From Citromicrobium sp. JLT1363 (GTDB lineage: Bacteria > Pseudomonadota > Alphaproteobacteria > Sphingomonadales > Sphingomonadaceae), in the NCBI RefSeq assembly GCF_000186705.1, contig NZ_AEUE01000008.1:62001-126000 (forward strand): a stretch of DNA of 64,000 nucleotides, in the 5' to 3' direction. Of this stretch, positions 1 to 64,000 are shown piece after piece (position 1 is the stretch's first letter; the number at the start of each line of letters is the position of its first letter). Below the pieces are notes generated by a model. That model was given only the letters and a program-made list of their open reading frames with translations, was not told the DNA's origin and did no database searches. A program made the translations under genes and the position numbers.

Positions 1-243
1 CACCTCCTGCTCGGGCGAGGTGAAGATGAGTCCAATCAGCACTGCCCAGCAAATAGGCACGATGGTGCCCAATATGCCGAGCAAAACGACATACTGGCTC
101 CCGTTTCTGGAGAGCGGAAGTTGACGGACGATGCCTTCCGTCCGCTCGGGATAGATTACGGCGAGCGCCAACAGAACACTGAGCACCGAGGCAATCAACG
201 TGAGCCGAACAATCGCTCGAATCTTCTGATCTTGATAGTTCAA
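1..243 (-). CDS. Small membrane protein, cut by the left edge
   Basis: About 81 codons are visible, reading leftward off the window. The N-terminus starts NYQDQKIRAIVRL and is followed by a hydrophobic stretch at about residues 12-30, then a second at about 50-74 (VVLLGILGTIVPICWAVLIG). This looks like two membrane helices with a short loop rich in charged residues. I do not recognise a family. No ATG lies in frame between the upstream stop (TGA near 264) and the coding part, so a TTG at 241-243 is the likely start, with a weak CAGG-type ribosome site before it. Because the 3' part is missing, total length and function cannot be judged. Confidence 0.5.
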   Translation of the reverse strand, partial: MNYQDQKIRAIVRLTLIASVLSVLLALAVIYPERTEGIVRQLPLSRNGSQYVVLLGILGTIVPICWAVLIGLIFTSPEQEV

Positions 244-390
244 CGCGTTGCTACCTGTGCTTCACATCGAATGAACTAAAGCACGGTCACGCGATGTCCA
301 CAACGGGGCCGAAGCTGCTGCTCCAAATCTCTTTCTTGTCAGACCGTCGCGCGTACGTCCCAGTATCAATTTCAAATGCAGCCCCCCAAA

Positions 391-423
391 GAAAAACGGC
401 CTCCAGGCATTCGCCCGAGGCCG
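391..423 (-). terminator. Rho-independent terminator of the FKBP gene
   Basis: On the minus strand the stem CGGCCTC/GAGGCCG (7 bp, arms 417-423 and 397-403, 13-nt loop) is followed directly by TTTTTC (392-396). It lies 56 bases after the stop codon of the FKBP gene, in the right orientation to end that transcript. Confidence 0.8.
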
Positions 424-478
424 CTTCTCGTTTCCTCAGGCCGCATCGAACTGCGGCCCGTCACAAGGCTCGCGCGAG

Positions 479-916
479 TTAAGCGGCTTCCTTGATCTCG
501 ACCAGCGTCACGCCGAAGGTCAGGTCTTCGCCTGCCAGCGGGTGGTTGCCGTCGGCCTTGACCGAGTTGTCGTGCACTTCGGTGATGACGAGCTGGATCG
601 GCTGGCCGTCCTGGCCCTGCGCGGAAAGCTGCATGCCCGGCTGCGGTTCGGGTTCGGGCGGCAGGTTCTCGCGCGGCACGTCGATCACCAGTTCCTCGCG
701 GCGCGGGCCGAAGGCGTTGTCGCTGTCGATCTTGACCTGCTGCACGGCGCCGACTTCCATGCCGTCGAGCGCGGCTTCGATCTGCGGAAAGATTTCCTGC
801 TTGCCGAGCGTGACGACCTGCGGGCCGCTTTCCTCGGTGTTGCCGACCACCTGGCCGGCTTCGGTCTTGACCACGAAATCGATGGCGACGGTGTCGCCGT
901 TCTTGGCTGTAGGCAT
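479..916 (-). CDS. FKBP-type peptidyl-prolyl cis-trans isomerase, SlyD-like
   Basis: This 145-aa protein should catalyse cis-trans isomerisation of prolyl bonds and act as a folding helper, probably in the cytoplasm, since no signal peptide is seen. The N-terminal half carries the FKBP pattern GDTVAIDF ... ALDGMEVG ... AFGPR. The block DGNHPLAGEDLTF in the second half is typical of the SlyD group and belongs with the IF (insert-in-flap) type rather than human-type FKBP. The His/Cys-rich metal-binding tail of E. coli SlyD is absent: the protein ends soon after VTLVEIKEAA. The start at 916 has a GAGAGGAAA ribosome site just upstream; a longer reading to 991 would add 25 residues that look non-coding. 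It stands alone, with its own terminator. Confidence 0.9.
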   Translation of the reverse strand: MPTAKNGDTVAIDFVVKTEAGQVVGNTEESGPQVVTLGKQEIFPQIEAALDGMEVGAVQQVKIDSDNAFGPRREELVIDVPRENLPPEPEPQPGMQLSAQGQDGQPIQLVITEVHDNSVKADGNHPLAGEDLTFGVTLVEIKEAA

Positions 917-1098
917 AAGGTATTTCCTCTCTGACTGAGGGGTGAGGGCGGCAGTAATATTGCGGCCACGGGAATATTCGATGCGCTCCAACGTGGGGCC
1001 ATCCGCGCGAGGCGCAACCCCGAAGTTCGAATCCGCCTATAAACGCGCTGTCCTACAGCCACGCAGGCGTGCCATGCCCACGCCATGCGCCACGATAC

Positions 1099-1152
1099 GA
1101 AAACGCCGGTCGGACCCGTCTTTTTCGACGTCCGAACCGGCGGTGGTTTTTT
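1099..1152 (-). terminator. Strong hairpin terminator after msrA, T-runs on both sides
   Basis: Arms 1104-1115 and 1130-1142 pair over 12 bp (CGCCGGTCGGAC against GTCCG-A-ACCGGCG, one bulged A). An A-run at 1100-1103 gives a short U-run for the minus-strand transcript of msrA. On the plus strand T6 follows at 1147-1152, so the hairpin could work in both directions. The only gene reading into it is msrA. Confidence 0.7.
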
Positions 1153-1157
1153 GGCCC

Positions 1158-1178
1158 CTGGACACTGTGTCAGGTGTG
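1158..1178. repeat. 21-base repeat, copy 1
   Basis: The 21 bases here are identical, in the same orientation, to 63349-63369 at the other end of the window. The core is a near-perfect palindrome (GACAC-T-GTGTC). This copy lies 17 bases after the msrA stop and 15 bases before the terminator hairpin. Copy 2 also sits between the end of a minus-strand gene and a hairpin. The nature of the element is unknown. Confidence 0.8.
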
Positions 1179-1195
1179 GGAATAGGGCGAGGGAC

Positions 1196-1750
1196 TCAGG
1201 CGTCGTCCTTCACGTATTTCTGGAAGCTCTTGCGCAGCTTCATCAGCTTGGGCGGGATCGTCGCCTGGCAATAGGGATTGCGCTGGCCTTCGCCGTCCCA
1301 GTAATCCTGATGATAGCCTTCCGCCGAATACCAGGTGGCGGTTTGCTGCCCATCGGACATGCCTTCGATCGTGGTTACGGCCATCGCGCCATTGGCGGCG
1401 TTCCAGCGGCCGATTGCGGCCTCGGCTTCTTCCTGCTGCTTCGCGTCGAGCGGGAAGATCGCACTGCGGTACTGCGTGCCCACGTCGTTGCCCTGCCGGT
1501 TGAGCTGGGTCGGGTCGTGCGTGCCCAGAAACATGTCGAGCAGTTCGGCATAGCTGATCGTGTCGGCATCGTAGGTGACCTTCACCGCCTCGGCATGGCC
1601 GGTCTTGCCGGTGCAGATCTGCTTGTAGGTCGGGTTCTCGGTCTCCCCACCGATATAGCCGCTTTCGACGCCTTCCACGCCGATCACGTCCTTCATCACG
1701 GCTTCGGTACACCAGAAGCAGCCGCCTGCGAAAATCGCGGTTTCGGTCAT
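1196..1750 (-). CDS. msrA: Peptide methionine sulfoxide reductase MsrA
   Basis: MsrA reduces the S-epimer of methionine sulfoxide in proteins or free form, repairing oxidative damage. The 184-aa protein has the family signature GGCFWCTEA near the N-terminus, with catalytic Cys11. The thioredoxin-recycled resolving Cys would usually lie near the C-terminus; candidates here are Cys14 and the Cys in RNPYCQATI. The motifs GYIGG, HAEAVKV and EGYHQDYW are all as expected. The start at 1750 has GGAG nine bases upstream. No signal peptide, so cytoplasmic. It is a single gene with its own terminator and is transcribed away from the divergent gene at 1883. Confidence 0.96.
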   Translation of the reverse strand: MTETAIFAGGCFWCTEAVMKDVIGVEGVESGYIGGETENPTYKQICTGKTGHAEAVKVTYDADTISYAELLDMFLGTHDPTQLNRQGNDVGTQYRSAIFPLDAKQQEEAEAAIGRWNAANGAMAVTTIEGMSDGQQTATWYSAEGYHQDYWDGEGQRNPYCQATIPPKLMKLRKSFQKYVKDDA

Positions 1751-1882
1751 ATCGTCGTTCTCCTTTGGCCCGCAGATAGGAAGCGTGGCCGCGATTGCCA
1801 TCACCCGACCTTGGTGCAGCTTGCCATGCCTCGGTAGCACCCTAGAATGATCCGCACACATCACTCCGGGGGAGAATATCCG

Positions 1883-2722
1883 ATGCGCCGTTTCACCAGC
1901 CTTGTCGCGCTTGCCGCGCTGACCGTAACCACGCCTGCTCTCGCCGATCACCATGGCGGTGCGATGATGGGCGAAAGCCATGCGCACCACCACGCGCTGA
2001 AAGAGGCGATCGCCGCCGATGCTCGTGGTGAGGACGCCGCACGCGACCAGTGGCGCCACCCGTTCGAAACGCTGGACTTCTTCGGCGTGAAGCCGGGGAT
2101 GACCGTAGTCGACTACATGCCCGCAGGCGGCTGGTACACGCGTATCCTGGTGCCCTACCTCGGCAGCGAAGGGCGCTATGTCGGCCTGACGCCCGATCCG
2201 GCGGCAGCGGATGCAGCCCGCTTCGGCGAGTATTTCGGCGGTCTGCCGGGCAAGTTCCAGGAGGTCTCGCCAAGCTGGAACCTCATCGGTGCGCCGATGA
2301 GCGTCTATGCCTCGCAGGATGTCCCCGAAACGATGGAAGGCACGGTCGACCGGGCGCTGATCTTCCGGGAAATGCACAACCTGCTGCGCTCGGGCGTGCT
2401 TTATACCGAACTCACCCGCATCCGCTCGATGCTGAAGGACGACGGGATGCTCGGCATCGTGCAGCACCGCGCGAACGAAGACGCGCCGGGCGACTATACC
2501 AATGGCTCCAAGGGCTATCTGCGGCAGGAAGACGTGATCGCGCTGGTCGAGGCGCATGGCTTCGAGCTGGTCGGGATGAGCGACATCAACGCCAACCCCG
2601 CCGATCCCGCCAACTGGGAAGGCGGCGTGTGGACGCTCGCCCCAAGCAATAGCGGCAATGTCGCCGATGCGGCGCCGGTGGGCGAGAGCGACCGGATGAC
2701 GCTGCTGTTCAGGAAGCGCTGA
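1883..2722 (+). CDS. Secreted class I methyltransferase-like protein
   Basis: A 279-aa protein with a clear signal peptide (MRRFTSLVALAALTVTTPALA), so the mature protein is probably periplasmic. A His-rich stretch follows (DHHGG ... HAHHHAL). The Rossmann-like motif FGVKPGMTVVDYMPAGGWYT matches motif I of a group of predicted methyltransferases (COG4798-like), and MLKDDGMLGIVQHR resembles their later strand. An exported SAM-dependent enzyme is puzzling because SAM is not expected in the periplasm; the fold may be reused for another task. The start at 1883 is chosen for its GGGGGAGA ribosome site; a reading from 1847 would spoil the signal peptide. Substrate unknown. Confidence 0.8.
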   Translation: MRRFTSLVALAALTVTTPALADHHGGAMMGESHAHHHALKEAIAADARGEDAARDQWRHPFETLDFFGVKPGMTVVDYMPAGGWYTRILVPYLGSEGRYVGLTPDPAAADAARFGEYFGGLPGKFQEVSPSWNLIGAPMSVYASQDVPETMEGTVDRALIFREMHNLLRSGVLYTELTRIRSMLKDDGMLGIVQHRANEDAPGDYTNGSKGYLRQEDVIALVEAHGFELVGMSDINANPADPANWEGGVWTLAPSNSGNVADAAPVGESDRMTLLFRKR

Positions 2723-2785
2723 GCGCATGCAGGCAGCGTTCATTCGCGCGTCGTCAAGCGAGCGGTTTGACGTCGTAACAACGGG

Positions 2786-3538
2786 ATGATTGCCGTGCGA
2801 AAGACCTGCCTGCCCCTGATCGTGACGCCGCTGGCGCTTGCCGCCTGCAACGAAGCCTACGACCCGCGCGGGGTCGACCACGACGAGACACTCCTGTCGG
2901 TCAGCGCGACGGGTGAGTCCGAAGTCCGCCCCGACGAGGCGTTCTTCCAGGTGGGGGTCGAGAACTTCGCTCGCACCGGCAAGGCGGCCAGCGATGCCAA
3001 TGCGGAGGATATCCGCGAAGTCGTGGCGGCGCTGCGCGAGGCGGGGGTGCCTGCGGACGATATCCAGACGCGCACCGTGGGCATCCAGCGGATCCAGTAC
3101 GGCGACCGCAAGGGCCAGTACCAGGCGAACAACATCGTCGCGGTGACCGTGCGCGATATCGAGAAGGCGGGCGATGCGGTGACTGCGGCGACCGAAGCGG
3201 GCGCGAACGTGTTCTCCGGCCCGGACCTGCGCATCTCCGACAGCGAGAAGGCCGCCAACACTGCGTATGGCGAGGCCTTCAAGGCCGCGAAGGCGCGCGC
3301 GCAGGCCTATGCCGATGCGGCCGACATGGAGATCGCCCGCGTCCTGACCATCCGCGATGGCGGCGGCGCGCAGGGTGGCCGGTACATTCCCGGCGCGCCG
3401 CCGCCGCCCCCGCCCCCCGTGGCGCCGGTGGTGCGCACGCAGGCCATGCCCGAAGAGCAGGCGGGCGGGGTGATCCAGCCCGGCCAGACGACCAGCCGCG
3501 TCTCCGTGCAGGTAGACTTCGCGCTGGTGCCCAAGTAA
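2786..3538 (+). CDS. SIMPL-domain (DUF541) lipoprotein
   Basis: A 250-aa protein whose N-terminus is a lipoprotein signal with lipobox LAAC, so it is predicted to be lipid-anchored in the envelope. The rest matches the SIMPL/DUF541 family: an early VSATGESEVRPDEA segment, the ADDIQTRTVGIQRI segment in the middle, and a conserved KARAQAYADAADM helix near residue 180. A run of prolines (PPPPPP) followed by a flexible part precedes the C-terminal strand VSVQVDFALVPK. Bacterial SIMPL proteins often influence envelope stress, but no defined biochemical role can be read here. The gene is 9 bases upstream of aguB and may be co-transcribed with it. Confidence 0.85.
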   Translation: MIAVRKTCLPLIVTPLALAACNEAYDPRGVDHDETLLSVSATGESEVRPDEAFFQVGVENFARTGKAASDANAEDIREVVAALREAGVPADDIQTRTVGIQRIQYGDRKGQYQANNIVAVTVRDIEKAGDAVTAATEAGANVFSGPDLRISDSEKAANTAYGEAFKAAKARAQAYADAADMEIARVLTIRDGGGAQGGRYIPGAPPPPPPPVAPVVRTQAMPEEQAGGVIQPGQTTSRVSVQVDFALVPK

Positions 3539-3547
3539 CCGGCGGCC

Positions 3548-4399
3548 ATGCGTGAGATTACCGTAGCCGCGCTCCAGCTGGCGCTGGGCGCACAGGACGA
3601 GGCAGAGAATATCGAGGCGGTTTCCTCCCTGGTGGAGGAAGCGGCGTCTCGCGGCGCGCAGGTGGTCCTGCCGCCCGAGCTGTTCGATGGGCCCTACTTC
3701 TGCAAGGTGGAGGACGAGGCGCTGTTCGCCCGCGCCGCGCCTACTGCCGAGCATTCCAACGTGCGTGCAATGGCAAAGCTGGCCAGGAAGCTGGGCGTGG
3801 CGATCCCGACCAGCTTCTTCGAGAAGGATGGGCCGCACCACTACAACTCGCTCGCGATGATCGCCCCGGATGGCGAGATCATGGGCGTCTACCGCAAGAG
3901 CCACATCCCCGACGGGCCGGGCTACGAGGAGAAGTACTACTTCCGCCCCGGCAATACCGGGTTCAAGGTGTGGGATGTCTTCGGAACGCGGATCGGCGTG
4001 GGCGTATGCTGGGACCAGTGGTATCCCGAAACAGCGCGCGCGATGGCGCTGATGGGGGCGGAACTGCTTTTCTATCCCACCGCGATCGGCTCCGAACCCT
4101 ATGACGCCGAATTCGACACCAGCCGCATGTGGCAACGCGCAATGCAGGGGCATAGCGTGTCGAACTGCATGCCGGTGATCGCGTCCAACCGGATCGGCGT
4201 GGAAGACGGGCAGGCCTTCTACGGACACAGCTTCATCACCAACGAATGGGGCGACAAGCTGGTCGAGTACGGGCGCGAGGAAGATGGCGTTCTGGTCGCC
4301 ACGCTCGACCTCGATACCGCAGCGAAACACCGCGCAGGGATGGGCTTCTTCCGCGACCGGCGGCCCGAGCTTTACGGTCGGCTGGCGCAGGACGTGTGA
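3548..4399 (+). CDS. aguB: N-carbamoylputrescine amidase
   Basis: A nitrilase-superfamily amidohydrolase of 283 aa that splits N-carbamoylputrescine to putrescine, CO2 and ammonia, the last step of the agmatine route to polyamines. The Glu-Lys-Cys triad is visible: Glu44 in LPPELF, Lys117 in YRKSHIP and Cys154 in GVCWDQWYPE. The segments DGPGYEEKYYF, GSEP and HRAGMGFFRDRRPELY are diagnostic for the AguB subgroup rather than general nitrilases. Agmatine deiminase (AguA), the usual partner, is not in this window. The stop codon is followed after one base by folK, suggesting translational coupling. Confidence 0.94.
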   Translation: MREITVAALQLALGAQDEAENIEAVSSLVEEAASRGAQVVLPPELFDGPYFCKVEDEALFARAAPTAEHSNVRAMAKLARKLGVAIPTSFFEKDGPHHYNSLAMIAPDGEIMGVYRKSHIPDGPGYEEKYYFRPGNTGFKVWDVFGTRIGVGVCWDQWYPETARAMALMGAELLFYPTAIGSEPYDAEFDTSRMWQRAMQGHSVSNCMPVIASNRIGVEDGQAFYGHSFITNEWGDKLVEYGREEDGVLVATLDLDTAAKHRAGMGFFRDRRPELYGRLAQDV

Positions 4400-4400
4400 C

Positions 4401-4976
<576 letters not shown>

Positions 4977-5009
4977 TCCTTCCCGCCATTTTGCGCCGCT
5001 CTAGGTAGA

Positions 5010-5029
5010 GCCCCTGAACTGACAGGGGC
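5010..5029 (+). terminator. Hairpin downstream of tRNA-Lys
   Basis: Perfect 7-bp inverted repeat GCCCCTG/CAGGGGC with a six-base loop AACTGA, 34 bases after the tRNA. No T-run follows, so it may be a factor-assisted terminator or a processing signal. Confidence 0.45.
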
Positions 5030-5083
5030 GCAGATTGCGTCCAAGCTCCTCTCCGGGTCGCATACCTACTCGGGGGGAGTAAG

Positions 5084-5824
5084 ATGGCGAGTTTACTGGC
5101 CGCGGCCCTGCTGGTCGCAAGTCCCGTATCTTTTGCAGATGGCCCTGGCGTCGAGCCGTCTGTGCCGGTGCAGGAACACCTTCCTATTCGCGAAAGGATG
5201 GCCGTACGCAGCGATGCCGGATCCGATCTGGCAGTGGTGCCGGGTGGAGCGACCGGCGATGTTCAAGGCAGCCCTCAGGAATCTCCTGCAGCAGAGCCTG
5301 GACGCGAAGAGGACGATGCCGCCGAGCAGGTCCGGACGACGACTGTCGTCGAACAGCCGGACAAGGACTTCATGGGGATCAAGTTCGGCGTCGGCGTGGC
5401 GTTCACGCTCGACTGGGGCGGGCAGAGCCGCGTCAAGGATGCCGAACTGGTCAACAACATAGTTCGGGTAACGGAAAGCCAGGACGGCGAGGCGCGCGTC
5501 CTGCTGGAGGTTCACCATTTCTGGCCGCTCGGCACCGGGGACTCCGAAAAAGCGCTTTATGGGGTAGGGCCGTTCGTCTCCGTCCAGCCCGGCTCGGACG
5601 ATGTGATCGATTCGCTCGGCATCGGCGTGATGGTGGGCATGCGGCGCAACGCCAAGTCCAACAGCAGCCTGAACATCGGCCTGGGCCTGATCGTCGATCC
5701 GAACTCGCAGCTGCTGGGAGACGGCATCGTTGCCAACCAGCCGCTGCCGGCCGGGGAGACAGCGATCCGCTACAAGACCGAGTACGAGACGGGCTTCATG
5801 CTGATGGCCTCTTTCTCCTTCTAG
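5084..5824 (+). CDS. Secreted outer-membrane-like protein, family not recognised
   Basis: A 246-aa protein with a short signal peptide (LLAAALLVASPVSFA). The region at about residues 20-95 is acidic and low in complexity, rich in E, D, P and A. From about 96 it has alternating hydrophobic strands (FGVGVAFTLDWGG, LYGVGPFVSVQPG, IGVMVGMRR, LNIGLGLIVDP) and ends in FMLMASFSF, with the terminal aromatic typical of outer-membrane beta-barrels. The likely role is a small barrel or surface protein; no enzymatic motif is seen. The GGGGGGAG ribosome site at 5072-5079 fixes the start. Confidence 0.7.
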   Translation: MASLLAAALLVASPVSFADGPGVEPSVPVQEHLPIRERMAVRSDAGSDLAVVPGGATGDVQGSPQESPAAEPGREEDDAAEQVRTTTVVEQPDKDFMGIKFGVGVAFTLDWGGQSRVKDAELVNNIVRVTESQDGEARVLLEVHHFWPLGTGDSEKALYGVGPFVSVQPGSDDVIDSLGIGVMVGMRRNAKSNSSLNIGLGLIVDPNSQLLGDGIVANQPLPAGETAIRYKTEYETGFMLMASFSF

Positions 5825-5896
5825 ATGGCGCCGGAGCCCCCGGGGCGGAATTTGTCGCCACCCTCGGGGCCTGGCTCCAGCCCGACCACCGCGCTC

Positions 5897-7741
5897 CTAG
5901 TAGCCGCTGGCCTGCCCGTCCTTGCGCATCTCGGTCGCACCGACATAGACGCCGGTTTCCGGGTCGCGGGCGATCGCCTGGTAGCCGCCGAAGGGAATGC
6001 CGGTGGTTTCCACCTCCACCTTGTGGCCCATCGTGCGCAGCGCCTCGACCGTGGCGACAGGAACACCGGGTTCGACCATCAGCGTGCCCAGATCGTCGAT
6101 CTCGACACTGTCGGCCGGGCTGCCCGCCAGCGCGTCGGTCGGCTGGCGGCCGCCATCATGCATCAGCCGCGCGGCATCGCCAGCTTCCTGCAGGTTCATG
6201 CCGTAGTCCACCAGATTGACGAGGATCTGCACATGCCCCTGCGGCTGCATCCCGCCGCCCATCAGGCCGAAGCTCATGAAAGGCTTGCCGTCCTTCTTCA
6301 CGAAGGCGGGAATGATCGTGTGGAATGGCCGCTTGTTCGGCTCATACGCATTGGGATGCGCGGGATCGAGGCTGAACAGCTCGCCTCGGTCCTGGAACAT
6401 GAAGCCCAGCCCCGGCGCGACCAGCCCGCCGCCCATGCCGCGATAGTTGGACTGGATCAGGCTGACCATCATCCCGTCCCTGTCGGCGACGGTCAGGTAG
6501 GTCGTGTCGCCTTCACCCTCCAGCTTGGGTTCGCGCATCGGCTTTCCGGGGCCGAAAGCGGGCGTTGCCCGCGCAGGATCGATCAGGGCGAAGCGTTCGC
6601 GGCCATACGCGTCGCTCAGCAGGCCTTCCGGCGCGGGCGCGAAATCCGGATCGGCGTAAAACCGCGCCACATCCTCGAACGCCAGACGCTTCGCTTCGGT
6701 GATGTAATGGATGACCTGCGGCGATCCGCGATCCCACTGCGCAAGGTCCACGTTCTTGAGGATGTTGACCATCTGCAGCGCGGCAAAGCCCTGCCCGTTG
6801 GGCGGCAGCTCGCACAGCTCGTAGCCCTTGCGGTAACCGACGCAGGATACATCGACCCATTCGCTGTCGTGTCTGGCGAAATCTTCCAGTGTAAAGGCGC
6901 TGCCCTGTTCGCGCAGATAGTCCACGATGATCCGCGCGGTCTCGCCCTCGTAGTATTCGTCGCGGCCATTGGCTGCGATCCGTTCCAGCGTGTCGGCGAG
7001 ATCGGGATTGCGGAACATCTCTCCCGGTTCGGGGGCATCGCCGTCGGCGAACCAGGTCGCGCGGGCATTCTCGAAGTCGAAATCGAACCGTTCGAGGCGC
7101 GCTTCGTAGGCGGCCAGCGAGCGCTCCAGATACATCGAAATCACCGGGGCTACCGGGTGGCCTTCGCGCGCGTACCGAATCGTGGGCGCAAGATTATCCG
7201 CCATGGAAAGCTTGCCGAACCGCTCGTGCAGGTCGAACCAGGCATCCACGGTGCCGGGTATCGTGATCGGCAGCGGGCCGACCGGGGGAATCGCCGTGGC
7301 ACCGGGCCCAAGCTTTTCTTTCAGCTGGGCAAGAGTTTGGCCCGATGGGCTGCGGCCCGATCCGTTGATGCCGTAAAGCCGGTCGGTCTTCGGATCGTAG
7401 ACGATTGCAAACAGATCCCCGCCGATGCCGTTGCCGGTCGGCTCCATCAGGCCGAGCGCCGCATTGGCCGCAATCGCCGCATCAACCGCGCTGCCTCCGG
7501 CCTTGAGGATATCGAGCGCGATCTGCGTGGCGAGCGGATGTGCGGTCGCAGCCATGCCGTTGGCAGCGGCAACGGGAGAGCGGCTCCAGTCCGCACCGAC
7601 CGGCCTTGCGCCGGGGCCGATGGCCTGTGTCGCCTCCTCCGTCGTGTCGGCGGTGTTGATCGCAGGCGGCGTGGCCTCCTGGGCGAGGGCGGGGCAGGCG
7701 ATAAGCGCGCTTGCCGCCAGGAAAGTCGAAATAGGTCGCAC
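5897..7741 (-). CDS. ggt: Gamma-glutamyltransferase, periplasmic
   Basis: An Ntn-type hydrolase precursor of 614 aa that cleaves or transfers the gamma-glutamyl group of glutathione and related amides. The signal peptide (MRPISTFLAASALIACPALA) points to the periplasm. The autoprocessing site is in GDTTYLTVADRDG, where the first Thr after Asp becomes the nucleophile of the small subunit. GGSAVDAAIAANAALGLMEP and GNGIGGD are conserved in the large subunit, and LMGGGMQPQGHVQ forms the oxyanion region. The usual TTH is TTY here, a common variation in this subgroup. The start is GTG at 7741 with AAGGAGAG just upstream. It is transcribed away from gltD. Confidence 0.95.
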   Translation of the reverse strand: MRPISTFLAASALIACPALAQEATPPAINTADTTEEATQAIGPGARPVGADWSRSPVAAANGMAATAHPLATQIALDILKAGGSAVDAAIAANAALGLMEPTGNGIGGDLFAIVYDPKTDRLYGINGSGRSPSGQTLAQLKEKLGPGATAIPPVGPLPITIPGTVDAWFDLHERFGKLSMADNLAPTIRYAREGHPVAPVISMYLERSLAAYEARLERFDFDFENARATWFADGDAPEPGEMFRNPDLADTLERIAANGRDEYYEGETARIIVDYLREQGSAFTLEDFARHDSEWVDVSCVGYRKGYELCELPPNGQGFAALQMVNILKNVDLAQWDRGSPQVIHYITEAKRLAFEDVARFYADPDFAPAPEGLLSDAYGRERFALIDPARATPAFGPGKPMREPKLEGEGDTTYLTVADRDGMMVSLIQSNYRGMGGGLVAPGLGFMFQDRGELFSLDPAHPNAYEPNKRPFHTIIPAFVKKDGKPFMSFGLMGGGMQPQGHVQILVNLVDYGMNLQEAGDAARLMHDGGRQPTDALAGSPADSVEIDDLGTLMVEPGVPVATVEALRTMGHKVEVETTGIPFGGYQAIARDPETGVYVGATEMRKDGQASGY

Positions 7742-7890
7742 GACACCTCTCCTTCGTAAGGCCTGTGGACGCAGGCTAGGGCATGGGTGGGGTTTACAAA
7801 AGGTCGCGATGCAACAACAAGCAGGCCAGCTTTGGTCCCGACCTTCGCACGCGCAACATTTCGCATTGAAATTTCGCGTGCCATGGCCAA

Positions 7891-7899
7891 TGCTATTAT
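7891..7899 (+). promoter_or_regulatory. Possible extended -10 promoter element for gltDB
   Basis: TGCTATTAT matches an extended -10 (TGn-TATTAT) in an otherwise GC-rich divergent region about 70 bases before the first gltD-like codons. A TTGAAA at 7866-7871 is too far away (22 bases) to be an ideal -35. Weak evidence. Confidence 0.3.
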
Positions 7900-7968
7900 A
7901 AGGATGCGCCGGAGGGGGCGCAGACTTTCCGAAACGCTAATCTTGACGCTTGAAACTGGGCCGGTCCG

Positions 7969-9408
7969 ATAGAACGTAATTCAACCAATAAATTCGTCGA
8001 GCGCGAGCAGGCCTATCCGGCCAAGCGCGACCCCGAAAGCCGTCGCGCCGACTTCCTGGAGATCGGCGCGCCTTTCGCGGACGAAGAGGCGCAGCGCCAG
8101 GCGGGCCGCTGCTCGCAATGCGGCGTGCCCTACTGCCAATCGCATTGTCCGCTGCACAATCACATTCCCGACTGGCTGCGCCTGACCGCGGAAGGCCGCC
8201 TGCGCGAAGCCTACGACCTGTCTGCACGCACTTCCACCATGCCTGAAATCTGCGGCCGCATCTGCCCGCAGGATCGCCTGTGCGAAGGCAATTGCGTGAT
8301 CGAGTTCTCTGGCCATGGTGCCGTCACCATCGGCAGCGTCGAGAAATATCTCGGCGACAATGCGTGGAAGGAAGGCTGGGTTCGCCCGATCGAGCCGGGC
8401 CCTGCAACCGGGCAGTCGGTCGGCATCATCGGGGCTGGCCCCGCCGGGCTGACCGCAGCCGAATACCTGCGCCGTGCGGGCCACGAGGTGCACGTGTACG
8501 ACCGGCACGACCGCGCAGGCGGCCTGCTGATCTACGGCATTCCCAACTTCAAGCTGGACAAGAGCGTGGTCGACCGGCGCGTCGCCCGGATCGAAGAAGG
8601 CGGCATCCACATTCATCGCGGAGTCGAGGTGGGCGCAGATGTGACCCTGTCCGAACTGCGCGAGCGCCACGATGCCATCTTCGTCGCAACGGGCGTGTAC
8701 CAGTCGCGCGAGCTGACGGTGGACGGCGCGGACAAGAACGGCGTGATCCGCGCAATCGATTTCCTGACTGCGTCCAACCGCAGCGGGCTGGGGGACGAAG
8801 TCGCAGCGCACGCCGATGGCAGCCTGCTCGCCAAGGATCGCAACGTGGTCGTGATCGGCGGGGGCGACACTGCGATGGACTGCGTGCGCACCGCCGTGCG
8901 CCAGGGCGCGGCCAGCGTGAAGTGCCTCTATCGCCGCGACCGGGAAAACATGCCCGGCAGCCGCACCGAAGTGGCGCACGCGGAGGAAGAGGGCGTCGAA
9001 TTCCTGTGGCTTTCCGGCCCCGCCTCAATCGAGGGGGGCGAGCGGGCAGAGAAGGTGCAGGCCAATCGCATGCAGCTGGGCGAACCCGACGCCGATGGTC
9101 GTCGCCGCCCGGTGGTCGACCCCTCCAGCAGCTTTGCGCTCGACGCCGATCTGGTGATCCTGGCGCTCGGCTTCGAGCCGGAGCCGCTTCCGGCGATCTT
9201 CGGAGAGACCGGCCTGAACGTGGACCAGTGGGGCACGCTGGAGTGCGATGAAAACATGATGACCTCGCTCCCCGGCGTATTCGCGGGTGGCGATATTGCG
9301 CGCGGCGCCAGCCTGGTGGTGTGGGCCGTACGCGACGGGCGCGACGTGGCCGAGCATATCGAGACCTATCTCGCCGCCGAACGCAAGCCGAGCGCAGCAG
9401 CAGCATGA
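7969..9408 (+). CDS. gltD: Glutamate synthase (NADPH) small subunit
   Basis: GltD oxidises NADPH through FAD and passes electrons to GltB for making glutamate from glutamine and 2-oxoglutarate. Visible parts are the N-terminal iron-sulfur cysteines in CSQCGVPYCQSHC and CGRICPQDRLCEGNC, the FAD motif GAGPAG near residue 150, and the NADPH motif GGGDTAMDCV near 300. Homology continues upstream of the first GTG (8125) as NKFVEREQAYPAKRDPESRR, a typical GltD N-terminus. Between the stop at 7951 and this part no ATG, GTG or TTG exists; the only near-start codon is ATA at 7969. I give 7969 (479 aa) as the best guess. Starting at 8125 would drop the first two cluster cysteines. It overlaps gltB by ATGA. 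Confidence 0.9.
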   Translation: MERNSTNKFVEREQAYPAKRDPESRRADFLEIGAPFADEEAQRQAGRCSQCGVPYCQSHCPLHNHIPDWLRLTAEGRLREAYDLSARTSTMPEICGRICPQDRLCEGNCVIEFSGHGAVTIGSVEKYLGDNAWKEGWVRPIEPGPATGQSVGIIGAGPAGLTAAEYLRRAGHEVHVYDRHDRAGGLLIYGIPNFKLDKSVVDRRVARIEEGGIHIHRGVEVGADVTLSELRERHDAIFVATGVYQSRELTVDGADKNGVIRAIDFLTASNRSGLGDEVAAHADGSLLAKDRNVVVIGGGDTAMDCVRTAVRQGAASVKCLYRRDRENMPGSRTEVAHAEEEGVEFLWLSGPASIEGGERAEKVQANRMQLGEPDADGRRRPVVDPSSSFALDADLVILALGFEPEPLPAIFGETGLNVDQWGTLECDENMMTSLPGVFAGGDIARGASLVVWAVRDGRDVAEHIETYLAAERKPSAAAA

Positions 9409-12400
9409 CCAAGCAGGAACTGGAAGCGCTCCGCCTCGCGGCGGAAGGAATGTACCATGCCGATAGCGAGCACGATGCCTGCGGCGTCGGGCTGATCGGC
9501 GAGGTGTCGGGCAAGCCGACGCGGCGGGTGGTGGATGCGGCGATCGATGCGCTGTCCTCCATCTGGCACCGCGGCGCGGTGGATGCCGACGGCAAGACCG
9601 GCGACGGGGCAGGCCTGCTGCTCGATCTGCCGGTCGATTTCTTCACCAGCGCGATTCACGCCAGCGGGCACGACGTGCGCGACGGCCGGCTGGCGGTCGG
9701 CGTGATCTTCCTGCCGCGCACCGATCTGGGCGGGCAGGATGCCTGCCGCACTATCGTGGAAGCGGAACTGATCCGCGCCGGGCTGTTCGTCTACGGCTGG
9801 CGGCAGGTGCCGGTCGACATTTCGGTGATCGGGCGCAAGGCGCGCGAGACGCGGCCCGAGATCGAACAGGTCCTGATCGCCGGGCCCGAGCCTGACGTGC
9901 AGTCGATCGACGAATTCGAAAAGCAGCTTTACGTCGTGCGGCGGCGGATCGAGCGGCGGATCGTGGAGGCCCAGTTGCAGGGCTTCTACATCGCCTCGCT
10001 GTCGGCCCGTTCGATCGTCTACAAGGGCCTGTTCCTCGCGGAAAGTCTGCCGACGTTCTATCCGGACGTCATGGACCCGCTGTTCACCAGCCGGATGGCG
10101 ATCCTGCACCAGCGCTATTCCACCAACACCTTCCCGCAGTGGTGGCTGGCCCAGCCTTTCCGCACGCTGGCGCATAATGGCGAGATCAACACGATCCGCG
10201 GCAACAAGAACTGGATGCGCACGCACGAGATCAAGATGGCGAGCCTGTCCTTCGGGGGCACGGCGGAAGACATCAAGCCGGTGATCCCGGTCGGTGCGTC
10301 GGATACGGCCAGCCTCGATGCGGCCATCGAACTGCTGGTGCGCTCCGGCAAGGCGATGCCCACCGCCAAGTCCATGCTGGTGCCCGAAGCGTGGCAGGCT
10401 TCGCCCGACATGCCGGACGAAACCCGCGCGATGTATCAGTACATGGCTTCGGTGATGGAGCCGTGGGATGGGCCCGCCGCACTCGCCATGACCGACGGCC
10501 GCTGGGCGGTTGCCGGGCTGGACCGCAATGCACTGCGCCCGCTGGCTTTCAACCTGACCGATGATGGCCTGCTTGTGGTCGGTTCCGAAAGCGGGATGGT
10601 GTCGCTGGAAGATAGCCAGGTGGTCGAAAAAGGCCGGCTGGGACCGGGCCAGATGATTGCCATCGACCTGGAGGAAGGCCAGCTTCTGCGCGACGAGGAG
10701 CTGAAGTCCCGCATCGCGCGCGAGGCGCCTTACGAATCGCTGGTTGCTGGCTTCCGCGGGATCGACGATCTGCCCGATCCACCGGAAAATGCCGCGCCTT
10801 CCTTTGAGGGCGACGATCTCAGTCGGCGCCTGACCGCAGCGGGCATGACCACCGAGGATATGGAGCTGATCCTCGATGCGATGGCGCTCGACGGCAAGGA
10901 AGCCATTGGCTCCATGGGCGACGACACGCCGCTGGCCGTCATCAGCGACAAGCCGCGCAGCGTCAGCCAGTTCTTCCGCCAGAACTTCGCGCAGGTCACG
11001 AACCCGCCGATCGACAGCTTGCGCGAACGGCATGTGATGAGCCTGCGAACACGCTTCGCGAACCTGGCCAACATCCTCGAGGAAGACGACCAGAACGACA
11101 ATGTTCTGGTCCTCGAAAGTCCCATCCTCACCTCGCGCGACTGGGCGCGCCTGCGCGCAGGCTTCGGCGATACCATCGGCGAGATAGACTGCACCTTCGA
11201 TGCACCCGGCAAGCCGGTCGATCTGCGGCTGGCCATAGAGCGGATCCGCAACGAGGCCGAAGCGCTGGTGCGCGACGGCAAGGCGGAGATTTTCCTGACC
11301 GACGAGGCCACGGGGCCCGATCGGATCGGCGTGCCGATGATTCTGGCCGCGGCGGCGGTTCACACCCACCTGACCCGCGTCGGCCTGCGCAGCTTCACCT
11401 CGGTCAATGTCCGCTCGGCCGAATGCCTCGATACGCACACGCTCGCGGTGCTGATCGGTGTGGGCGCGACCACGGTGAACCCCTACCTCGTCGAGGCCGC
11501 GCTGCTATCCCGGCACGAGCGCGGGTTGTACGGCGACATCAGCCGCGAACAGGCGCTCGCCAATTTCCGTGTTTCGCTGGAAGACGGCCTGCTGAAGATC
11601 ATGGCCAAGATGGGGATTTCCGTGATCTCCAGCTATCGCGGCGGCTACAATTTCGAGGCGGTCGGCCTCAGCCGTGCGATCACGGCGGACCTGTTCCCCG
11701 GCATGCCCAACAAGATTTCCGGCGAAGGGTACGAATCCCTGTTCCTCAGCGCGTCGGACCGGCATCGGCTTGCCTACGCGGTGCGCGATGCGCAGTTGCC
11801 CATCGGCGGCTTCTATCGCCAGCGTTCGGGCGAGGAAGTGCATGCCTGGAGCGCGGACGGGATGCACGCGCTGCAGACCGCATGCGCGACCGGCAACGAG
11901 AAGCAGTGGCGCCGGTTCGTCGACGTGGTGGAGAACCAGCACCCGATCTACCTGCGCGATCTTCTGGGTATCGACGAAGCCGACGAGCCTCTGCCGCTGG
12001 ACAAGGTGGAGCCGATAGAGAAGATCCGCACGCGGTTCCTGACACCGGGGATGAGCCTTGGTGCGCTGTCGCCGGAGGCGCACGAAACGCTCGCCATTGC
12101 CATGAACCGCATCGGCGCGAAGGCCGTTTCGGGCGAAGGCGGCGAATCCGCAGAGCGCTTCACGCCGCGCGCCAATGGCGACCTCGCCAATAGCGGGGTC
12201 AAACAGGTGGCCAGTGGGCGCTTCGGCGTCACCGCGCACTACCTCAACAATTGCGAAGAGATCGAAATCAAGGTCGCCCAAGGCGCCAAGCCGGGCGAGG
12301 GCGGGCAGCTGCCCGGCTTCAAGGTGGATGAAGTGATCGCCAAGCTGCGTCACTCGACGCCCGGGGTGACGCTGATTTCGCCTCCGCCGCACCACGACAT

Positions 12401-13925
12401 CTACTCGATCGAAGACCTCGCGCAGCTGATCTACGACCTCAAGCAGATCAACCCGCGCGCCCGCGTGTGCGTGAAGCTGGTCAGCGCGGCGGGTATCGGG
12501 ACCATCGCAGCCGGCGTCGCCAAGGCGCACGCGGACGCGATCCTGATTTCGGGTCACACCGGCGGAACCGGTGCCAGCCCGCAGACCAGCATCAAGTTCG
12601 CCGGTACGCCCTGGGAAATGGGCCTCGCAGAAGTGAACCAGGTGCTCGCGCTCAATGGCTTGCGCCACAAGGTGAAGCTACGGGTCGATGGCGGGCTCAA
12701 GACCGGGCGCGAAATCGTGATCGGTGCGATCCTGGGGGCCGAGGAGTTCGGCATCGGCACGATGAGCCTGGTGGCCATGGGCTGCATCATGGTGCGCCAG
12801 TGCCACTCCAACACCTGCCCGGTGGGGGTCTGCACGCAGGACCCGCGTCTGCGGAAGATGTTTGGCGGAAGCCCCGAAAAGGTGATCCAGCTGATGGATT
12901 TCCTCTCCGAGGACGTGCGCCGTATCCTCGCCAAGCTGGGCTTTTCCTCGCTCGACGAGGTTATCGGGCGGACCGAGCTGTTGCGGCAGATCAGCCGCGG
13001 TGCCGAGCATCTGGACGATCTCGATCTCAACCCGATCCTGCAGAAGGTTCAGACCGACGAACCGCGCGTGTTCAGCATCTCCGAACATCGCAATCCCGTG
13101 CCCGACAGCCTCGATGGCGAGGTTCTGGAAGACGCGCGCGCGGCACTGGAAAAGGGCGAGCGTTTGACGCTCAGCTATCCGGTCCGCAATGTTCACCGCG
13201 CGGTGGGCACGCGGCTTTCGTCGGAAATCGTGACTCGTCATGGGCCCGAAGGCCTGCCCGACGGCACGCTCGACCTGCGGCTGACGGGCAATGCCGGCCA
13301 GTCACTCGGCGCGTTCCTTGCGCGCGGGATCCGTCTGACGATTGCCGGCGACGCCAACGACTATGTCGGCAAGGGCCTGTCGGGCGGGGAGATCGTGCTG
13401 CATCCGCCCCAGGGTGCCCCGCGTGAAAGTCAGCACAACGGCATCATCGGCAACACCGCGCTTTATGGCGCGACCTCGGGCGCGCTGTTCGCCTCGGGCA
13501 AGGCGGGCGAGCGGTTCGCAGTCCGCAACTCGGGCGCGACTGCCGTGGTCGAAGGCTGCGGCGCCAATGGCTGCGAGTACATGACGGGCGGGACGGCAGT
13601 GATCCTAGGCCCGGTCGGCAGCAATTTCGGGGCCGGGATGACGGGAGGCATGGCTTTCGTGTTCGACCCGGACGACCGGTTCGAGCGCATGGCCAACCCC
13701 GGATCGATTGTGTGGCAACGGATCGCCACCGATTACTGGCACGATCATCTGCGTGGCCTGATCGAACGCCACGTGGAACTGACCGGCAGCGACTTTGCGC
13801 GGACCCTGCTGCGCGACTGGGAGGGGACGCTGGCACATACGTGGCAGGTGTGCCCGAAGGACATGCTCGACAAGCTCGACCATCCGATCAACGGCGAGAG
13901 CATCTCGGTCGAAGCGGCGGAATAA
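9405..13925 (+). CDS. gltB: Glutamate synthase large subunit
   Basis: The 1506-aa catalytic subunit of the GOGAT cycle. It has an N-terminal glutamine amidotransferase domain whose nucleophile is Cys26 after a 25-residue propeptide (HDACGVGLIG), a central linking domain, an FMN-binding synthase barrel at about 800-1180 (GGTGASPQTS, RVDGGLKTG), the 3Fe-4S cysteines in CIMVRQCHSNTCPVGVC, and a C-terminal beta-helix domain (GNTALYGATSG, VVEGCGANGCEYMTGG). The ATG overlaps the gltD stop (ATGA), so the two subunits are coupled. All key residues are present. Confidence 0.97.
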   Translation: MTKQELEALRLAAEGMYHADSEHDACGVGLIGEVSGKPTRRVVDAAIDALSSIWHRGAVDADGKTGDGAGLLLDLPVDFFTSAIHASGHDVRDGRLAVGVIFLPRTDLGGQDACRTIVEAELIRAGLFVYGWRQVPVDISVIGRKARETRPEIEQVLIAGPEPDVQSIDEFEKQLYVVRRRIERRIVEAQLQGFYIASLSARSIVYKGLFLAESLPTFYPDVMDPLFTSRMAILHQRYSTNTFPQWWLAQPFRTLAHNGEINTIRGNKNWMRTHEIKMASLSFGGTAEDIKPVIPVGASDTASLDAAIELLVRSGKAMPTAKSMLVPEAWQASPDMPDETRAMYQYMASVMEPWDGPAALAMTDGRWAVAGLDRNALRPLAFNLTDDGLLVVGSESGMVSLEDSQVVEKGRLGPGQMIAIDLEEGQLLRDEELKSRIAREAPYESLVAGFRGIDDLPDPPENAAPSFEGDDLSRRLTAAGMTTEDMELILDAMALDGKEAIGSMGDDTPLAVISDKPRSVSQFFRQNFAQVTNPPIDSLRERHVMSLRTRFANLANILEEDDQNDNVLVLESPILTSRDWARLRAGFGDTIGEIDCTFDAPGKPVDLRLAIERIRNEAEALVRDGKAEIFLTDEATGPDRIGVPMILAAAAVHTHLTRVGLRSFTSVNVRSAECLDTHTLAVLIGVGATTVNPYLVEAALLSRHERGLYGDISREQALANFRVSLEDGLLKIMAKMGISVISSYRGGYNFEAVGLSRAITADLFPGMPNKISGEGYESLFLSASDRHRLAYAVRDAQLPIGGFYRQRSGEEVHAWSADGMHALQTACATGNEKQWRRFVDVVENQHPIYLRDLLGIDEADEPLPLDKVEPIEKIRTRFLTPGMSLGALSPEAHETLAIAMNRIGAKAVSGEGGESAERFTPRANGDLANSGVKQVASGRFGVTAHYLNNCEEIEIKVAQGAKPGEGGQLPGFKVDEVIAKLRHSTPGVTLISPPPHHDIYSIEDLAQLIYDLKQINPRARVCVKLVSAAGIGTIAAGVAKAHADAILISGHTGGTGASPQTSIKFAGTPWEMGLAEVNQVLALNGLRHKVKLRVDGGLKTGREIVIGAILGAEEFGIGTMSLVAMGCIMVRQCHSNTCPVGVCTQDPRLRKMFGGSPEKVIQLMDFLSEDVRRILAKLGFSSLDEVIGRTELLRQISRGAEHLDDLDLNPILQKVQTDEPRVFSISEHRNPVPDSLDGEVLEDARAALEKGERLTLSYPVRNVHRAVGTRLSSEIVTRHGPEGLPDGTLDLRLTGNAGQSLGAFLARGIRLTIAGDANDYVGKGLSGGEIVLHPPQGAPRESQHNGIIGNTALYGATSGALFASGKAGERFAVRNSGATAVVEGCGANGCEYMTGGTAVILGPVGSNFGAGMTGGMAFVFDPDDRFERMANPGSIVWQRIATDYWHDHLRGLIERHVELTGSDFARTLLRDWEGTLAHTWQVCPKDMLDKLDHPINGESISVEAAE

Positions 13926-13930
13926 TTGGC

Positions 13931-13965
13931 TCTGGAAGCGTGCCGATTTCGGTCACGCTTCCAGA
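13931..13965 (+). terminator. Long hairpin after gltB, no T-run
   Basis: TCTGGAAGCGTG (13931-13942) pairs perfectly over 12 bp with CACGCTTCCAGA (13954-13965), and the loop adds CCGA/TCGG (one bulged T). It lies six bases after the gltB stop. No U-tract follows, so it may stabilise the 3' end or act with a factor, and it separates gltB from the small gene at 14028. Confidence 0.6.
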
Positions 13966-14027
13966 ACGACCTCGACAATAGCGCCCGGACTGGCAGGTCA
14001 TTCGGCGTGATTTGGCAGGAGGTTTCA

Positions 14028-14222
14028 ATGAAAATGCTTACGGGATTGGCCGGTATCGCGATCATGGCTGTCGCAACCCCGGCTGCGGCTTACAACACTC
14101 CGCCCGAGGGCGAGCCCACCGGCACGCGTGGTGGCGGCTCTACCGAAGTGCCCGCACCGCCCGTGGCTCTGCTGTTCGGCCTTGCGGCCGGCGCGATCCT
14201 GGTCCGCCGCAAGATCGTCTGA
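14028..14222 (+). CDS. 64-aa exported protein with PEP-CTERM-like C-terminus
   Basis: A small protein with a signal peptide (MKMLTGLAGIAIMAVATPAAA), a mature stretch of only about 20 residues rich in G, T, E and P, and then the C-terminal pattern VPAPP, a hydrophobic helix (VALLFGLAAGAIL) and the basic tail VRRKIV. That order matches exosortase sorting signals (PEP-CTERM), here with Ala in place of the Glu of the PEP core. With almost no body between the two signals, it may be a minimal substrate or a structural peptide. AGGAGG at about 14017-14022 supports the start. No exosortase is in the window. Confidence 0.65.
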   Translation: MKMLTGLAGIAIMAVATPAAAYNTPPEGEPTGTRGGGSTEVPAPPVALLFGLAAGAILVRRKIV

Positions 14223-14248
14223 ACGCGAGGAGAGCCGGGACGCGCCAA

Positions 14249-17200
14249 TCACGGCGCCATCGGCTCTCCGCCATGATCGATCTGGGCGCGGTCCTTGCCG
14301 CGCCATTGCTGAACGCGGGCCGCGGCGCGCATCTGGATGATCGCCAGCGCGGGGATCAGCAGGATCAGCAGCGCGGTCCCGAACAGGACGCCGAAGCCCA
14401 GGCTGGCGGACATCGGGATCAGGAACTGTGCCTGCAGACTGGTCTCGAAAGTGATCGGAGCTACCCCCAGGAAGGTGGTGATCGCGGTCAGCATCACGGG
14501 CCTGAAGCGTGATTTGGCCGCTTCGATCATCGCGTCTTCGGGCTCCATCCCGTTGTCGAGATTCTCGTTCAGGAAGTCGATCATCACCAGCGAGCCGTTG
14601 ATGATGACGCCCGACAGCGCGATGATCCCGAACATCGAAAGGATGCCCAGAGGGATGCCGAGCAGAAGGTGCCCGATGAGCGCGCCGATCATGCCGAAGG
14701 GGATCGCTGCCATGATGATCAGCGGCTGGATGTAGGAGCGGAACGGCACCGCCAGCAGTGCATATATCACGAGCAGCGCCAGCAGGAAGGCACGACCCAG
14801 GTCGCCGAAGCTTTCCTGCTGCTCTTCCTGCTCGCCGCCGAACTCGTATTGCAGCGCGGGGTAATCCGCCTGCAGGTCCGGCATGATCTTCTCGTCCAGC
14901 AATTGCGCGACTTCCTGCCCGGTAATCGTGTCGTCATCGACATCGCCGGTGATGGTGGCAATCCGGTGCCCGTCCTCGCGGCGGATCACCGACGGCGCCT
15001 CGCCGAAGGATACGTCCGCTATGCTCGACAGCGCGACTTCGCCGCCCGGCACGCGCACGCGGTAACGTTCGATGTCGGCGATGCTGTCGCGCTCTTCCTC
15101 CGGCAAGCGGATATAGACGCGAACGTCCTCTCGCCCGCGCTGGACGCGCACGGCCTCGGCCCCGAAGAAGGCAGCGCGGACCTGGCCGGCGACGTCCTGA
15201 AGCGTGACACCTAGCGTTCTGGCGGAGGGCTTCAGGCGTAGCTCGACTTCCTGCTGACCGGCATCCTGATCGCTTTCCAGATCGAAGACGCCGCTGACAC
15301 GGCCCAGTTCGGCCATCAGGCGGTCGCCCGCCTGATCCAGCACCGCATCGTCGGGATGGTTGAGCTGGACATTGATGGGCGCTCCGACGCCCAGCAGGGA
15401 AGACGATATGGACAGCGAACGGGCCTCGGGCACCTCCCCCAGTTCCTCGCGCCATGCCTCTTCGATCTGGACGGCAGACACATCCCGCTCAGCGGAAGGG
15501 ACAAGGCTGAGTTGCACATTGGCGAGGTTCGGTCGCAGCGTGGTCTGCGGCCCTCCCGGGCCATTCGTGGACCGTGCCTGGCCTATCGTGGTGTACACCG
15601 CCTCGAGGAAAGTGGGGCCAGCCGTACCGTCAGCTTCGGCAGCGTCGGTCGGCGTGTCCTGATCCGCGAACCGCGCCATCGCGCGATCTGCGGCTGCTTC
15701 TATCCGCTCGGTAACTTCGGCAGTGCGTTCCACCGTGGTGCCCGATGGCATTTCGAGCGCGGCGACCACGATGTCACCCTCGATCTCCGGGAAGAAGGAG
15801 AACTTGATCAGGCCGCCCGGGATCATCGCCATGAACACGACCAGCAACGCGACCCCGCTCGCCACGATCAGATAGGGCATGGCGACGACGAAGCGCAGTG
15901 CCCTGTCGAGCGGCCCGTTCACGAAGGTCTGGAACCGCGCGTCCACCCAGGCTTGTACCCGCGCGAAGAAGCGCGTGACCGGGTTGCCCGGCTTGTGTTC
16001 GGGATCGGGCAGGGTGCTGAGGTGATGGGGCAGCACATACAGCGCTTCGATCAGCGAAAGGCTGAGCACGGCGATCACCACCAGCGGGATGTCCGCCAGA
16101 ATCTTGCCGATCACACCGCCTACGGCCAGCAGCGGCAGAAAGGCGGTGACTGTGGTGGCCACCGCAAAGAACACCGGAATCTTGACGCGCTGCGCGCCGG
16201 CGATCGCCGCGCCGATCCCTGTGCGGCCCCGCTCGCGCTCGGCATAGATGTTCTCGCCGACCACCACCGCGTCATCGACCACCAGCCCCAGCGCCAGGAT
16301 GAAGCCGAACAGGGAGAACATGTTGATGCTCGATCCGGCCCAGTCGAGGATGAAGATCGCACCCACAAAGGTCGCGCCGATTCCCACCGCCGTCCACGCC
16401 GCGAGGCGCAGGTCCAGAAACAGTGTCAGCGCGGCAAGAACCAGAACCAGGCCTAGCGCGGCATTCCGCAACAGCAGGCTGAGACGGTCCTCCAGCAGTT
16501 CGGAACTGTCTTCCCAGATGGCGTAGGACACCCCGGGAGGCAGATCGAAGTCTTCGGCGATCAGAGTCTTGGCCGATCCCGCCACATCCAGCACGCGCTC
16601 GTCGCTGGTGCGATAGATATCCACGAAGGCTACCGGCTCGTCATTGAACCGGGTGATGAGGTCGGCATCCTCGAACTCATCCCGAACCTCCGCGATGTCG
16701 CCCAGCCGCAGCGTCGCACCATCGCTGGTGGTGAGAACGACGATGTTCTCGAAATCCTGCTGGTCGTAGTTCTGGCCGATGGTGCGCACGCGCACCTCTT
16801 CGCTATCGGTCTCGATCGCGCCTGCCGGGCTGTCGAGGCTGGACTGCCCGACCGTCTGCGCCAGCTGCGGCAGCGAAAGACCCAGCGCACGCAGGCGCGA
16901 TTGCGGCACATCGGCGTAAATCTCGTAATTGCGAACCGCCGAGGTCTCGACATAGCTGATTTCGGGAAGGGCGGCGGCGGCGTCTTCCAGCCGATAGGCC
17001 GTTTCCTTCAGCGTCCGCTCGTTCACGTCGCCGAACAGCGCGATCCGCAATGCCACCTGGCGGGTGGTCAGTTCCCGGATATCGGGCTCCTCCGCCTCTT
17101 CCGGGAAGGTCTGTATCTGATCGACCTCGGACTTCACCTCGTCCAGAGCGCGGGCGATATCGGTGCCCAGGTCAAGCTCCACATTGACCGAGCCCCCGCC

Positions 17201-17533
17201 TTCGGAGGCGGTCGAGGAAATCTGATCGACTCCGTCGATCGCCTCCACCGCTTCTTCCACCTTCAGCAGGATCGATTCCTCGATCTCCTCCGGCGTTGCG
17301 CCGGGATAGGTGACCGAAACAGTGATCGTATCCAGGCTGTTCTCCGGGAACACTTCCTGCACGATGGTGGTGTAGGAAAAATAACCCGCCATCAGCATCA
17401 GCAGGAGCAGCAGGTTCGATGCCACCCCGTTGCGCGCCATGAAGGCAATCGGCCCGGTGCGATCGCGCGCCCGGTCGGTCGCTTCGTTGCCGTAGCGGTC
17501 GACCGCTGCGGACTTGGCCTGCGAATCACTCAC
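14249..17533 (-). CDS. RND efflux transporter, inner-membrane permease
   Basis: A 1094-aa permease of the AcrB superfamily that exports substrates using the proton gradient. The first helix (NLLLLLMLMAGYFSY) is followed by a large periplasmic loop with TYPGATPEEIEESI. The helices at about 350-500 contain LGLVVDDAVVVGENIY, whose paired Asp act in proton relay. A second periplasmic loop and second helix bundle (IIMAAIPFGMIGALIGH, FGIIALSGVIINGSLVMIDF) follow. The short N-terminal leader before helix 1 is hydrophilic. It starts with GTG at 17533, overlapping the upstream adaptor gene by 8 nt. Together with the adaptor and outer-membrane factor it completes a tripartite pump; the substrate cannot be read. 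Confidence 0.93.
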   Translation of the reverse strand: MSDSQAKSAAVDRYGNEATDRARDRTGPIAFMARNGVASNLLLLLMLMAGYFSYTTIVQEVFPENSLDTITVSVTYPGATPEEIEESILLKVEEAVEAIDGVDQISSTASEGGGSVNVELDLGTDIARALDEVKSEVDQIQTFPEEAEEPDIRELTTRQVALRIALFGDVNERTLKETAYRLEDAAAALPEISYVETSAVRNYEIYADVPQSRLRALGLSLPQLAQTVGQSSLDSPAGAIETDSEEVRVRTIGQNYDQQDFENIVVLTTSDGATLRLGDIAEVRDEFEDADLITRFNDEPVAFVDIYRTSDERVLDVAGSAKTLIAEDFDLPPGVSYAIWEDSSELLEDRLSLLLRNAALGLVLVLAALTLFLDLRLAAWTAVGIGATFVGAIFILDWAGSSINMFSLFGFILALGLVVDDAVVVGENIYAERERGRTGIGAAIAGAQRVKIPVFFAVATTVTAFLPLLAVGGVIGKILADIPLVVIAVLSLSLIEALYVLPHHLSTLPDPEHKPGNPVTRFFARVQAWVDARFQTFVNGPLDRALRFVVAMPYLIVASGVALLVVFMAMIPGGLIKFSFFPEIEGDIVVAALEMPSGTTVERTAEVTERIEAAADRAMARFADQDTPTDAAEADGTAGPTFLEAVYTTIGQARSTNGPGGPQTTLRPNLANVQLSLVPSAERDVSAVQIEEAWREELGEVPEARSLSISSSLLGVGAPINVQLNHPDDAVLDQAGDRLMAELGRVSGVFDLESDQDAGQQEVELRLKPSARTLGVTLQDVAGQVRAAFFGAEAVRVQRGREDVRVYIRLPEEERDSIADIERYRVRVPGGEVALSSIADVSFGEAPSVIRREDGHRIATITGDVDDDTITGQEVAQLLDEKIMPDLQADYPALQYEFGGEQEEQQESFGDLGRAFLLALLVIYALLAVPFRSYIQPLIIMAAIPFGMIGALIGHLLLGIPLGILSMFGIIALSGVIINGSLVMIDFLNENLDNGMEPEDAMIEAAKSRFRPVMLTAITTFLGVAPITFETSLQAQFLIPMSASLGFGVLFGTALLILLIPALAIIQMRAAARVQQWRGKDRAQIDHGGEPMAP

Positions 17534-18857
17534 CGCGCGATTGCTCCGGCGTCGGACCTGGCGAGGGGCGCGTGCGCGTATTCATCCGCACCTGCATTCC
17601 GTCGGTCGGCGCGCGCAGATTGCTGGTCACGATCTGCCCGCCCACCGCGAGGCTTGGCGTGGTGACATAGGCGATCTCGTCCGTGCGCTGGATGACGCGC
17701 ACGGGCAGGATGCGCAGGCGTCCGTCGCGTGCCACCCATACCTCGTTGCCGGGGCGCAGCGCATCGATCGGAATACGCGCGAACGGTACCGGGATTTCGC
17801 CCGCGATGCGCGCTTCGACGAAACTGCCCAGCAGCAGGGGAGGGCCCGGCGGGGCATCCTGCGCATCGTCCACCGGCTGGCCCGCCTGCAAGGGGCCCGG
17901 AACCTGAAGGAAAACGTCGATCGTGCGCGTTTCGGGATCGAGGATCGGATCCGCGCGGTCGACGAAAGCCTCCCATCGGTAGGTGATCCCGCCATATTCG
18001 AAATAGACGCTTGCCGGGATGCGGCCTGCGCCCGGGCGCAGTAGCGAGGGGATCAGCGCTGCCTCGTCTTCGGTCAGCGCAACGCGGACCTCGAAGGCAT
18101 CGGTGGCCACCAGCGTGCCGAGCGTCTGGCCGGGCTGGACCAGCGTGCCCACCGCCGCGCTCTCTTCCTGCACGAGGCTGCCGAAAGGCGCTGCGATGCG
18201 GGTACGCGACAAGGTCAGTTGCGCCGCCTCCAGATTGGCGGCCGCGCGCTCGCGGGCGGCCTGGGCGGAGCGCAGCTGCGGCTCGCGAGTCGCAAGACGG
18301 CTGGGTCCGGATGCAGCAGGGTCGCTGCGATCCCCACCGAACGCCTGCCGTGCAAGCACCGTGGGCGGAAGGATGCGCGCGGCGTAATCATCGGTGTCGA
18401 TCCCGGCCTGCAGCACGTCGCGCGTCTGCTGGCGCTGGGCGAACCGCTCCAACTCGTCGCGCGCGATCTCGACCTCCTCGCGGGCCTGCAGCACCGCCAC
18501 GTCCTGCGCCGCGACATCCGCGCGCGCGGTGCGGACCTGGTTCTGGTAGTCGACCGGATTGACGCGGAACAGCGTGGCCCCGCGCGGGACGATGCGCCCC
18601 TCCTGGAACGCGGGATTGACGTAGACCAGGCGGCCGGAGACTTCCGCGCCCAAAGTCACGGTCTCGCGCGGCTGGACCGTGCCGCTGCCGCGCACTTCCA
18701 ATGCGCCCGAGCCTTGTTCGAACGGTACGGTTTCGACCAGCGGGGCCTGCTCGACGCGTTCCTGTTCCTCCGGTTCGGGGCGCAAGGTCACCATAAGAAC
18801 GGCGATCAGGACGGCTGCGCCCAGCACTCCGAGGGCGAGGATGAGCTGACGGCTCAT
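17526..18857 (-). CDS. RND efflux periplasmic adaptor (membrane fusion protein)
   Basis: This 443-aa adaptor has an N-terminal membrane anchor (LILALGVLGAAVLIAVLMVTL), a first beta-barrel/lipoyl half (GSGTVQPRETVTLGAEVSGRL), an alpha-helical hairpin at about 95-225, the returning lipoyl half (IAAPFGSLVQEESAAVGTLV), and a C-terminal beta part with the typical IPIDALRPGNEVWV. It should link the permease to the outer-membrane channel. The gene overlaps its neighbours (8 nt with the permease, ATGA with the outer-membrane factor), a tight operon. Confidence 0.93.
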   Translation of the reverse strand: MSRQLILALGVLGAAVLIAVLMVTLRPEPEEQERVEQAPLVETVPFEQGSGALEVRGSGTVQPRETVTLGAEVSGRLVYVNPAFQEGRIVPRGATLFRVNPVDYQNQVRTARADVAAQDVAVLQAREEVEIARDELERFAQRQQTRDVLQAGIDTDDYAARILPPTVLARQAFGGDRSDPAASGPSRLATREPQLRSAQAARERAAANLEAAQLTLSRTRIAAPFGSLVQEESAAVGTLVQPGQTLGTLVATDAFEVRVALTEDEAALIPSLLRPGAGRIPASVYFEYGGITYRWEAFVDRADPILDPETRTIDVFLQVPGPLQAGQPVDDAQDAPPGPPLLLGSFVEARIAGEIPVPFARIPIDALRPGNEVWVARDGRLRILPVRVIQRTDEIAYVTTPSLAVGGQIVTSNLRAPTDGMQVRMNTRTRPSPGPTPEQSRGE

Positions 18858-20374
18858 GGCTGGGTTCCTTCCTGCGGCGCGGGGACCATGGTGACGGGAT
18901 TGGAGCGGCCCGGTTCCGGCGCGAGACCCTGCGACCAGTCTCCGCCCAGCGCGCGGTGCACGCCGAGCCGCGACAGGGCCACGGCACGCCCGGCGGAGGA
19001 TAGCGCCGCTTCCACCTGATAGAGCGCACGCAGTGCGTCGAGATAGCTGACGTAGTCGCCGATGCCGGCCTTAAACCTGCGGGCCTGCAGGTCGGCGGAA
19101 AATTGCGCTTCCTCTAGCTGGGCAAGGATCAGCGCATAGCGCTGCCGGTTCTCTTCGTAATCCTCGATCGCGCTGTTTGCCTCGCGGTAGGCGGTCAGAA
19201 CGGTGCGCGCGTAATTGGCCGCCTGCTGATCGTAGACGGCGCGCGCCGCCTCGATATTGGCGGAGATGCGGCCGCCCTGGAAGATCGGCGCCGTAAGTCC
19301 GGCAGCCAGATTGAGCGCCCAGTTGTTCGCAATGTCGAACGCACCGGCCACGTCGCCGCCCTGGGTTCCGAGAGAGGCGGACAGCGTGATCGAGGGAAAG
19401 CGCTCTGCCCGCCGTGCACCGACGCGAGCGCGCGCAGCCTCGAGCCGGGCCCAGGCAGCGGCGACGTCCGGCCGCTGGCCGAGCAGATCGGCGGGCAGGC
19501 CCGCGGGCACCTCTTCGAACACCAGCCTAGGCGTCAGAGGGCGGGCGAGCCGGCTTTCCATCGCTTGCGGGTACTGCCTGACAAGCAGCGCCATCCGCCC
19601 ATGCGCGTCGTCGAGCGCAGCTTCCTGCTGGGGCAGAGAGGCTTGCGTATTCCGCTGGTCCTGCTGCACCTGATACAGTTCGAAGCTCTGGGTCAGACCG
19701 CGGCGGAAGCGCTCTTCGGTCTGCGTCGCCCGCTCGGCAAGAAGGTCGATCGTTTCCAGCGTCAGCTCGATCTGACGCCGCGTGTCGACGATTTCGAAAT
19801 AGGTGCTGATCGTTTCGGCGGCGGCAGCCAGCTGCACGCTGCGATAGTCGTACTCGGCGGCGATGGCATCGGCACGCGCGGCGGCAAAGTCGTTGCGCGC
19901 GCGGCCGAACAGGTCGATCTCGTAGGAGGCGCCAAGACCGAGCGAATAGCTGTCGTTCTCGATCCGGGTGGGTCCCTGCTGTCCGCCTCCACCGCCTCCG
20001 GCGAGCCCGCCGAAGGCGCTTCCGCTCAGTGGCGTGTTCGAATAGCTGGCGTCGCCACTGGCGTTGATGCCCGGGAGCAGCGCGGAGCGAGCCACCCGCG
20101 CCTGGGCTGCGGCCTGGGCAACCCGTGCGGATGCTTCCGCAATGTCGAGATTGTCGGCCAGGGCATCGCGCACCAGTGCGTCCAGCACCGGATCGTCGAA
20201 CGCGGTCCACCATGCCTCGGGGCGATAGTCGCCCACGCTTTCGCTATTGGGAAAGTCCGCCGGGATCTGAGCGGTGAGTTCGGGCTGAGCGCGGTCGGGC
20301 GCGAGGTTGGCGCATCCGGCCAGCGAGATGGCCACGAATGCCACCGGGAGCCATGGAGGAATCACGCCGCGCAT
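18854..20374 (-). CDS. RND efflux outer-membrane lipoprotein, NodT family
   Basis: A 506-aa outer-membrane factor. The N-terminal signal carries a lipobox (SLAGCANL), so the channel is lipid-anchored. Two repeats of the TolC-like fold are seen, each with long coiled-coil helices (ASARVAQAAAQARVARSALLPGI and LEAARARVGARRAERFPSITLSAS), and the ATETISTYFEI segment is typical of the family. A Gly-rich insertion (GGLAGGGGGGQQG) sits near residue 125. It is the first gene of the efflux operon (minus strand), so its promoter should lie in 20375-20465. Confidence 0.92.
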   Translation of the reverse strand: MRGVIPPWLPVAFVAISLAGCANLAPDRAQPELTAQIPADFPNSESVGDYRPEAWWTAFDDPVLDALVRDALADNLDIAEASARVAQAAAQARVARSALLPGINASGDASYSNTPLSGSAFGGLAGGGGGGQQGPTRIENDSYSLGLGASYEIDLFGRARNDFAAARADAIAAEYDYRSVQLAAAAETISTYFEIVDTRRQIELTLETIDLLAERATQTEERFRRGLTQSFELYQVQQDQRNTQASLPQQEAALDDAHGRMALLVRQYPQAMESRLARPLTPRLVFEEVPAGLPADLLGQRPDVAAAWARLEAARARVGARRAERFPSITLSASLGTQGGDVAGAFDIANNWALNLAAGLTAPIFQGGRISANIEAARAVYDQQAANYARTVLTAYREANSAIEDYEENRQRYALILAQLEEAQFSADLQARRFKAGIGDYVSYLDALRALYQVEAALSSAGRAVALSRLGVHRALGGDWSQGLAPEPGRSNPVTMVPAPQEGTQP

Positions 20375-20465
20375 GGTCCACCTCGATACCCTCCGATTCA
20401 GATCGTGACGAGGGTAACGGACAAATAAGTTTCGATTGGCGACGGAAAGGGGCGCTCCGGCGGCT

Positions 20466-20594
20466 TCAGGGTGTCAGCCACCAGCGCAGGATATAGGCGA
20501 CTATGCCGAGCGCGCCGACACTCATGGCCCAGATCGCCGCCATCCAGCCGAGGCGTTTCCACAGCGGGGCATCGTCTGCTGCACTGTCGCGCAT
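20466..20594 (-). CDS. 42-aa DUF2474-type protein of the bd oxidase operon
   Basis: A tiny membrane protein of 42 residues with one helix (WMAAIWAMSVGALGIVAYILRW) after a polar N-terminus starting MRDSAADDAPLWKRLG, a pattern typical of the DUF2474 family found after cioAB. Its ATG overlaps the TGA of the oxidase subunit II gene by one base (TGATG), so it is translationally coupled. By analogy with CydX it may stabilise the oxidase; that is inference. Confidence 0.8.
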   Translation of the reverse strand: MRDSAADDAPLWKRLGWMAAIWAMSVGALGIVAYILRWWLTP

Positions 20595-21592
20595 CAGTGG
20601 TAGCCTTCGTCGCCCACCTTGCCGCGAAACACCCAGTAGGCCCATGCCGTGTAGGCGATGATGAGCGGCATGGTGATCGCCACGCCGACCAGCATGAAGA
20701 CCTGGCTGCGCACCGGTGCGGCGGCTTCCCAGATGGTGAGATCGGGCGGGGCGACATAGGGCCAGATCGTCACACCCACGCCCGCCGTGCCGAAGAAGAA
20801 CAGCAGCAGCGCCAGCCAGAAAGGCTTGGAGTGGCGATCGCGTGACAGCGCGTGCCACATGAACCCGGCGACGATCAGCGTGGCGATGGGAATCGGTGCA
20901 ACCCAGTAGAGTTCGGGCGCCGTCAGCCAGCGGTCGGAATATTCGGGCCGGACGAACAGGTTGAGCAGGCTGACCCCCGCCATCAGCGCCAGCGTTGCCA
21001 GCGCGGCAATCTTGCCGAGCTTGCGGGCATGGGCCTGCCCTTCGCCGTCGAGCTTCCAGACCAGCCACGTTGCGCCCAGCAGCGCATATCCCGCGACCGT
21101 GCCGAGGCCCGTGAGCAGCGTATAGGGCGTCAGCCAGTCCCACCAGCTGCCCGCGTAGGCGCGCCCGTCGATCTCGATACCCTGCAGCAGCGCGCCAAGG
21201 ATCATGCCCTGCGCCATCGTGGCGATCAGCGAACCGCCGGTGAAGGCGGCATCCCAGAAGCGCCGGTGCGATGGATCGCGCCAGCGGTATTCGAACGCCA
21301 CGCCGCGGAAGACGAGGCCCAGCAACATGGCGATAATCAGCGGATAGGTCGCCGGAAGGATGATCGCGTAGGCCAGCGGGAAGGCGGCAAACAGCCCGCC
21401 GCCGCCCAGCACCAGCCAGGTCTCGTTACCATCCCACACCGGTGCGATGGAATTCATCGCCCGGTCACGCTCACGCCCCGGCGCGAAGGTGGGGAAGAGG
21501 ATGCCGATGCCCAGATCGAAGCCGTCCATCACCACATAGGCGAAGATGGCGAAGGCTATGATGAAGGCCCAGATGACGGTCAGGTCGATCAT
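20594..21592 (-). CDS. cioB: Cytochrome bd-type ubiquinol oxidase subunit II
   Basis: A 332-aa membrane subunit of a bd-type quinol oxidase. It contains the typical N-terminal VVMDGFDLGIGILFP, the motif WDGNETWLVLGGGGLFAAFP and about eight helices. It partners with subunit I encoded just upstream (overlap ATGA). Such oxidases reduce oxygen to water with quinol, work at low oxygen and are resistant to cyanide in the CIO subgroup. The small DUF2474 gene follows it, a typical CIO arrangement. Confidence 0.95.
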   Translation of the reverse strand: MIDLTVIWAFIIAFAIFAYVVMDGFDLGIGILFPTFAPGRERDRAMNSIAPVWDGNETWLVLGGGGLFAAFPLAYAIILPATYPLIIAMLLGLVFRGVAFEYRWRDPSHRRFWDAAFTGGSLIATMAQGMILGALLQGIEIDGRAYAGSWWDWLTPYTLLTGLGTVAGYALLGATWLVWKLDGEGQAHARKLGKIAALATLALMAGVSLLNLFVRPEYSDRWLTAPELYWVAPIPIATLIVAGFMWHALSRDRHSKPFWLALLLFFFGTAGVGVTIWPYVAPPDLTIWEAAAPVRSQVFMLVGVAITMPLIIAYTAWAYWVFRGKVGDEGYH

Positions 21593-23076
21593 TCGCCGTC
21601 CTCCTTGCGTGCGGGCTCGATATCCTGCGGCTCGACATATTCGATCGAGCTGAGCGAATCCGGGCTCAGGTTGCCCGGGTCCTGCGTGGGCCCGGGGGTG
21701 ATACCGGCGGTACGGATCGGGCCGGTATCGCCACGCTTCACGCCGGTCTCACGAGCATGCGGCGGCTGGCTCATCAGTTTGAGGATATACCAGGTCCCGG
21801 TGCCGAATACCGCGAAATAGACTACCACGAAGGCGATCAGCGAGGCGCCGACCGCGGGCGCGTCCAGCGGGCTCGCAGCGTCGGCGGTGCGCAGCAGGTT
21901 GAAGATGACGTAGGGCTGGCGGCCGACCTCGGTGGTGATCCACCCGGCGATGACGGCGACGAAGCCGGATGGGCCCATCACCAGCGCGGCCTTGTGCAGC
22001 CATGGCCAGTCATACAGCTTGCCCCGCCACCGCGCGATCAGGCTCCACAGGCCCACGCCCAGCATCGCAAAGCCCAGGCCGACCATGATCCGGAACGACC
22101 AGAAGACGATCCCGACCGGCGGCTCTTCATCGTCAGGAATGGTGTCGAGCCCATCGAGCGGGGCGTCGGCGTCGTGCTTCAGGATCAGGCTGGAAGCCTT
22201 GGGAATCTCGACCGCGTATTTCACCTCGCGCGCGTCACTGTCGGGAATGCCGAACAGGATCAGTGGCGCGCCGTCGGGGTGGCTCTGGTAATGGCCTTCC
22301 ATCGCCATCACCTTCTGCGGCTGATGCTCCAGCGTGTTGAGGCCGTGCAGGTCGCCCGCGAAGATCTGCACCGGCACCACCAGCGCGGCCATCCACATCG
22401 CCATGGAGAACATCTTGCGCGCGTGCCCGTTGGTGCGGTCCTTCAGCAGATGCCACGCGCCCACGCCGCCGACTACAAAGGCGGTTGTCAGATAGGCGGC
22501 CAGAACGGTGTGGAAGAGGCGGTAGGGGAAGCTGGGATTGAAGATGATTTCCATCCAGCTGTCACCGGGAAGGAACTGGCCATTCGCCCCGATTTCGTAA
22601 CCTACGGGCGTCTGCATCCAGCTGTTGACCGACAGGATCCAGAATGCGCTGATGAAGGTGCCGCCTGCCACCATCAGCGTGGCCACATAATGCAGCTTCT
22701 TGCCCACCCGGTTCATGCCGAACAGCATCACGCCGAGGAAGCCTGCCTCCAGGAAGAAGGCGGTCAGCACTTCGTAGGCCATCAGCGGGCCGATGACGGG
22801 GCCTGCCACGTCGGAGAAGACCGACCAGTTGGTGCCGAACTGGTAGGACATGACGATGCCGGAGACGACGCCCATGGCAAAGGCGATGGCGAAGATCTTC
22901 AGCCAGTACTTGAACAGGTCCATGTAGACCGGCTTGCCGGTCTTGAGCCACAGCCCTTCCAGCACCGCGAGATAGCTCGCGAGCCCGATCGAAAAGGCCG
23001 GGAAAATGAAGTGGAAGCTCACCGTGAAGGCGAACTGGATTCGGGCTAGCAAGATTGCGTCGGTGCCTTCGAACAT
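21589..23076 (-). CDS. cioA: Cytochrome bd-type ubiquinol oxidase subunit I (CIO type)
   Basis: A 495-aa haem-binding subunit I. The N-terminus has FTVSFHFIFPAFSIG with the conserved His ligand for haem b595. QFGTNW and the long quinol-binding loop QPQKVMAMEGHY are present. The protein lacks the long Q-loop insertion of E. coli CydA, which together with the DUF2474 partner suggests the cyanide-insensitive type. It is the first gene of a three-gene operon (cioA-cioB-DUF2474). An inverted repeat at 23131-23149 upstream could be an operator. Confidence 0.94.
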   Translation of the reverse strand: MFEGTDAILLARIQFAFTVSFHFIFPAFSIGLASYLAVLEGLWLKTGKPVYMDLFKYWLKIFAIAFAMGVVSGIVMSYQFGTNWSVFSDVAGPVIGPLMAYEVLTAFFLEAGFLGVMLFGMNRVGKKLHYVATLMVAGGTFISAFWILSVNSWMQTPVGYEIGANGQFLPGDSWMEIIFNPSFPYRLFHTVLAAYLTTAFVVGGVGAWHLLKDRTNGHARKMFSMAMWMAALVVPVQIFAGDLHGLNTLEHQPQKVMAMEGHYQSHPDGAPLILFGIPDSDAREVKYAVEIPKASSLILKHDADAPLDGLDTIPDDEEPPVGIVFWSFRIMVGLGFAMLGVGLWSLIARWRGKLYDWPWLHKAALVMGPSGFVAVIAGWITTEVGRQPYVIFNLLRTADAASPLDAPAVGASLIAFVVVYFAVFGTGTWYILKLMSQPPHARETGVKRGDTGPIRTAGITPGPTQDPGNLSPDSLSSIEYVEPQDIEPARKEDGE

Positions 23077-23130
23077 TCCCGCGATCTACAGCAAAGCCCA
23101 CCGCGCTTCCAGCGTAGGTTCGGCACCGGC

Positions 23131-23149
23131 TGTTGCGTCTAACGCAACA
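23131..23149. promoter_or_regulatory. Inverted repeat upstream of cioA
   Basis: TGTTGCG-TCTAA-CGCAACA is a perfect 7-bp inverted repeat with a 5-base spacer, 55-73 bases upstream of the cioA start. No T-run is present on either side, so a protein operator is more likely than a terminator. The binding factor is not known. It also lies just downstream of the stop-side boundary of the neighbouring cyclase gene. Confidence 0.45.
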
Positions 23150-23166
23150 TCTGCGGGCAGGCTTCC

Positions 23167-24342
23167 TCAGGCGGCGAGCGATGGCTGGTAGCGCGTCCCG
23201 AACCCCTTGCCAGCCTTCTTCGCGGCATAGAGCGCGCGGTCGGCAAGCACATGCAGCTCGGCAATGCCGGTGGCATCGTCGGGATAGCAGGCAAATCCCG
23301 CCGTCACACCAATCTGCACCAGGGCTTTCCCATCGACCGTATAGGGCGTGTCGGAGACTGCGGCGATGACGGCTTCAATCCTGGCATTGGTTGCCTCGGC
23401 CCCCTGCCCCGGCAGCAGGGCGAGAAACTCATCCCCGCCGATCCGTGCCAGAACCTGGCCTTCCGCCAGAGCATTGCGCATGCGCTCGCCGACTTCGCAC
23501 AGCAGCCGATCGCCTGCCGCATGGCCGAAACGGTCGTTGATGGGCTTGAAGCCGTCCAGATCGAAGCACACGAGCGAAAAAACTTGGTTGCGGGAGAGGT
23601 CTTTCATGACACCTTCGAGGCCGTGACGGTTGAGCAGACCGGTCAGCGGATCGTGCCGCGCGCGCTGGGCATTGATCAGTTCCGCGCCGAGGGCGGCCAG
23701 CATCGCGCTGCGGTACTGCGCCAGGATCTGCAGCGCGCCGAGGAGGAAGCCGGGAAGGAGGACAACCAGGGCCAGCATAAGCGGCTCGCCCGTACTCGCT
23801 GCTCCGATGACAAAAGGCGCGACACACAGCCCGACGAGCAGCAGGGCAAGCCGTGGTGCTGCATAATTGCGCGCGCATAGCGGGCCGACCAGGCCCATGC
23901 AGTGCGCGGCGGCCAGGACCATCAGCGGGGTGCTGCCGGTTCGAATGGCGAAGAAGAACAGCGCACCCTGAAGGCTGCACCAGATAATCGACAGCGTTAT
24001 CGGCGTGTCGATCGCCGGGACACCACCGGCCTCGTGGATCGACTTCACCCGTTTGAGGCTGACGAGCCGGGTGGCCAGGAGTATCGCCTCGGCGATCATG
24101 ATGATGGCGAATGCGGTGCCGCCGATTGCGAAATGGGCGAGGCCCGCGACGAACAGACCGTTGAGAGCGCCCAGCACCACCGAACCCGGCGAGGAAAGCA
24201 GCGCGCCGCACATGGCCGGCCGCAGTTCGTGGGGGGTTCTGCTCCCCCACCGCATCAGCCAGGGGAGCGGGCCAGCGCCTGCCCGCAGCCGCCCTTGCGG
24301 CCTGACCGTCGAAAGCAGGGCTGCTTCATCGTTGAACGTCAT
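23167..24342 (-). CDS. Membrane diguanylate cyclase (GGDEF)
   Basis: A 391-aa protein that should make cyclic di-GMP from two GTP. The first 215 residues hold several hydrophobic helices (membrane sensor part, no recognised domain). A GGDEF domain follows, with RHDPLTGLLNRHGLEGV, FDLDGFKPINDRFGHAAGD and the active loop ARIGGDEFLAL at about residues 298-308. The RxxD inhibition site expected four residues plus a spacer before GGDEF is not present (AEGQ in that place), so product feedback may be missing. It lies downstream of the cio operon promoter region, as a separate minus-strand unit. Confidence 0.92.
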   Translation of the reverse strand: MTFNDEAALLSTVRPQGRLRAGAGPLPWLMRWGSRTPHELRPAMCGALLSSPGSVVLGALNGLFVAGLAHFAIGGTAFAIIMIAEAILLATRLVSLKRVKSIHEAGGVPAIDTPITLSIIWCSLQGALFFFAIRTGSTPLMVLAAAHCMGLVGPLCARNYAAPRLALLLVGLCVAPFVIGAASTGEPLMLALVVLLPGFLLGALQILAQYRSAMLAALGAELINAQRARHDPLTGLLNRHGLEGVMKDLSRNQVFSLVCFDLDGFKPINDRFGHAAGDRLLCEVGERMRNALAEGQVLARIGGDEFLALLPGQGAEATNARIEAVIAAVSDTPYTVDGKALVQIGVTAGFACYPDDATGIAELHVLADRALYAAKKAGKGFGTRYQPSLAA

Positions 24343-24445
24343 CCTGCCAACTTAGCGCGCCTTTGCGTAGGAAAGGTAAAGGCGCGAAGGTCCGGCGGGA
24401 TGGCGGCGTGGGCGGCAATCCCGATAAACGCCGGCAGCGGATACG

Positions 24446-24470
24446 AAAAAGGGCGACCCGAAGGCCGCCC
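24446..24470 (-). terminator. Rho-independent terminator of the S46 peptidase gene
   Basis: On the minus strand GGGCGGCC/GGTCGCCC pair over eight positions (one A-C mismatch) around a TTCG tetraloop, then TTTTT (24446-24450). It follows the stop codon at 24498 by 27 bases. Confidence 0.85.
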
Positions 24471-24497
24471 TCATCGTGTTCGTTCGGGTTTCGGCCC

Positions 24498-26663
24498 TTA
24501 TTCGACGACGTCCATTTCCTCGATCAGGTTGCTCGCGCCGTCGACCTTTTCCATCACCCACAGCATGTAGCGGCTGTCGACGTGGATCGAGCGGGTGGTA
24601 CGCGGGTCGAAATCCCAGTCCGAGTTCACGCTTTCGAACGTGCCGTCGAACAGCAGGCCGACCAGTTCGCCCTGTGCGTTAAGCGTGGCCGAGCCGGAGT
24701 TGCCACCGGTCACGTCGAGGTCGGAGAGGTAGTTCACCGGCACCGAGCCGATCGAGGCGAGCTCGTAGCTGCCGTAATCCTGCGCTTCGATAAGGTCGAG
24801 CTGGCGCTCCGGCGCATTGAACGGGTCTTCGCCGGTGTCCTTCTGCGTGATCCCTTCGAGCGTGGTGAAGGGCAGGTACTGCATCCCGTCGAAGGGCGAT
24901 CCGCCCATCACGTTGCCGAAGGTGATCCGCAGCGTGGAGTTGGCATCGGGATAGGGCAGCTGGCCCTGTTCACGCTGCCACTGCGTGATCGCCTGCATGT
25001 AGGCGGGGCGCAGCGCCAGTGCGCGCCCGGCGCGTTCCTCGCCTTCGTTCTCCAGCCCGCGCTCGTAATCGTAGAGCGCGATTGCCAGCTGCATGAAGGG
25101 ATCGTTGCTCGCTTCCAGATCGGCGACGCTTGCATCCATGAGCGCAAGGCGAGTCTCGCTCTCGTCGAGCGAGGTGTTCGCGTAATAGCTGTCGAGGATC
25201 GCATTGATCTGCTTGGCATCGTCGACACCCGTCAGCCCCAGCGCTTCGTCGAACACGGCGACGCGCTCGGCTTGGGGCTGGGCGAGATAGCCATCGAGGA
25301 ACAGCTTCCATTCGGCCTTGTCGACGCTCGCGTCATAACGCCGGTCGAGCGCCTGCAGGCCCTGGCGGAAGAAGGCCATGTCGCGTTCCTGATAGCCGGA
25401 TTCGCGCTGCGCATTGGGCTTCTCGCGCTCCTTGGCGAGGCGATAGAGGCGCTGTGCCACGCCCAGCAGCTGCGCGCGCGTGGCGTTTCCGTACCAGAAG
25501 CTGGTGCGCGCGGCGGTGGCACTTTCCTGCGAGAGGTCGGAAAGGTCGGCAATCGCCGTACGGTAGCCAGCGCGTGCGGGATCGGCGGCGATCCATGCCG
25601 CCAGCGCTTCCTCACGCTCGCGGCGACGTTCGATCAGGCCGACGCGGCGTGCGCCCTCGATCTGCCCGCGCAGGTTCTTCTCGTAATTGTTGAGCCCGGC
25701 GAGGCGCGATTCGTACTTCACGCGCGCGTCGGATCCTTCGGGGGCAGCGGTCTCGATCGTGTCGATCCAGTCGGTCAGCAGCGTCTGGAAGGTCGGGTAC
25801 TGCCAGCCAAACGTATTCTCGACTTCGGCGAGCATTGCGTAGCGCGAGGTCGAGCCGGGATAGCCCGCGACCATCACGAAATCGCCATCGTCGAGGCCCG
25901 CCGCGCTCACCTTCAGGTGATGGTCGGGCGCGTAGGGCACGTTCTCCTCGGCATATTCGGCGGAGGAGCCATCGGGCGCGACATAGGCGCGGTAGAAGGA
26001 GAAGTCGCCGGTGTGGCGCGGCCACATCCAGTTATCGACGTCGCCGCCATACTTCCCGATCGAATCGGCCGGAGCGTAGACCAGCCGGACGTCCTTCACC
26101 TCGAGCTGCTTGATCAGCTTGTATTCCGCGCCCCCGTAATAGCTCGCCACCCGGCAGCGGTAGCCGGCATCTTCCTCGCACTCGGCGGTGATGTCCTTCA
26201 TGCGCTGTTCGACCGTGTCGTAGCGTTCGTTCGGGGTCAGGGCCTCGGTTCCCTCGCGCACGCGCTGGGTCACATCGCTGAACGCCGTGGTCACGTAGAT
26301 GCGCGAACCCGGGGCGGCGGGAAGTTCGGCGCCCATGGTCTTCGCCAGGAAGCCGTTTTCGAGATAATTGTTCTCGGCGGTGGAATTGTACTGGACCGAT
26401 CCGCGCGCGCAGTGGTGATTGGTCACCACGAGGCCCTGCGGCGAGACGAAGCTGGCCGAACAGCCGCCCAGCGATACGACTGCGCCCATGGGGAAACCGG
26501 TCAGGTCGGACAGCGCTTCGGGATCGAGTTCCAGCCCAGCTTCGCGCAGGTCGTCCGAGATTTCGGGCAGCTGTTCGGGCGTGAACATGCCTTCCTTGGC
26601 GGCAAGCGGCTGCGCTGCGACGCTCGCCAGCAGGACGGCGAGGGTGAAGGTTCTGGTACGCAT
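24498..26663 (-). CDS. S46-family dipeptidyl-peptidase (DPP7-like), exported
   Basis: A 721-aa exopeptidase that removes dipeptides from the N-terminus of peptides, likely periplasmic (signal peptide [22 protein letters not shown]). The chymotrypsin-like triad is visible: His in VVTNHHC, Asp in [10 protein letters not shown] and Ser in [10 protein letters not shown]. Further on LLFDGTFES has Gly at the position that sets specificity (Gly in DPP7, Arg in DPP11), so hydrophobic P1 is expected rather than Asp/Glu. The central helical domain (about 280-560) covers the active site. The start at 26663 is chosen for the signal peptide and AGGGGA ribosome site; an ATG 57 bases upstream would add 19 residues. 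Confidence 0.93.
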
Positions 26664-26892
26664 TGGGGTCCCCTGGAAATTTGCAATCGGCACGGCATCA
26701 TGCCGATGTAATAGTGTCACGTGCTATTCTCCCGCGCGCGGCAACGCAAGCGCTGGCATGTCGTTGATCGATCAGCGTCGGCCTCTGATCGGAGCCCCGA
26801 TCGGGCCGGGCTCTCGCTTGCCAGGTCGCCAAGCGGCCGAAGATGGGTTAGCTCCTTGCGACAAGAACAGCCTGGGAAGGAGAGCCAAGCGC

Positions 26893-28815
26893 ATGAGCGA
26901 ATTCGTCCAGCCGCCGCAGAGCACCGTCACCAATTGCACCGCGCAAGACTACGAAGCGGCCTATGCCCGCTCGCTGTCCGATCCGGACGCTTTCTGGCTG
27001 GAGCATGCGCAGCGGCTCGACTGGATTACGCCGCCCACAAAGGGCGGCGAATGGTCCTACGACCCGGTCGAGATCGCGTGGTTCGCCGATGGTACGCTCA
27101 ACCTGTGCCACAACGCGGTCGATCGTCACCTGGCCGACAAGGCCGACAAGACGGCGCTGATCTTCGAGCCCAACGATCCCGATGGCGAGGTCCGCACGCT
27201 CACTTACGCGCAATTGCATGCCGAGGTCGTGCGGATGGCCAATGCGCTCAAGGCGATGGGCGTCACCAGGGGTGCGCGCGTGACGCTGTACATGCCGATG
27301 GTGGTCGAAGGCGTGGTCGCGATGCTCGCCTGCGCGCGGATCGGGGCGGTCCATTCGGTCGTGTTCGGCGGCTTCTCTCCCGAGGCGCTGGCCGGACGGA
27401 TCATCGATTGCGACAGCGAGTTCGTGATCACCGCCGACGAAGGGCGGCGTGGCAACAAGCCGATCCCGCTCAAGGTCAGTGTCGATGCCGCCGTGGACGA
27501 GCACGATACGCCGGTGAAGGGCGTGCTGGTGGTCAAGCATACCGGTGCCGACGTCGCGATGAAGGACGGGCGCGACCACTGGTACGCAGACCTCGCTTCC
27601 GATGAAGACTGCCCGTGCGAGCCGATGAACGCGGAAGACCCGCTGTTCATCCTCTACACCTCCGGCTCGACCGGAAAGCCGAAGGGCCTGCTCCACACGA
27701 CCGGTGGCTATGGCGTGTGGACCGCAACCACGTTCCACTACGTGTTCGACCACCAGCCGGACGACATCTTCTGGTGCTCTGCCGATATCGGCTGGATCAC
27801 CGGACACAGCTACGTCACCTACGGGCCGCTACTGAACGGCGCCAGCCAGGTGATCTTCGAAGGCGTGCCCAACTACCCCGACCACGGGCGGTTCTGGCAG
27901 GTGGTCGAGAAGCACAAGGTCAGCATTTTCTACACCGCGCCGACCGCGATCCGCGCGCTGATGCGCGAGGGGGATGATTTCGTGACTGCACACGATCGCT
28001 CCTCGCTGCGCCTGCTGGGGACGGTGGGAGAGCCCATCAATCCCGAGGCGTGGCGCTGGTATCACCGCGTCGTGGGCGAGGGGCGCTGCCCCGTGGTGGA
28101 TACCTGGTGGCAGACCGAGACGGGCGGCGTGATGCTCACCACGCTACCCGGCGCGCACGCGATGAAGCCGGGCAGCGCGGGCTTGCCGTTCTTCGGCGTG
28201 CAGCCACAGCTGGTCGATGCCGAAGGGCAGATGCTGGAGGGCGCGGCAGAGGGCAACCTGTGCATTACGTCGAGCTGGCCGGGCCAGGCACGCACGATCT
28301 ACGGCGATCACGACCGCTTCGTGCAGACCTATTTCAGCACCTACAAGGGCAAGTATTTTACCAGCGACGGGTGCCAGCGCGACGCGCAGGGATACTACCG
28401 CATCACTGGCCGGGTCGACGACGTCATCAACGTCTCTGGCCACCGGATGGGCACCGCCGAGGTGGAGAGCGCGCTGGTGCTGCACCCCAAAGTGTCCGAA
28501 GCCGCAGTTGTCGCCTTCCCGCACGACATCAAGGGGCAGGGCATCTACTGCTATGTCACGCTGAATGCGGGGCTGGAGGGGTCGGACGATCTGGCGGCGG
28601 AACTTCGCCAGCAGGTCCGCAAGGAAATCGGCCCCGTCGCCACGCCCGACCGGATCCACTTCACCGACGATCTGCCCAAGACACGCAGCGGCAAGATCAT
28701 GCGCCGCATCCTGCGCAAGATCGCGGAGAACGACCATGGCTCTCTGGGCGATACCTCGACGCTTGCCGACCCGTCGCTGGTCGATCGCCTGATCGAAGGG
28801 CGGGTTGACGGATGA
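26893..28815 (+). CDS. acs: Acetyl-CoA synthetase (AMP-forming)
   Basis: A 640-aa enzyme that turns acetate, ATP and CoA into acetyl-CoA via acetyl-AMP. The AMP-binding signature [11 protein letters not shown] is at about 255, and the motif WWQTETGG at about 405. The C-terminal RSGKIMRR contains Lys601, the residue acetylated for control in other bacteria. The start at 26893 has AAGGAG nearby. It is divergent from the S46 peptidase gene and is a single transcription unit, with the next gene 114 bases downstream. Confidence 0.97.
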
Positions 28816-28929
28816 GGCGGGAAATGCTGCGTTGCGGAACAAATCCCGGGCGATGGCGGTTAGGACTTTATCGCCGGTCGAGGGGCCGTGAATAAGACAT
28901 AAGATAGATCAGGAAGGCCCGGGACCGAA

Positions 28930-30354
28930 TTGAGCTTCGACGAAATGCTAGGATCGGGCGGAGGCAACGGCGAAGATATTCGTCCGGCCTACCAGGCATT
29001 TCGCCAATGGCTCGATCGGCAGCCCGAAAATCGCGTTTCCCGCAAGTCCGAACAGGCGGAGAACTTCTTCCGCAAGATCGGCATCACCTTCAACGTTTAT
29101 GGCGAGGACGAGGCGGACGAGCGGCTGATCCCGTTCGATGTCGTGCCGCGCGTTCTTTCGGGCAATGAATGGCGCAAGCTCTCCAAGGGGATCGAGCAGC
29201 GCGTGCGGGCGATCAACGCCTTCCTGCACGATATCTACCACCGGCAGGAAATCCTGCGGGCGGGGCGCATCCCGCAAAGCCTGATCGCCAATAACGACGC
29301 CTTCCTGCCAAAGATGATGGGCTTCGATCCGCCTGGCGGCATCTACACCCACATCATCGGCACCGACATCGTGCGGACCGGGCCGGATGAGTTCTACGTG
29401 CTGGAAGACAATGCGCGGACCCCGTCCGGCGTCTCCTACATGCTCGAGAACCGCGAGATCATGCTCCAGATGTTCCCAGAGCTGTTCGCGGAAATCCCGA
29501 TCTGCGAGGTGAGCGACTATCCCAGCTGGCTGCGCCGTTCGCTTTCGGCCTGCGCTCCGCCGGCCTGCATGGGCCGCCCGACGGTCGCGGTGCTGACGCC
29601 GGGTACCTACAACTCCGCCTATTTCGAACACAGCTTCATCGCCGACCAGATGGGTGCCGAGCTGATCGAGGGATCGGACCTGCGCGTGGTCGACGGGCGC
29701 GTCGCCATGCGCACCACGCAAGGCTACAAGCCGGTCGACGTGATCTACCGCCGGATCGACGACGATTTTCTCGATCCGCTCAACTTCAATCCGGATTCGA
29801 TGCTGGGCGTGCCCGGCATCTACGATGTGTACCGCGCAGGCGGGGTGACCATCGCCAATGCGCCGGGCACGGGGATCGCCGACGACAAGGCGCTCTATAG
29901 TTACATGCCCGACATCGTGGAGTTCTACACTGGCGAGCGGCCGCTGTTGCAGAACGTGCCGACCTGGCGCTGTTCCGAGCCTGACCAGCTGGCCGAAGTG
30001 CTCGACCGGCTGGAAGAGCTGGTGGTGAAGGAGGTTCACGGATCGGGCGGCTACGGCATGCTGATCGGGCCGGCCGCCAGCAAGGCCGAGATCGAGGAAT
30101 TCCGCGCCAAGCTGAAGGCGAAGCCGGATGGCTACATCGCGCAGCCCACGCTGGCGCTGTCGACCGTGCCGATCTACACCGAACAGGGCCTCGCCCCGCG
30201 CCACGTGGATTTCCGGCCCTTCGTGCTGATGGCGCCCAATTCGATCGACATCGTGCCCGGCGGCCTGACCCGCGTGGCGATGAACGAGGGGTCGCTGGTG
30301 GTGAATTCCAGCCAGGGCGGCGGCACCAAGGATACGTGGGTGCTCGATGACTGA
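28930..30354 (+). CDS. Circularly permuted ATP-grasp protein (DUF404/DUF407)
   Basis: A 474-aa protein with the family markers GNEWRKLSKGIEQRVRAINAFLHDIY, FYVLEDNARTPSGVSYMLENR and VVKEVHGSGGYGMLIGP, which together define the circularly permuted ATP-grasp type 2 family. These enzymes are predicted to form amide bonds with ATP. It is the first gene of a four-gene set with alpha-E, transglutaminase and Anbu, an order found in many bacteria and proposed to make and break a peptide-like product. The start is TTG at 28930, with AGGAAGG upstream; no ATG lies nearby. The substrate is not known. Confidence 0.9.
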   Translation: MSFDEMLGSGGGNGEDIRPAYQAFRQWLDRQPENRVSRKSEQAENFFRKIGITFNVYGEDEADERLIPFDVVPRVLSGNEWRKLSKGIEQRVRAINAFLHDIYHRQEILRAGRIPQSLIANNDAFLPKMMGFDPPGGIYTHIIGTDIVRTGPDEFYVLEDNARTPSGVSYMLENREIMLQMFPELFAEIPICEVSDYPSWLRRSLSACAPPACMGRPTVAVLTPGTYNSAYFEHSFIADQMGAELIEGSDLRVVDGRVAMRTTQGYKPVDVIYRRIDDDFLDPLNFNPDSMLGVPGIYDVYRAGGVTIANAPGTGIADDKALYSYMPDIVEFYTGERPLLQNVPTWRCSEPDQLAEVLDRLEELVVKEVHGSGGYGMLIGPAASKAEIEEFRAKLKAKPDGYIAQPTLALSTVPIYTEQGLAPRHVDFRPFVLMAPNSIDIVPGGLTRVAMNEGSLVVNSSQGGGTKDTWVLDD

Positions 30355-30386
30355 TCGCTCTGCTACATATTTTCGGGGGCCACGCG

Positions 30387-31334
30387 ATGCTCGGTAAGAC
30401 CGCCTCCGGCCTGTTCTGGATGTTCCGTTACCTGGAACGCGCGGAATCGACCGCGCGTCTGCTCGATGCAGGATTTCGTATCGCGCTGACCCGCGCCGGG
30501 TCCTCGCGCTCGGAATGGGAATCCGTGCTGACCACGACGGGCCAGCTCCAGGGCTTCCGCCAGCGTCATGGCGAGGCGACGTCCACCACGGTCATGGAAT
30601 ATCTGCTGAGCGACAGGAGCAATCCGGCCAGCATCATCTCCATGGTGAAGGCGGCCCGCGACAATGCGCGGGCGGTGCGCATCGCCCTCACGCGAGAGGT
30701 GTGGGAGGCCACGAACGAAAGCTGGATGACGCTCGACAAGCTGCTGTCCGGCCGCATCCCCGAGGCTGATCTGCCCGATACGCTGACCACCATCCGGCAA
30801 CAGAATGCGCTCGTGCGCGGGGCCACCAACGGCACGATGCTGCGCAACGACGGGTACAATTTCCTGCGGCTGGGCACCTTTGTCGAACGCGCGGACAACA
30901 CCGCGCGCATTCTCGACGTGAAATATTACCTGCTCCTGCCTTCCATCAGCCAGGTCGGCTCGACGCTGGATATCAAGCAGTGGGAGACGATCCTGCGGTC
31001 GGTTTCCGCCCTGCGATCCTACACCTGGCTGCATGGCGCGACGGTCAATCCGCGCGACATCGCGCAGTTTCTTATCCTGCACGAGCAGATGCCGCGCAGC
31101 CTCGCGTTCTGCTACAACAAGATCTGCGATAATCTGGGCTATCTGGAGAAGGACTACGATAACCGGACGCAGGCCTGCGAAATGGCCGATTCCATCCGGA
31201 CCGACTATCTCGGACGGTCGATGGAAATGATTTTCGATGACGGCCTGCACGAATACATCGAGGACTTTCTCGCCAGCAACTCACGGCTCGCCAAGCAGAT
31301 TACGGCAGATTACTCGTTCGAGGTGACGGCATGA
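30387..31334 (+). CDS. Alpha-E domain protein (DUF403)
   Basis: A 315-aa all-alpha protein with the family opening GKTASGLFWMFRYLERAESTARLLDAG and the repeated pattern FVERADNTARILDVKYYLLLP in the middle. It has no known catalytic motif; its conserved Glu/Arg-rich helices suggest a binding role for the ATP-grasp partner. The gene follows the ATP-grasp gene by 32 bases and overlaps the transglutaminase start by four bases (ATGA). A GGGGG ribosome site precedes the ATG. Confidence 0.9.
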   Translation: MLGKTASGLFWMFRYLERAESTARLLDAGFRIALTRAGSSRSEWESVLTTTGQLQGFRQRHGEATSTTVMEYLLSDRSNPASIISMVKAARDNARAVRIALTREVWEATNESWMTLDKLLSGRIPEADLPDTLTTIRQQNALVRGATNGTMLRNDGYNFLRLGTFVERADNTARILDVKYYLLLPSISQVGSTLDIKQWETILRSVSALRSYTWLHGATVNPRDIAQFLILHEQMPRSLAFCYNKICDNLGYLEKDYDNRTQACEMADSIRTDYLGRSMEMIFDDGLHEYIEDFLASNSRLAKQITADYSFEVTA

Positions 31335-32131
31335 GGCTGCGGATCGAGCACGAGACGCGCTATTGCTACGATGCGCCGGTCGCCTATGGCCTTCAGCAGG
31401 TGCGCCTGCGGCCCAAGGATACGCGGGGCCAGTCGGTTCTCGACTGGAAGATCTCCATCGAAGGCGGCGCGCCCGAACTCCACTACGAAGATCACAACGG
31501 CAATGCAGTCGACCTGATCGGGATAGAACGCGGTGCCACCGAAACAGCGATCCGCTGCGTCGGACTGGTCGAGAACACGAACAACGATGGCGTGCTGGGC
31601 AAGCATCGCGGCTTCCTGCCGCTGTGGCATTTCAGGCGCTCGTCCGATCTGACGAAGGCGGGCGAGGGTGTGCGCGAACTGGTCGGCAAGCTGGCCGATG
31701 CCGATATCGGCGATGTCTCGACCGGGCACCGCCTGTCGGAGGCCATCCTCGATGCGGTGGGTTACGAGGGCGGCAACACCCATTCGGGGACCACGGCGGA
31801 AGAGGCGATCGCCGGCGGCACGGGCGTGTGCCAGGACCACGCGCATATCTTCTGTTCCGCAGCGCGTCTGATGGGCCTGCCTGCACGCTACGTGTCGGGC
31901 TACCTGATGATGAACGACCGGGTGGAGCAGGATGCGAGCCATGCCTGGGCGGAAGCTTTCTTCGAAGGGCTCGGCTGGGTCGGGTTCGACATCTCGAACG
32001 GCTATTCACCCGACGAGCGGTATATTCGCATTGCCACCGGCATCGATTTCCGCGAGGCGGCGCCCGTCAGCGGCATGCGGATGGGGGGAAGCAACGAGGG
32101 CGTGCTTGTTTCCCTTCGCGTCGAGCAATAA
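31331..32131 (+). CDS. Transglutaminase-like cysteine protease
   Basis: A 266-aa protein with the bacterial transglutaminase N-terminal domain (about 1-85) and the papain-like core. The catalytic triad is Cys167 (GTGVCQDHAHIF), His204 (DASHAWAEAFFEG) and Asp220 (GFDISNGY). Proteins of this group are predicted peptidases or amide-cleaving enzymes rather than cross-linkers. It works within the ATP-grasp/alpha-E/Anbu set, where synthesis and hydrolysis of an amide product are thought to be paired. Translation is coupled to the alpha-E gene. Confidence 0.92.
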   Translation: MRLRIEHETRYCYDAPVAYGLQQVRLRPKDTRGQSVLDWKISIEGGAPELHYEDHNGNAVDLIGIERGATETAIRCVGLVENTNNDGVLGKHRGFLPLWHFRRSSDLTKAGEGVRELVGKLADADIGDVSTGHRLSEAILDAVGYEGGNTHSGTTAEEAIAGGTGVCQDHAHIFCSAARLMGLPARYVSGYLMMNDRVEQDASHAWAEAFFEGLGWVGFDISNGYSPDERYIRIATGIDFREAAPVSGMRMGGSNEGVLVSLRVEQ

Positions 32132-32167
32132 ACCGGTCGCACTGACCTTTCACGAGACATAAATTCA

Positions 32168-32929
32168 ATGACCTATTGCGTTGGCATGCGGCTGGACCGC
32201 GGCCTGATCTTCATGTCCGACACCCGCACCAATGCGGGCGTCGACGATGTCTCGCAGGTGCGCAAGATGCGCCATTGGGAGAACCCGGGCGAACGCGCCA
32301 TCACGCTGCTGTCCTCGGGAAACCTCGCCACGACGCAGGCCGTGGTCAGCCTGCTGGACGAGCGCAGCAAGGCCCCGGCGGAGCGTGATCCCTCGATCCT
32401 CTCGGCGCCCTCCATGTTTCAGGTGGCGACCATCGTGGGCAATACGCTGCGCGAAGTGATCGCAAACCTGAAAGGCGAAAAGCAGCAGGCCGCTGCCTCG
32501 CCCTTTTCCGCCAGCCTGATCGTCGGCGGGCAGATCAAGGGAAGCGAACCGCGCCTGTTCCTCATCTATCCCGAAGGCAATTTCATCGAGGCGGGCGACG
32601 ATTCGCCCTTCTTCCAGATCGGTGAGACGAAGTATGGCCGCCCGATCATCGTGCGCACGTTCGACCCGGCCATGCCGTTCGAGGATGCGATCCGCCTGCT
32701 GATGGTCTCCTTCGATTCCACCATCCGGTCCAATCTGGCGGTCGACCTGCCGCTGGACCTCTCGATCCACGAGCGCGATGCCTATCGGGTCGGCAAACAG
32801 CAGCGGATCGAAGCGGACGACCCCTATTTCCGCCGGATATCGGAACAGTGGAGCCTGTCTCTGCGCGAAGCCGTCAACCGGCTGCCACCCTTCCAGTTCG
32901 AACGGAACGACACGGGCGACGCCCGATAG
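32168..32929 (+). CDS. Anbu-family proteasome-type protease
   Basis: A 253-aa Ntn-fold protein starting MTYCVGMRLDRGLIFMSDTRTNAGVD, typical of Anbu (COG3484), the bacterial homologue of HslV and 20S beta subunits. Thr2 after Met removal is the expected nucleophile, with Asp and Lys in the following strands. Known Anbu proteins assemble into rings or open helices. The gene closes the ATP-grasp/alpha-E/transglutaminase set (36 bases downstream of the transglutaminase), and the Ku gene follows after 64 bases. Confidence 0.92.
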   Translation: MTYCVGMRLDRGLIFMSDTRTNAGVDDVSQVRKMRHWENPGERAITLLSSGNLATTQAVVSLLDERSKAPAERDPSILSAPSMFQVATIVGNTLREVIANLKGEKQQAAASPFSASLIVGGQIKGSEPRLFLIYPEGNFIEAGDDSPFFQIGETKYGRPIIVRTFDPAMPFEDAIRLLMVSFDSTIRSNLAVDLPLDLSIHERDAYRVGKQQRIEADDPYFRRISEQWSLSLREAVNRLPPFQFERNDTGDAR

Positions 32930-32993
32930 CGTCGGGCAGAAGCGCAACCAAATCCGGCCCTCGCTCGTTGAGCCCCCTAGACAAGGAGGGCCC

Positions 32994-33824
32994 ATGGCCG
33001 CGCGTGCATATTGGCAGGGGCAGATCAGGCTGGCGCTGGTCTCGATCCCGGTAGAAATCTACTCCGCCTCGCAAAGCGGAGCGAAGATCAGCTTCCGGCA
33101 AATCCACGAGCCGTCGGGCAAGCGCATCTCCTACGAAAAAGTGGTCGAGGGCGTGGGGCCGGTCGATCGCGACGATATCATCCGCGGGTACGAGCTTTCG
33201 AAGAACAACTACGTCCTGCTCGAGGACGAGGAGATCGAGGCGGTCAAGATCGAGAGCAAGAAGACACTCGAGCTGGTCCAGTTCGTCGACCATTCCGAGA
33301 TCGACCCGCTCTATTTCGAAAAGCCCTATTACGTCGTCCCGCAGGACGATCTTGCCGAAGAGGCGTTCATCGTGCTGCGCGAGGCGTTGCGGGCCGCGAA
33401 GAAGACCGCGCTGGGGCAGCTGTCGGTGCGCGGGCAGGAAAAGCTCGTGGCGATCAAGCCCTGCGGCAAGGGCATGTTGCTGGAAACCCTGCGCTATGCG
33501 GACGAAGTGCGCGAAGGGCAGAAGTTCTTCGGCGGAATTTCGGACGACGAGCCAGAAGACGAACTGCTCGATCTGGCCAGCACGCTGATCGAGAAGAAGA
33601 CCGCGCCATTCGACGCCGGAGAGTTCGAGGATCGCTATGCCGAGGCGCTGCGCAAGCTGATCGACAAAAAGGCCAAGGCGAAAGGGGACAAGAAGATCCT
33701 CGAGGATGTCGAGGAGCCATCGGGCGATGGTTCGGGCAACGTGATCGATCTGATGGCGGCTCTGAAGAAGTCGGTCGATGAGGAGAAACCGAAGAAATCC
33801 TCTCGCAAGAAGAAGAGCGCCTAG
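32994..33824 (+). CDS. ku: Ku protein (non-homologous end joining)
   Basis: A 276-aa DNA-end-binding protein. MAARAYWQGQIRLALVSIPVEIY is the usual bacterial Ku opening; FRQIHEPSGKRISYEKV and DEEIEAV are core strands. The C-terminal tail after about 230 is Lys-rich (KKSSRKKKSA), as in Ku proteins whose tail binds LigD or DNA. AAGGAGGG just upstream marks the start. It is followed by ligD three bases after its stop, so the two NHEJ factors are coupled. Confidence 0.96.
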   Translation: MAARAYWQGQIRLALVSIPVEIYSASQSGAKISFRQIHEPSGKRISYEKVVEGVGPVDRDDIIRGYELSKNNYVLLEDEEIEAVKIESKKTLELVQFVDHSEIDPLYFEKPYYVVPQDDLAEEAFIVLREALRAAKKTALGQLSVRGQEKLVAIKPCGKGMLLETLRYADEVREGQKFFGGISDDEPEDELLDLASTLIEKKTAPFDAGEFEDRYAEALRKLIDKKAKAKGDKKILEDVEEPSGDGSGNVIDLMAALKKSVDEEKPKKSSRKKKSA

Positions 33825-33827
33825 GCC

Positions 33828-36317
33828 GTGGCCGGCAAGAAGGATCCACTCGCCGAATATAACGCCAAGCGCGATTTCTCGCGCACGAAGGAGCCTGCGG
33901 GAAAGGCTGGCAAGAGCGGCAAGGACCGCATCTTCATGGTCCAGAAGCATGACGCGACGCGGCTGCACTGGGATCTGCGGCTGGAAGCCGATGGCGTGCT
34001 CAAGAGCTGGGCGGTCACGAAGGGCCCTTCGCCCGACCCGGACGTGAAGCGCCTCGCCGTGCGGACCGAGGATCATCCGATGGACTACGCAACCTTCGAA
34101 GGGACAATCCCGGCGGACGAATACGGCGGCGGCACCGTGATGCTGTGGGACCGCGGCACCTGGCACCCGATCGAAGGCAAGAGCGCCGACGATATCGAGG
34201 AAGGCCACCTGCATTTCGTTCTGGAGGGAGAGCGGATGAAGGGCGAGTGGCTGCTGATCCGCATGAAGCCCAAGAAGGGCGAGAAGCGCGAGAACTGGCT
34301 GCTGCGCAAGCTGGACGACGCTTATGCCGAGGAAGGCGATGCGCTGGTGGAACAGGCGCTCACCAGCATCGATACCGGGCGCTCCATGGCCGAGATTGCC
34401 GCCGGGCGCGAACCCGGGGATGCGACCGGCGAGGACGCGGCGCTCGAAGACCTTGCCGAAATGAAGCACGCGCGGCGCAGCGGCAAACCCGGCAAGCCGC
34501 CGAAATTTCGCAAGCCTCAGCTTGCGACGCTGGTCGACGAGGTGCCGAGCGGAAATGGCTGGATGCACGAGATCAAGTTCGACGGGTACCGTGCGCTGAT
34601 CGCCGTCGCTGGCGATGACGTGACGGTATGGACGCGCAACCAGAAGGACTGGACGGACAAGTTCGGGCCCCTGGTGGAAGCTATTGCGGCGCTCGACCTG
34701 CCGCCTGCACTGATCGACGGCGAAATCGTGGCGCTGGACAAGGACGGAAATCCCGACTTCTCTACGCTGCAATCCGTGCTCAAGCGCGGACATGGCTCGC
34801 AGGGCCCTGCGGACAAACTTGCCTTTTTTGCGTTCGATCTTCTGGAAATCGACGGCGCAGACCTCACCAGGCAAAGCAATATGGAGCGCAAGGAACGGCT
34901 GGAAGCGCTGCTGCGCGATGCACGGCCGCCCATCCATCTTGCCGATCACGTGATCGGGGCGGGCGAGAAGCTCTACGCGCGGATGTGCGACGCGGGGCAG
35001 GAAGGGATCATTTCGAAGGGGGTGGACGCGCCCTATCGCCACAGCCGAACCAAAAGCTGGGTGAAGGTCAAATGCGTCCAGCGACAGGAATTCATCGTGG
35101 TCGGCTGGTCCGAAAGCTCGGCCAAGGCGCGCCCCTTCGCCTCGCTGCTTCTGGCGACCAGAGATGGCGACGATCTGGTCTATCGGGGCAAGGTGGGGAC
35201 GGGGTTCGACAGCGACGATCTCGATCGCCTCTCCGGCAAGCTCGACAGGCTGGCGCGCAAGACGCCTCCGCTCGACGTGCCCAAGGCGGACGCGCGCAAG
35301 GTGCACTGGGTTACGCCCAAGCTCGTGGCCGAGATCGCCTTTGCCGAACTCACCAGCGAGGGGCGCGTGCGCCACGGCAGTTTTCTCGGCCTGCGGCAGG
35401 ACAAGGACGCAGGCGATGTGCAGGACGAGCGCAAGACGCCTGCGCCCGAGGCCAAAGGGGATGTGGAAATCTCCAGCCGCGACCGGGTGATCTTCCCCGA
35501 CAGCGGCCAGACCAAGGGCGATCTGGCGGACTACTATGCTGTGGTCGCGCCCATCATGCTCGCCTTCGCTGCCGAACGCCCGCTCAGCCTCGTGCGCTGC
35601 CCGCAGGGGCGCGCGAAGAAATGTTTCTTCCAGAAACATGACAACGGCGGCTTCGGTGATGGCGTGAAAGCGGTGCCCATCAAGGAGAAGGACGGCGGGA
35701 CCGAGGATTACCTATTTATCGAGGATGCGCGCGGCCTGCTGCAATGCGTCCAGATGGGCACGATCGAGTTTCACGGCTGGGGCGCCCGATCCGGTGCGGT
35801 CGAGAAACCGGATCGGATGGTGTTCGATCTCGACCCGGATGAAGGGCTTGATTTCGCGCAGGTACGCGACGCTGCGGGCGATCTTCGCAAGCATCTGGCG
35901 GACATCGGCCTCACCAGTTTTGCGATGGTGACCGGCGGGAAGGGCGTGCACGTGGTCGTCCCGCTGACCCCCGGCCATTCATGGGATGCGCACAAGAGTT
36001 TCGCAGAGCGTTTCGCCAGGGCGCTGGCCCAGGCCGAGCCGGACCGGTTTACCGCCACGATGAGCAAGGCGAAGCGGGAAGGGCGGATATTCATCGACTG
36101 GCTGCGCAATCAGCGCGGCAGCACGGCCGTAATGCCCTATTCTGCCCGCGCGCGGGAGGGCGCCCCGGTGGCTGCGCCCGTCGCCTGGAACGAACTGAAG
36201 GACATGGAAAACGCGCGCGGCTTTGCGATCGGCGACGCCAAGCGCCTGCTCGACCGTGCGCAGTCGAAGTCGCTCGCCGGGTGGGGCTTCGCGCAGCAGC
36301 GGCTGCCCGACGTCTAG
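33828..36317 (+). CDS. ligD: Multifunctional DNA ligase D
   Basis: An 829-aa NHEJ protein with three domains in the order phosphoesterase, ligase, polymerase. The phosphoesterase part (about 10-180) has HDATRLHWDLRLE and AVTKGPSPDP. The ATP-dependent ligase part (about 220-510) has the nucleotidyl Lys250 in EIKFDGYR, with DGEIVALD and KVKC. The primase-like polymerase part (about 545-829) has the metal-binding D667/D669 in FDLDPDEG. It starts with GTG at 33828, three bases after the Ku stop. With Ku it repairs double-strand breaks without a template, useful in stationary phase or dryness. Confidence 0.96.
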   Translation: MAGKKDPLAEYNAKRDFSRTKEPAGKAGKSGKDRIFMVQKHDATRLHWDLRLEADGVLKSWAVTKGPSPDPDVKRLAVRTEDHPMDYATFEGTIPADEYGGGTVMLWDRGTWHPIEGKSADDIEEGHLHFVLEGERMKGEWLLIRMKPKKGEKRENWLLRKLDDAYAEEGDALVEQALTSIDTGRSMAEIAAGREPGDATGEDAALEDLAEMKHARRSGKPGKPPKFRKPQLATLVDEVPSGNGWMHEIKFDGYRALIAVAGDDVTVWTRNQKDWTDKFGPLVEAIAALDLPPALIDGEIVALDKDGNPDFSTLQSVLKRGHGSQGPADKLAFFAFDLLEIDGADLTRQSNMERKERLEALLRDARPPIHLADHVIGAGEKLYARMCDAGQEGIISKGVDAPYRHSRTKSWVKVKCVQRQEFIVVGWSESSAKARPFASLLLATRDGDDLVYRGKVGTGFDSDDLDRLSGKLDRLARKTPPLDVPKADARKVHWVTPKLVAEIAFAELTSEGRVRHGSFLGLRQDKDAGDVQDERKTPAPEAKGDVEISSRDRVIFPDSGQTKGDLADYYAVVAPIMLAFAAERPLSLVRCPQGRAKKCFFQKHDNGGFGDGVKAVPIKEKDGGTEDYLFIEDARGLLQCVQMGTIEFHGWGARSGAVEKPDRMVFDLDPDEGLDFAQVRDAAGDLRKHLADIGLTSFAMVTGGKGVHVVVPLTPGHSWDAHKSFAERFARALAQAEPDRFTATMSKAKREGRIFIDWLRNQRGSTAVMPYSARAREGAPVAAPVAWNELKDMENARGFAIGDAKRLLDRAQSKSLAGWGFAQQRLPDV

Positions 36318-36354
36318 CGCCTCGCGCGGTATGCGCGGCGCCGCAGTCCCTGCC

Positions 36355-37251
36355 TCAATCCAGCCGCCCCTCCTCTGCGACCACCTGCGCCACCTCGGCG
36401 TAAAGGCCTGCAAAGGCGGCGTTCGCTCTCCAGGCTGCGGCCACGCTGCGGTACTGGGCCCAGCCGGCCGGTTCGGCGATCCGCACGCCATCGAGCCCAC
36501 CGGCTTCCGAGCGGATGTAGAGTTCGGGCAGCATCGCGAGGCCGACGCCTGAGCCGGCCATCTGCTGCAGGGTATAGAGGCTGGTGCCCTCGTAATCGGC
36601 CAGGATCGTGGCCCCCAGCTGCTCGCAGATTTCGGATAATTGGCGGTGATAATGGTGGCGGTGATCGAGTGTCAGGAAGGTCCTGCCGGAAAAGTCGGCC
36701 TCGCTCAGAGTGTCCAGCGATAGCAGAGGATCGTCTGGCGGGGCGACGATTCTGAGGGGTTCGCGAAACAGCGGTTCCACATGCAGGCCGCGCCCGCGTA
36801 CCGGCATCGGGGAGAGGATCATGTCCAGTTCGCCCGCCACGAGCTCGGCCTGCTGAAGCGCGGGAATGCCCTCGCGGATGAACAGGCGCAGGTCCGGGTG
36901 GCGGCGGTGAAGCACCTTGATGACCCCGGGCATAAGGTACGGGCCGATGGTCGGCGTCACGCCGAAGCGGATCGAGCCTGCCAGCCGGGCGGCAACGTGA
37001 TCCGCCGTGTCTCGAAAATCCCGGTTGGCCCGCAGGACGTCCCGGGCGGGCTCCAGGATGTTCCGCCCGCTGGGCGTGAGCTGCATTCCCCTGGGCACGC
37101 GTTCGAAAAGGCGCAGCCCTAGGCGACCTTCCAGCGCCCGAAGCTGCTGGCTGAGCGCGGGCTGCGTGAGGCCAAGCGCCATCGCGGCTTCGCCCATGTT
37201 CTCCATCTCTGCGAGACGCACGAAAATCTCGATCTGGCGCAAGGTCGGCAT
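36355..37251 (-). CDS. LysR-family regulator, OxyR-like
   Basis: A 298-aa LysR protein with an N-terminal winged helix (LRQIEIFVRLAEMENMGEAA ... LTQPALSQQLRALE) and an effector domain resembling OxyR (GVTPTIGPYLMPGVI). In OxyR two cysteines sense peroxide. Here only one Cys exists, at 209 (SEICEQLG), aligned with the resolving one; the first position is replaced by a His-rich stretch (DHRHHYH, residues 196-202). Peroxide sensing in the classical way is therefore unlikely. It is convergent with ligD (37 bases) and divergent from the YdcH-like gene. The target is not known. Confidence 0.88.
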   Translation of the reverse strand: MPTLRQIEIFVRLAEMENMGEAAMALGLTQPALSQQLRALEGRLGLRLFERVPRGMQLTPSGRNILEPARDVLRANRDFRDTADHVAARLAGSIRFGVTPTIGPYLMPGVIKVLHRRHPDLRLFIREGIPALQQAELVAGELDMILSPMPVRGRGLHVEPLFREPLRIVAPPDDPLLSLDTLSEADFSGRTFLTLDHRHHYHRQLSEICEQLGATILADYEGTSLYTLQQMAGSGVGLAMLPELYIRSEAGGLDGVRIAEPAGWAQYRSVAAAWRANAAFAGLYAEVAQVVAEEGRLD

Positions 37252-37353
37252 GGAGCCCTATTAGAGAAACTTATCGATATCGTGCAAGCATTCGAATTGG
37301 ATTATCGTGAGCCGGCCTCGCATATCACTCCCATAGAATGATGGAGAAAAGCG

Positions 37354-37560
37354 ATGACGGCATCCCCCGAAGAGCGGACCGCGATCCCCTACCTGCACAA
37401 GCTGGTCCGCGAGCATCGCGCGCTTAACCGGCGGATCGACACCACCAAGACGGCCGGCGCGCGGGAAGACATCAAGGTGCTCAAGCGCCGCCGGCTGCGC
37501 CTGAAGGACAAGATCGCCGCGCTGCAGCACCGCTATCACGGCCGCGGCCTGACGAGCTGA
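37354..37560 (+). CDS. YdcH-family (DUF465) small protein
   Basis: A 68-aa helical protein with the pattern PYLHKLVREHRALNRRIDTT and VLKRRRLRLKDKIAALQHRY, typical of DUF465/YdcH. It has no membrane part and many Lys/Arg residues, suggesting nucleic-acid or protein binding by a helical hairpin. Function is unknown in general. GGAG lies upstream. It lies just before the structured nhaA leader. Confidence 0.75.
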   Translation: MTASPEERTAIPYLHKLVREHRALNRRIDTTKTAGAREDIKVLKRRRLRLKDKIAALQHRYHGRGLTS

Positions 37561-37710
37561 GCAAGGCGGTGGGCGACTGGCCCCCTCGGGCCTGCCGGCC
37601 ACCGCTTCCTCGGGCAGCCTGTTCCCGTTCGCGCTCCAGGGCACCCTGGCTCGCGTCGCCCTGTCCCGCCCCCGGGGCTGCCGACTGACACACCTCATAA
37701 CGAAAGCTCT
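37561..37710 (+). ncRNA. Structured leader of nhaA, candidate cation-sensing riboswitch
   Basis: The 150 bases between the YdcH-like gene and nhaA hold two separate helical blocks. Block 1 pairs 37564-37572 with 37599-37607 (GCGGTGG/CCACCGC core, 9 bp). Block 2 pairs 37613-37619 with 37676-37682 (GGCAGCC/GGCTGCC) and encloses an internal stem at 37636-37649 (CCAGGGCACCCTGG). The stretch has no credible ORF. nhaA-I and nhaA-II motif RNAs are known upstream of nhaA genes in Proteobacteria, some reported to sense lithium; I cannot test a match here. No strong ribosome site precedes nhaA, compatible with control at translation. Confidence 0.5.
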
Positions 37711-38946
37711 ATGACCCAATCTTCCGCTATCCGGAATCTGCGCGCCTTTATCGCCAGCGAGAGCGCGGGGGGCATCATGTTGATCGTCGCCGCCGCGATT
37801 GCGCTTGGCGTCGCCAACTCGCCTCTGCTGGGGGCGTATCAGGGCTTCCTCGCCACGCCGGTCGTCTTTGGTGCGGGCGATTGGGTCTCGATCGACAAGC
37901 CGCTGCTGTTGTGGATCAACGACGGCTTGATGGCGCTGTTCTTCTTCCTGATCGGGCTGGAGGTGAAGCGCGAGATCGTGACCGGCCAGCTGCGCAGCTG
38001 GAAGCAGGCATCGCTGCCGGTCTATGCCGCGCTGGGCGGAATGATCGTCCCGGCGCTGGTCTTCGTCGCGATCAATGCCGGGTCGCCGGAGAATATTCGC
38101 GGCTGGGCCATTCCTGCCGCCACCGACATTGCCTTCGCGCTCGGGCTGCTGGCCCTGCTCGGCAGTCGGGTGCCGGTGGCGCTCAAGGCGCTGCTGCTGG
38201 CAATCGCCATCATCGACGATATCGGCGCCATCGCGATCATCGCGCTGTTCTATACCGAGAACATGAACATGGGTGCGCTGGGCCTCGCCCTGCTTCCCGC
38301 GGCGGGCCTGCTGCTGCTGAACCGGGCGGGCGTGGCGCGCACCATTCCCTATTTCCTGCTCGCTGCCCTGCTGTGGATCTGCGTGCTGAAATCCGGCGTC
38401 CACGCAACGCTGGCGGGCGTGCTGACCGCAATGTTCGTTCCCATCGCCACCGGCGAGGAACGCCCGCTGGAGCGGCTGGAGCATGCGCTGCACCCATGGG
38501 TGGCGTTCCTGATCCTGCCGGTCTTCGCGTTCGCCAATGCCGGTGTCTCCTTCGCCGGGGCGGGAATCGACGCGCTGCTCGCACCGCTCTCTCTGGGCAT
38601 CGCGGCAGGGCTGGTCGTGGGCAAGCAGATCGGCATCTTCGGCGCGTGCTGGATTGCCGCGAAAGCCGGCTTCGCGACGATGCCGGAAGGCGTGACCTGG
38701 CGCCACATCTACGGCCTGTCCTGTCTTGCCGGGATCGGCTTCACCATGAGCCTGTTCATCGGCGGCCTGGCCTTCGCCGACCCCGCCCAGGTCGATGCGG
38801 TGAAGATGGGTGTTCTGTCCGGTTCGCTGATCTCCGCCCTCGTCGGGATGGCCGTGCTGACAGGTGCGCGGACCCCCTCGGATCGGGCCACTCACGATGC
38901 GCCCACCGGCTCCCACCCACCACAGATGTTTGAATCAAGAAGCTAG
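37711..38946 (+). CDS. nhaA: Na+/H+ antiporter NhaA
   Basis: A 411-aa inner-membrane antiporter that expels Na+ (or Li+) for H+. The key acidic residues are present: Asp139 in PAATDIAFALG and the Asp169-Asp170 pair in IIDDIGAIAI, matching D133 and D163-D164 of E. coli NhaA. LFFFLIGLEVKREI and MSLFIGGLAF are typical. It heads a plus-strand run with carbonic anhydrase, DUF2490, SbtA and SbtB-like genes (gaps 11, 3 and 6 bases, then a 4-base overlap), implying it restores the Na+ gradient used by SbtA. Confidence 0.96.
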   Translation: MTQSSAIRNLRAFIASESAGGIMLIVAAAIALGVANSPLLGAYQGFLATPVVFGAGDWVSIDKPLLLWINDGLMALFFFLIGLEVKREIVTGQLRSWKQASLPVYAALGGMIVPALVFVAINAGSPENIRGWAIPAATDIAFALGLLALLGSRVPVALKALLLAIAIIDDIGAIAIIALFYTENMNMGALGLALLPAAGLLLLNRAGVARTIPYFLLAALLWICVLKSGVHATLAGVLTAMFVPIATGEERPLERLEHALHPWVAFLILPVFAFANAGVSFAGAGIDALLAPLSLGIAAGLVVGKQIGIFGACWIAAKAGFATMPEGVTWRHIYGLSCLAGIGFTMSLFIGGLAFADPAQVDAVKMGVLSGSLISALVGMAVLTGARTPSDRATHDAPTGSHPPQMFESRS

Positions 38947-38957
38947 GAGAAAGCGTG

Positions 38958-39689
38958 ATGAAATATGTTGCAATCGCTGCGGCCCTGTCTCTCGGCATAT
39001 CGAGCGTTGCCCTGGCGCAGGGCAAGGACTGGACCTTCGGTGACGGGGAAACACCCGAAGCCTGGGGCGCGATCAATGCCCAGTATGCCTCCTGCGATAT
39101 CGGCAAGATGCAGTCGCCCATCGATCTGACCGATCCCGACGCGATCGGCACCCTCAAGCTGACCACCAATTTCGGTGAGGCCAGCGGAAAACTGTCGCTG
39201 GGTGAAGAGAAGGTCCAGATCGACTTCGATCCCGGCCAGAACAAGGGCATGATGAGCGGGGCCAAGGCCTTCAACCTGTTGCAGGTCCACTTCCACACGC
39301 CGGCGGAGCACGCGGTGAACGGCCAGCGCTATCCCATGACCGCGCACTTCGTCCACGCGACGAGCGCGGGTGAACTGGGCGTGCTGGGCGTCTTCTTCAC
39401 CGAAGGGGACGAGAACGACGCGATCGAAGAGCTGCTGGACGCCCATGCGCAAGGCAATGGGACCGCGCTGTCGATAGACATAGACGACATGCTGCCCGAA
39501 ACGATCGAGGTCTATCGCTACATGGGCTCGCTCACGACGCCGCCGTGCAGCGAAGGGGTCAACTGGCACGTGGCGAACGTCCCGGTCGAAGCGAGCGCGG
39601 ACCAGATCGCCAAGCTGCGCGGAGCGCTGGGGCCGACGGCGCGTTCCATCCAGGACCGTAATGGTCGCCTGCTGGTGGCGCCGGAATAA
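38958..39689 (+). CDS. Alpha-class carbonic anhydrase, periplasmic
   Basis: A 243-aa enzyme that interconverts CO2 and bicarbonate. The signal peptide (MKYVAIAAALSLGISSVALA) puts it in the periplasm. The zinc ligands are His111 and His113 (LQVHFHTPAEH) and His130 (TAHFVH). MQSPIDL and LTTPPCSEGVNWHV are diagnostic of the alpha class. AGGAGA precedes the ATG at 38958; a GTG three bases upstream is a less likely start. It sits between nhaA and the SbtA gene, supporting a role in supplying bicarbonate outside the inner membrane. Confidence 0.95.
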   Translation: MKYVAIAAALSLGISSVALAQGKDWTFGDGETPEAWGAINAQYASCDIGKMQSPIDLTDPDAIGTLKLTTNFGEASGKLSLGEEKVQIDFDPGQNKGMMSGAKAFNLLQVHFHTPAEHAVNGQRYPMTAHFVHATSAGELGVLGVFFTEGDENDAIEELLDAHAQGNGTALSIDIDDMLPETIEVYRYMGSLTTPPCSEGVNWHVANVPVEASADQIAKLRGALGPTARSIQDRNGRLLVAPE

Positions 39690-39692
39690 TCC

Positions 39693-40346
39693 ATGCACAA
39701 GGCATTGCTGCCAATCGTCGCCGGGGGTGCCATCCTCGCATCCCCGGCACACGCGCGCGACGAGCAGTTCGAGCTGTGGCTCAACCCCTCGTTCGAGACC
39801 GAGCTGGACGAGAATACGGGCTTCGAGCTGGAGACCGCCCAGCGCTTTCGTGACGGCGCGCAGGGGCGGGTGGACACCTATTTCGTCCGCGGATGGCTGA
39901 AGCAGGATATCGCCGGCGATGCGACGCTCGCGGGTGCGCTCGAGTACCGGGTCAATGATGGCGGGTCTGACGAGGTGCGCACGATGCAGCAGCTCTCCAC
40001 CAGCCACGGTATCTTCAAGACCCGGCTGCGGCTGGAGCAGCGCTTCGTCGATGGGGCGGATCGCATGGGCCTGCGGCTGCGCCCGCGGGTCGGCATCGGG
40101 CTGGACCTGACCGGCGATGGCCGCTGGTCGGCAGGGGCGGATGCCGAACTCTTCTGGACCCTACGCGGCAATAATGTGGGCAGTGACACCGGAATAACCG
40201 GCCTCAGGACGACCATCGGCGTCGATTACGCGGTCAGCGACACGCTGACGCTCGGCCTGTCCTATCTCCGCCAGCAAGACTTCGAAGACAATGCCCCGGA
40301 CGACATCGGCCATGCACCGCTGATCGTCCTCGAACAGAGGTTCTGA
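39693..40346 (+). CDS. DUF2490 outer-membrane-like protein
   Basis: A 217-aa protein with a signal peptide (MHKALLPIVAGGAILASPAHA) and the DUF2490 pattern: FELWLNPSFETELDE, ETAQRF, TRLRLEQRFV, LRLRPRVGIGLDL and a last strand ending in VLEQRF. The alternating hydrophobic strands and terminal Phe suggest an outer-membrane beta-barrel. Its role in the carbon-uptake run is unknown; a channel for bicarbonate would fit but is speculation. It starts three bases after the carbonic anhydrase stop. Confidence 0.8.
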   Translation: MHKALLPIVAGGAILASPAHARDEQFELWLNPSFETELDENTGFELETAQRFRDGAQGRVDTYFVRGWLKQDIAGDATLAGALEYRVNDGGSDEVRTMQQLSTSHGIFKTRLRLEQRFVDGADRMGLRLRPRVGIGLDLTGDGRWSAGADAELFWTLRGNNVGSDTGITGLRTTIGVDYAVSDTLTLGLSYLRQQDFEDNAPDDIGHAPLIVLEQRF

Positions 40347-40352
40347 GTATTT

Positions 40353-41315
40353 ATGGACCAGCTCACCGCCACGCTGCTGTCTGCGCCCGTTCTGTTCTTC
40401 GTCCTCGGCGCGCTGGCCGCCGCCGCGCGATCGGACCTTTCCGTACCCGAGACGATCGCCAAGGGCATGTCGCTGTATCTCATGGCGGCTATCGGCCTGA
40501 AAGGCGGGGTGGAGGTCGCCAAGGCGGGGATCGGCGCCGAACTCGTCACCGCGCTCGCCGCCGGGCTTGTGCTGAGCGCGGCCATACCCTTCCTGGTCGC
40601 GCCGGTGCTCTCGCGCATCGGCGGGCTCGACCGGACGAACACGGGCGCGGTGGCCGCGCACTACGGATCGGTCAGCGTCGTCACCTTCGTCACGGCGAGC
40701 CAGGTTTACGGCGACAGCGGCTTCGTGATCGCGGGGTTCATGGTCGCGGTGCTGGCGATGATGGAAACCCCAGCCATCCTTTCCGGCCTGTTCATCGCGC
40801 GGCGCGAGGGCGGCAAGCTCATGTCGCCCGAATTGCTGAGGGAGGTGCTGTTCAACGGGTCGGTCGTGCTGCTTCTGGGCAGTTTCGTGATCGGCATGGT
40901 CATCGGGGAAGACGGGTTCGAGCCGGTTTCCCCGCTGTTTCGTGCAGGCTTTACCGGCGTGCTGTGCCTGTTCCTGCTCGACATGGGGCTGATCGCCATG
41001 CGCCGCATCCTCAAGACGCGCGCGCTCACCGCAAGGCTGGCGCTGCTGGCCGTTATCTTCCCGATAGTGAACGGCACGCTTGGCGTGGTGACGGGCACGC
41101 TGATCGGGCTCGATGCGCCGTCTGCCGCCGCGCTCGGCATCCTTGGGGCGAGCGCGTCCTATATCGCAGTGCCTGCTGCGATGCGGCTATCCCTGCCGCA
41201 GGCCGATGCGGGGCTCTACCTCGCCATGTCGCTGGGCGTGACCTTCCCCTTCAACATCGTGCTCGGCATACCGCTGTTCCGCTGGATGGCCGAGACCCTG
41301 GGAGCCGTGGCATGA
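40353..41315 (+). CDS. sbtA: SbtA-type sodium-dependent bicarbonate transporter
   Basis: A 320-aa membrane protein with about ten helices in two inverted halves. SLYLMAAIGLKGGVEVAKAG, GAVAAHYGSVSVVTFVTA and GASASYIAVPAAMRLSLP are conserved in the SbtA (DUF897) family, which brings in HCO3- with Na+ in cyanobacteria. The paired half-helix regions AHYGSVS and GASASYIAV form the known substrate site. It overlaps the PII-like gene by ATGA, the usual sbtA-sbtB order. Being in a probable heterotroph, it likely feeds carboxylating enzymes or pH control rather than Calvin-cycle fixation. Confidence 0.9.
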   Translation: MDQLTATLLSAPVLFFVLGALAAAARSDLSVPETIAKGMSLYLMAAIGLKGGVEVAKAGIGAELVTALAAGLVLSAAIPFLVAPVLSRIGGLDRTNTGAVAAHYGSVSVVTFVTASQVYGDSGFVIAGFMVAVLAMMETPAILSGLFIARREGGKLMSPELLREVLFNGSVVLLLGSFVIGMVIGEDGFEPVSPLFRAGFTGVLCLFLLDMGLIAMRRILKTRALTARLALLAVIFPIVNGTLGVVTGTLIGLDAPSAAALGILGASASYIAVPAAMRLSLPQADAGLYLAMSLGVTFPFNIVLGIPLFRWMAETLGAVA

Positions 41316-41623
41316 TCGAGACGACGACACGAACGCGCATCGAAGTGCTGGTGGACGCACCGCTTGCACCGCGATTGGCAAGGCTGGCCGAAGACGCGGG
41401 GATAACCGGCCACACGCTGATCCGAACCGAAAGCGGGCGGGGGCGCCACGGCGAATGGTCGGAAGACCTCATCAGCGGCGCGACCGCTAAGTATGTCTTC
41501 CTGACCGTCGCCAACCAGGAGCGCGCGGATGCGTTTCTGGAGGCACTCACACCGCTTCTCGAAACGCACGGCCTGGTGGTGCTGCGCTCTAACGTGGACG
41601 TGATCCGACCCGACCGGTTCTGA
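41312..41623 (+). CDS. SbtB-like PII-family regulator
   Basis: A 103-aa protein with the ferredoxin-like PII fold (strands RIEVLVDAPLA, KYVFLTVANQ, GLVVLRSNVDVI) and a short T-loop region (HTLIRTESGRGRHGEW). In cyanobacteria SbtB binds adenine nucleotides and closes SbtA. The gene is coupled to sbtA by a 4-base overlap, so the same role is expected here. A C-terminal CGPxGC motif found in some SbtB proteins is absent. Confidence 0.82.
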   Translation: MIETTTRTRIEVLVDAPLAPRLARLAEDAGITGHTLIRTESGRGRHGEWSEDLISGATAKYVFLTVANQERADAFLEALTPLLETHGLVVLRSNVDVIRPDRF

Positions 41624-41686
41624 GCCTGAGACGATCACGATACCGCGGAGCCCGGTCCCTGCCTGGCGGGCGAAACTAAAGCGCGG

Positions 41687-42916
41687 TCAGACCGCCTTCA
41701 GCCCCTCGTCCAGCTGCGCGATCAGATCCTCCGCGTCCTCCACCCCGCAGGAATAGCGTAGCAGCGTCTCCGAGATGCCCAGTTCCGCGCGCTGTTCTGC
41801 CGTGCATTCCACATGGCTGGTGACGGAGGGCGGGCCGATCAGCGTGTTGACCGAACCGAGGCTGGCCGCGCGATGGACGTATTTCAGCCCGCCGACAAAA
41901 CGCTTGAGCGCGTCGAAATCGCCATCGACCGAGAAGCTGAGCATGCCGCCGAAACCGGACATCTGACGCTTGGCCACATCGTGCTTGTCGTGGGTTTCGA
42001 GGCCCGGATAGAACACGCTGGCCACCTTGGGGTGCTGGTTCAGGAAGCGGGCGACGGCCAGGCCGGTCTCGTTCTGCTTCTTCACCCTGAGGTCGAGCGT
42101 CTTCATCCCGCGCAGCAGCAGGTAGGCGGAAAAGGCGGACAGCACTGCGCCGCAGATTTCGCGGTGCTCGTACACGGTGCGCACCAGGTCTTCGCGCCCG
42201 ATCAGCACGCCGCCCATCGCATCATCGTGCCCGCCGAGATACTTGGTAGCAGAGTGCAGCACGAGGTCGGCGCCGAATTCCAACGGGCGCTGGTTGATCG
42301 GTGTGGCGAAGGTGTTGTCGACCACCACGATCGCGCCCCGTTTCTTGGCTGCCCGGATCGCCCGGTCGAGATCGATGATCTTGAGCGTCGGGTTGGTCGG
42401 CGTTTCGAGATAGACCAGTTCGCAGCCCTTCGCGATGGCCGCATCGATTGCGTCGGCATCGCTGGTTTCCACCAGATCGACCTCGATCTGCATGCGCGGT
42501 AGCGTATCCATGAACAGCCGGCTTGTGCCGCCGTAGCTATCCTTGATCGACACCACCCGGTCGCCGGGTGAGAGCAGCGAGAGCAGCGTGTTTGAAATTG
42601 CGGCCATCCCGCTGGCGAAGGCGATGGCTTTCTCTCCGCCTTCGAGAATCCGGCACTTCTCCTCGAACACGCCCACCGTCGGATTGGTGTTGCGCGAATA
42701 GATGTAGCCTTCGGCCTGGCCCAGCGCGACGGCGGCCCATTCGTCCATATCCTCGTAGGCGAAGGGTGCGCTTTGCACGATCGGCACCTGCGCTGCGCCG
42801 AAGGCAAGCGGCTTTTCCTCACCCCCCCAGACGGCGATGGTCGAAGGATGCTGGTTGGTGATCGCCATGCGGTCCGCACCGTCCGGCGACGCGTGGGAGG
42901 GCGTGTAGTCGGCCAT
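41687..42916 (-). CDS. PLP-dependent trans-sulfuration enzyme (cystathionine gamma-synthase family)
   Basis: A 409-aa Cys/Met-metabolism PLP enzyme. Lys225 in LHSATKYLGGHDD holds PLP, Asp200 in VVVDNTFATP contacts the ring, and YSRNTNPT is the N-terminal signature. Members of this family include cystathionine gamma-synthase, cystathionine gamma-lyase, O-acetylhomoserine sulfhydrylase and methionine gamma-lyase; the exact one cannot be fixed by eye. It lies six bases after the cyanophycinase fusion gene on the same strand, so it probably shares its transcript. Confidence 0.88.
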   Translation of the reverse strand: MADYTPSHASPDGADRMAITNQHPSTIAVWGGEEKPLAFGAAQVPIVQSAPFAYEDMDEWAAVALGQAEGYIYSRNTNPTVGVFEEKCRILEGGEKAIAFASGMAAISNTLLSLLSPGDRVVSIKDSYGGTSRLFMDTLPRMQIEVDLVETSDADAIDAAIAKGCELVYLETPTNPTLKIIDLDRAIRAAKKRGAIVVVDNTFATPINQRPLEFGADLVLHSATKYLGGHDDAMGGVLIGREDLVRTVYEHREICGAVLSAFSAYLLLRGMKTLDLRVKKQNETGLAVARFLNQHPKVASVFYPGLETHDKHDVAKRQMSGFGGMLSFSVDGDFDALKRFVGGLKYVHRAASLGSVNTLIGPPSVTSHVECTAEQRAELGISETLLRYSCGVEDAEDLIAQLDEGLKAV

Positions 42917-42922
42917 TTTCGT

Positions 42923-44872
42923 TCAGTCCTCGTTGGCCAGCGTTTCGTCGGCGTAAATCGCCTCTTCCGCCGGGTGTTCGCTGCTGGCCGCGCCCCGGTA
43001 CATTCCTTCGGTATTCATCGCGAAGGCGATCCGGCCCATCGCGTCCATTGCGATCAGCCCGCCGTCTCCGCCCAGTGCTCCGATGGAGCCGATGGTGTCG
43101 TCGGCGGCCTGCGCGATGGTCTGGCCGTTCCAGGCGACGCGGTCGCACACCTGCCGCCCGGCGCTTTCGCGGATGAAATATTCGCCCGTGCCGGTGCCGG
43201 AGACCGCGCACTTGCCGTTGGCGGCATAGGTGCCTGCACCGATGATGGGGGAATCGCCGATCCGCCCCCAGCGCTTGCCGGTCAGCCCGCCGGTGGAGGT
43301 GGCGGCCGCAAGGTTGCCGTCCCTGTCCAGCGCCACCGCGCCCACCGTGCCGAAGCGATGCGTCGGGTCGAGCGCGAGCGCGGAAAGGTTGTTCTTGCGC
43401 CACTCCTGGATCTGCTGCCAGCGGCGCTCGGTACGGAAGTAGGCCGGATCCACCTGCTCGATGCCCTGTTCCCGCGCGAACTGGTCCGCTCCTTCGCCCG
43501 ACAGCAGGACATGGCGCGATTTATCCAGCACCGAGCGGGCAAGCGTGATCGGGTGCTTCGTGGTGCTCACACCGGCCACGGCGCCTGCATTCAGCGTGGC
43601 TCCGTCCATGATCGAGGCATCCAGCTGGTTGCGGCCCTCGGCATCGAACACCGCGCCGCGTCCGGCGTTGAACAGCGGATCGTCTTCGAGGATGCGCAGC
43701 GTCGCCTCGACCGCGTCGAGGCTGGTGCCGCCGTTTTCGAGAACTGCGGAGCCCGCCGCCAGTGCCGCCTGCAGGCTTGCGCGGTAGGCGGCTTCCGTCT
43801 CGGGCGTCAGGTCGCCGCGCTCGATCACGCCGGAGCCGCCATGGATGGCCAGCGACCAATCACGGCGCTTGGCTTTCGGTTCTTCCGACAGCTTGCCTTC
43901 GGTCACCCGGATCGTTGTCATGTAGGCTGGTTCCGATACCGTCATGGTGGCCATGTCGAACCGGGTTTCGGGACCGATGGCGATAAGCTGGACGGCATCC
44001 CAATCCAGTGCGCCCGATTCACCGAAGCTCGGCTTCGCCAGAGGCTGGACCAGCCAGGCATTTCCCTCGCTGGTGCTATAGAGTCGTGCGGTGCCGTCGG
44101 CTTCGACGGTCAGCGCCGTATCCTCGTCGATGCCGAGACCGATCGTCTGCTCGCCCTGCGCTGCGCGGGCCTGGGCGAGGAAGGCCACAAGCCGGCCCAG
44201 CCGATTGCGTTCGGTGAAATGGGTGTCGGTGATGATGTTCCCGAGGAAGGGCATCTCCAGGAAGTCACTGACCAGCGTGACCTTCGGGCCCTTTGGATCG
44301 GCGAGGGCTTCGCGCGAGTCGACCGCTTCCTCCGCAAGCGCGCCGTATCCCGTGCCGCCCAGGATCGCGAGCCCTGCGCTGGTGCCGCCGATCGGGCGCC
44401 CCGCCGCGACATGCGCGTTCAACGCATCCGAAACCGGCGTACCCTTCCAGAAGCGGACATATTTCGACTGGTCGCCGCCGGCGATGAAAATGCCGTCTGC
44501 CTGTTCGAGAATTTCCGCGACGCGCGGATCGAACGCGGCCTCGCGATCGGAGAATACGAGCGTCTGCACGGAGGCGAGCCCGCCGATGTGCTCCATCAGC
44601 CACTCGCCATCGCTGCCGTCCTGCGAAGCGCGCAGGATCACCAGATGGCCTTCGCCTGCCTTGCCCGCAAACCAGCGCCAGGCGGGCTCGCTCCAATCCG
44701 ATCCGCCGATCAGCAACAGGCCGGGTTCAGGTGTTTTCGGAGTGGGCGCGGCCAGATCGCCGGTCTCATAGTAGGTGTACCCGTCCCCGGTTTGCACCTT
44801 TGCCTGGGAGGCGCCTGGCAGAAGCAGCGCCAGCGAGGCGAGCGCCACGACAAGGAATGATCTGGCAAGCAT
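42923..44872 (-). CDS. Secreted cyanophycinase / isoaspartyl peptidase fusion
   Basis: A 649-aa protein with a signal peptide (MLARSFLVVALASLALLLPGASQA) and two catalytic parts. Residues about 45-310 form a cyanophycinase-like S51 domain with nucleophile Ser165 in GGTSAGLA and the typical DTHFTERNRLGRL. Residues about 335-649 form a plant-type asparaginase/isoaspartyl peptidase with the autoprocessing Thr509 in HRFGTVGAVAL and the early LAIHGGSGVI. Cyanophycinase cuts cyanophycin to beta-Asp-Arg, and the second domain can split beta-aspartyl dipeptides, so one exported chain could carry out the full breakdown to Asp and Arg. GGAGGG precedes the ATG. It starts a two-gene operon with the PLP enzyme. 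Confidence 0.9.
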   Translation of the reverse strand: MLARSFLVVALASLALLLPGASQAKVQTGDGYTYYETGDLAAPTPKTPEPGLLLIGGSDWSEPAWRWFAGKAGEGHLVILRASQDGSDGEWLMEHIGGLASVQTLVFSDREAAFDPRVAEILEQADGIFIAGGDQSKYVRFWKGTPVSDALNAHVAAGRPIGGTSAGLAILGGTGYGALAEEAVDSREALADPKGPKVTLVSDFLEMPFLGNIITDTHFTERNRLGRLVAFLAQARAAQGEQTIGLGIDEDTALTVEADGTARLYSTSEGNAWLVQPLAKPSFGESGALDWDAVQLIAIGPETRFDMATMTVSEPAYMTTIRVTEGKLSEEPKAKRRDWSLAIHGGSGVIERGDLTPETEAAYRASLQAALAAGSAVLENGGTSLDAVEATLRILEDDPLFNAGRGAVFDAEGRNQLDASIMDGATLNAGAVAGVSTTKHPITLARSVLDKSRHVLLSGEGADQFAREQGIEQVDPAYFRTERRWQQIQEWRKNNLSALALDPTHRFGTVGAVALDRDGNLAAATSTGGLTGKRWGRIGDSPIIGAGTYAANGKCAVSGTGTGEYFIRESAGRQVCDRVAWNGQTIAQAADDTIGSIGALGGDGGLIAMDAMGRIAFAMNTEGMYRGAASSEHPAEEAIYADETLANED

Positions 44873-45020
44873 GAATGAACCCTCCGAGCTTGGCCGTTTT
44901 GCCCCTTGCGAAAACGGCGAGACGATCCGCTGTCTCCCACGTCGTCCCCGCGATGTGCAAACGATTCGACCATCGCTAATTTCGCAGATAGACAGGGCGA
45001 TATCTGTACGATTGAGGCGG

Positions 45021-45035
45021 AATAGGACTTATTCT
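45021..45035. promoter_or_regulatory. Inverted repeat before the AsnC-family gene
   Basis: GAATA-GGACT-TATTC is a perfect 5-bp inverted repeat of 15 bases, 28 bases upstream of the AsnC TTG start, in the divergent region with the fusion gene. Its length matches Lrp/AsnC sites. A second 15-base repeat of the same form (CGACA-GAATT-TGTCG) lies at 45560-45574, before the TonB receptor. Binding is speculative. Confidence 0.3.
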
Positions 45036-45062
45036 GTCGCTCAGGAGGCTTGGGAGGACAAG

Positions 45063-45548
45063 TTGAGGAAAATCGACGCGGCAGACGCGCGGCTGCTGGA
45101 GGCCGTTCAGCAGGATGCCCATCTCACGGCAGAGCAGTTGGGGGCCGCCTGCGGATTGTCGCCCACCGCCGCGCTCAAACGGCTCAAGCGGTTGCGTGCG
45201 GACGGTATCATCGAACGCGAAGCGGCCTTGGTGTCGCCGCGTGCGCTGGGTTACGCCATCATGGCCGTGGTGATGGTGACGCTGGACCGCGAGGATCGCG
45301 GAGTGATCGATCGTTTCAAGCAGGACATCCGCAACACGCCGCAGATCACCAGCGGCTACTACATCACGGGCGATGCGGATTTCATTCTGACGATCGTCGC
45401 GCGCGACATGGACGAGTACGACGACTTCACGCGCGAATTCTTCTACGACCGCCACCCCACCAAGACCTTCAAGACCTGCGTGGTGATGTCGGCGGTGAAG
45501 ACCAACGGTGCGCTGCCCGTTCACGATTTGGCGCAATCTGCAATCTGA
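45063..45548 (+). CDS. Lrp/AsnC-family regulator
   Basis: A 161-aa regulator with an N-terminal helix-turn-helix (DARLLEAVQQDAHLTAEQLGAACGLSPTAALKRLKRLRADG) and a C-terminal RAM ligand domain (AVVMVTLDRED ... GYYITGDADFILTIVARDMDEY). Such proteins sense amino acids. Start choice: TTG at 45063 with GGGAGG just upstream; no in-frame ATG gives a family-like N-terminus. It is divergent from the cyanophycinase fusion and followed by a TonB receptor, so it may control uptake and use of peptides or amino acids at this locus. Confidence 0.88.
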   Translation: MRKIDAADARLLEAVQQDAHLTAEQLGAACGLSPTAALKRLKRLRADGIIEREAALVSPRALGYAIMAVVMVTLDREDRGVIDRFKQDIRNTPQITSGYYITGDADFILTIVARDMDEYDDFTREFFYDRHPTKTFKTCVVMSAVKTNGALPVHDLAQSAI

Positions 45549-45745
45549 CAGGGTTATCACGACAGAATTTGTCGCCGTCGCGCTCGCATTGTGCAAAAGT
45601 CGCCGGGTGAGCGCGATATAGTTTTCCCACAAGGTCCAATGCGTTGCGCATGCGAACACAAGCATGCCGCCGCACGGGGAGGGGTCGCCGGATTGGCGAA
45701 GTCAACATGTTCGCGGGCGTTCACCGCCCGAGGGGGGACAATACC

Positions 45746-48604
45746 ATGCGCCGTATCTCAATCGCTGTCGCGCTCGCCAGCACCAGCCTTCTAGCCACCG
45801 CCGCCGCCGCGCAAAACGTGCCTGCCGCCAGCGAGGCGGACCCGAGCGAAGAGGCCGATGAGAATTCTCAGGATACGACGGCCACCGAATCGGACACGAT
45901 AACCGTCGTCGGGTCCCGCATCCCACGGATCGAGCAGGAAGGCCCGGCGCCTGTCGTGACGATCACTTCGGACGATATTCTGGAGCAGGGCTACGCGGAC
46001 GTGCCCGAGATTCTCGCCTCGCTCTCGCAGAATAACGGTGAGACCCAGACCGCGCAGGATTACGGTGCCAACACTTTCACGCCGGGCGCGCAGCAGGTCG
46101 ATCTGCGCGGGCTCGGGCCGAACCACACGCTGGTCCTGGTCAACGGGCGCCGGATCGCCAACTTCCCCATGCCCTATGGCGGCAACAGCAATGTCGCCGA
46201 TATCTCGAGCATCCCGGCAGGTTTCATCGACTCGGTCGAGGTGCTGAGCGGGGCGGCTTCCGCCATCTATGGCTCGGACGCAATCTCCGGTGTGGTCAAC
46301 TTCAAGCTCAACGAGGAAGTCGAATACACCCGGATCGATGCCCGCGTCGGATTGACGGGCCGCGGCGGCGGCGAATCCTACCGGCTGTCCCTGACGACCG
46401 GCTTCGAGACCGACCGGTTCTATACGCTGATAGGGGCCCAATACAGCCACCAGGAGCAGCTGTTCGGTTTCGAGCGGGACATTCAGGATTCCGGTCTGGA
46501 CAACCCCACCTCGGATCTCGCCTATCGCAACTTCCTGCGCACGGATTCCGACGGCTATTACATAGATCCGGGCCAGGCGACGTGCGACTCGCTCTCTTTC
46601 ACCAACCAGGGCTCGACCTACTACGCCAGCCGCGAGGGCTACGGCTTCGAATATCCGAGCTATGCCACCACGCCGGGGTATTTCTGCGGCAGCCAGGAGG
46701 CCTGGGGCTACGGCGCGATCACATCGGGCTGGGACCAGTTCAATGTTTACAGCTCCTCCGGCTACGAGGTGAGCGACAGCGTCGACCTCTTCCTCGACGC
46801 GCAGTTCGGCTACGTCGAACGGCAGGTGCTGAACGGTTTCAAGACCTGGTACTATCAGGCGCCCGACGGGGATGAATCGGGCCTGTTCTACAATCCCGAC
46901 TATATCGACGTCACCAATTCCTACTGGGACGACGGGCTCGATTACTGGCAGCGCATTTTCACCCCGGAAGAAACCGGCGGCTTCGAAAATGCGATGATCA
47001 AGGCCCGTTCCTACACCTTCAATATCACTCCCGGCATCAAGGGGACGTTCGACCCCGGGCTGGGCGAGGAATGGAACTACGAGGTTTACTACAACCACGC
47101 CGAATACCGTTCGCGCATCTCATGGCCCGAGATCGTCATCGACGCGGCCAATGACTTCTTCCTCGGCCAGCCGGTCGACGATCCGACCAACACCAGCGGA
47201 TATCAGCGCTTCGATGCCGATCCTTCGCGGCTGTTCACCGCGCTGACGCCTGCGGAATACGCAAGCATTTCTGCCGATACGGTCTATAATCCCAAGACCT
47301 GGGTCAACAATTTCCAGGCAACCGTGAGCACTGCGGAAATCTTCCGGCTTCCCGCTGGTCCGGTTGGTTTCGCAGCCGTGGCAGAAATCGGCGATGCAGG
47401 GTACGAGATCAATCCCGATCCCAAAGCGCTGACGCAGTATTACGTCGGCATTCAGGATTCCGACGGCGAAGGGAAGCGCGATCACTGGGGTGTGGGCGCG
47501 GAAGTCAGGGTGCCCGTGTTCGATTTCCTCCAGCTGACCGGAGCCGGGCGGTACGACCGGTACAAGTATGCCGACAATGACTTCGGCCAGTTCACCTACA
47601 ACCTTGGCGCAGAACTGCGCCCGACCGATACCCTGCTGCTGCGCGGCGCAATGGGCACCGGTTTCCGCGCGCCGGACCTGCACTACGTCTATCGTGGGCA
47701 GGGCACGGTGAACTCTTCGGGCGCAGATTATTACAATTGCCGTCTCGACGATGCTTCGGCGAGCGCCAACGATTGTATCTATTCCGATTGGTCGAATTTC
47801 GTGGGCCGCAGGGGCGGCAATCCCGACCTGCTGCCCGAAACCGCGGAGTCGATCACCGCGGGCATCGTGTGGGCGCCCAGTTCGCGCTGGCAGTTCTCGG
47901 CCGATTATTTCCGGGTCGAGCTGAACGACGAAGTGCTCAACCTCAGCACCGATCTCCTTCTGCGCGACGAGGCGGCCTGCCGGCTGGGTACGACGTTCGA
48001 TGGCACGTCGGTCGATGTGAATTCGCCGACCTGTCAGGATGCACTGGCGCGGGTGGAGCGGTACGATAGCGGCCCGCTGGCGGGTGACATCAGGCTCATC
48101 GATGTGCTGCCGGTGAACACCGCCCAGCAGGTCACCGACGGGCTCGATTTCTCTGCCGATGGGTGGTTCACCGTGGCCGGGGACTGGGATCTGTCGCTTG
48201 GCGGATCGTTCACCTACGTACTGAACCACACGCTGCTGCAATATCCGGGCGACCCGGTGATCGACAAGTTCGATGTATCCGAGGGTTACGGCGTCGCTCG
48301 CGAGAAGGGCAAGGCATGGGCCACGCTCAGCACGGACGAGTTCAAGATTTCCTTGACCGCGCTTTATACCGGGGAGCTGACCAACTGGAACTGGGATGGG
48401 CGGATCGACAGCAGCGTATGGTACAACCTGTCCACGCAATACTGGGCGACCGAGAACATCCGGCTGAACTTCTGGATCAATAACCTGCTCGATAGCGACC
48501 CGGTGAAGGACCCGACGCACGCCTCTTACCCGTATTACAATAGCTCGTGGTACAACAGCGTGGGTCGGGAGTTCTACTTCTCCGCAACCTTCTGGTTCAA
48601 GTGA
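45746..48604 (+). CDS. TonB-dependent receptor
   Basis: A 952-aa outer-membrane receptor with a signal peptide (RISIAVALASTSLLATAAAA), an acidic linker, a TonB-box-like segment DTITVVGSRI, and the plug domain at about 55-190 (VDLRGLGPNHTLVLVNGRRI, VEVLSGAASAIYGSDAISGVVNF). The large barrel follows, with many aromatic residues, and ends in FYFSATFWFK. The barrel contains Cys pairs in external loops (CDSLSF ... YFCGSQ, YYNCRLD ... NDCIYSD). Ligand unknown; proximity to an exported peptide-degrading fusion and a C69-like hydrolase suggests peptides. GGGGGG precedes the ATG. Confidence 0.93.
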   Translation: MRRISIAVALASTSLLATAAAAQNVPAASEADPSEEADENSQDTTATESDTITVVGSRIPRIEQEGPAPVVTITSDDILEQGYADVPEILASLSQNNGETQTAQDYGANTFTPGAQQVDLRGLGPNHTLVLVNGRRIANFPMPYGGNSNVADISSIPAGFIDSVEVLSGAASAIYGSDAISGVVNFKLNEEVEYTRIDARVGLTGRGGGESYRLSLTTGFETDRFYTLIGAQYSHQEQLFGFERDIQDSGLDNPTSDLAYRNFLRTDSDGYYIDPGQATCDSLSFTNQGSTYYASREGYGFEYPSYATTPGYFCGSQEAWGYGAITSGWDQFNVYSSSGYEVSDSVDLFLDAQFGYVERQVLNGFKTWYYQAPDGDESGLFYNPDYIDVTNSYWDDGLDYWQRIFTPEETGGFENAMIKARSYTFNITPGIKGTFDPGLGEEWNYEVYYNHAEYRSRISWPEIVIDAANDFFLGQPVDDPTNTSGYQRFDADPSRLFTALTPAEYASISADTVYNPKTWVNNFQATVSTAEIFRLPAGPVGFAAVAEIGDAGYEINPDPKALTQYYVGIQDSDGEGKRDHWGVGAEVRVPVFDFLQLTGAGRYDRYKYADNDFGQFTYNLGAELRPTDTLLLRGAMGTGFRAPDLHYVYRGQGTVNSSGADYYNCRLDDASASANDCIYSDWSNFVGRRGGNPDLLPETAESITAGIVWAPSSRWQFSADYFRVELNDEVLNLSTDLLLRDEAACRLGTTFDGTSVDVNSPTCQDALARVERYDSGPLAGDIRLIDVLPVNTAQQVTDGLDFSADGWFTVAGDWDLSLGGSFTYVLNHTLLQYPGDPVIDKFDVSEGYGVAREKGKAWATLSTDEFKISLTALYTGELTNWNWDGRIDSSVWYNLSTQYWATENIRLNFWINNLLDSDPVKDPTHASYPYYNSSWYNSVGREFYFSATFWFK

Positions 48605-48665
48605 TCGGCGGGGAAGCAAGGTTCTGACCATCGCCAAGCTTGACCGGCCCTGTGGCCCGACGGAC

Positions 48666-48699
48666 AAGAGGGGCTCCCGATTATGAAGGAGCCCCTCTT
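48666..48699 (+). promoter_or_regulatory. 12-bp hairpin holding the ribosome site of the C69-like gene
   Basis: AAGAGGGGCTCC (48666-48677) pairs perfectly with GGAGCCCCTCTT (48688-48699), loop of ten bases. The 3' arm includes most of the AAGGAG ribosome site for GTG 48701, and the loop includes the ATG at 48683. It lies 61 bases after the TonB receptor stop, so it may end that transcript partly and limit translation of the next gene. Confidence 0.65.
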
Positions 48700-48700
48700 C

Positions 48701-50230
48701 GTGTCCTCCCTGCTGCGCGCTGCTGGCGCCGTAATCGCCTGCGCCGCGCTGACCTTCACCACGATAGCCCAAGCCAGCTATGCCTATTATGTCGGCAGGG
48801 ACCTGACCAAAGACGGCAGCGTGATGCTGGGCGGCACGGGCGAGGAGGTCTCGAGCCACTGGCTGGAAATCGTCCCGGCGCAGGACCACCCGGCAGACGC
48901 GACGATCACTGTGGGCGTCACGCAGGACGCCGTGATCCCGGGCGAACTGATCGAGATACCGCAGGTGGCGCACACGTTCCGCTACATGCAGATGGCCTAC
49001 ACCGATTTCGAAGGCTTTCCGCCGCCGCTGACCAATGGCGGTGTCAACGAACACCAGGTGGCGGTGCGCGACGTGTGGGCACCCAGCCGGCAGGAACTGG
49101 TCGACATGACCCCGCGCCCGCAGCGCGGCCTGCAATATTCCGATCTCGCCCGCATCGTGATGGAGCGTGCCCGCACCGCGCGTGAAGGGGTGGAGATCAT
49201 CGGCGATCTGATCGCGCAGCACGGGTTCGCCACCTATGGCGGCAACACCCATCTGATTGCCGATCCGGACGAAGGCTGGGTCGTGTGGGAATTCGCCGGT
49301 GGGCAGGGTCTATGGGTGGCCGAGCGGCTGGGCTCGGATGATGTCCGCGTGCTCTACCCCGGCGGGATCGGCGAGATACCGACCGATCTTGAGAATGATC
49401 CCGATTACCTCGCGTCGGACAACTTCATTGCCTTCGCCGTCGAACAGGGCTGGTATGACCCCGCTTCGGGCAAGCCGTTCAACGTACAGCACGTCTATGG
49501 CGACCAGAGTATCCGCGACTACCGCGATCCGGGCATCAAGTTGATGTCGCCCGCCGCAATGGAAGCTGCCACGCGCGCGATGGCCCCGGTAAGCGAGGCC
49601 GACCTGATGGAGCGCGTACGCGACCCGCGCGTGGTCGACGACGACAGCGGCTACGGACAAGTGGTCAGCCTTCGTTCCCACCTTTCGGACCCGGACCTGA
49701 TTCGCGTGTGGAATGCGCCGACAGGATCGGTCGCCGCGCCGTTCAACGTCTGGTGGCTCGGTGTGCAGCACGTGCCGATGGAGTATGCCCAGCACCGCTA
49801 CCTGACCAAGGATTCGGCTTCGACCTTCCTCAACCCCGATTACCAGATGCAGGAGGCGACCCGCTTCGCCGGACGCACGTTCAAGCGGGTGATGTACTAC
49901 GCCTGCTCCGACCCGAAACGCCTGCTGCCGCCCGTCACCGACATGCTCAGCGCCTTCGAGGCGGAGACGATGGCCGATCTGGACTGGGTGGAGCGCAGCG
50001 CGTTGACGCTGATCGCGCAGGGCGACCGCGAGGCTGCACACGAGTTGCTGACCCACTATGCGGGCAACCGCGCGCTGGAGGCCCTCACCATGGGAGAGAC
50101 GATGGCCGAGGCGCTGGATGCCTATACAAGGCTCATCCCCGGCCGCACCGCTCCCGAGGGAAGCGAGATCAATACTTTCGATCCCACGGTGAACTGCCTG
50201 GCCGATGGCGACCCGGACGTGCCCGAATAG
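48701..50230 (+). CDS. C69-family-like hydrolase with Ser at the nucleophile position
   Basis: A 509-aa exported protein related to peptidase family C69 (Ntn-type dipeptidases). Matching blocks include GRDLTKDGSVMLGGTGEE after the signal peptide, YGGNTHLIADPDEGWVVWEFAGG in the middle, and NVWWLGVQHVP. Family members use an N-terminal Cys exposed by processing. Here signal cleavage after AQA would expose Ser26 (SYAYYVG), so Ser may act instead, or the protein may be inactive. Start choice: GTG 48701 has AAGGAG at good spacing, whereas ATG 48683 lies in the loop of a hairpin without a ribosome site. Placed after a TonB receptor. Confidence 0.82.
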   Translation: MSSLLRAAGAVIACAALTFTTIAQASYAYYVGRDLTKDGSVMLGGTGEEVSSHWLEIVPAQDHPADATITVGVTQDAVIPGELIEIPQVAHTFRYMQMAYTDFEGFPPPLTNGGVNEHQVAVRDVWAPSRQELVDMTPRPQRGLQYSDLARIVMERARTAREGVEIIGDLIAQHGFATYGGNTHLIADPDEGWVVWEFAGGQGLWVAERLGSDDVRVLYPGGIGEIPTDLENDPDYLASDNFIAFAVEQGWYDPASGKPFNVQHVYGDQSIRDYRDPGIKLMSPAAMEAATRAMAPVSEADLMERVRDPRVVDDDSGYGQVVSLRSHLSDPDLIRVWNAPTGSVAAPFNVWWLGVQHVPMEYAQHRYLTKDSASTFLNPDYQMQEATRFAGRTFKRVMYYACSDPKRLLPPVTDMLSAFEAETMADLDWVERSALTLIAQGDREAAHELLTHYAGNRALEALTMGETMAEALDAYTRLIPGRTAPEGSEINTFDPTVNCLADGDPDVPE

Positions 50231-50266
50231 GTCGGGCGAGGCGCGCGCGCTCCGCGCCGCCGGGCT

Positions 50267-51133
50267 CTATTTTGCGCGTCGGGACAGGCGAAAATCGGCA
50301 GCGGGATAGGTGCCGATCACCCGCAGCGTGTCGGTGTAATGCCGACATTCCTCCAGCAGTGGCTGAACCGCCGGTTCGGAGGTTTCAAAATCGATCTGGA
50401 AAGACGAGCATTCGAAATTGTCACCGAGCAGGCCGCTCTCCAGACGAGAGACATTGACACCATTGGCGACAAAGACCGTGAGGAGCCTGAACAGGGCGGA
50501 GGGAACGTTTCTGGTCTGCGCGATGATGGAGGTGACGAAAAGTGCGTCCTCACCCGTCGGACGGCAGGGATTTGGCGTCTTCGAGAAGGCGACGAAGCGC
50601 GTGAAATTGTTCGTCTGGTCGGCCACATCGGAACGCAGCACGTCCAGCCCGTACAGCTCTGCGGCAAGCGACGATGCGAGCACCCCGCGATGGCGATCCC
50701 CGTCTTCGGCCAGCGCTTTCGCCGATCCCGCCGTGTCTCCCGCCGCGAAGCTCTTCGCATTCAGCTCCCGGATCAGCTTGCGGCACTGTGCCAGCGCGTG
50801 GACGTGGCTCGCGATCGTCGTGATGTCCGCGATCTTCGCACCGGGTACGCCCAGCAGTTCGAACCGGATGGGCTGATAATGCTCGCCCACGGCGTGGAGA
50901 TCGATGGAGTGAAGCAGCTGGTGAACGTCTGCCACCCTTCCAGCCAGCAGGTTCTCCACCGGCAGCAGCGCGAGCGATGCCTGCCCGCTCGCCGCTGCTT
51001 CGAAGGCATCGTAGAAGCTGGGGCAGGGCAGGGGAGTGAAGTCCGGCGCGTATTCGCGGCAGGCCAGGTGCGAGAATGCCCCGGGTTCGCCCTGAAAGGC
51101 GATCGAACCGCCACCGGGCGCTTCATGGTTCAT
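50267..51133 (-). CDS. pheA: Prephenate dehydratase
   Basis: A 288-aa enzyme that turns prephenate into phenylpyruvate in phenylalanine synthesis. The catalytic part (1-190) has FQGEPGAFSHLA, LLPVENLLAGRV and NNFTRFVAF, where the Thr in the last motif is catalytic. The C-terminal ACT domain (about 200-280) has PSALFRLLTVFVANGVNVSRLES and should bind phenylalanine for feedback. The usual PVENS reads PVENL here. It is transcribed alone and is divergent from the FecI-type gene. Confidence 0.94.
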   Translation of the reverse strand: MNHEAPGGGSIAFQGEPGAFSHLACREYAPDFTPLPCPSFYDAFEAAASGQASLALLPVENLLAGRVADVHQLLHSIDLHAVGEHYQPIRFELLGVPGAKIADITTIASHVHALAQCRKLIRELNAKSFAAGDTAGSAKALAEDGDRHRGVLASSLAAELYGLDVLRSDVADQTNNFTRFVAFSKTPNPCRPTGEDALFVTSIIAQTRNVPSALFRLLTVFVANGVNVSRLESGLLGDNFECSSFQIDFETSEPAVQPLLEECRHYTDTLRVIGTYPAADFRLSRRAK

Positions 51134-51366
51134 GGCATTCTCCGTGCAACATGCGAGGGAGCGGCGTTAGCTTGTCGTGCGGGAAAAACCACGTTCAATC
51201 GGGGGCGGGCACATGCGAAAACCTGTCGTGCCTATTGCCACACGCACGCAATGCCCATAACTCACGCGCGGAATTGCGGCATCGATTTTACTGGCGAGTC
51301 CGCCCGGCCCGACCACCCAGGGTATCTTGATCGGTCATCCGCCTGCGCAAGCGAGTACACCCGACG

Positions 51367-51897
51367 TTGGCACACTCCGGCGATCCTCACGACGGACTAG
51401 AGGCGGTTTTCCTGGCAAACAGGGAAACACTGCTCCGCTTTCTCGTCGCGCGCGGGGCGGGCGACAATGCCGAGGACATATTGCAGGATGTCTGGCTGAG
51501 GATTTCGCGGGGGAAGGCCGGGCCGATAGCGGCGCCGCTCGCCTATCTCTATCGCGCGGCCAACGCGGCGATGATCGACCGCTATCGCTCCGCAAGGCAG
51601 GCGGAATTGCGCGATGCCGCGTGGAGCGAGGGACACGGCGGCGCGACCATCGGCGTCTCCGACAGTCCATCGGCCGAACGGGTGGTTGCCGGCAGGCAGC
51701 TTGCGGCACGCGTCGAAGAAGCGCTTGCCCCGTTGCCGGAGCGGGCGGTGGCGGTGTTTCGCCGCAGCCGCATCGACGGCGTGACCCAGCGCGTGATCGC
51801 CGGGGAATTCGGCGTGAGCATCAGCACTGTCGAGAGCGATTTGCGCCTTGTCTATCGCGCTCTGGCCGAATTGCGGGAGCGGCTGGATGAGGTATGA
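51367..51897 (+). CDS. FecI-type ECF sigma factor
   Basis: A 176-aa sigma-70 family protein with region 2 (ETLLRFLVARGAGDNAEDILQDVWLRI) and region 4 (LPERAVAVFRRSRIDGVTQRVIAGEFGVSISTVESDLRLVYRAL). It precedes a FecR-type sensor and an STN-type TonB receptor, the standard cell-surface signalling set, and should turn on their transcription when the receptor is loaded. No ATG exists in frame near the start; TTG 51367 is the first usable codon after the upstream stop at 51328. The ribosome site is weak. Confidence 0.9.
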   Translation: MAHSGDPHDGLEAVFLANRETLLRFLVARGAGDNAEDILQDVWLRISRGKAGPIAAPLAYLYRAANAAMIDRYRSARQAELRDAAWSEGHGGATIGVSDSPSAERVVAGRQLAARVEEALAPLPERAVAVFRRSRIDGVTQRVIAGEFGVSISTVESDLRLVYRALAELRERLDEV

Positions 51898-51935
51898 TGG
51901 CCAGGACTCCGTCATGTTGCCAGGAGCATTCATGA

Positions 51936-52856
51936 ATGGCGGTTGATCAGCGAACCCTGGATGAAGCCGCGATGTGGGCGGTACGAACGTCGGAGCCGGA
52001 CTTCGCGGACTGGCCCGCGTTTACCGACTGGCTGGAGGCCTCGCCCGCACACGCCGAGGCTTACGACCGCGCGATGATCGCGGCGGAGGACGGGGCGCGG
52101 GCGCTCGACTCGATCCCTGCGAACGATCCCGAATGGTCGGAGGAGGAAGAGGAAAGCTCGCCGCGCCGCTGGCTCGCGCCCGCGCTTGCCGCGTGTCTCG
52201 CAATCCTCGCCGCGCTATGGCTATGGCCCGCCGGGGATGCCGGGATGACCTACAGCACCGCTCCGGGCGAGACGCGCGAGATCGCGCTGGAGGATGGCAG
52301 CACTGTCTTGCTGGCGGGAGATACCGAAATCGTGATCGATGGCAACCGCCAGGCGCGCCTGAACAGCGGCCGCGCCCTGTTCGAGATCCGGCACGACGAG
52401 GGCGAACCCTTCCGTCTCGCGGTCGGCGATGCGCAGCTCGTCGATGCGGGGACCGTCTTTGAGGTTGCGATCCGCGACGCCGCGGTCGCAGTGGGAGTCG
52501 CCGAAGGAGCGGTGATCTACAACCCCGGCGGCCCCGCCGCGCGCATCGACCCGGGCGAGGTCCTGCATTTCGATCGTGGGGATGGGGGCTACCGTATCGA
52601 AACCGTGCCCCTGGAGCAGGTCGGCGAGTGGCGGGAAGGGCGCCTTACCTTCCGCGATGCGCCGCTGGCCGAGGTGGCGAGCGACCTCTCGCGGGTGACG
52701 GGCATTGCCTACCGCACCGCCGATAGGGGACGCGACCGGTCGATTTCGGGGAGCGTTGCGATCGATCCGCTGCGCCGCGACCCGGCGGCGCTCGGCCCGC
52801 TGCTCGGGATCGAGGTCCGGCAGGACGGCGACGTCTGGGTCCTCGACGGAAGCTGA
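51936..52856 (+). CDS. FecR-type anti-sigma / sigma regulator
   Basis: A 306-aa inner-membrane protein. The N-terminal cytosolic part (about 1-75) has the DUF4880 pattern FADWPAFTDWLEASPAHAEAYDRA that grips the sigma factor. One helix at about 79-98 (WLAPALAACLAILAALWLWP) follows, then the periplasmic FecR domain (YSTAPGETREIALEDGSTVLLAGDTEIVI) and a C-terminal STN-like fold (LTFRDAPLAEVASDLSRVTGI). The last part receives the signal from the receptor. AGGAG precedes the ATG. Confidence 0.93.
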   Translation: MAVDQRTLDEAAMWAVRTSEPDFADWPAFTDWLEASPAHAEAYDRAMIAAEDGARALDSIPANDPEWSEEEEESSPRRWLAPALAACLAILAALWLWPAGDAGMTYSTAPGETREIALEDGSTVLLAGDTEIVIDGNRQARLNSGRALFEIRHDEGEPFRLAVGDAQLVDAGTVFEVAIRDAAVAVGVAEGAVIYNPGGPAARIDPGEVLHFDRGDGGYRIETVPLEQVGEWREGRLTFRDAPLAEVASDLSRVTGIAYRTADRGRDRSISGSVAIDPLRRDPAALGPLLGIEVRQDGDVWVLDGS

Positions 52857-52858
52857 CG

Positions 52859-55255
52859 ATGCGCGCGGATACGCTTCTTGTCGCAGCCCCGGTCGCTGCC
52901 CTCGTGGCGAGCGCCGCCTGCCCGGCCAGCGCGCAGGAGCGGCGCATCGATGTGCCCGCCGGGACGGTCGCGGAGTCCGCCATCGCGCTGGCGCGCCAGA
53001 CCGGATCGAGCATCGTCGTCAACGGTTCGGGCCTTTCTTCACGGCGGGTCGCCCGCATTCGCGGGACCATGTCGGTTCAGGCAGCCGTGCAGCGGCTGGC
53101 CCGGGCGGCGGATGCCCGCGCAGTCCGCATCAGTTCGAGCGCGTGGCGGCTCGATCCGCTTCCCGAGCGCGCCGCCCCCGCGCGCCGCACGGCACCTCCC
53201 AAGCGGGTAGAAGCAAGGCCCGTCCCGCCGCCCCCGCCCCCGCCGCCGCCTGCCGCCCCACCGCAGGAAATCGTGGTGACCGCCAGCAAGCGCGAACTGC
53301 CGCTGAAGGACATGCCGGCGCAGGTCGCCATGCTCGAGGGTGAGGAATTGTCGCTGGGCGGCGTGGGAGGGACCGAGAAGATCACCCAGCGCGTTGCCAC
53401 GGTTTCGTCGACCTATCTGGGCAGCGGGCGCAACAAGCTGTTCATCCGGGGCATCGCGGACTCCAGCTTTACCGGGCCCACCCAGGCGACCGTCGGGCAA
53501 TATCTGGGTGATATCAGGCTGAGCTACAACGCGCCCGATCCCGATCTCAGGCTGTCGGATCTGGACCGGGTGGAAGTCCTCGAAGGGCCGCAGGGCACCT
53601 TGTATGGCGCAGGTTCGCTAGGCGGGATCATCAGGCTGGTCCCGAACAGCCCCGACCTGGGCAGCACGTTTGCCACGGGCACGCTGGGCGGTGCGCTGAC
53701 CGAACACGGCGACGCCAGCGGCGATATCGGCCTGGTTGCCAATCTCCCGCTGAAGACGGACAGAACCGCGCTTCGCGTCACCCTCGATGCGGTGAGCGAG
53801 GGTGGCTATATCGACAAGCCCTACCTCGATCGTACCGACGTCAACCGGACCTCGATCCTCTCCGGTCGAGCCATTCTCCGGACACGGCTGGCGCCCGACT
53901 GGACGATGGACCTCATCGGCCTCGGCCAGACCACGCATGCGCGCGACAGCCAGTATGTCACCCGCGACCAGCCCGGCTACGACAGCGCGGCAAGGGTCCG
54001 CGAAGGGTCGGAGGCGGACTATCTGCATGGCCAGCTCGTGATCGACGGTCGCATCGGGACCGTGCGATTGCGCTCGTCCACCGCCATCGCCGGGCAGACC
54101 CTGCAGGAACGATACGACGCCACCACGGATGTCCAGCGCGACCGGGTGTTCGTGCAGCGCAACGAAACCCGCATGATCGCGCATGAAACGCGGCTGTGGC
54201 AGCCGATCGGGAACAGGTTCGGCTGGGTTGCCGGGATGAGTCTGGTGGACAACCGCACCGAGCTCAGCCGAAGCCTTCAGCAGGCGTCCCTGCGCGCTGC
54301 CACGACCGGGGTTCTCAACACCGTGGCCGAAGGAACGATCTACGCGGAAGGGTCGTATCGGTTGCGCGACAATCTCATCGCCACGCTGGGCGCTCGCTAT
54401 TCGCTGGTGCGACTGGGCGGCAGCGCGGAGGATGTGTCTGCCGCGCTGGCGATGGAGCGCGCGGCGGTGACGGCGAAACGCGACCAGTCGGCCTTCCTGC
54501 CGTCTGCGTCGCTCGTCGCCCGGCTTGCACCGGAAACCAGCCTCTATCTGCGCTATCAGGAGGGCTTTCGCCCGGGCGGGCTGGCGATCGAGGGCGATTT
54601 CGTGCGCAGGTTCGATCGCGACGATGCGAAAACATTCGAGGTGGGCGTACGTCACGGGCGGCCGGGCCGCGATTCCTTCGATCTGGCGCTAAACCTGTCC
54701 TATACCAGATGGAACGACATCCAGGCCGATTTCATCGATCTCGCCGGATTGCCCAGCACGGCCAATATCGGCGACGGTCGTGTCTGGACTATCAGCGCGA
54801 GCAGCGGGCTCTACATAACCCCCGATCTTCGCGTGAGCGGCGGGGCCAGCGTCAATCGCAGTTCGATCGACGAGCCGCCCTTCAACCTGATCCTTCTGCT
54901 TGGGCGGACCTCCCACGTGCCCAATATCGCGGAGTTTTCAGGGCGGTTGGGTCTGGAATACTCCCGCCCCATCGGCCCGGGTCTCGATCTCGATGCGCGC
55001 GCGTGGGCCAGCTATATCGGGAAGTCGCGGTTGGGTATCGGCCCCGAACTGGGCGATTTCCAGGGAGACTATCTCGATAGCGGGCTGACCGTCCGGGTAG
55101 GGAACGATCGGATCGGCGGTACGCTTTCGCTCACCAACCTGGCCGACGCGAAGGGCAACCGGTTCGCGCTGGGTACCCCGTTCGCGGTCGTCCGTGCACA
55201 GGAAACCCCGCTGCGTCCGCGCACGATCAGGCTGGGTGTCGACTTCGCATTCTAG
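52859..55255 (+). CDS. TonB-dependent transducer with STN domain
   Basis: A 798-aa FecA-like receptor. After the signal peptide (ending ACPASA) come a secretin/TonB N-terminal signalling domain (about 28-100, IDVPAGTVAESAIALARQTGSSIVV), a proline-rich linker with nine Pro in a row, the TonB box EIVVTASKR, a plug (RNKLFIRGIADSSF ... VEVLEGPQGTLYGAGSLGGIIRL), and a barrel ending in RLGVDFAF. Start two bases after the FecR stop, so coupled. Ligand not readable; FecIR systems often serve iron chelates, but other ligands occur. Confidence 0.93.
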   Translation: MRADTLLVAAPVAALVASAACPASAQERRIDVPAGTVAESAIALARQTGSSIVVNGSGLSSRRVARIRGTMSVQAAVQRLARAADARAVRISSSAWRLDPLPERAAPARRTAPPKRVEARPVPPPPPPPPPAAPPQEIVVTASKRELPLKDMPAQVAMLEGEELSLGGVGGTEKITQRVATVSSTYLGSGRNKLFIRGIADSSFTGPTQATVGQYLGDIRLSYNAPDPDLRLSDLDRVEVLEGPQGTLYGAGSLGGIIRLVPNSPDLGSTFATGTLGGALTEHGDASGDIGLVANLPLKTDRTALRVTLDAVSEGGYIDKPYLDRTDVNRTSILSGRAILRTRLAPDWTMDLIGLGQTTHARDSQYVTRDQPGYDSAARVREGSEADYLHGQLVIDGRIGTVRLRSSTAIAGQTLQERYDATTDVQRDRVFVQRNETRMIAHETRLWQPIGNRFGWVAGMSLVDNRTELSRSLQQASLRAATTGVLNTVAEGTIYAEGSYRLRDNLIATLGARYSLVRLGGSAEDVSAALAMERAAVTAKRDQSAFLPSASLVARLAPETSLYLRYQEGFRPGGLAIEGDFVRRFDRDDAKTFEVGVRHGRPGRDSFDLALNLSYTRWNDIQADFIDLAGLPSTANIGDGRVWTISASSGLYITPDLRVSGGASVNRSSIDEPPFNLILLLGRTSHVPNIAEFSGRLGLEYSRPIGPGLDLDARAWASYIGKSRLGIGPELGDFQGDYLDSGLTVRVGNDRIGGTLSLTNLADAKGNRFALGTPFAVVRAQETPLRPRTIRLGVDFAF

Positions 55256-55315
55256 CGGCAGGGGGCGCCTCAGATTTTTCTCGCCCGGGCCCAAGGGAAG
55301 ATCCGGCTGGCTCCG

Positions 55316-55342
55316 TCCTCCCGTCTGACAACAGACGGAGGA
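55316..55342 (+). promoter_or_regulatory. Hairpin containing the autotransporter ribosome site
   Basis: CCGTCTG (55321-55327) pairs with CAGACGG (55332-55338) around an ACAA loop, and past a bulged C the stem continues 55316-55319 with 55339-55342. The GGAGGA ribosome site (55337-55342) of the gene at 55347 is wholly in the 3' arm. This suggests control of translation or a read-through point after the receptor gene. Confidence 0.55.
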
Positions 55343-55346
55343 ATGC

Positions 55347-58300
55347 ATGTATCGTTATCTTCTGGCCGGAACCGCGCTTGCCGCCCTGGCAGTGCCCGCG
55401 GCGGCCCAGACCACGGTCGATTCTAAGCGTACGCAGCCGGTTCGCACCTCGCAGCTCGACAACGGCGCGGGCGACGATGTCAAGGTGACGAGCAACGGTT
55501 CTATCGAGCTGACGAGCGGTTCGGGCATCGTCATCGACAGCGATCATGACGCGACCAACGAAGGCAATATCCTTGTTTCCAACGCCGATGGCGCGAGCGG
55601 GATCGAGACCACGGGCGACCGCCAGGCGGACATCGTCAACTCCGGCACGATTACTGTCGACGAAACCTATACCCCGGAAGATGTCGACAAGGACGGCGAT
55701 CTCGACGGTCCCTTTGCGGTGGGCACGGACCGCGCAGGCATTCGTGTCCGCGGCGACCTGACCGGCAATATCGTCAATTCCGGCAAGATTACGGTCGAAG
55801 GCAATGACTCGGCCGGCATCACGGTGGCGGGCACCCTCGACGGCAAGTTCGTTCACGACGGCGAAACGAACGTCCTGGGCGACCAGAGCGTGGGCGTGGA
55901 ACTGCACGATGTAACGGGCGACGTCCGGCTTGCCGGTACGGTAACGGCCAAGGGCGAGGACGCCGTTGCAGCACGCTTCGCGGGCGATCTGGACGGCACC
56001 CTGCAGGTGCAGGGCACGATCGCTGCCACCGGCTACCGCTCCACGACGCTGCCTTCCGATACCAGCAAGCTCGATGCCGACGATCTGCTCCAGGGGGGCA
56101 GTGCAATCGTCGTCGAAGGCGACGTCGCCAAGGGCATCCGCTTCGCCGTGCCGCCTGCCGACGCGGACAAGGACGATCCCGACGAGGACAAGGACGGGAT
56201 CGAGGACGCCAAGGAAGGCACCGCGAAGGTCACGTCCTTCGGTGCTGCGCCGGCCGTTGTCATCGGGGCGACCGGCAGGGATATCGCGATCGGTGCGCTT
56301 CCAGCGACAGCCTCCGGCTTCGGCATCATCATCGACGGGTCGATCACCGGCACGGGCGTCTATGCCGGGGTCGATGGAAACGGGATGCTGATCGGCGGGC
56401 GCGGCGGCGACGTTTCGGTTGCCGGGGGCATCGCGATCAACGGGTCCGTGACCGCCGCCTCGAGGGACAGCAATGCCACCGCGCTACGGTTTGGCGCGGG
56501 CGCTACCACCCCCGAACTGCGCAATGCGGGCACCATTTCCGCATCGGGCGGGGCCAGCGATACGACGCAGGCGACCGCGCTGTCGATCGATGCCGGGGCA
56601 AACCTGCCCTATGTCCGCAACAGCGGCAAGATCACCGCGACTGCTCTCAAGGACGCAAGCTCCGCCGTCGCGATCGTGGATCGCAGCGGCACGCTGCAAC
56701 TGGTCGAGAACAGCGGGAGTATCAGCGCCAGCGGCGCGAAGGCCGGCACGGGCCGGAATATCGCGATCGATCTTTCGAGTGTCAGCGCCGGCGCGGTCGT
56801 GCGCCAGACGGTGGTCGGATCGGGAGTGACCGCGCCCTCCATCACGGGCGATATCCTGTTCGGTGGCGGCGCCGACCGGCTCGAACTGCTCGACGGGACT
56901 GCGGCGGGCGACGTATCTTTCGGCGCAGGCGTGGACCGTTTCGTTATGTCCGGCGATGCCCGCTTCTCCGGCAAGGCGAGCTTCGGCGGCCAGGCCGACG
57001 AGCTGATCCTCTCGGGCACGTCGGCCTTCGCGGGCACCGCCGATTTCGCGGGCGGGACCGGTACTCTCACCCTGGGCGACAACGCCCTGTTCAAGGGGCG
57101 TCTCGCCGGTAGCGAGAACGTATCGGTCACGGTCGACGGCGGTACGCTCGATCTGGGCGTGCCGACCACCTTGTCGACCCTTGCGGTGGGGGCGAACGGC
57201 GTCATCGTCGGCACGCTCAGCAAGGACCCGGCTGCGGGCACCGCCATCACCGTGACGGGGAACGCAAGCTTTGCCGAGGGCGCAAAGCTCAAGCTGCGGC
57301 TGACCGACATCGCCCAGGCAGAGGGAACCTACACCGTCATCAGCGCAGGCAGCCTGACCGGCGCAGGAGACCTCGACTCGGACGTTGCGCTCGTGCCGTT
57401 CATGTACGACGCGCTGCTGGCCGTGGATCAGGCCGCCGGGCTGGTGAACGTCGACATCGCTCGCAAGGCGACGGAGGAGCTCGGCCTCAACCGCTCGCAG
57501 GCGAGTGCCTATGATGCGGTGTACGCCGCTCTTGCGGATGACGACGATGTGGCGGGCGTCTTCCTCGGCATCACGGAGAAAAACGCGTTTCGTGCAGCCG
57601 TCGCCCAGACCCTGCCCGATCATGCGGGGGGCGCGTTCGATGGTATCAGCCTCGGCATCCGGACCTTCGCCCGCAGGCTCGCGAACCCCGAAGGGCCGCT
57701 CGAACGCGAGGAAAAGCTGAGCATCCTGTTCGATGCAGCGGCCTGGGATTCGTCCAAGGACGAAGGCGACACCGCGCAATACGATCTCGACGGTCTCGGC
57801 TTTTCGGGCGGTGCCGAGCTTTCGACCGGGGTCGGCACGCTCGGTGCCACGGCCACCTGGCTCTGGAACCGCCACGATACGCTGGCCGAGAACAACATCA
57901 TCTCCAACACCTACGAAGGGGCCCTTTACTGGCGCGGCACATGGGGCGCGCTCTCCGGTTTCGCGCGTGGTTCCTACAGCTTCGCCGACTTCGATGGAGC
58001 GCGCTATTTCTCCGGAGCCAATGGCGAGGAGACGGTCCAGCGCACGATCGACGGCCAGTGGTCGGGCAATGCCACCAGCTTCATCGCGGGTGCCTCGCTT
58101 GAATTGGGATCGCAGTTCTTCTTCGTCCGGCCGTCCGTCTCGCTCGACTATATTCGTCTGAGCGAGGACGGATATGTCGAGACGGGCGGCGAAGCGCTGA
58201 ACCTGACCATCGAGGATCGCACCAGCGACGAAATGGCGATCAATGTTGGCAGCGCGGTCGGGTTCGACCTTCTCGGCATGCGTCGGCGCGACAAGAACTG

Positions 58301-58547
58301 GCTGCGGATCGAAGCGGAAGGCGGCTGGCGCGAAATCCTCTCCGGAGAGCTGGGCGCGACGACAGCCCGGTTCGGCGACGGTGACAGGTTCACGCTGACG
58401 CCCGAGCAGCGCGCCAGCGGGTGGTACGCGGGGCTGCGCGGGTTAGGGGGCACCGCCTTCTATACGATCTCGGGCGAAGTCTCGGCCGAGGAGCGTAACG
58501 AGCAGATCGGTTATGCGCTGCGAGCCTCCATCAGTTTCGCGATGTAG
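55347..58547 (+). CDS. Autotransporter with acidic, repeat-rich passenger
   Basis: A 1066-aa type V secreted protein. The signal peptide (RYLLAGTALAALAVPAAA) is followed by a beta-helix-like passenger (about 22-740) with many short turns such as GNIVNSGKITVEG, SGITVAGTLDG and LVENSGSISASG. Two acidic stretches, VDKDGDLDGP and a longer ADKDDPDEDKDGIEDA block, look like calcium-binding loops. The C-terminal autotransporter barrel (about 775-1066) is preceded by a linker helix (AAVAQTLPDHAGGAFDGISLGIRTFARRL) and ends in RASISFAM. Its position behind a FecI-FecR-receptor set suggests signal-controlled display on the surface. No protease or lipase motif was seen. Confidence 0.9.
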   Translation: MYRYLLAGTALAALAVPAAAQTTVDSKRTQPVRTSQLDNGAGDDVKVTSNGSIELTSGSGIVIDSDHDATNEGNILVSNADGASGIETTGDRQADIVNSGTITVDETYTPEDVDKDGDLDGPFAVGTDRAGIRVRGDLTGNIVNSGKITVEGNDSAGITVAGTLDGKFVHDGETNVLGDQSVGVELHDVTGDVRLAGTVTAKGEDAVAARFAGDLDGTLQVQGTIAATGYRSTTLPSDTSKLDADDLLQGGSAIVVEGDVAKGIRFAVPPADADKDDPDEDKDGIEDAKEGTAKVTSFGAAPAVVIGATGRDIAIGALPATASGFGIIIDGSITGTGVYAGVDGNGMLIGGRGGDVSVAGGIAINGSVTAASRDSNATALRFGAGATTPELRNAGTISASGGASDTTQATALSIDAGANLPYVRNSGKITATALKDASSAVAIVDRSGTLQLVENSGSISASGAKAGTGRNIAIDLSSVSAGAVVRQTVVGSGVTAPSITGDILFGGGADRLELLDGTAAGDVSFGAGVDRFVMSGDARFSGKASFGGQADELILSGTSAFAGTADFAGGTGTLTLGDNALFKGRLAGSENVSVTVDGGTLDLGVPTTLSTLAVGANGVIVGTLSKDPAAGTAITVTGNASFAEGAKLKLRLTDIAQAEGTYTVISAGSLTGAGDLDSDVALVPFMYDALLAVDQAAGLVNVDIARKATEELGLNRSQASAYDAVYAALADDDDVAGVFLGITEKNAFRAAVAQTLPDHAGGAFDGISLGIRTFARRLANPEGPLEREEKLSILFDAAAWDSSKDEGDTAQYDLDGLGFSGGAELSTGVGTLGATATWLWNRHDTLAENNIISNTYEGALYWRGTWGALSGFARGSYSFADFDGARYFSGANGEETVQRTIDGQWSGNATSFIAGASLELGSQFFFVRPSVSLDYIRLSEDGYVETGGEALNLTIEDRTSDEMAINVGSAVGFDLLGMRRRDKNWLRIEAEGGWREILSGELGATTARFGDGDRFTLTPEQRASGWYAGLRGLGGTAFYTISGEVSAEERNEQIGYALRASISFAM

Positions 58548-58995
58548 AAAGGCCGCAGAGCTCACGAGATGGGTTCGGCAACCGGTCCAGACTCCTTCCC
58601 ACGGAAGGGCCGATCGAATCCGGAACCCGGGCGCCTCATCAGGGGCGCTCGGGTTCTTCGTTCCGGGACGCGTGCGGGCATGGTCGGGGAACTCCGCCCG
58701 GGCGGCTTCGGCGGCACTGCTTCCGCCGGTCAGCCCCGCGCGCGCGATAAGCCGGCTTCGCTGATGCCTTCATGATAGAGGGCGAAAGCGCGACCGCTTG
58801 GGTTGTCAAAGGAACCAGACGCCTGATTTTTGGCGTGGTCACCTGAATGATCGAAAGCCTGCATCGCGGCATCCTAACGAACGATGCGCCGAATCCTTGG
58901 GCCTTCCAACCACATCAGCGCCGTGGGGCGGGTTGCGGGACGGCGCGACCTTCCTTTGGGCAACCACGTTGAATCAACGATTTCAGGAAGGAAGG
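58548..58995. other. Gene-poor stretch between the autotransporter and tRNA-Ser
   Basis: About 450 bases with no credible gene. It holds the terminator at 58623-58656 and an imperfect hairpin at about 58814-58839 (ACCA-GA-CGCC / GGCG-TGGT around a T-rich loop). The rest has no repeats or coding bias that I can support. Confidence 0.6.
58623..58656 (+). terminator. Terminator after the autotransporter
   Basis: GAACCCG (58623-58629) pairs with CGGGTTC (58650-58656), then a G-T wobble and GCGCC/GGCGC, giving a 13-pair stem around a short loop, followed by TTCGTTCC. It follows the autotransporter stop by 75 bases. Confidence 0.7.
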
Positions 58996-59087
58996 TGGCG
59001 GAGACGGAGGGATTCGAACCCTCGATACCCCGATAGAGGTATGGCTCCTTAGCAGGGAGCTGGTTTCAGCCACTCACCCACGTCTCC
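58996..59087 (-). tRNA. tRNA-Ser (anticodon GCT)
   Basis: On the minus strand a 92-nt cloverleaf with encoded CCA: acceptor GGAGACG/CGTCTCC, anticodon loop CTGCTAA with GCT at 59051-59053, a long variable arm as in serine tRNAs, and T arm GGGTTCGAATCCC. It reads AGC/AGT codons. Confidence 0.96.
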
Positions 59088-59194
59088 GCACGCGCCCTGC
59101 GACGCGAGAGCCGCGCGCTATACCGAGGGGTGGGGGTGGGCACAAGGGCGCATCGCCAAGGAATTCGCGCGGGCCGCCATCGACCCGTTCGGCG

Positions 59195-59229
59195 CCGTTT
59201 TCGATTCGGTTCGGCCCGTTTTCGATTCG
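59195..59229. repeat. Two direct copies of a 14-base unit
   Basis: CCGTTTTCGATTCG occurs at 59195-59208 and again at 59216-59229, a period of 21 bases, in the non-coding stretch before the EipA-like gene. Two turns of DNA between copies may suit protein binding, but nothing more supports that. Confidence 0.5.
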
Positions 59230-59321
59230 CCTCGCCGTGTTCGCCCTTGATGCGTGAGGTTCAGGCGATTCAGTCTACAGGCGGAATTGCCCGTACAACC
59301 ATTCGCGAAGGAGCGTGGCCC

Positions 59322-60143
59322 ATGCCCCGCACTCTCAGCATCCGGCGTGTCGCCACGCTTCTCGCGGCGATCTTCGCCATGGCTTCCGCCCCGCTTGCCG
59401 CGCAATCGATAGAGCAGGTCGATCCGAATCTGCAGATCGACGGCGATATCTCCGAAAACCCCGGCGAACCTTCGGTCTATGGCAATCCCGATGGCACCGC
59501 ACAGCAGCCGGCCCCGGCAGAGCCGGAATCGCAGGTTTCGACCTGGACCGATCTTTCCCCCTCGAACGATCAGGCCACCGAAAGCGAGACCTACGGCAGC
59601 ACGGCAGCTACGCCCGCGCCCGACTATGCCCAGGCCGCGCGGGATGCTGCGGACGATCCCAATACCTGGCGCGACGACGACCTGATCGGCGCCGCACAGG
59701 GCTTCTTCGGCGAAAATGCCGAAGGGATCGCCCGCATGATCGAGCGTGTGCTGGCCGATCAGGGCAAGCCCAACGGCTACATCGTGGGACGCGAGGCGGG
59801 CGGTGCGTTCATCGTCGGCGCGCGCTACGGATCGGGTACGCTCTATCACAAGGTGGAAGGCCAGCGGCCGGTCTACTGGACGGGCCCTTCGATCGGCTTC
59901 GACGTGGGCGCGAATGGCGGCAAGACCTTCGTGCTGGTCTACAACCTGTTCGACACCGAGGAACTCTACGCGCGCTTCCCGGCGGGCGAGGGGCAGGCCT
60001 ATTTCATCGGCGGCGTCACCGCGAGCTATCTGCGCAAGGGTGACAAGGTGCTGATCCCGATCCGCATGGGGGCGGGCCTGCGCCTGGGTGTGAACGCGGG
60101 CTACATGAAATTCTCCAAGAAGCACCGTTGGTTGCCGTTCTGA
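59322..60143 (+). CDS. EipA-family (DUF1134) envelope protein
   Basis: A 273-aa exported protein: signal peptide (RRVATLLAAIFAMASAPLAA), a low-complexity region rich in P, E, S and T up to about 110, then the conserved DUF1134 domain (about 120-270) with GFFGENAEGIARMIERVLADQGKPNGYIVGREAGGAFIVGARYGSG split by short variable parts, and FDVGANGGKTFVLVYNL. In Brucella the relative EipA supports envelope integrity. No active-site residues are known. AAGGAG marks the start at 59322. Confidence 0.9.
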   Translation: MPRTLSIRRVATLLAAIFAMASAPLAAQSIEQVDPNLQIDGDISENPGEPSVYGNPDGTAQQPAPAEPESQVSTWTDLSPSNDQATESETYGSTAATPAPDYAQAARDAADDPNTWRDDDLIGAAQGFFGENAEGIARMIERVLADQGKPNGYIVGREAGGAFIVGARYGSGTLYHKVEGQRPVYWTGPSIGFDVGANGGKTFVLVYNLFDTEELYARFPAGEGQAYFIGGVTASYLRKGDKVLIPIRMGAGLRLGVNAGYMKFSKKHRWLPF

Positions 60144-60202
60144 CGGCGCTGCCCTGCACATTAGCGGTTGCCCTCCCGCCCCGGCGATAGCATGGGGCGG
60201 GC

Positions 60203-61381
60203 ATGCTCGATCGCCTGCAAGACACTCCGCCCGACGCGCTGCTCGCGCTCATCAAGCAATTCGCCGCCGACGAGCGCGAGGACAAGATCGACCTCGGCGT
60301 GGGCGTGTACCGTACCGACGATGGCGCGACGCCCGTGTTCGCGGCGGTCAAGGCGGCGGAGCGGCGCCTGCTCGATGAGCAGGACAGCAAGAGCTATCTG
60401 GGGCCGGAGGGCGACAGCGGCTTCGTCAACGCGCTGATGCCGATCGTCTTCGGATCGGACGCGACGATGGGCGGCCGGATCGACGGTTTGCAGACCCCCG
60501 GCGGGACCGGCGCGGTGCGCCTCGCCATTGCCATCGCGCAGAAGGCCGGGGTCACGCGCGTGCATGTCGGCACGCCGAGCTGGCCCAACCATATCCCGAT
60601 CATCACCGATGTCGGGCTGGAAGCGCCCACGTTCAGCCACGCAAACGCCGATGGCAGTGCCGATGCAGACGCGCTGCTCGAGATCATCCGTGCCGGGCGC
60701 GAAGGCGATGCGGTGCTGATCCACGCCTGCTGCCACAACCCGACCGGGATCGATTATTCGCCCGAGCAATGGGACGAGATCGCCGAGGCGCTCTCCACCA
60801 GCCCCGTGCTGCCGATCATCGACATTGCCTACCAGGGCCTTGGCGAAGGGCTGGAAGAAGATGCGGCGGGCCTGCGCAAGGTGCTGGCCAAGGTGCCTTA
60901 CGCGCTGGTGGCCTATAGCTGCGATAAGAATTTCGGCCTCTATCGGGACCGGGTGGGCGCTTTCTACGCCAAGGTTGCCGAGCCCGCGCAACTGGGCGCG
61001 GCCCTTTCTAACGCGGCAGCGCTGGCGCGCGCCAACTGGTCCATGCCGCCCGATCATGGCGGCGCTGTGGTGCGCATCGCCCTGCGCGACGAGGAAATGC
61101 GCCAGACCTGGCTCGACGAACTGACCGGCATGCGCGAGCGGCTGCGCTGGGTGCGCTCCTACCTCGCCAAGGCGGACGGCAAGGTGGACGGCGTGCCGCT
61201 GGGGCATCTGGAGGATCAGAACGGACTGTTCGCGATGCTGCCGCTGAACAAGGATCAGATCGCGAAGCTGCGCGACGATCACGCGGTTTACATGGCCGGT
61301 TCGGGGCGCATCAACATCGCCGGGTTGACCAAGGGCAATATCGACAAGTTCGTCGCCGCCCTGGCGGATGTCTCTGCCTGA
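60203..61381 (+). CDS. Aspartate/aromatic aminotransferase (class I)
   Basis: A 392-aa PLP enzyme of the AspC/TyrB group. Lys242 in SCDKNFGLYRDRVG binds PLP, Asp207 and Tyr210 (IIDIAYQGLG) contact the cofactor, and HNPTGID and RINIAGL are typical, the latter with the Arg that binds the carboxylate. It moves amino groups between Asp, Phe or Tyr and 2-oxoglutarate, so it may complement prephenate dehydratase in Phe synthesis. The GNAT gene starts 14 bases before its stop. Confidence 0.94.
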   Translation: MLDRLQDTPPDALLALIKQFAADEREDKIDLGVGVYRTDDGATPVFAAVKAAERRLLDEQDSKSYLGPEGDSGFVNALMPIVFGSDATMGGRIDGLQTPGGTGAVRLAIAIAQKAGVTRVHVGTPSWPNHIPIITDVGLEAPTFSHANADGSADADALLEIIRAGREGDAVLIHACCHNPTGIDYSPEQWDEIAEALSTSPVLPIIDIAYQGLGEGLEEDAAGLRKVLAKVPYALVAYSCDKNFGLYRDRVGAFYAKVAEPAQLGAALSNAAALARANWSMPPDHGGAVVRIALRDEEMRQTWLDELTGMRERLRWVRSYLAKADGKVDGVPLGHLEDQNGLFAMLPLNKDQIAKLRDDHAVYMAGSGRINIAGLTKGNIDKFVAALADVSA

Positions 61382-61946
61382 GCTGGACCGTCAGCCGCGC
61401 CTCGAAGGGGCGCGGTATCTGCTGCGGCCGCTAGCCGCCGAGGACTGGGACGCGCTCTACGCAATCGCCTCGGATCCGGCGGTGTGGGAACAGCATCCCA
61501 TGCAGGATCGCTGGCGGCAGGATGTCTTCCGCGACTTCTTCGACGATGCGCTGGCCAAAGGCGGCGCGCTGGCGATTATCGACAAGGTCAGGGGCGAGAT
61601 CATCGGCTCGTCACGGTTCCAGGCGCTGAAGAGTGCCGAGGAGGACGAGGAAGAGCAAAGCTCGGTCGAGATCGGCTGGACCTTCATCGCCACGCGCTAC
61701 TGGGGGAAGGGCGCTAACCGGGAGATCAAGCGGCTGATGGTCGGCCATGCTCTCGAGAGTGTCGAGCGTGTCGATTTCCGCGTCGGCGAGGCCAACTGGC
61801 GCAGCCGCACCGCGCTGGAAAATATCGGGGCACAGCGTACCCGGCGAACCGACCTTTCCAAATACCAGCGCAAGCGCGTGCTGCACCTGATCTACGCCAT
61901 CCGCCGTGAGGATTTTGCGGACGGCCCGCTGGCAAGCGACACCTAG
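61368..61946 (+). CDS. GNAT-family N-acetyltransferase
   Basis: A 192-aa RimJ-like acetyltransferase: RYLLRPLAAEDWDALYAIASDP at the front, SVEIGWTFIATRYWGKGANREIKRLM (acetyl-CoA loop, split across the two halves) in the middle, and VDFRVGEANWRSRTALENIG near the end. The target is unknown. It overlaps the aminotransferase gene by 14 bases, so they are co-transcribed. Confidence 0.88.
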   Translation: MSLPELDRQPRLEGARYLLRPLAAEDWDALYAIASDPAVWEQHPMQDRWRQDVFRDFFDDALAKGGALAIIDKVRGEIIGSSRFQALKSAEEDEEEQSSVEIGWTFIATRYWGKGANREIKRLMVGHALESVERVDFRVGEANWRSRTALENIGAQRTRRTDLSKYQRKRVLHLIYAIRREDFADGPLASDT

Positions 61947-61962
61947 GCGCGCGCGTCGGGAC

Positions 61963-62415
61963 TCAGCGGCTTCGGGCGGACATCGGCAGGCGACGGGTCA
62001 TGCGCAGCCCGTCGCGCATGTTCAGCGCAAGCAGCGTAAGGTTCACCGCGCCTGCGAGAAGTTCCACGGCCTGTACCACGAAGAACACCGTATCGAATTC
62101 GCCCGCGTCGGCTTTCCAGGCGAAGAACAACGCCGCCGGGATGAGGATGATCGCGCCGTTCGCCGCAATGATCGGCATGCGCCGCAGCTTGCGCCCGACA
62201 AGGCCTCCGCGCGCCCCGCGCGACCGGATGAACCCCGTACCGCCCGTAGCGGCCAGCGCGGGGACCAGCAGCAGGAAGCCCCAGGGTATCGCCAGCTTGA
62301 CCGTGGCGATCTGTGCATGGGTGCCCAACGTTTCCACCAGTACGGTCGACAGCCAGAAGACCGCGATCAGCCCTGTTGCGAAGACCCCTGCGATGGGGTG
62401 GATCAGTTTAGACAT
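61963..62415 (-). CDS. Four-helix membrane protein under MarR-type control
   Basis: A 150-aa membrane protein with helices at about 8-27, 38-55, 81-98 and 106-127 (LIHPIAGVFATGLIAVFWLS, LAIPWGFLLLVPALAA, MPIIAANGAIILIPAALFFAW, TVFFVVQAVELLAGAVNLTLL). The ends are basic (LRMTRRLPMSARSR). I do not recognise a family. GGAGG lies ahead of the ATG at 62415. It is divergent from the MarR gene with three shared operator copies between them, so it is very likely the repressor's target. Confidence 0.75.
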   Translation of the reverse strand: MSKLIHPIAGVFATGLIAVFWLSTVLVETLGTHAQIATVKLAIPWGFLLLVPALAATGGTGFIRSRGARGGLVGRKLRRMPIIAANGAIILIPAALFFAWKADAGEFDTVFFVVQAVELLAGAVNLTLLALNMRDGLRMTRRLPMSARSR

Positions 62416-62469
62416 GACGAACCTCCGTGCTTTCGCGCGCCCCGCCGCGACAGCCGCGGCGGGCATATA

Positions 62470-62528
62470 CATAGCTAGCTATTATATTGCTTGATAGCAA
62501 GCTATGCTTATTTGCATAGCGAGCTATG
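62470..62528. promoter_or_regulatory. Three operator copies shared by MarR gene and membrane protein gene
   Basis: The palindrome CATAGCnnGCTATG occurs at 62470-62483 (last base T), 62493-62506 (first base G) and 62515-62528 (perfect). The centres are 23 and 22 bases apart, about two DNA turns, in an AT-rich island between the two divergent genes. This fits a dimeric MarR repressor binding on one face of DNA. The third site lies just before the likely MarR start. Confidence 0.8.
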
Positions 62529-62546
62529 CCGGCCTATCGGGGGGCC

Positions 62547-62999
62547 ATGCGCTTCTCGAAAGACAGTTCGGCCGGCTATCTGGTCAACGACCTTGCCCGA
62601 CGCTTTGCGGCTGCGCTGCAAGCGCGGATCAAGCCGCTGGGGCTTTCCACCGGTGTCTTCCCGGTGATGGTCCAGCTATGGGAGGATGACGGTCTGACGC
62701 AGACCGAGCTGGTCCGCCGCATAGGGGTGGAGCAGGCCACCATGGCGAACACGCTGGCGCGGATGCAGCGTGACGGGTTGATCGCCAGACGGCGCAGCAA
62801 GGCCGATGGCCGGGTGCAGGAGATCCGCCTGACCGACAGGGGCAAGAGCCTGCGCGGCCCGGCGATCGATGCGGCGCTGGCGGTGAACGACACCGCGCTG
62901 TCGAGCCTGTCGCCCGAAGAGCGCGAGCAGTTCCTGGGCCTAATGGGCAAGATCATCCGTACCTTCGACGATGGGGAGGGTGCTGCCGCCGACGATTAG
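62547..62999 (+). CDS. MarR-family transcriptional regulator
   Basis: A 150-aa winged-helix dimer protein: FSKDSSAGYLVNDLARRFAAAL forms the first dimer helix, LTQTELVRRIGVEQATMANTLARMQRDGLI is the helix-turn-helix with recognition helix, RRRSKADGRVQEIRLTDRG is the wing, and the C-terminal helices follow. Start: ATG 62547 after a G6 run is taken; ATG 62526 would add seven residues and lies inside operator site 3. It probably represses itself and the divergent membrane protein. Confidence 0.9.
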   Translation: MRFSKDSSAGYLVNDLARRFAAALQARIKPLGLSTGVFPVMVQLWEDDGLTQTELVRRIGVEQATMANTLARMQRDGLIARRRSKADGRVQEIRLTDRGKSLRGPAIDAALAVNDTALSSLSPEEREQFLGLMGKIIRTFDDGEGAAADD

Positions 63000-63014
63000 A
63001 GATCAGATCTGCTC

Positions 63015-63234
63015 AATGTCCCGCCTCAGGGCAGGCGCATCGTCCGCATCGCGCAGAACGCGATGTGGGCGGGCATCCGCGCGGTCCGCCCCGCTGCGCA
63101 TCTGGGCGATGATGGATGGACGGTCGTGACAAGGGACGGAAAAGCTCTGCGCGCAGTTCGAACACACGGTGGCCGTGGCCGCCAAGGGCGGGGAGGTGCT
63201 TGCGCTGAGGCAGGCCGAGACGGCCCCGGTCTGA
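63015..63234 (+). pseudogene. Decayed fragment of methionine aminopeptidase (map)
   Basis: Frame 1 reads RRIVRIAQNAMWAGIRAVRP then AAHLGD and DGWTVVTRDG. The first two are the mid-part of type I Map, while DGWTVVTRDG belongs about 80 residues later; the joint lies at 63108-63113 in a GATGAT. Then a run of four A (63140-63143, one too many) shifts the frame, and the text goes on as KLCAQFEHTVAV, the Map C-terminus, ending at TGA 63232. So this piece has an internal deletion, a frameshift and no N-terminus. It follows the MarR gene by 15 bases. Confidence 0.75.
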
Positions 63235-63318
63235 CATCTGGCACCGGGCGCTGTCCTACATCGGCCCGCACCGCTATGGTCGGACCGTTCTTTGACACCG
63301 TTCGCTGCCGCAACGACC

Positions 63319-63335
63319 CGCGCTGTGAAAGCGCG
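63319..63335 (-). terminator. Small hairpin after the second GNAT gene
   Basis: CGCGCT (63319-63324) and AGCGCG (63330-63335) pair perfectly around a five-base loop. On the minus strand it comes 14 bases after the 21-base repeat that follows the GNAT stop. No U-run follows. Confidence 0.4.
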
Positions 63336-63348
63336 AGGAATTCTCCCT

Positions 63349-63369
63349 CTGGACACTGTGTCAGGTGTG
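63349..63369. repeat. 21-base repeat, copy 2
   Basis: The 21 bases are identical to 1158-1178, in the same orientation. This copy touches the stop codon of the GNAT gene (63370-63372) and is followed on the minus strand by a hairpin 14 bases on, the same layout as copy 1 after msrA. Confidence 0.8.
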
Positions 63370-63918
63370 TCAGGGCGCGATGGGCCGGGCGCTCGCTTCG
63401 GCCCGTCGGGCACCGCCGGCCTTCGGGTTGTTCAGGCTGAGGTACACGCTGTCGCACCACTCGTCGCCGATCTTCAGCGTGCGGCTCTCGCGGCCCGTTT
63501 CCTCAAAGCCCATCCGCCGGAGCAGGCGTAGCGAGGCGGTGTTTCGCGGGTCCACGTCTGCTTCCACTGTGGGCAGATCGTGCACAGCGAAGGCACGGTC
63601 CAGCACGGGCCGCAGCGCCTCTCCCGCGAAGCCTTTGCCCCATGCATCGGGATGGAGGATGAAGCCGATTTCGGGGAATGCGAACAGGCCTGCCTTCCCG
63701 ATCACGCGCCCCTCGTGCTCGATCACGAAGTCCTCGCCCTGGGCCGGGTCGATGGCAAGCATGGCGTCCAGCCAGGCTTGGGTTTCGGCAATGTCCGTGT
63801 GTGGTGGCGTCGACCAGTATGCGGTCGCGTCCCTGTCGCTGAGGATGGTGTGGAAGGCCTGGAGGTCGCACGCTTTGGCGGGGCGCAGCAGCAACCGCTC
63901 GGTTCTGATTTCCGTCAT
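63370..63918 (-). CDS. GNAT-family N-acetyltransferase (RimJ/RimL-like)
   Basis: A 182-aa acetyltransferase with the usual opening IRTERLLLRPAKACDLQAFHTIL, the middle strand IGFILHPDAWGKGFAGEALRPVL (acetyl-CoA binding region, given here in short form: HPDAWGKGFAGEA) and VEADVDPRNTASLRLLRRMGF near the end. Target unknown. The ATG at 63918 overlaps the stop of the upstream minus-strand gene (ATGA), which supports this start over a TTG 21 bases upstream. Confidence 0.88.
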   Translation of the reverse strand: MTEIRTERLLLRPAKACDLQAFHTILSDRDATAYWSTPPHTDIAETQAWLDAMLAIDPAQGEDFVIEHEGRVIGKAGLFAFPEIGFILHPDAWGKGFAGEALRPVLDRAFAVHDLPTVEADVDPRNTASLRLLRRMGFEETGRESRTLKIGDEWCDSVYLSLNNPKAGGARRAEASARPIAP

Positions 63919-64000
63919 GCGGCTGCGGCATTGCTCCAACGGACTTCAAAGCCACCGGCGTCGCGTCCCTCGCCATCGTCGTCGTTGGCGCCGGTGAGGC
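63915..64000 (-). CDS. C-terminal end of a gene cut by the right edge
   Basis: The last 27 codons of a minus-strand gene read LTGANDDDGEGRDAG then GFEVRWSNAAAA and stop at 63915. It overlaps the GNAT start by four bases (ATGA), so the two are likely co-transcribed. Too short to name. Confidence 0.5.
   Translation of the reverse strand, partial: LTGANDDDGEGRDAGGFEVRWSNAAAA

Follow-up and report, generated by a model that had tools for sequence, protein, structure and literature searches.

The window analysed here, a 64,000-nucleotide stretch of the genome of the marine bacterium Citromicrobium sp. JLT1363, contains a gene for a single protein, predicted to be exported, in which a cyanophycinase-like domain of family S51 is joined to an isoaspartyl peptidase domain. 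The gene, its parts and its neighbours are as follows (window coordinates; residue numbers are those of the fused protein).

41687-42916, minus strand: cystathionine gamma-synthase family PLP enzyme, the next gene downstream (NF006097, 617.6 bits against a cut-off of 600)
42923-44872, minus strand: fused protein of 649 amino acids, predicted to be exported, S51 cyanophycinase-like plus Asparaginase_2 isoaspartyl peptidase
44801-44872, minus strand: signal peptide, residues 1-24, MLARSFLVVALASLALLLPGASQA, judged by eye and by hydrophobicity
43883-44791, minus strand: S51 cyanophycinase-like domain, residues 28-330 (alignment to 3en0 and AlphaFold2 model), with key residues Q135, S165, D216, T217, H218, R222, R224, R227 and E250 (3en0 alignment)
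43859-43882, minus strand: interdomain linker, about residues 331-338 (AlphaFold2)
43349-43858, minus strand: isoaspartyl peptidase, alpha part, residues 339-508
42923-43348, minus strand: isoaspartyl peptidase, beta part, from the nucleophile Thr509 (predicted self-cleavage G508/T509), with residues T527, R537, D540, T560 and G561
45063-45548, plus strand: divergent Lrp/AsnC-family regulator, start codon uncertain
45746-48604, plus strand: divergent TonB-dependent receptor, a partner conserved beside fused and split forms alike
48683-50230, plus strand: C69-family peptidase with a signal-like start

As the initial annotation had proposed, the open reading frame is single: it begins with ATG, contains no internal stop and encodes, in order, the signal peptide, the S51 domain, a short linker and the Asparaginase_2 domain. 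The latter was matched by Pfam at residues 339-635 (360.7 bits; cut-off 27) and Peptidase_S51 at residues 117-260 (40.8 bits; cut-off 23.9). In phmmer searches against solved structures, residues 341-633 matched the Escherichia coli isoaspartyl peptidase EcAIII (2zak, E 8e-79) and residues 44-265 the cyanophycinase CphB (3en0, E 1.3e-13). The AlphaFold2 model of the full chain (pLDDT 80, pTM 0.52), from which we claim nothing about the relative placing of the domains, has strands at residues 317-324 and 327-330 and the first strand of the peptidase domain at 340-346. These strands put the linker at about 331-339, and not at about 310-335 where it was originally placed. In 21 fusions, the stretch between Gly326, which is invariant in the S51 domain, and the first His that is invariant in the peptidase is 12-23 residues long. 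Because the best 50 fold matches listed for the full-length model all covered the peptidase half, the S51 domain was also modelled alone, and this structure prediction, which had been suggested as a check, gave a CphB-like fold (pLDDT 89.6, pTM 0.90).

The fusion is not an accident of assembly or a frameshift artefact, as 20 full-length homologous fusions, each in one open frame, come from other public genomes. Both halves appear to be under purifying selection: in five pairs, dN/dS is 0.15-0.22 in the S51 domain and 0.03-0.24 in the peptidase, although some of these pairs are close to saturation at synonymous sites. A 695-codon open frame also lies antisense to the fusion (42773-44860, plus strand) and is probably a by-product of codon use at high G+C.

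Ser165 within GGTSAG, the segment DTHFTERNRLGRL at residues 216-228 and Thr509 within HRFGTVGAV, all named in the initial annotation, are present. In the 3en0 alignment (chain numbering minus 20 gives CphB numbering), the nine key residues of the S51 half correspond, in the order listed above, to CphB Q101, S132, D172, Q173, H174, R178, R180, R183 and E201. Eight of these nine, which are given as critical for CphB in PMC3235067, are identical in the fusion; the ninth is Thr, which according to the same paper also replaces Gln173 in the extracellular CphE of Pseudomonas alcaligenes. Thus, the Ser-His-Glu triad of cyanophycinase (S132, H174 and E201 of 3en0) is represented by S165, H218 and E250, and the substrate-pocket residues, which needed to be verified, are likewise present as counterparts of Q101, D172, Q/T173, R178, R180 and R183. 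Across 30 sequences of the fused or split type (that of the window plus those of 20 and nine further loci), the Gln, Ser, Asp and His and the three Arg are invariant (30/30), T217 is kept in 27 (Ser in three), and E250 in 28, with Gln in two Rhodanobacter fusions. The subfamily also has an invariant Tyr and Trp after GGDQ (Y138 and W142) that are absent from CphB in the alignment.

The S51 half is nevertheless not filed as a cyanophycinase, because its score of about 104-105.8 bits falls short of the TIGR02069 equivalog cut-off of 126.6; five relatives of the subfamily, two split and three fused, score 85-109 bits. In a Foldseek search, the top structural match by E-value was pseudo-CphB (7uqv, E 4e-17, TM 0.67/0.79), level with CphB itself (7uqw, E 1e-16, TM 0.70/0.81), and enzymes of the peptidase E type ranked after both (TM 0.43-0.51/0.58-0.66). 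The aligned catalytic and pocket residues are retained in 7uqv, which its authors reportedly found to be inactive on cyanophycin, so that conserved residues are no proof of cyanophycin activity. The S51 half is likely to work like a cyanophycinase.

For the peptidase half, the phmmer alignments show that in solved relatives the beta chain starts at the position equivalent to Thr509, and self-cleavage before this residue is therefore expected; the alignment predicts both a Gly-Thr cleavage site and a Thr nucleophile. T509, T527, R537, D540, T560 and G561, whose roles we take to be those of their EcAIII counterparts, are invariant in all 30 fused or split sequences. The domain scores 295.2 bits against the beta-aspartyl-peptidase equivalog NF007589/PRK10226, below the cut-off of 567.

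By eye, the signal peptide is of the Sec type; it contains no Cys and therefore no lipobox, and Ala24 is invariant across 21 aligned fusions. The protein had been described as secreted. Export is predicted from this signal peptide, but secretion beyond the cell is not, and the periplasm is the likelier location because a TonB receptor adjoins the gene. In split pairs, both proteins have signal-like starts in all seven pairs read by eye (L133-L135, L137-L140). A signal-like start is also seen in one stand-alone peptidase read individually (L034) and, by a crude score, in 52 of 60 stand-alone relatives of the peptidase half.

To survey the neighbourhood, we compiled 102 loci (20 + 9 + 73; some organisms are represented twice), comprising 66 fused, 22 split and 14 solo ones, and recorded a TonB receptor where it is divergent and lies within 4.5 kb of the S51 gene. 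Such a receptor adjoins 63 of the 66 fused loci (absent from L026 and L185; L189 lies where its contig ends), 21 of the 22 split loci (the sole miss being a contig end) and seven of the 14 solo loci (one miss is near a contig end), counts that are not independent as the loci are related. The regulators vary: the Lrp/AsnC regulator occurs mostly in sphingomonad-type loci, an ECF sigma factor with FecR mostly in Rhodanobacter and Lysobacteraceae-type fusions, and neither in many split loci. The one ECF/FecR-type receptor checked (L028) carries an STN domain. No recurring inner-membrane permease was recognised among the annotated neighbours. The PLP enzyme and the C69 peptidase were considered as core components and rejected, since only in the nearest of the 102 loci (L014-L016, L223, L224) do they lie next to the fusion. 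The PLP enzyme gene (41687-42916) starts six bases downstream of the fusion, and a five-gene unit that includes it is kept in Citromicrobium, Erythrobacter and Euryhalocaulis loci.

The search for the fusion in other genomes, which the initial annotation had called for, returned at least 577 matches, of which the best 80 were kept. In twenty of these (L014-L033) the match spans both domains, and each of the 20 is a single-frame fusion; the other 60 match essentially over the peptidase part only. The closest named relative among the matches listed belongs to Citromicrobium sp. UBA3494 (96%). No S51 gene was found by tblastn (two S51 queries, E 1e-6) near the 60 stand-alone peptidase loci (L034-L093), several of which lie on short contigs.

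We then considered 695 genomes from two orders, that of the window (396) and that of genome G517 (299), which the named relatives suggest to be Sphingomonadales and Xanthomonadales. A profile of the S51 domain (A2) matched at least 13 of the 396 and at least 65 of the 299 genomes at E 1e-30 or better, counts that may be low because only some candidates per genome were scored. Among the matches listed in a whole-protein search, 43 of these 78 genomes, among which is that of the window, carry the fused form (a single stop-free match spanning the two domains), 21 the split form (two genes side by side on the same strand) and 14 neither; the fused form accounts for eight of the 13 genomes in the window's order and 35 of the 65 in the other, and five of the 14 genomes in which the S51 gene has no adjacent peptidase are among those 13. 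The states of separately examined loci agree with this count. S51 relatives without an adjacent peptidase were also seen at L142, L143 and the 14 solo loci (L209-L222). A laxer profile search (1e-8), the limit of which takes in other S51 proteins, matched nine of 385 genomes at the level of the class and 25 of 398 at that of the phylum. A unique fusion can thus be rejected, and the initial remark that a secreted fusion is rarer is to be qualified: among the matches listed, the fused form is present in 43 of the 695 genomes of the two orders. The fusion is real, conserved and recurrent, and it lies in a TonB-linked locus.

Domain trees were built from 81 loci (61 fused, 20 split), leaving out seven near-copies and the 14 solo loci, with L014 standing in for the window; L021, which carries a Pseudomonadales MAG label, was assigned to the alphaproteobacterial rows because its peptidase lies there. 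The two trees conflict. In the S51 tree, 27 fusions of gammaproteobacterial type group with Sphingopyxis-type alphaproteobacterial fusions, whereas in the peptidase tree the same 27 group with other genes of gammaproteobacterial type. AU tests rejected the S51 grouping when it was imposed on the peptidase data (a log-likelihood deficit of 233.6, p 3e-6), and they rejected a single gammaproteobacterial group on the S51 data (a deficit of 115.0, p 9e-8); these p values are optimistic, as the groups were named after the trees had been seen and long branches are present. In the tree of the TonB receptor, built from 75 of the 81 loci, the alpha- and gammaproteobacterial rows fall apart with a support of 97. 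Because the domain trees conflict, the halves appear to have been exchanged or re-joined at least once; on the simplest reading, the S51 half would have moved between lineages and then joined a resident peptidase. The peptidase tree implies six changes between the fused and split states (at least two forced by the starred branches) and the S51 tree three (at least one so forced); fusion and fission cannot be told apart by the trees.

The initial annotation saw no cyanophycin synthetase, and this holds genome-wide: none of 13 matches to CphA1, which presumably represent Mur ligases and ATP-grasp enzymes, exceeds the cut-off, the best scoring 83.8 against 850 bits. In the control, matches were obtained in all 14 genomes, and in one case the cut-off was exceeded. 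Recycling of cytosolic cyanophycin was accordingly rejected. The same genome does carry a second, canonical-looking cyanophycin-use locus (L094, contig C26:355000-374000, 4247-10742) comprising a TonB receptor, a DcuC-family transporter, an S51 cyanophycinase and IaaA. This S51 protein scores 187-188 bits, above the TIGR02069 cut-off, and by eye has a signal-like start; the IaaA has no signal peptide by eye. The plan of this locus would be to cleave outside, import the dipeptide and split it inside, whereas with the fusion both steps would take place outside the inner membrane. The TonB receptors of the two loci are only 24% identical. Given the canonical locus, the fusion is either redundant with it or complementary to it, and may serve another isopeptide. 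Contig C17 carries the gene of a third peptidase, which stands alone and has a signal-like start.

Compared with known enzymes, the fusion shares the S51 fold, the catalytic triad and the substrate-pocket residues with CphB (3en0, 7uqw) and CphE and, like CphE, has an export signal and a Thr beside the His. Unlike both, it is only 22-23% identical over the fold match, scores below the TIGR02069 cut-off and has its S51 half joined to the next enzyme of the pathway. With IaaA/EcAIII (2zak, 46% identity in the fold match) it shares the Ntn-hydrolase fold, the Thr nucleophile and the self-cleavage site, but differs in its signal peptide and N-terminal S51 domain and in scoring below the PRK10226 cut-off.

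According to PMC10206079, genes for cyanophycinase and isoaspartyl dipeptidase cluster in 45 of the 52 genomes that possess the two but lack CphA1, and the single IaaA and single IadA from these clusters that were assayed proved promiscuous; the text of that paper contains none of the words "fusion", "fused" and "secreted". Like the utilization loci described there, the fusion locus would bring the two steps together, its S51 half scoring below the equivalog cut-off, in a genome with no synthetase over the cut-off, and has an adjoining transporter gene. It differs from them in being one chain, in that both steps would proceed outside the inner membrane, and in that the transporter gene is a TonB receptor and not an amino-acid permease. 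A TonB receptor adjoining a cyanophycinase gene in Citromicrobium sp. JLT1363 is mentioned in PMC3400609, the text of which does not contain "asparaginase"; the neighbourhood is of the same type as that of the fusion, and either of the two loci may be meant. No account of the fusion or its locus was found in the open-access literature, which was the scope of the search as opposed to subscription journals; the architecture may already be listed in domain databases.

The presence of an exported two-enzyme fusion beside an outer-membrane import gene suggests that scavenged storage polymers, cyanophycin being one example, are probably broken down to free amino acids before they reach the cytoplasm. 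The TonB receptor would carry polymer fragments or oligomers into the periplasm, where the S51 domain, by a Ser-His-Glu mechanism suggested by its conserved residues, would release beta-aspartyl dipeptides from a cyanophycin-type polymer with an aspartate backbone. The C-terminal domain, going by its family, would self-cleave before Thr509 and then split the dipeptide into aspartate and the side amino acid, so that free amino acids and not dipeptides would cross the inner membrane. The fusion would hold the intermediate between neighbouring active sites and require one export signal instead of two. We regard the two-step periplasmic mechanism as well founded by inference, and a TonB-fed periplasmic two-step scavenging module for isopeptides, with a cyanophycin-type substrate, as the probable role of the locus. 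The use of foreign polymer, suggested at the outset, fits the conserved pairing with the TonB receptor. Cyanophycin itself, the substrate initially named, is the most likely one, with about an even chance, a related beta-aspartyl isopeptide being the alternative: the active-site residues are intact, but the S51 score is below the TIGR02069 cut-off, pseudo-CphB matches as well as CphB by E-value, and the genome has a second, canonical locus. The favoured reading is also weakened by the subfamily's own Y138 and W142, by the Gln at E250 in two Rhodanobacter fusions, and by the 14 of 78 genomes in which no peptidase adjoins the S51 gene, with the TonB receptor at only seven of those 14 loci.

A tentative alternative is that the fusion acts in the same way on another beta-aspartyl isopeptide or polymer and that the second locus handles cyanophycin. 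This would agree with the canonical, TIGR02069-passing cyanophycinase on contig C26, from which the subfamily of the fusion is separated by a long branch, with the low TIGR02069 scores of the subfamily wherever tested and its own invariant Tyr and Trp after GGDQ, and with the low identity of the two TonB receptors; against it, nearly all residues critical in CphB are kept in the fusion. In addition, two relatives (G002 and G008) contain the fusion and no second S51 match with P0001, which means that the fusion is not necessarily an addition to a canonical locus. The bolder form of this idea, a repeatedly fused and half-swapped TonB-fed periplasmic machine of alpha- and gammaproteobacteria that digests a beta-aspartyl isopeptide polymer other than cyanophycin, while another locus of the cell deals with ordinary cyanophycin, we consider rather unlikely.

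General periplasmic clean-up of isoaspartyl-damaged peptides, with the TonB pairing reflecting general peptide uptake, appears improbable: the promiscuity of the IaaA and IadA described in PMC10206079 and the frequency of exported-looking stand-alone peptidases (the 52 of 60 above) are in its favour, but it leaves unexplained why a CphB-type domain is fused or adjacent in 64 of the 78 genomes, which were themselves preselected for that domain. That catalysis matters only in the peptidase half, with the S51 half acting as a binding or pseudo-enzyme domain as reported for pseudo-CphB, is likewise improbable, for despite the top rank of 7uqv by E-value and the Gln at E250 in two fusions, the Ser, His, Asp, Gln and three Arg are invariant in all 30 sequences and S51 dN/dS is 0.15-0.22.

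In the favoured reading of a two-step scavenging module, the fusion puts both steps of cyanophycin-type degradation in one exported chain beside a dedicated outer-membrane receptor, and offers a testable explanation of how proteobacteria that lack a cyanophycin synthetase might draw nitrogen and carbon from cyanophycin or a relative. Comparing the fused, split and half-swapped versions is a natural way to ask what advantage fusion brings and, if the reading is true, a single protein that turns cyanophycin into free amino acids would serve biotechnology.

Further along the window, 51367-58547 encodes an ECF sigma factor, FecR, another TonB receptor and a protein of 1066 residues that has a signal-like start, a repeat-like middle and a beta-barrel-like C-terminal part (autotransporter-like by eye), for which no Pfam family scored over its cut-off. 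In the C69-family peptidase beside the first receptor, the likely signal cut AQA/S would leave an N-terminal Ser at the position where, we assume, C69 enzymes have an N-terminal Cys. The stretch AQASYAYYVG is common to this peptidase and those of L014, L015 and L016.
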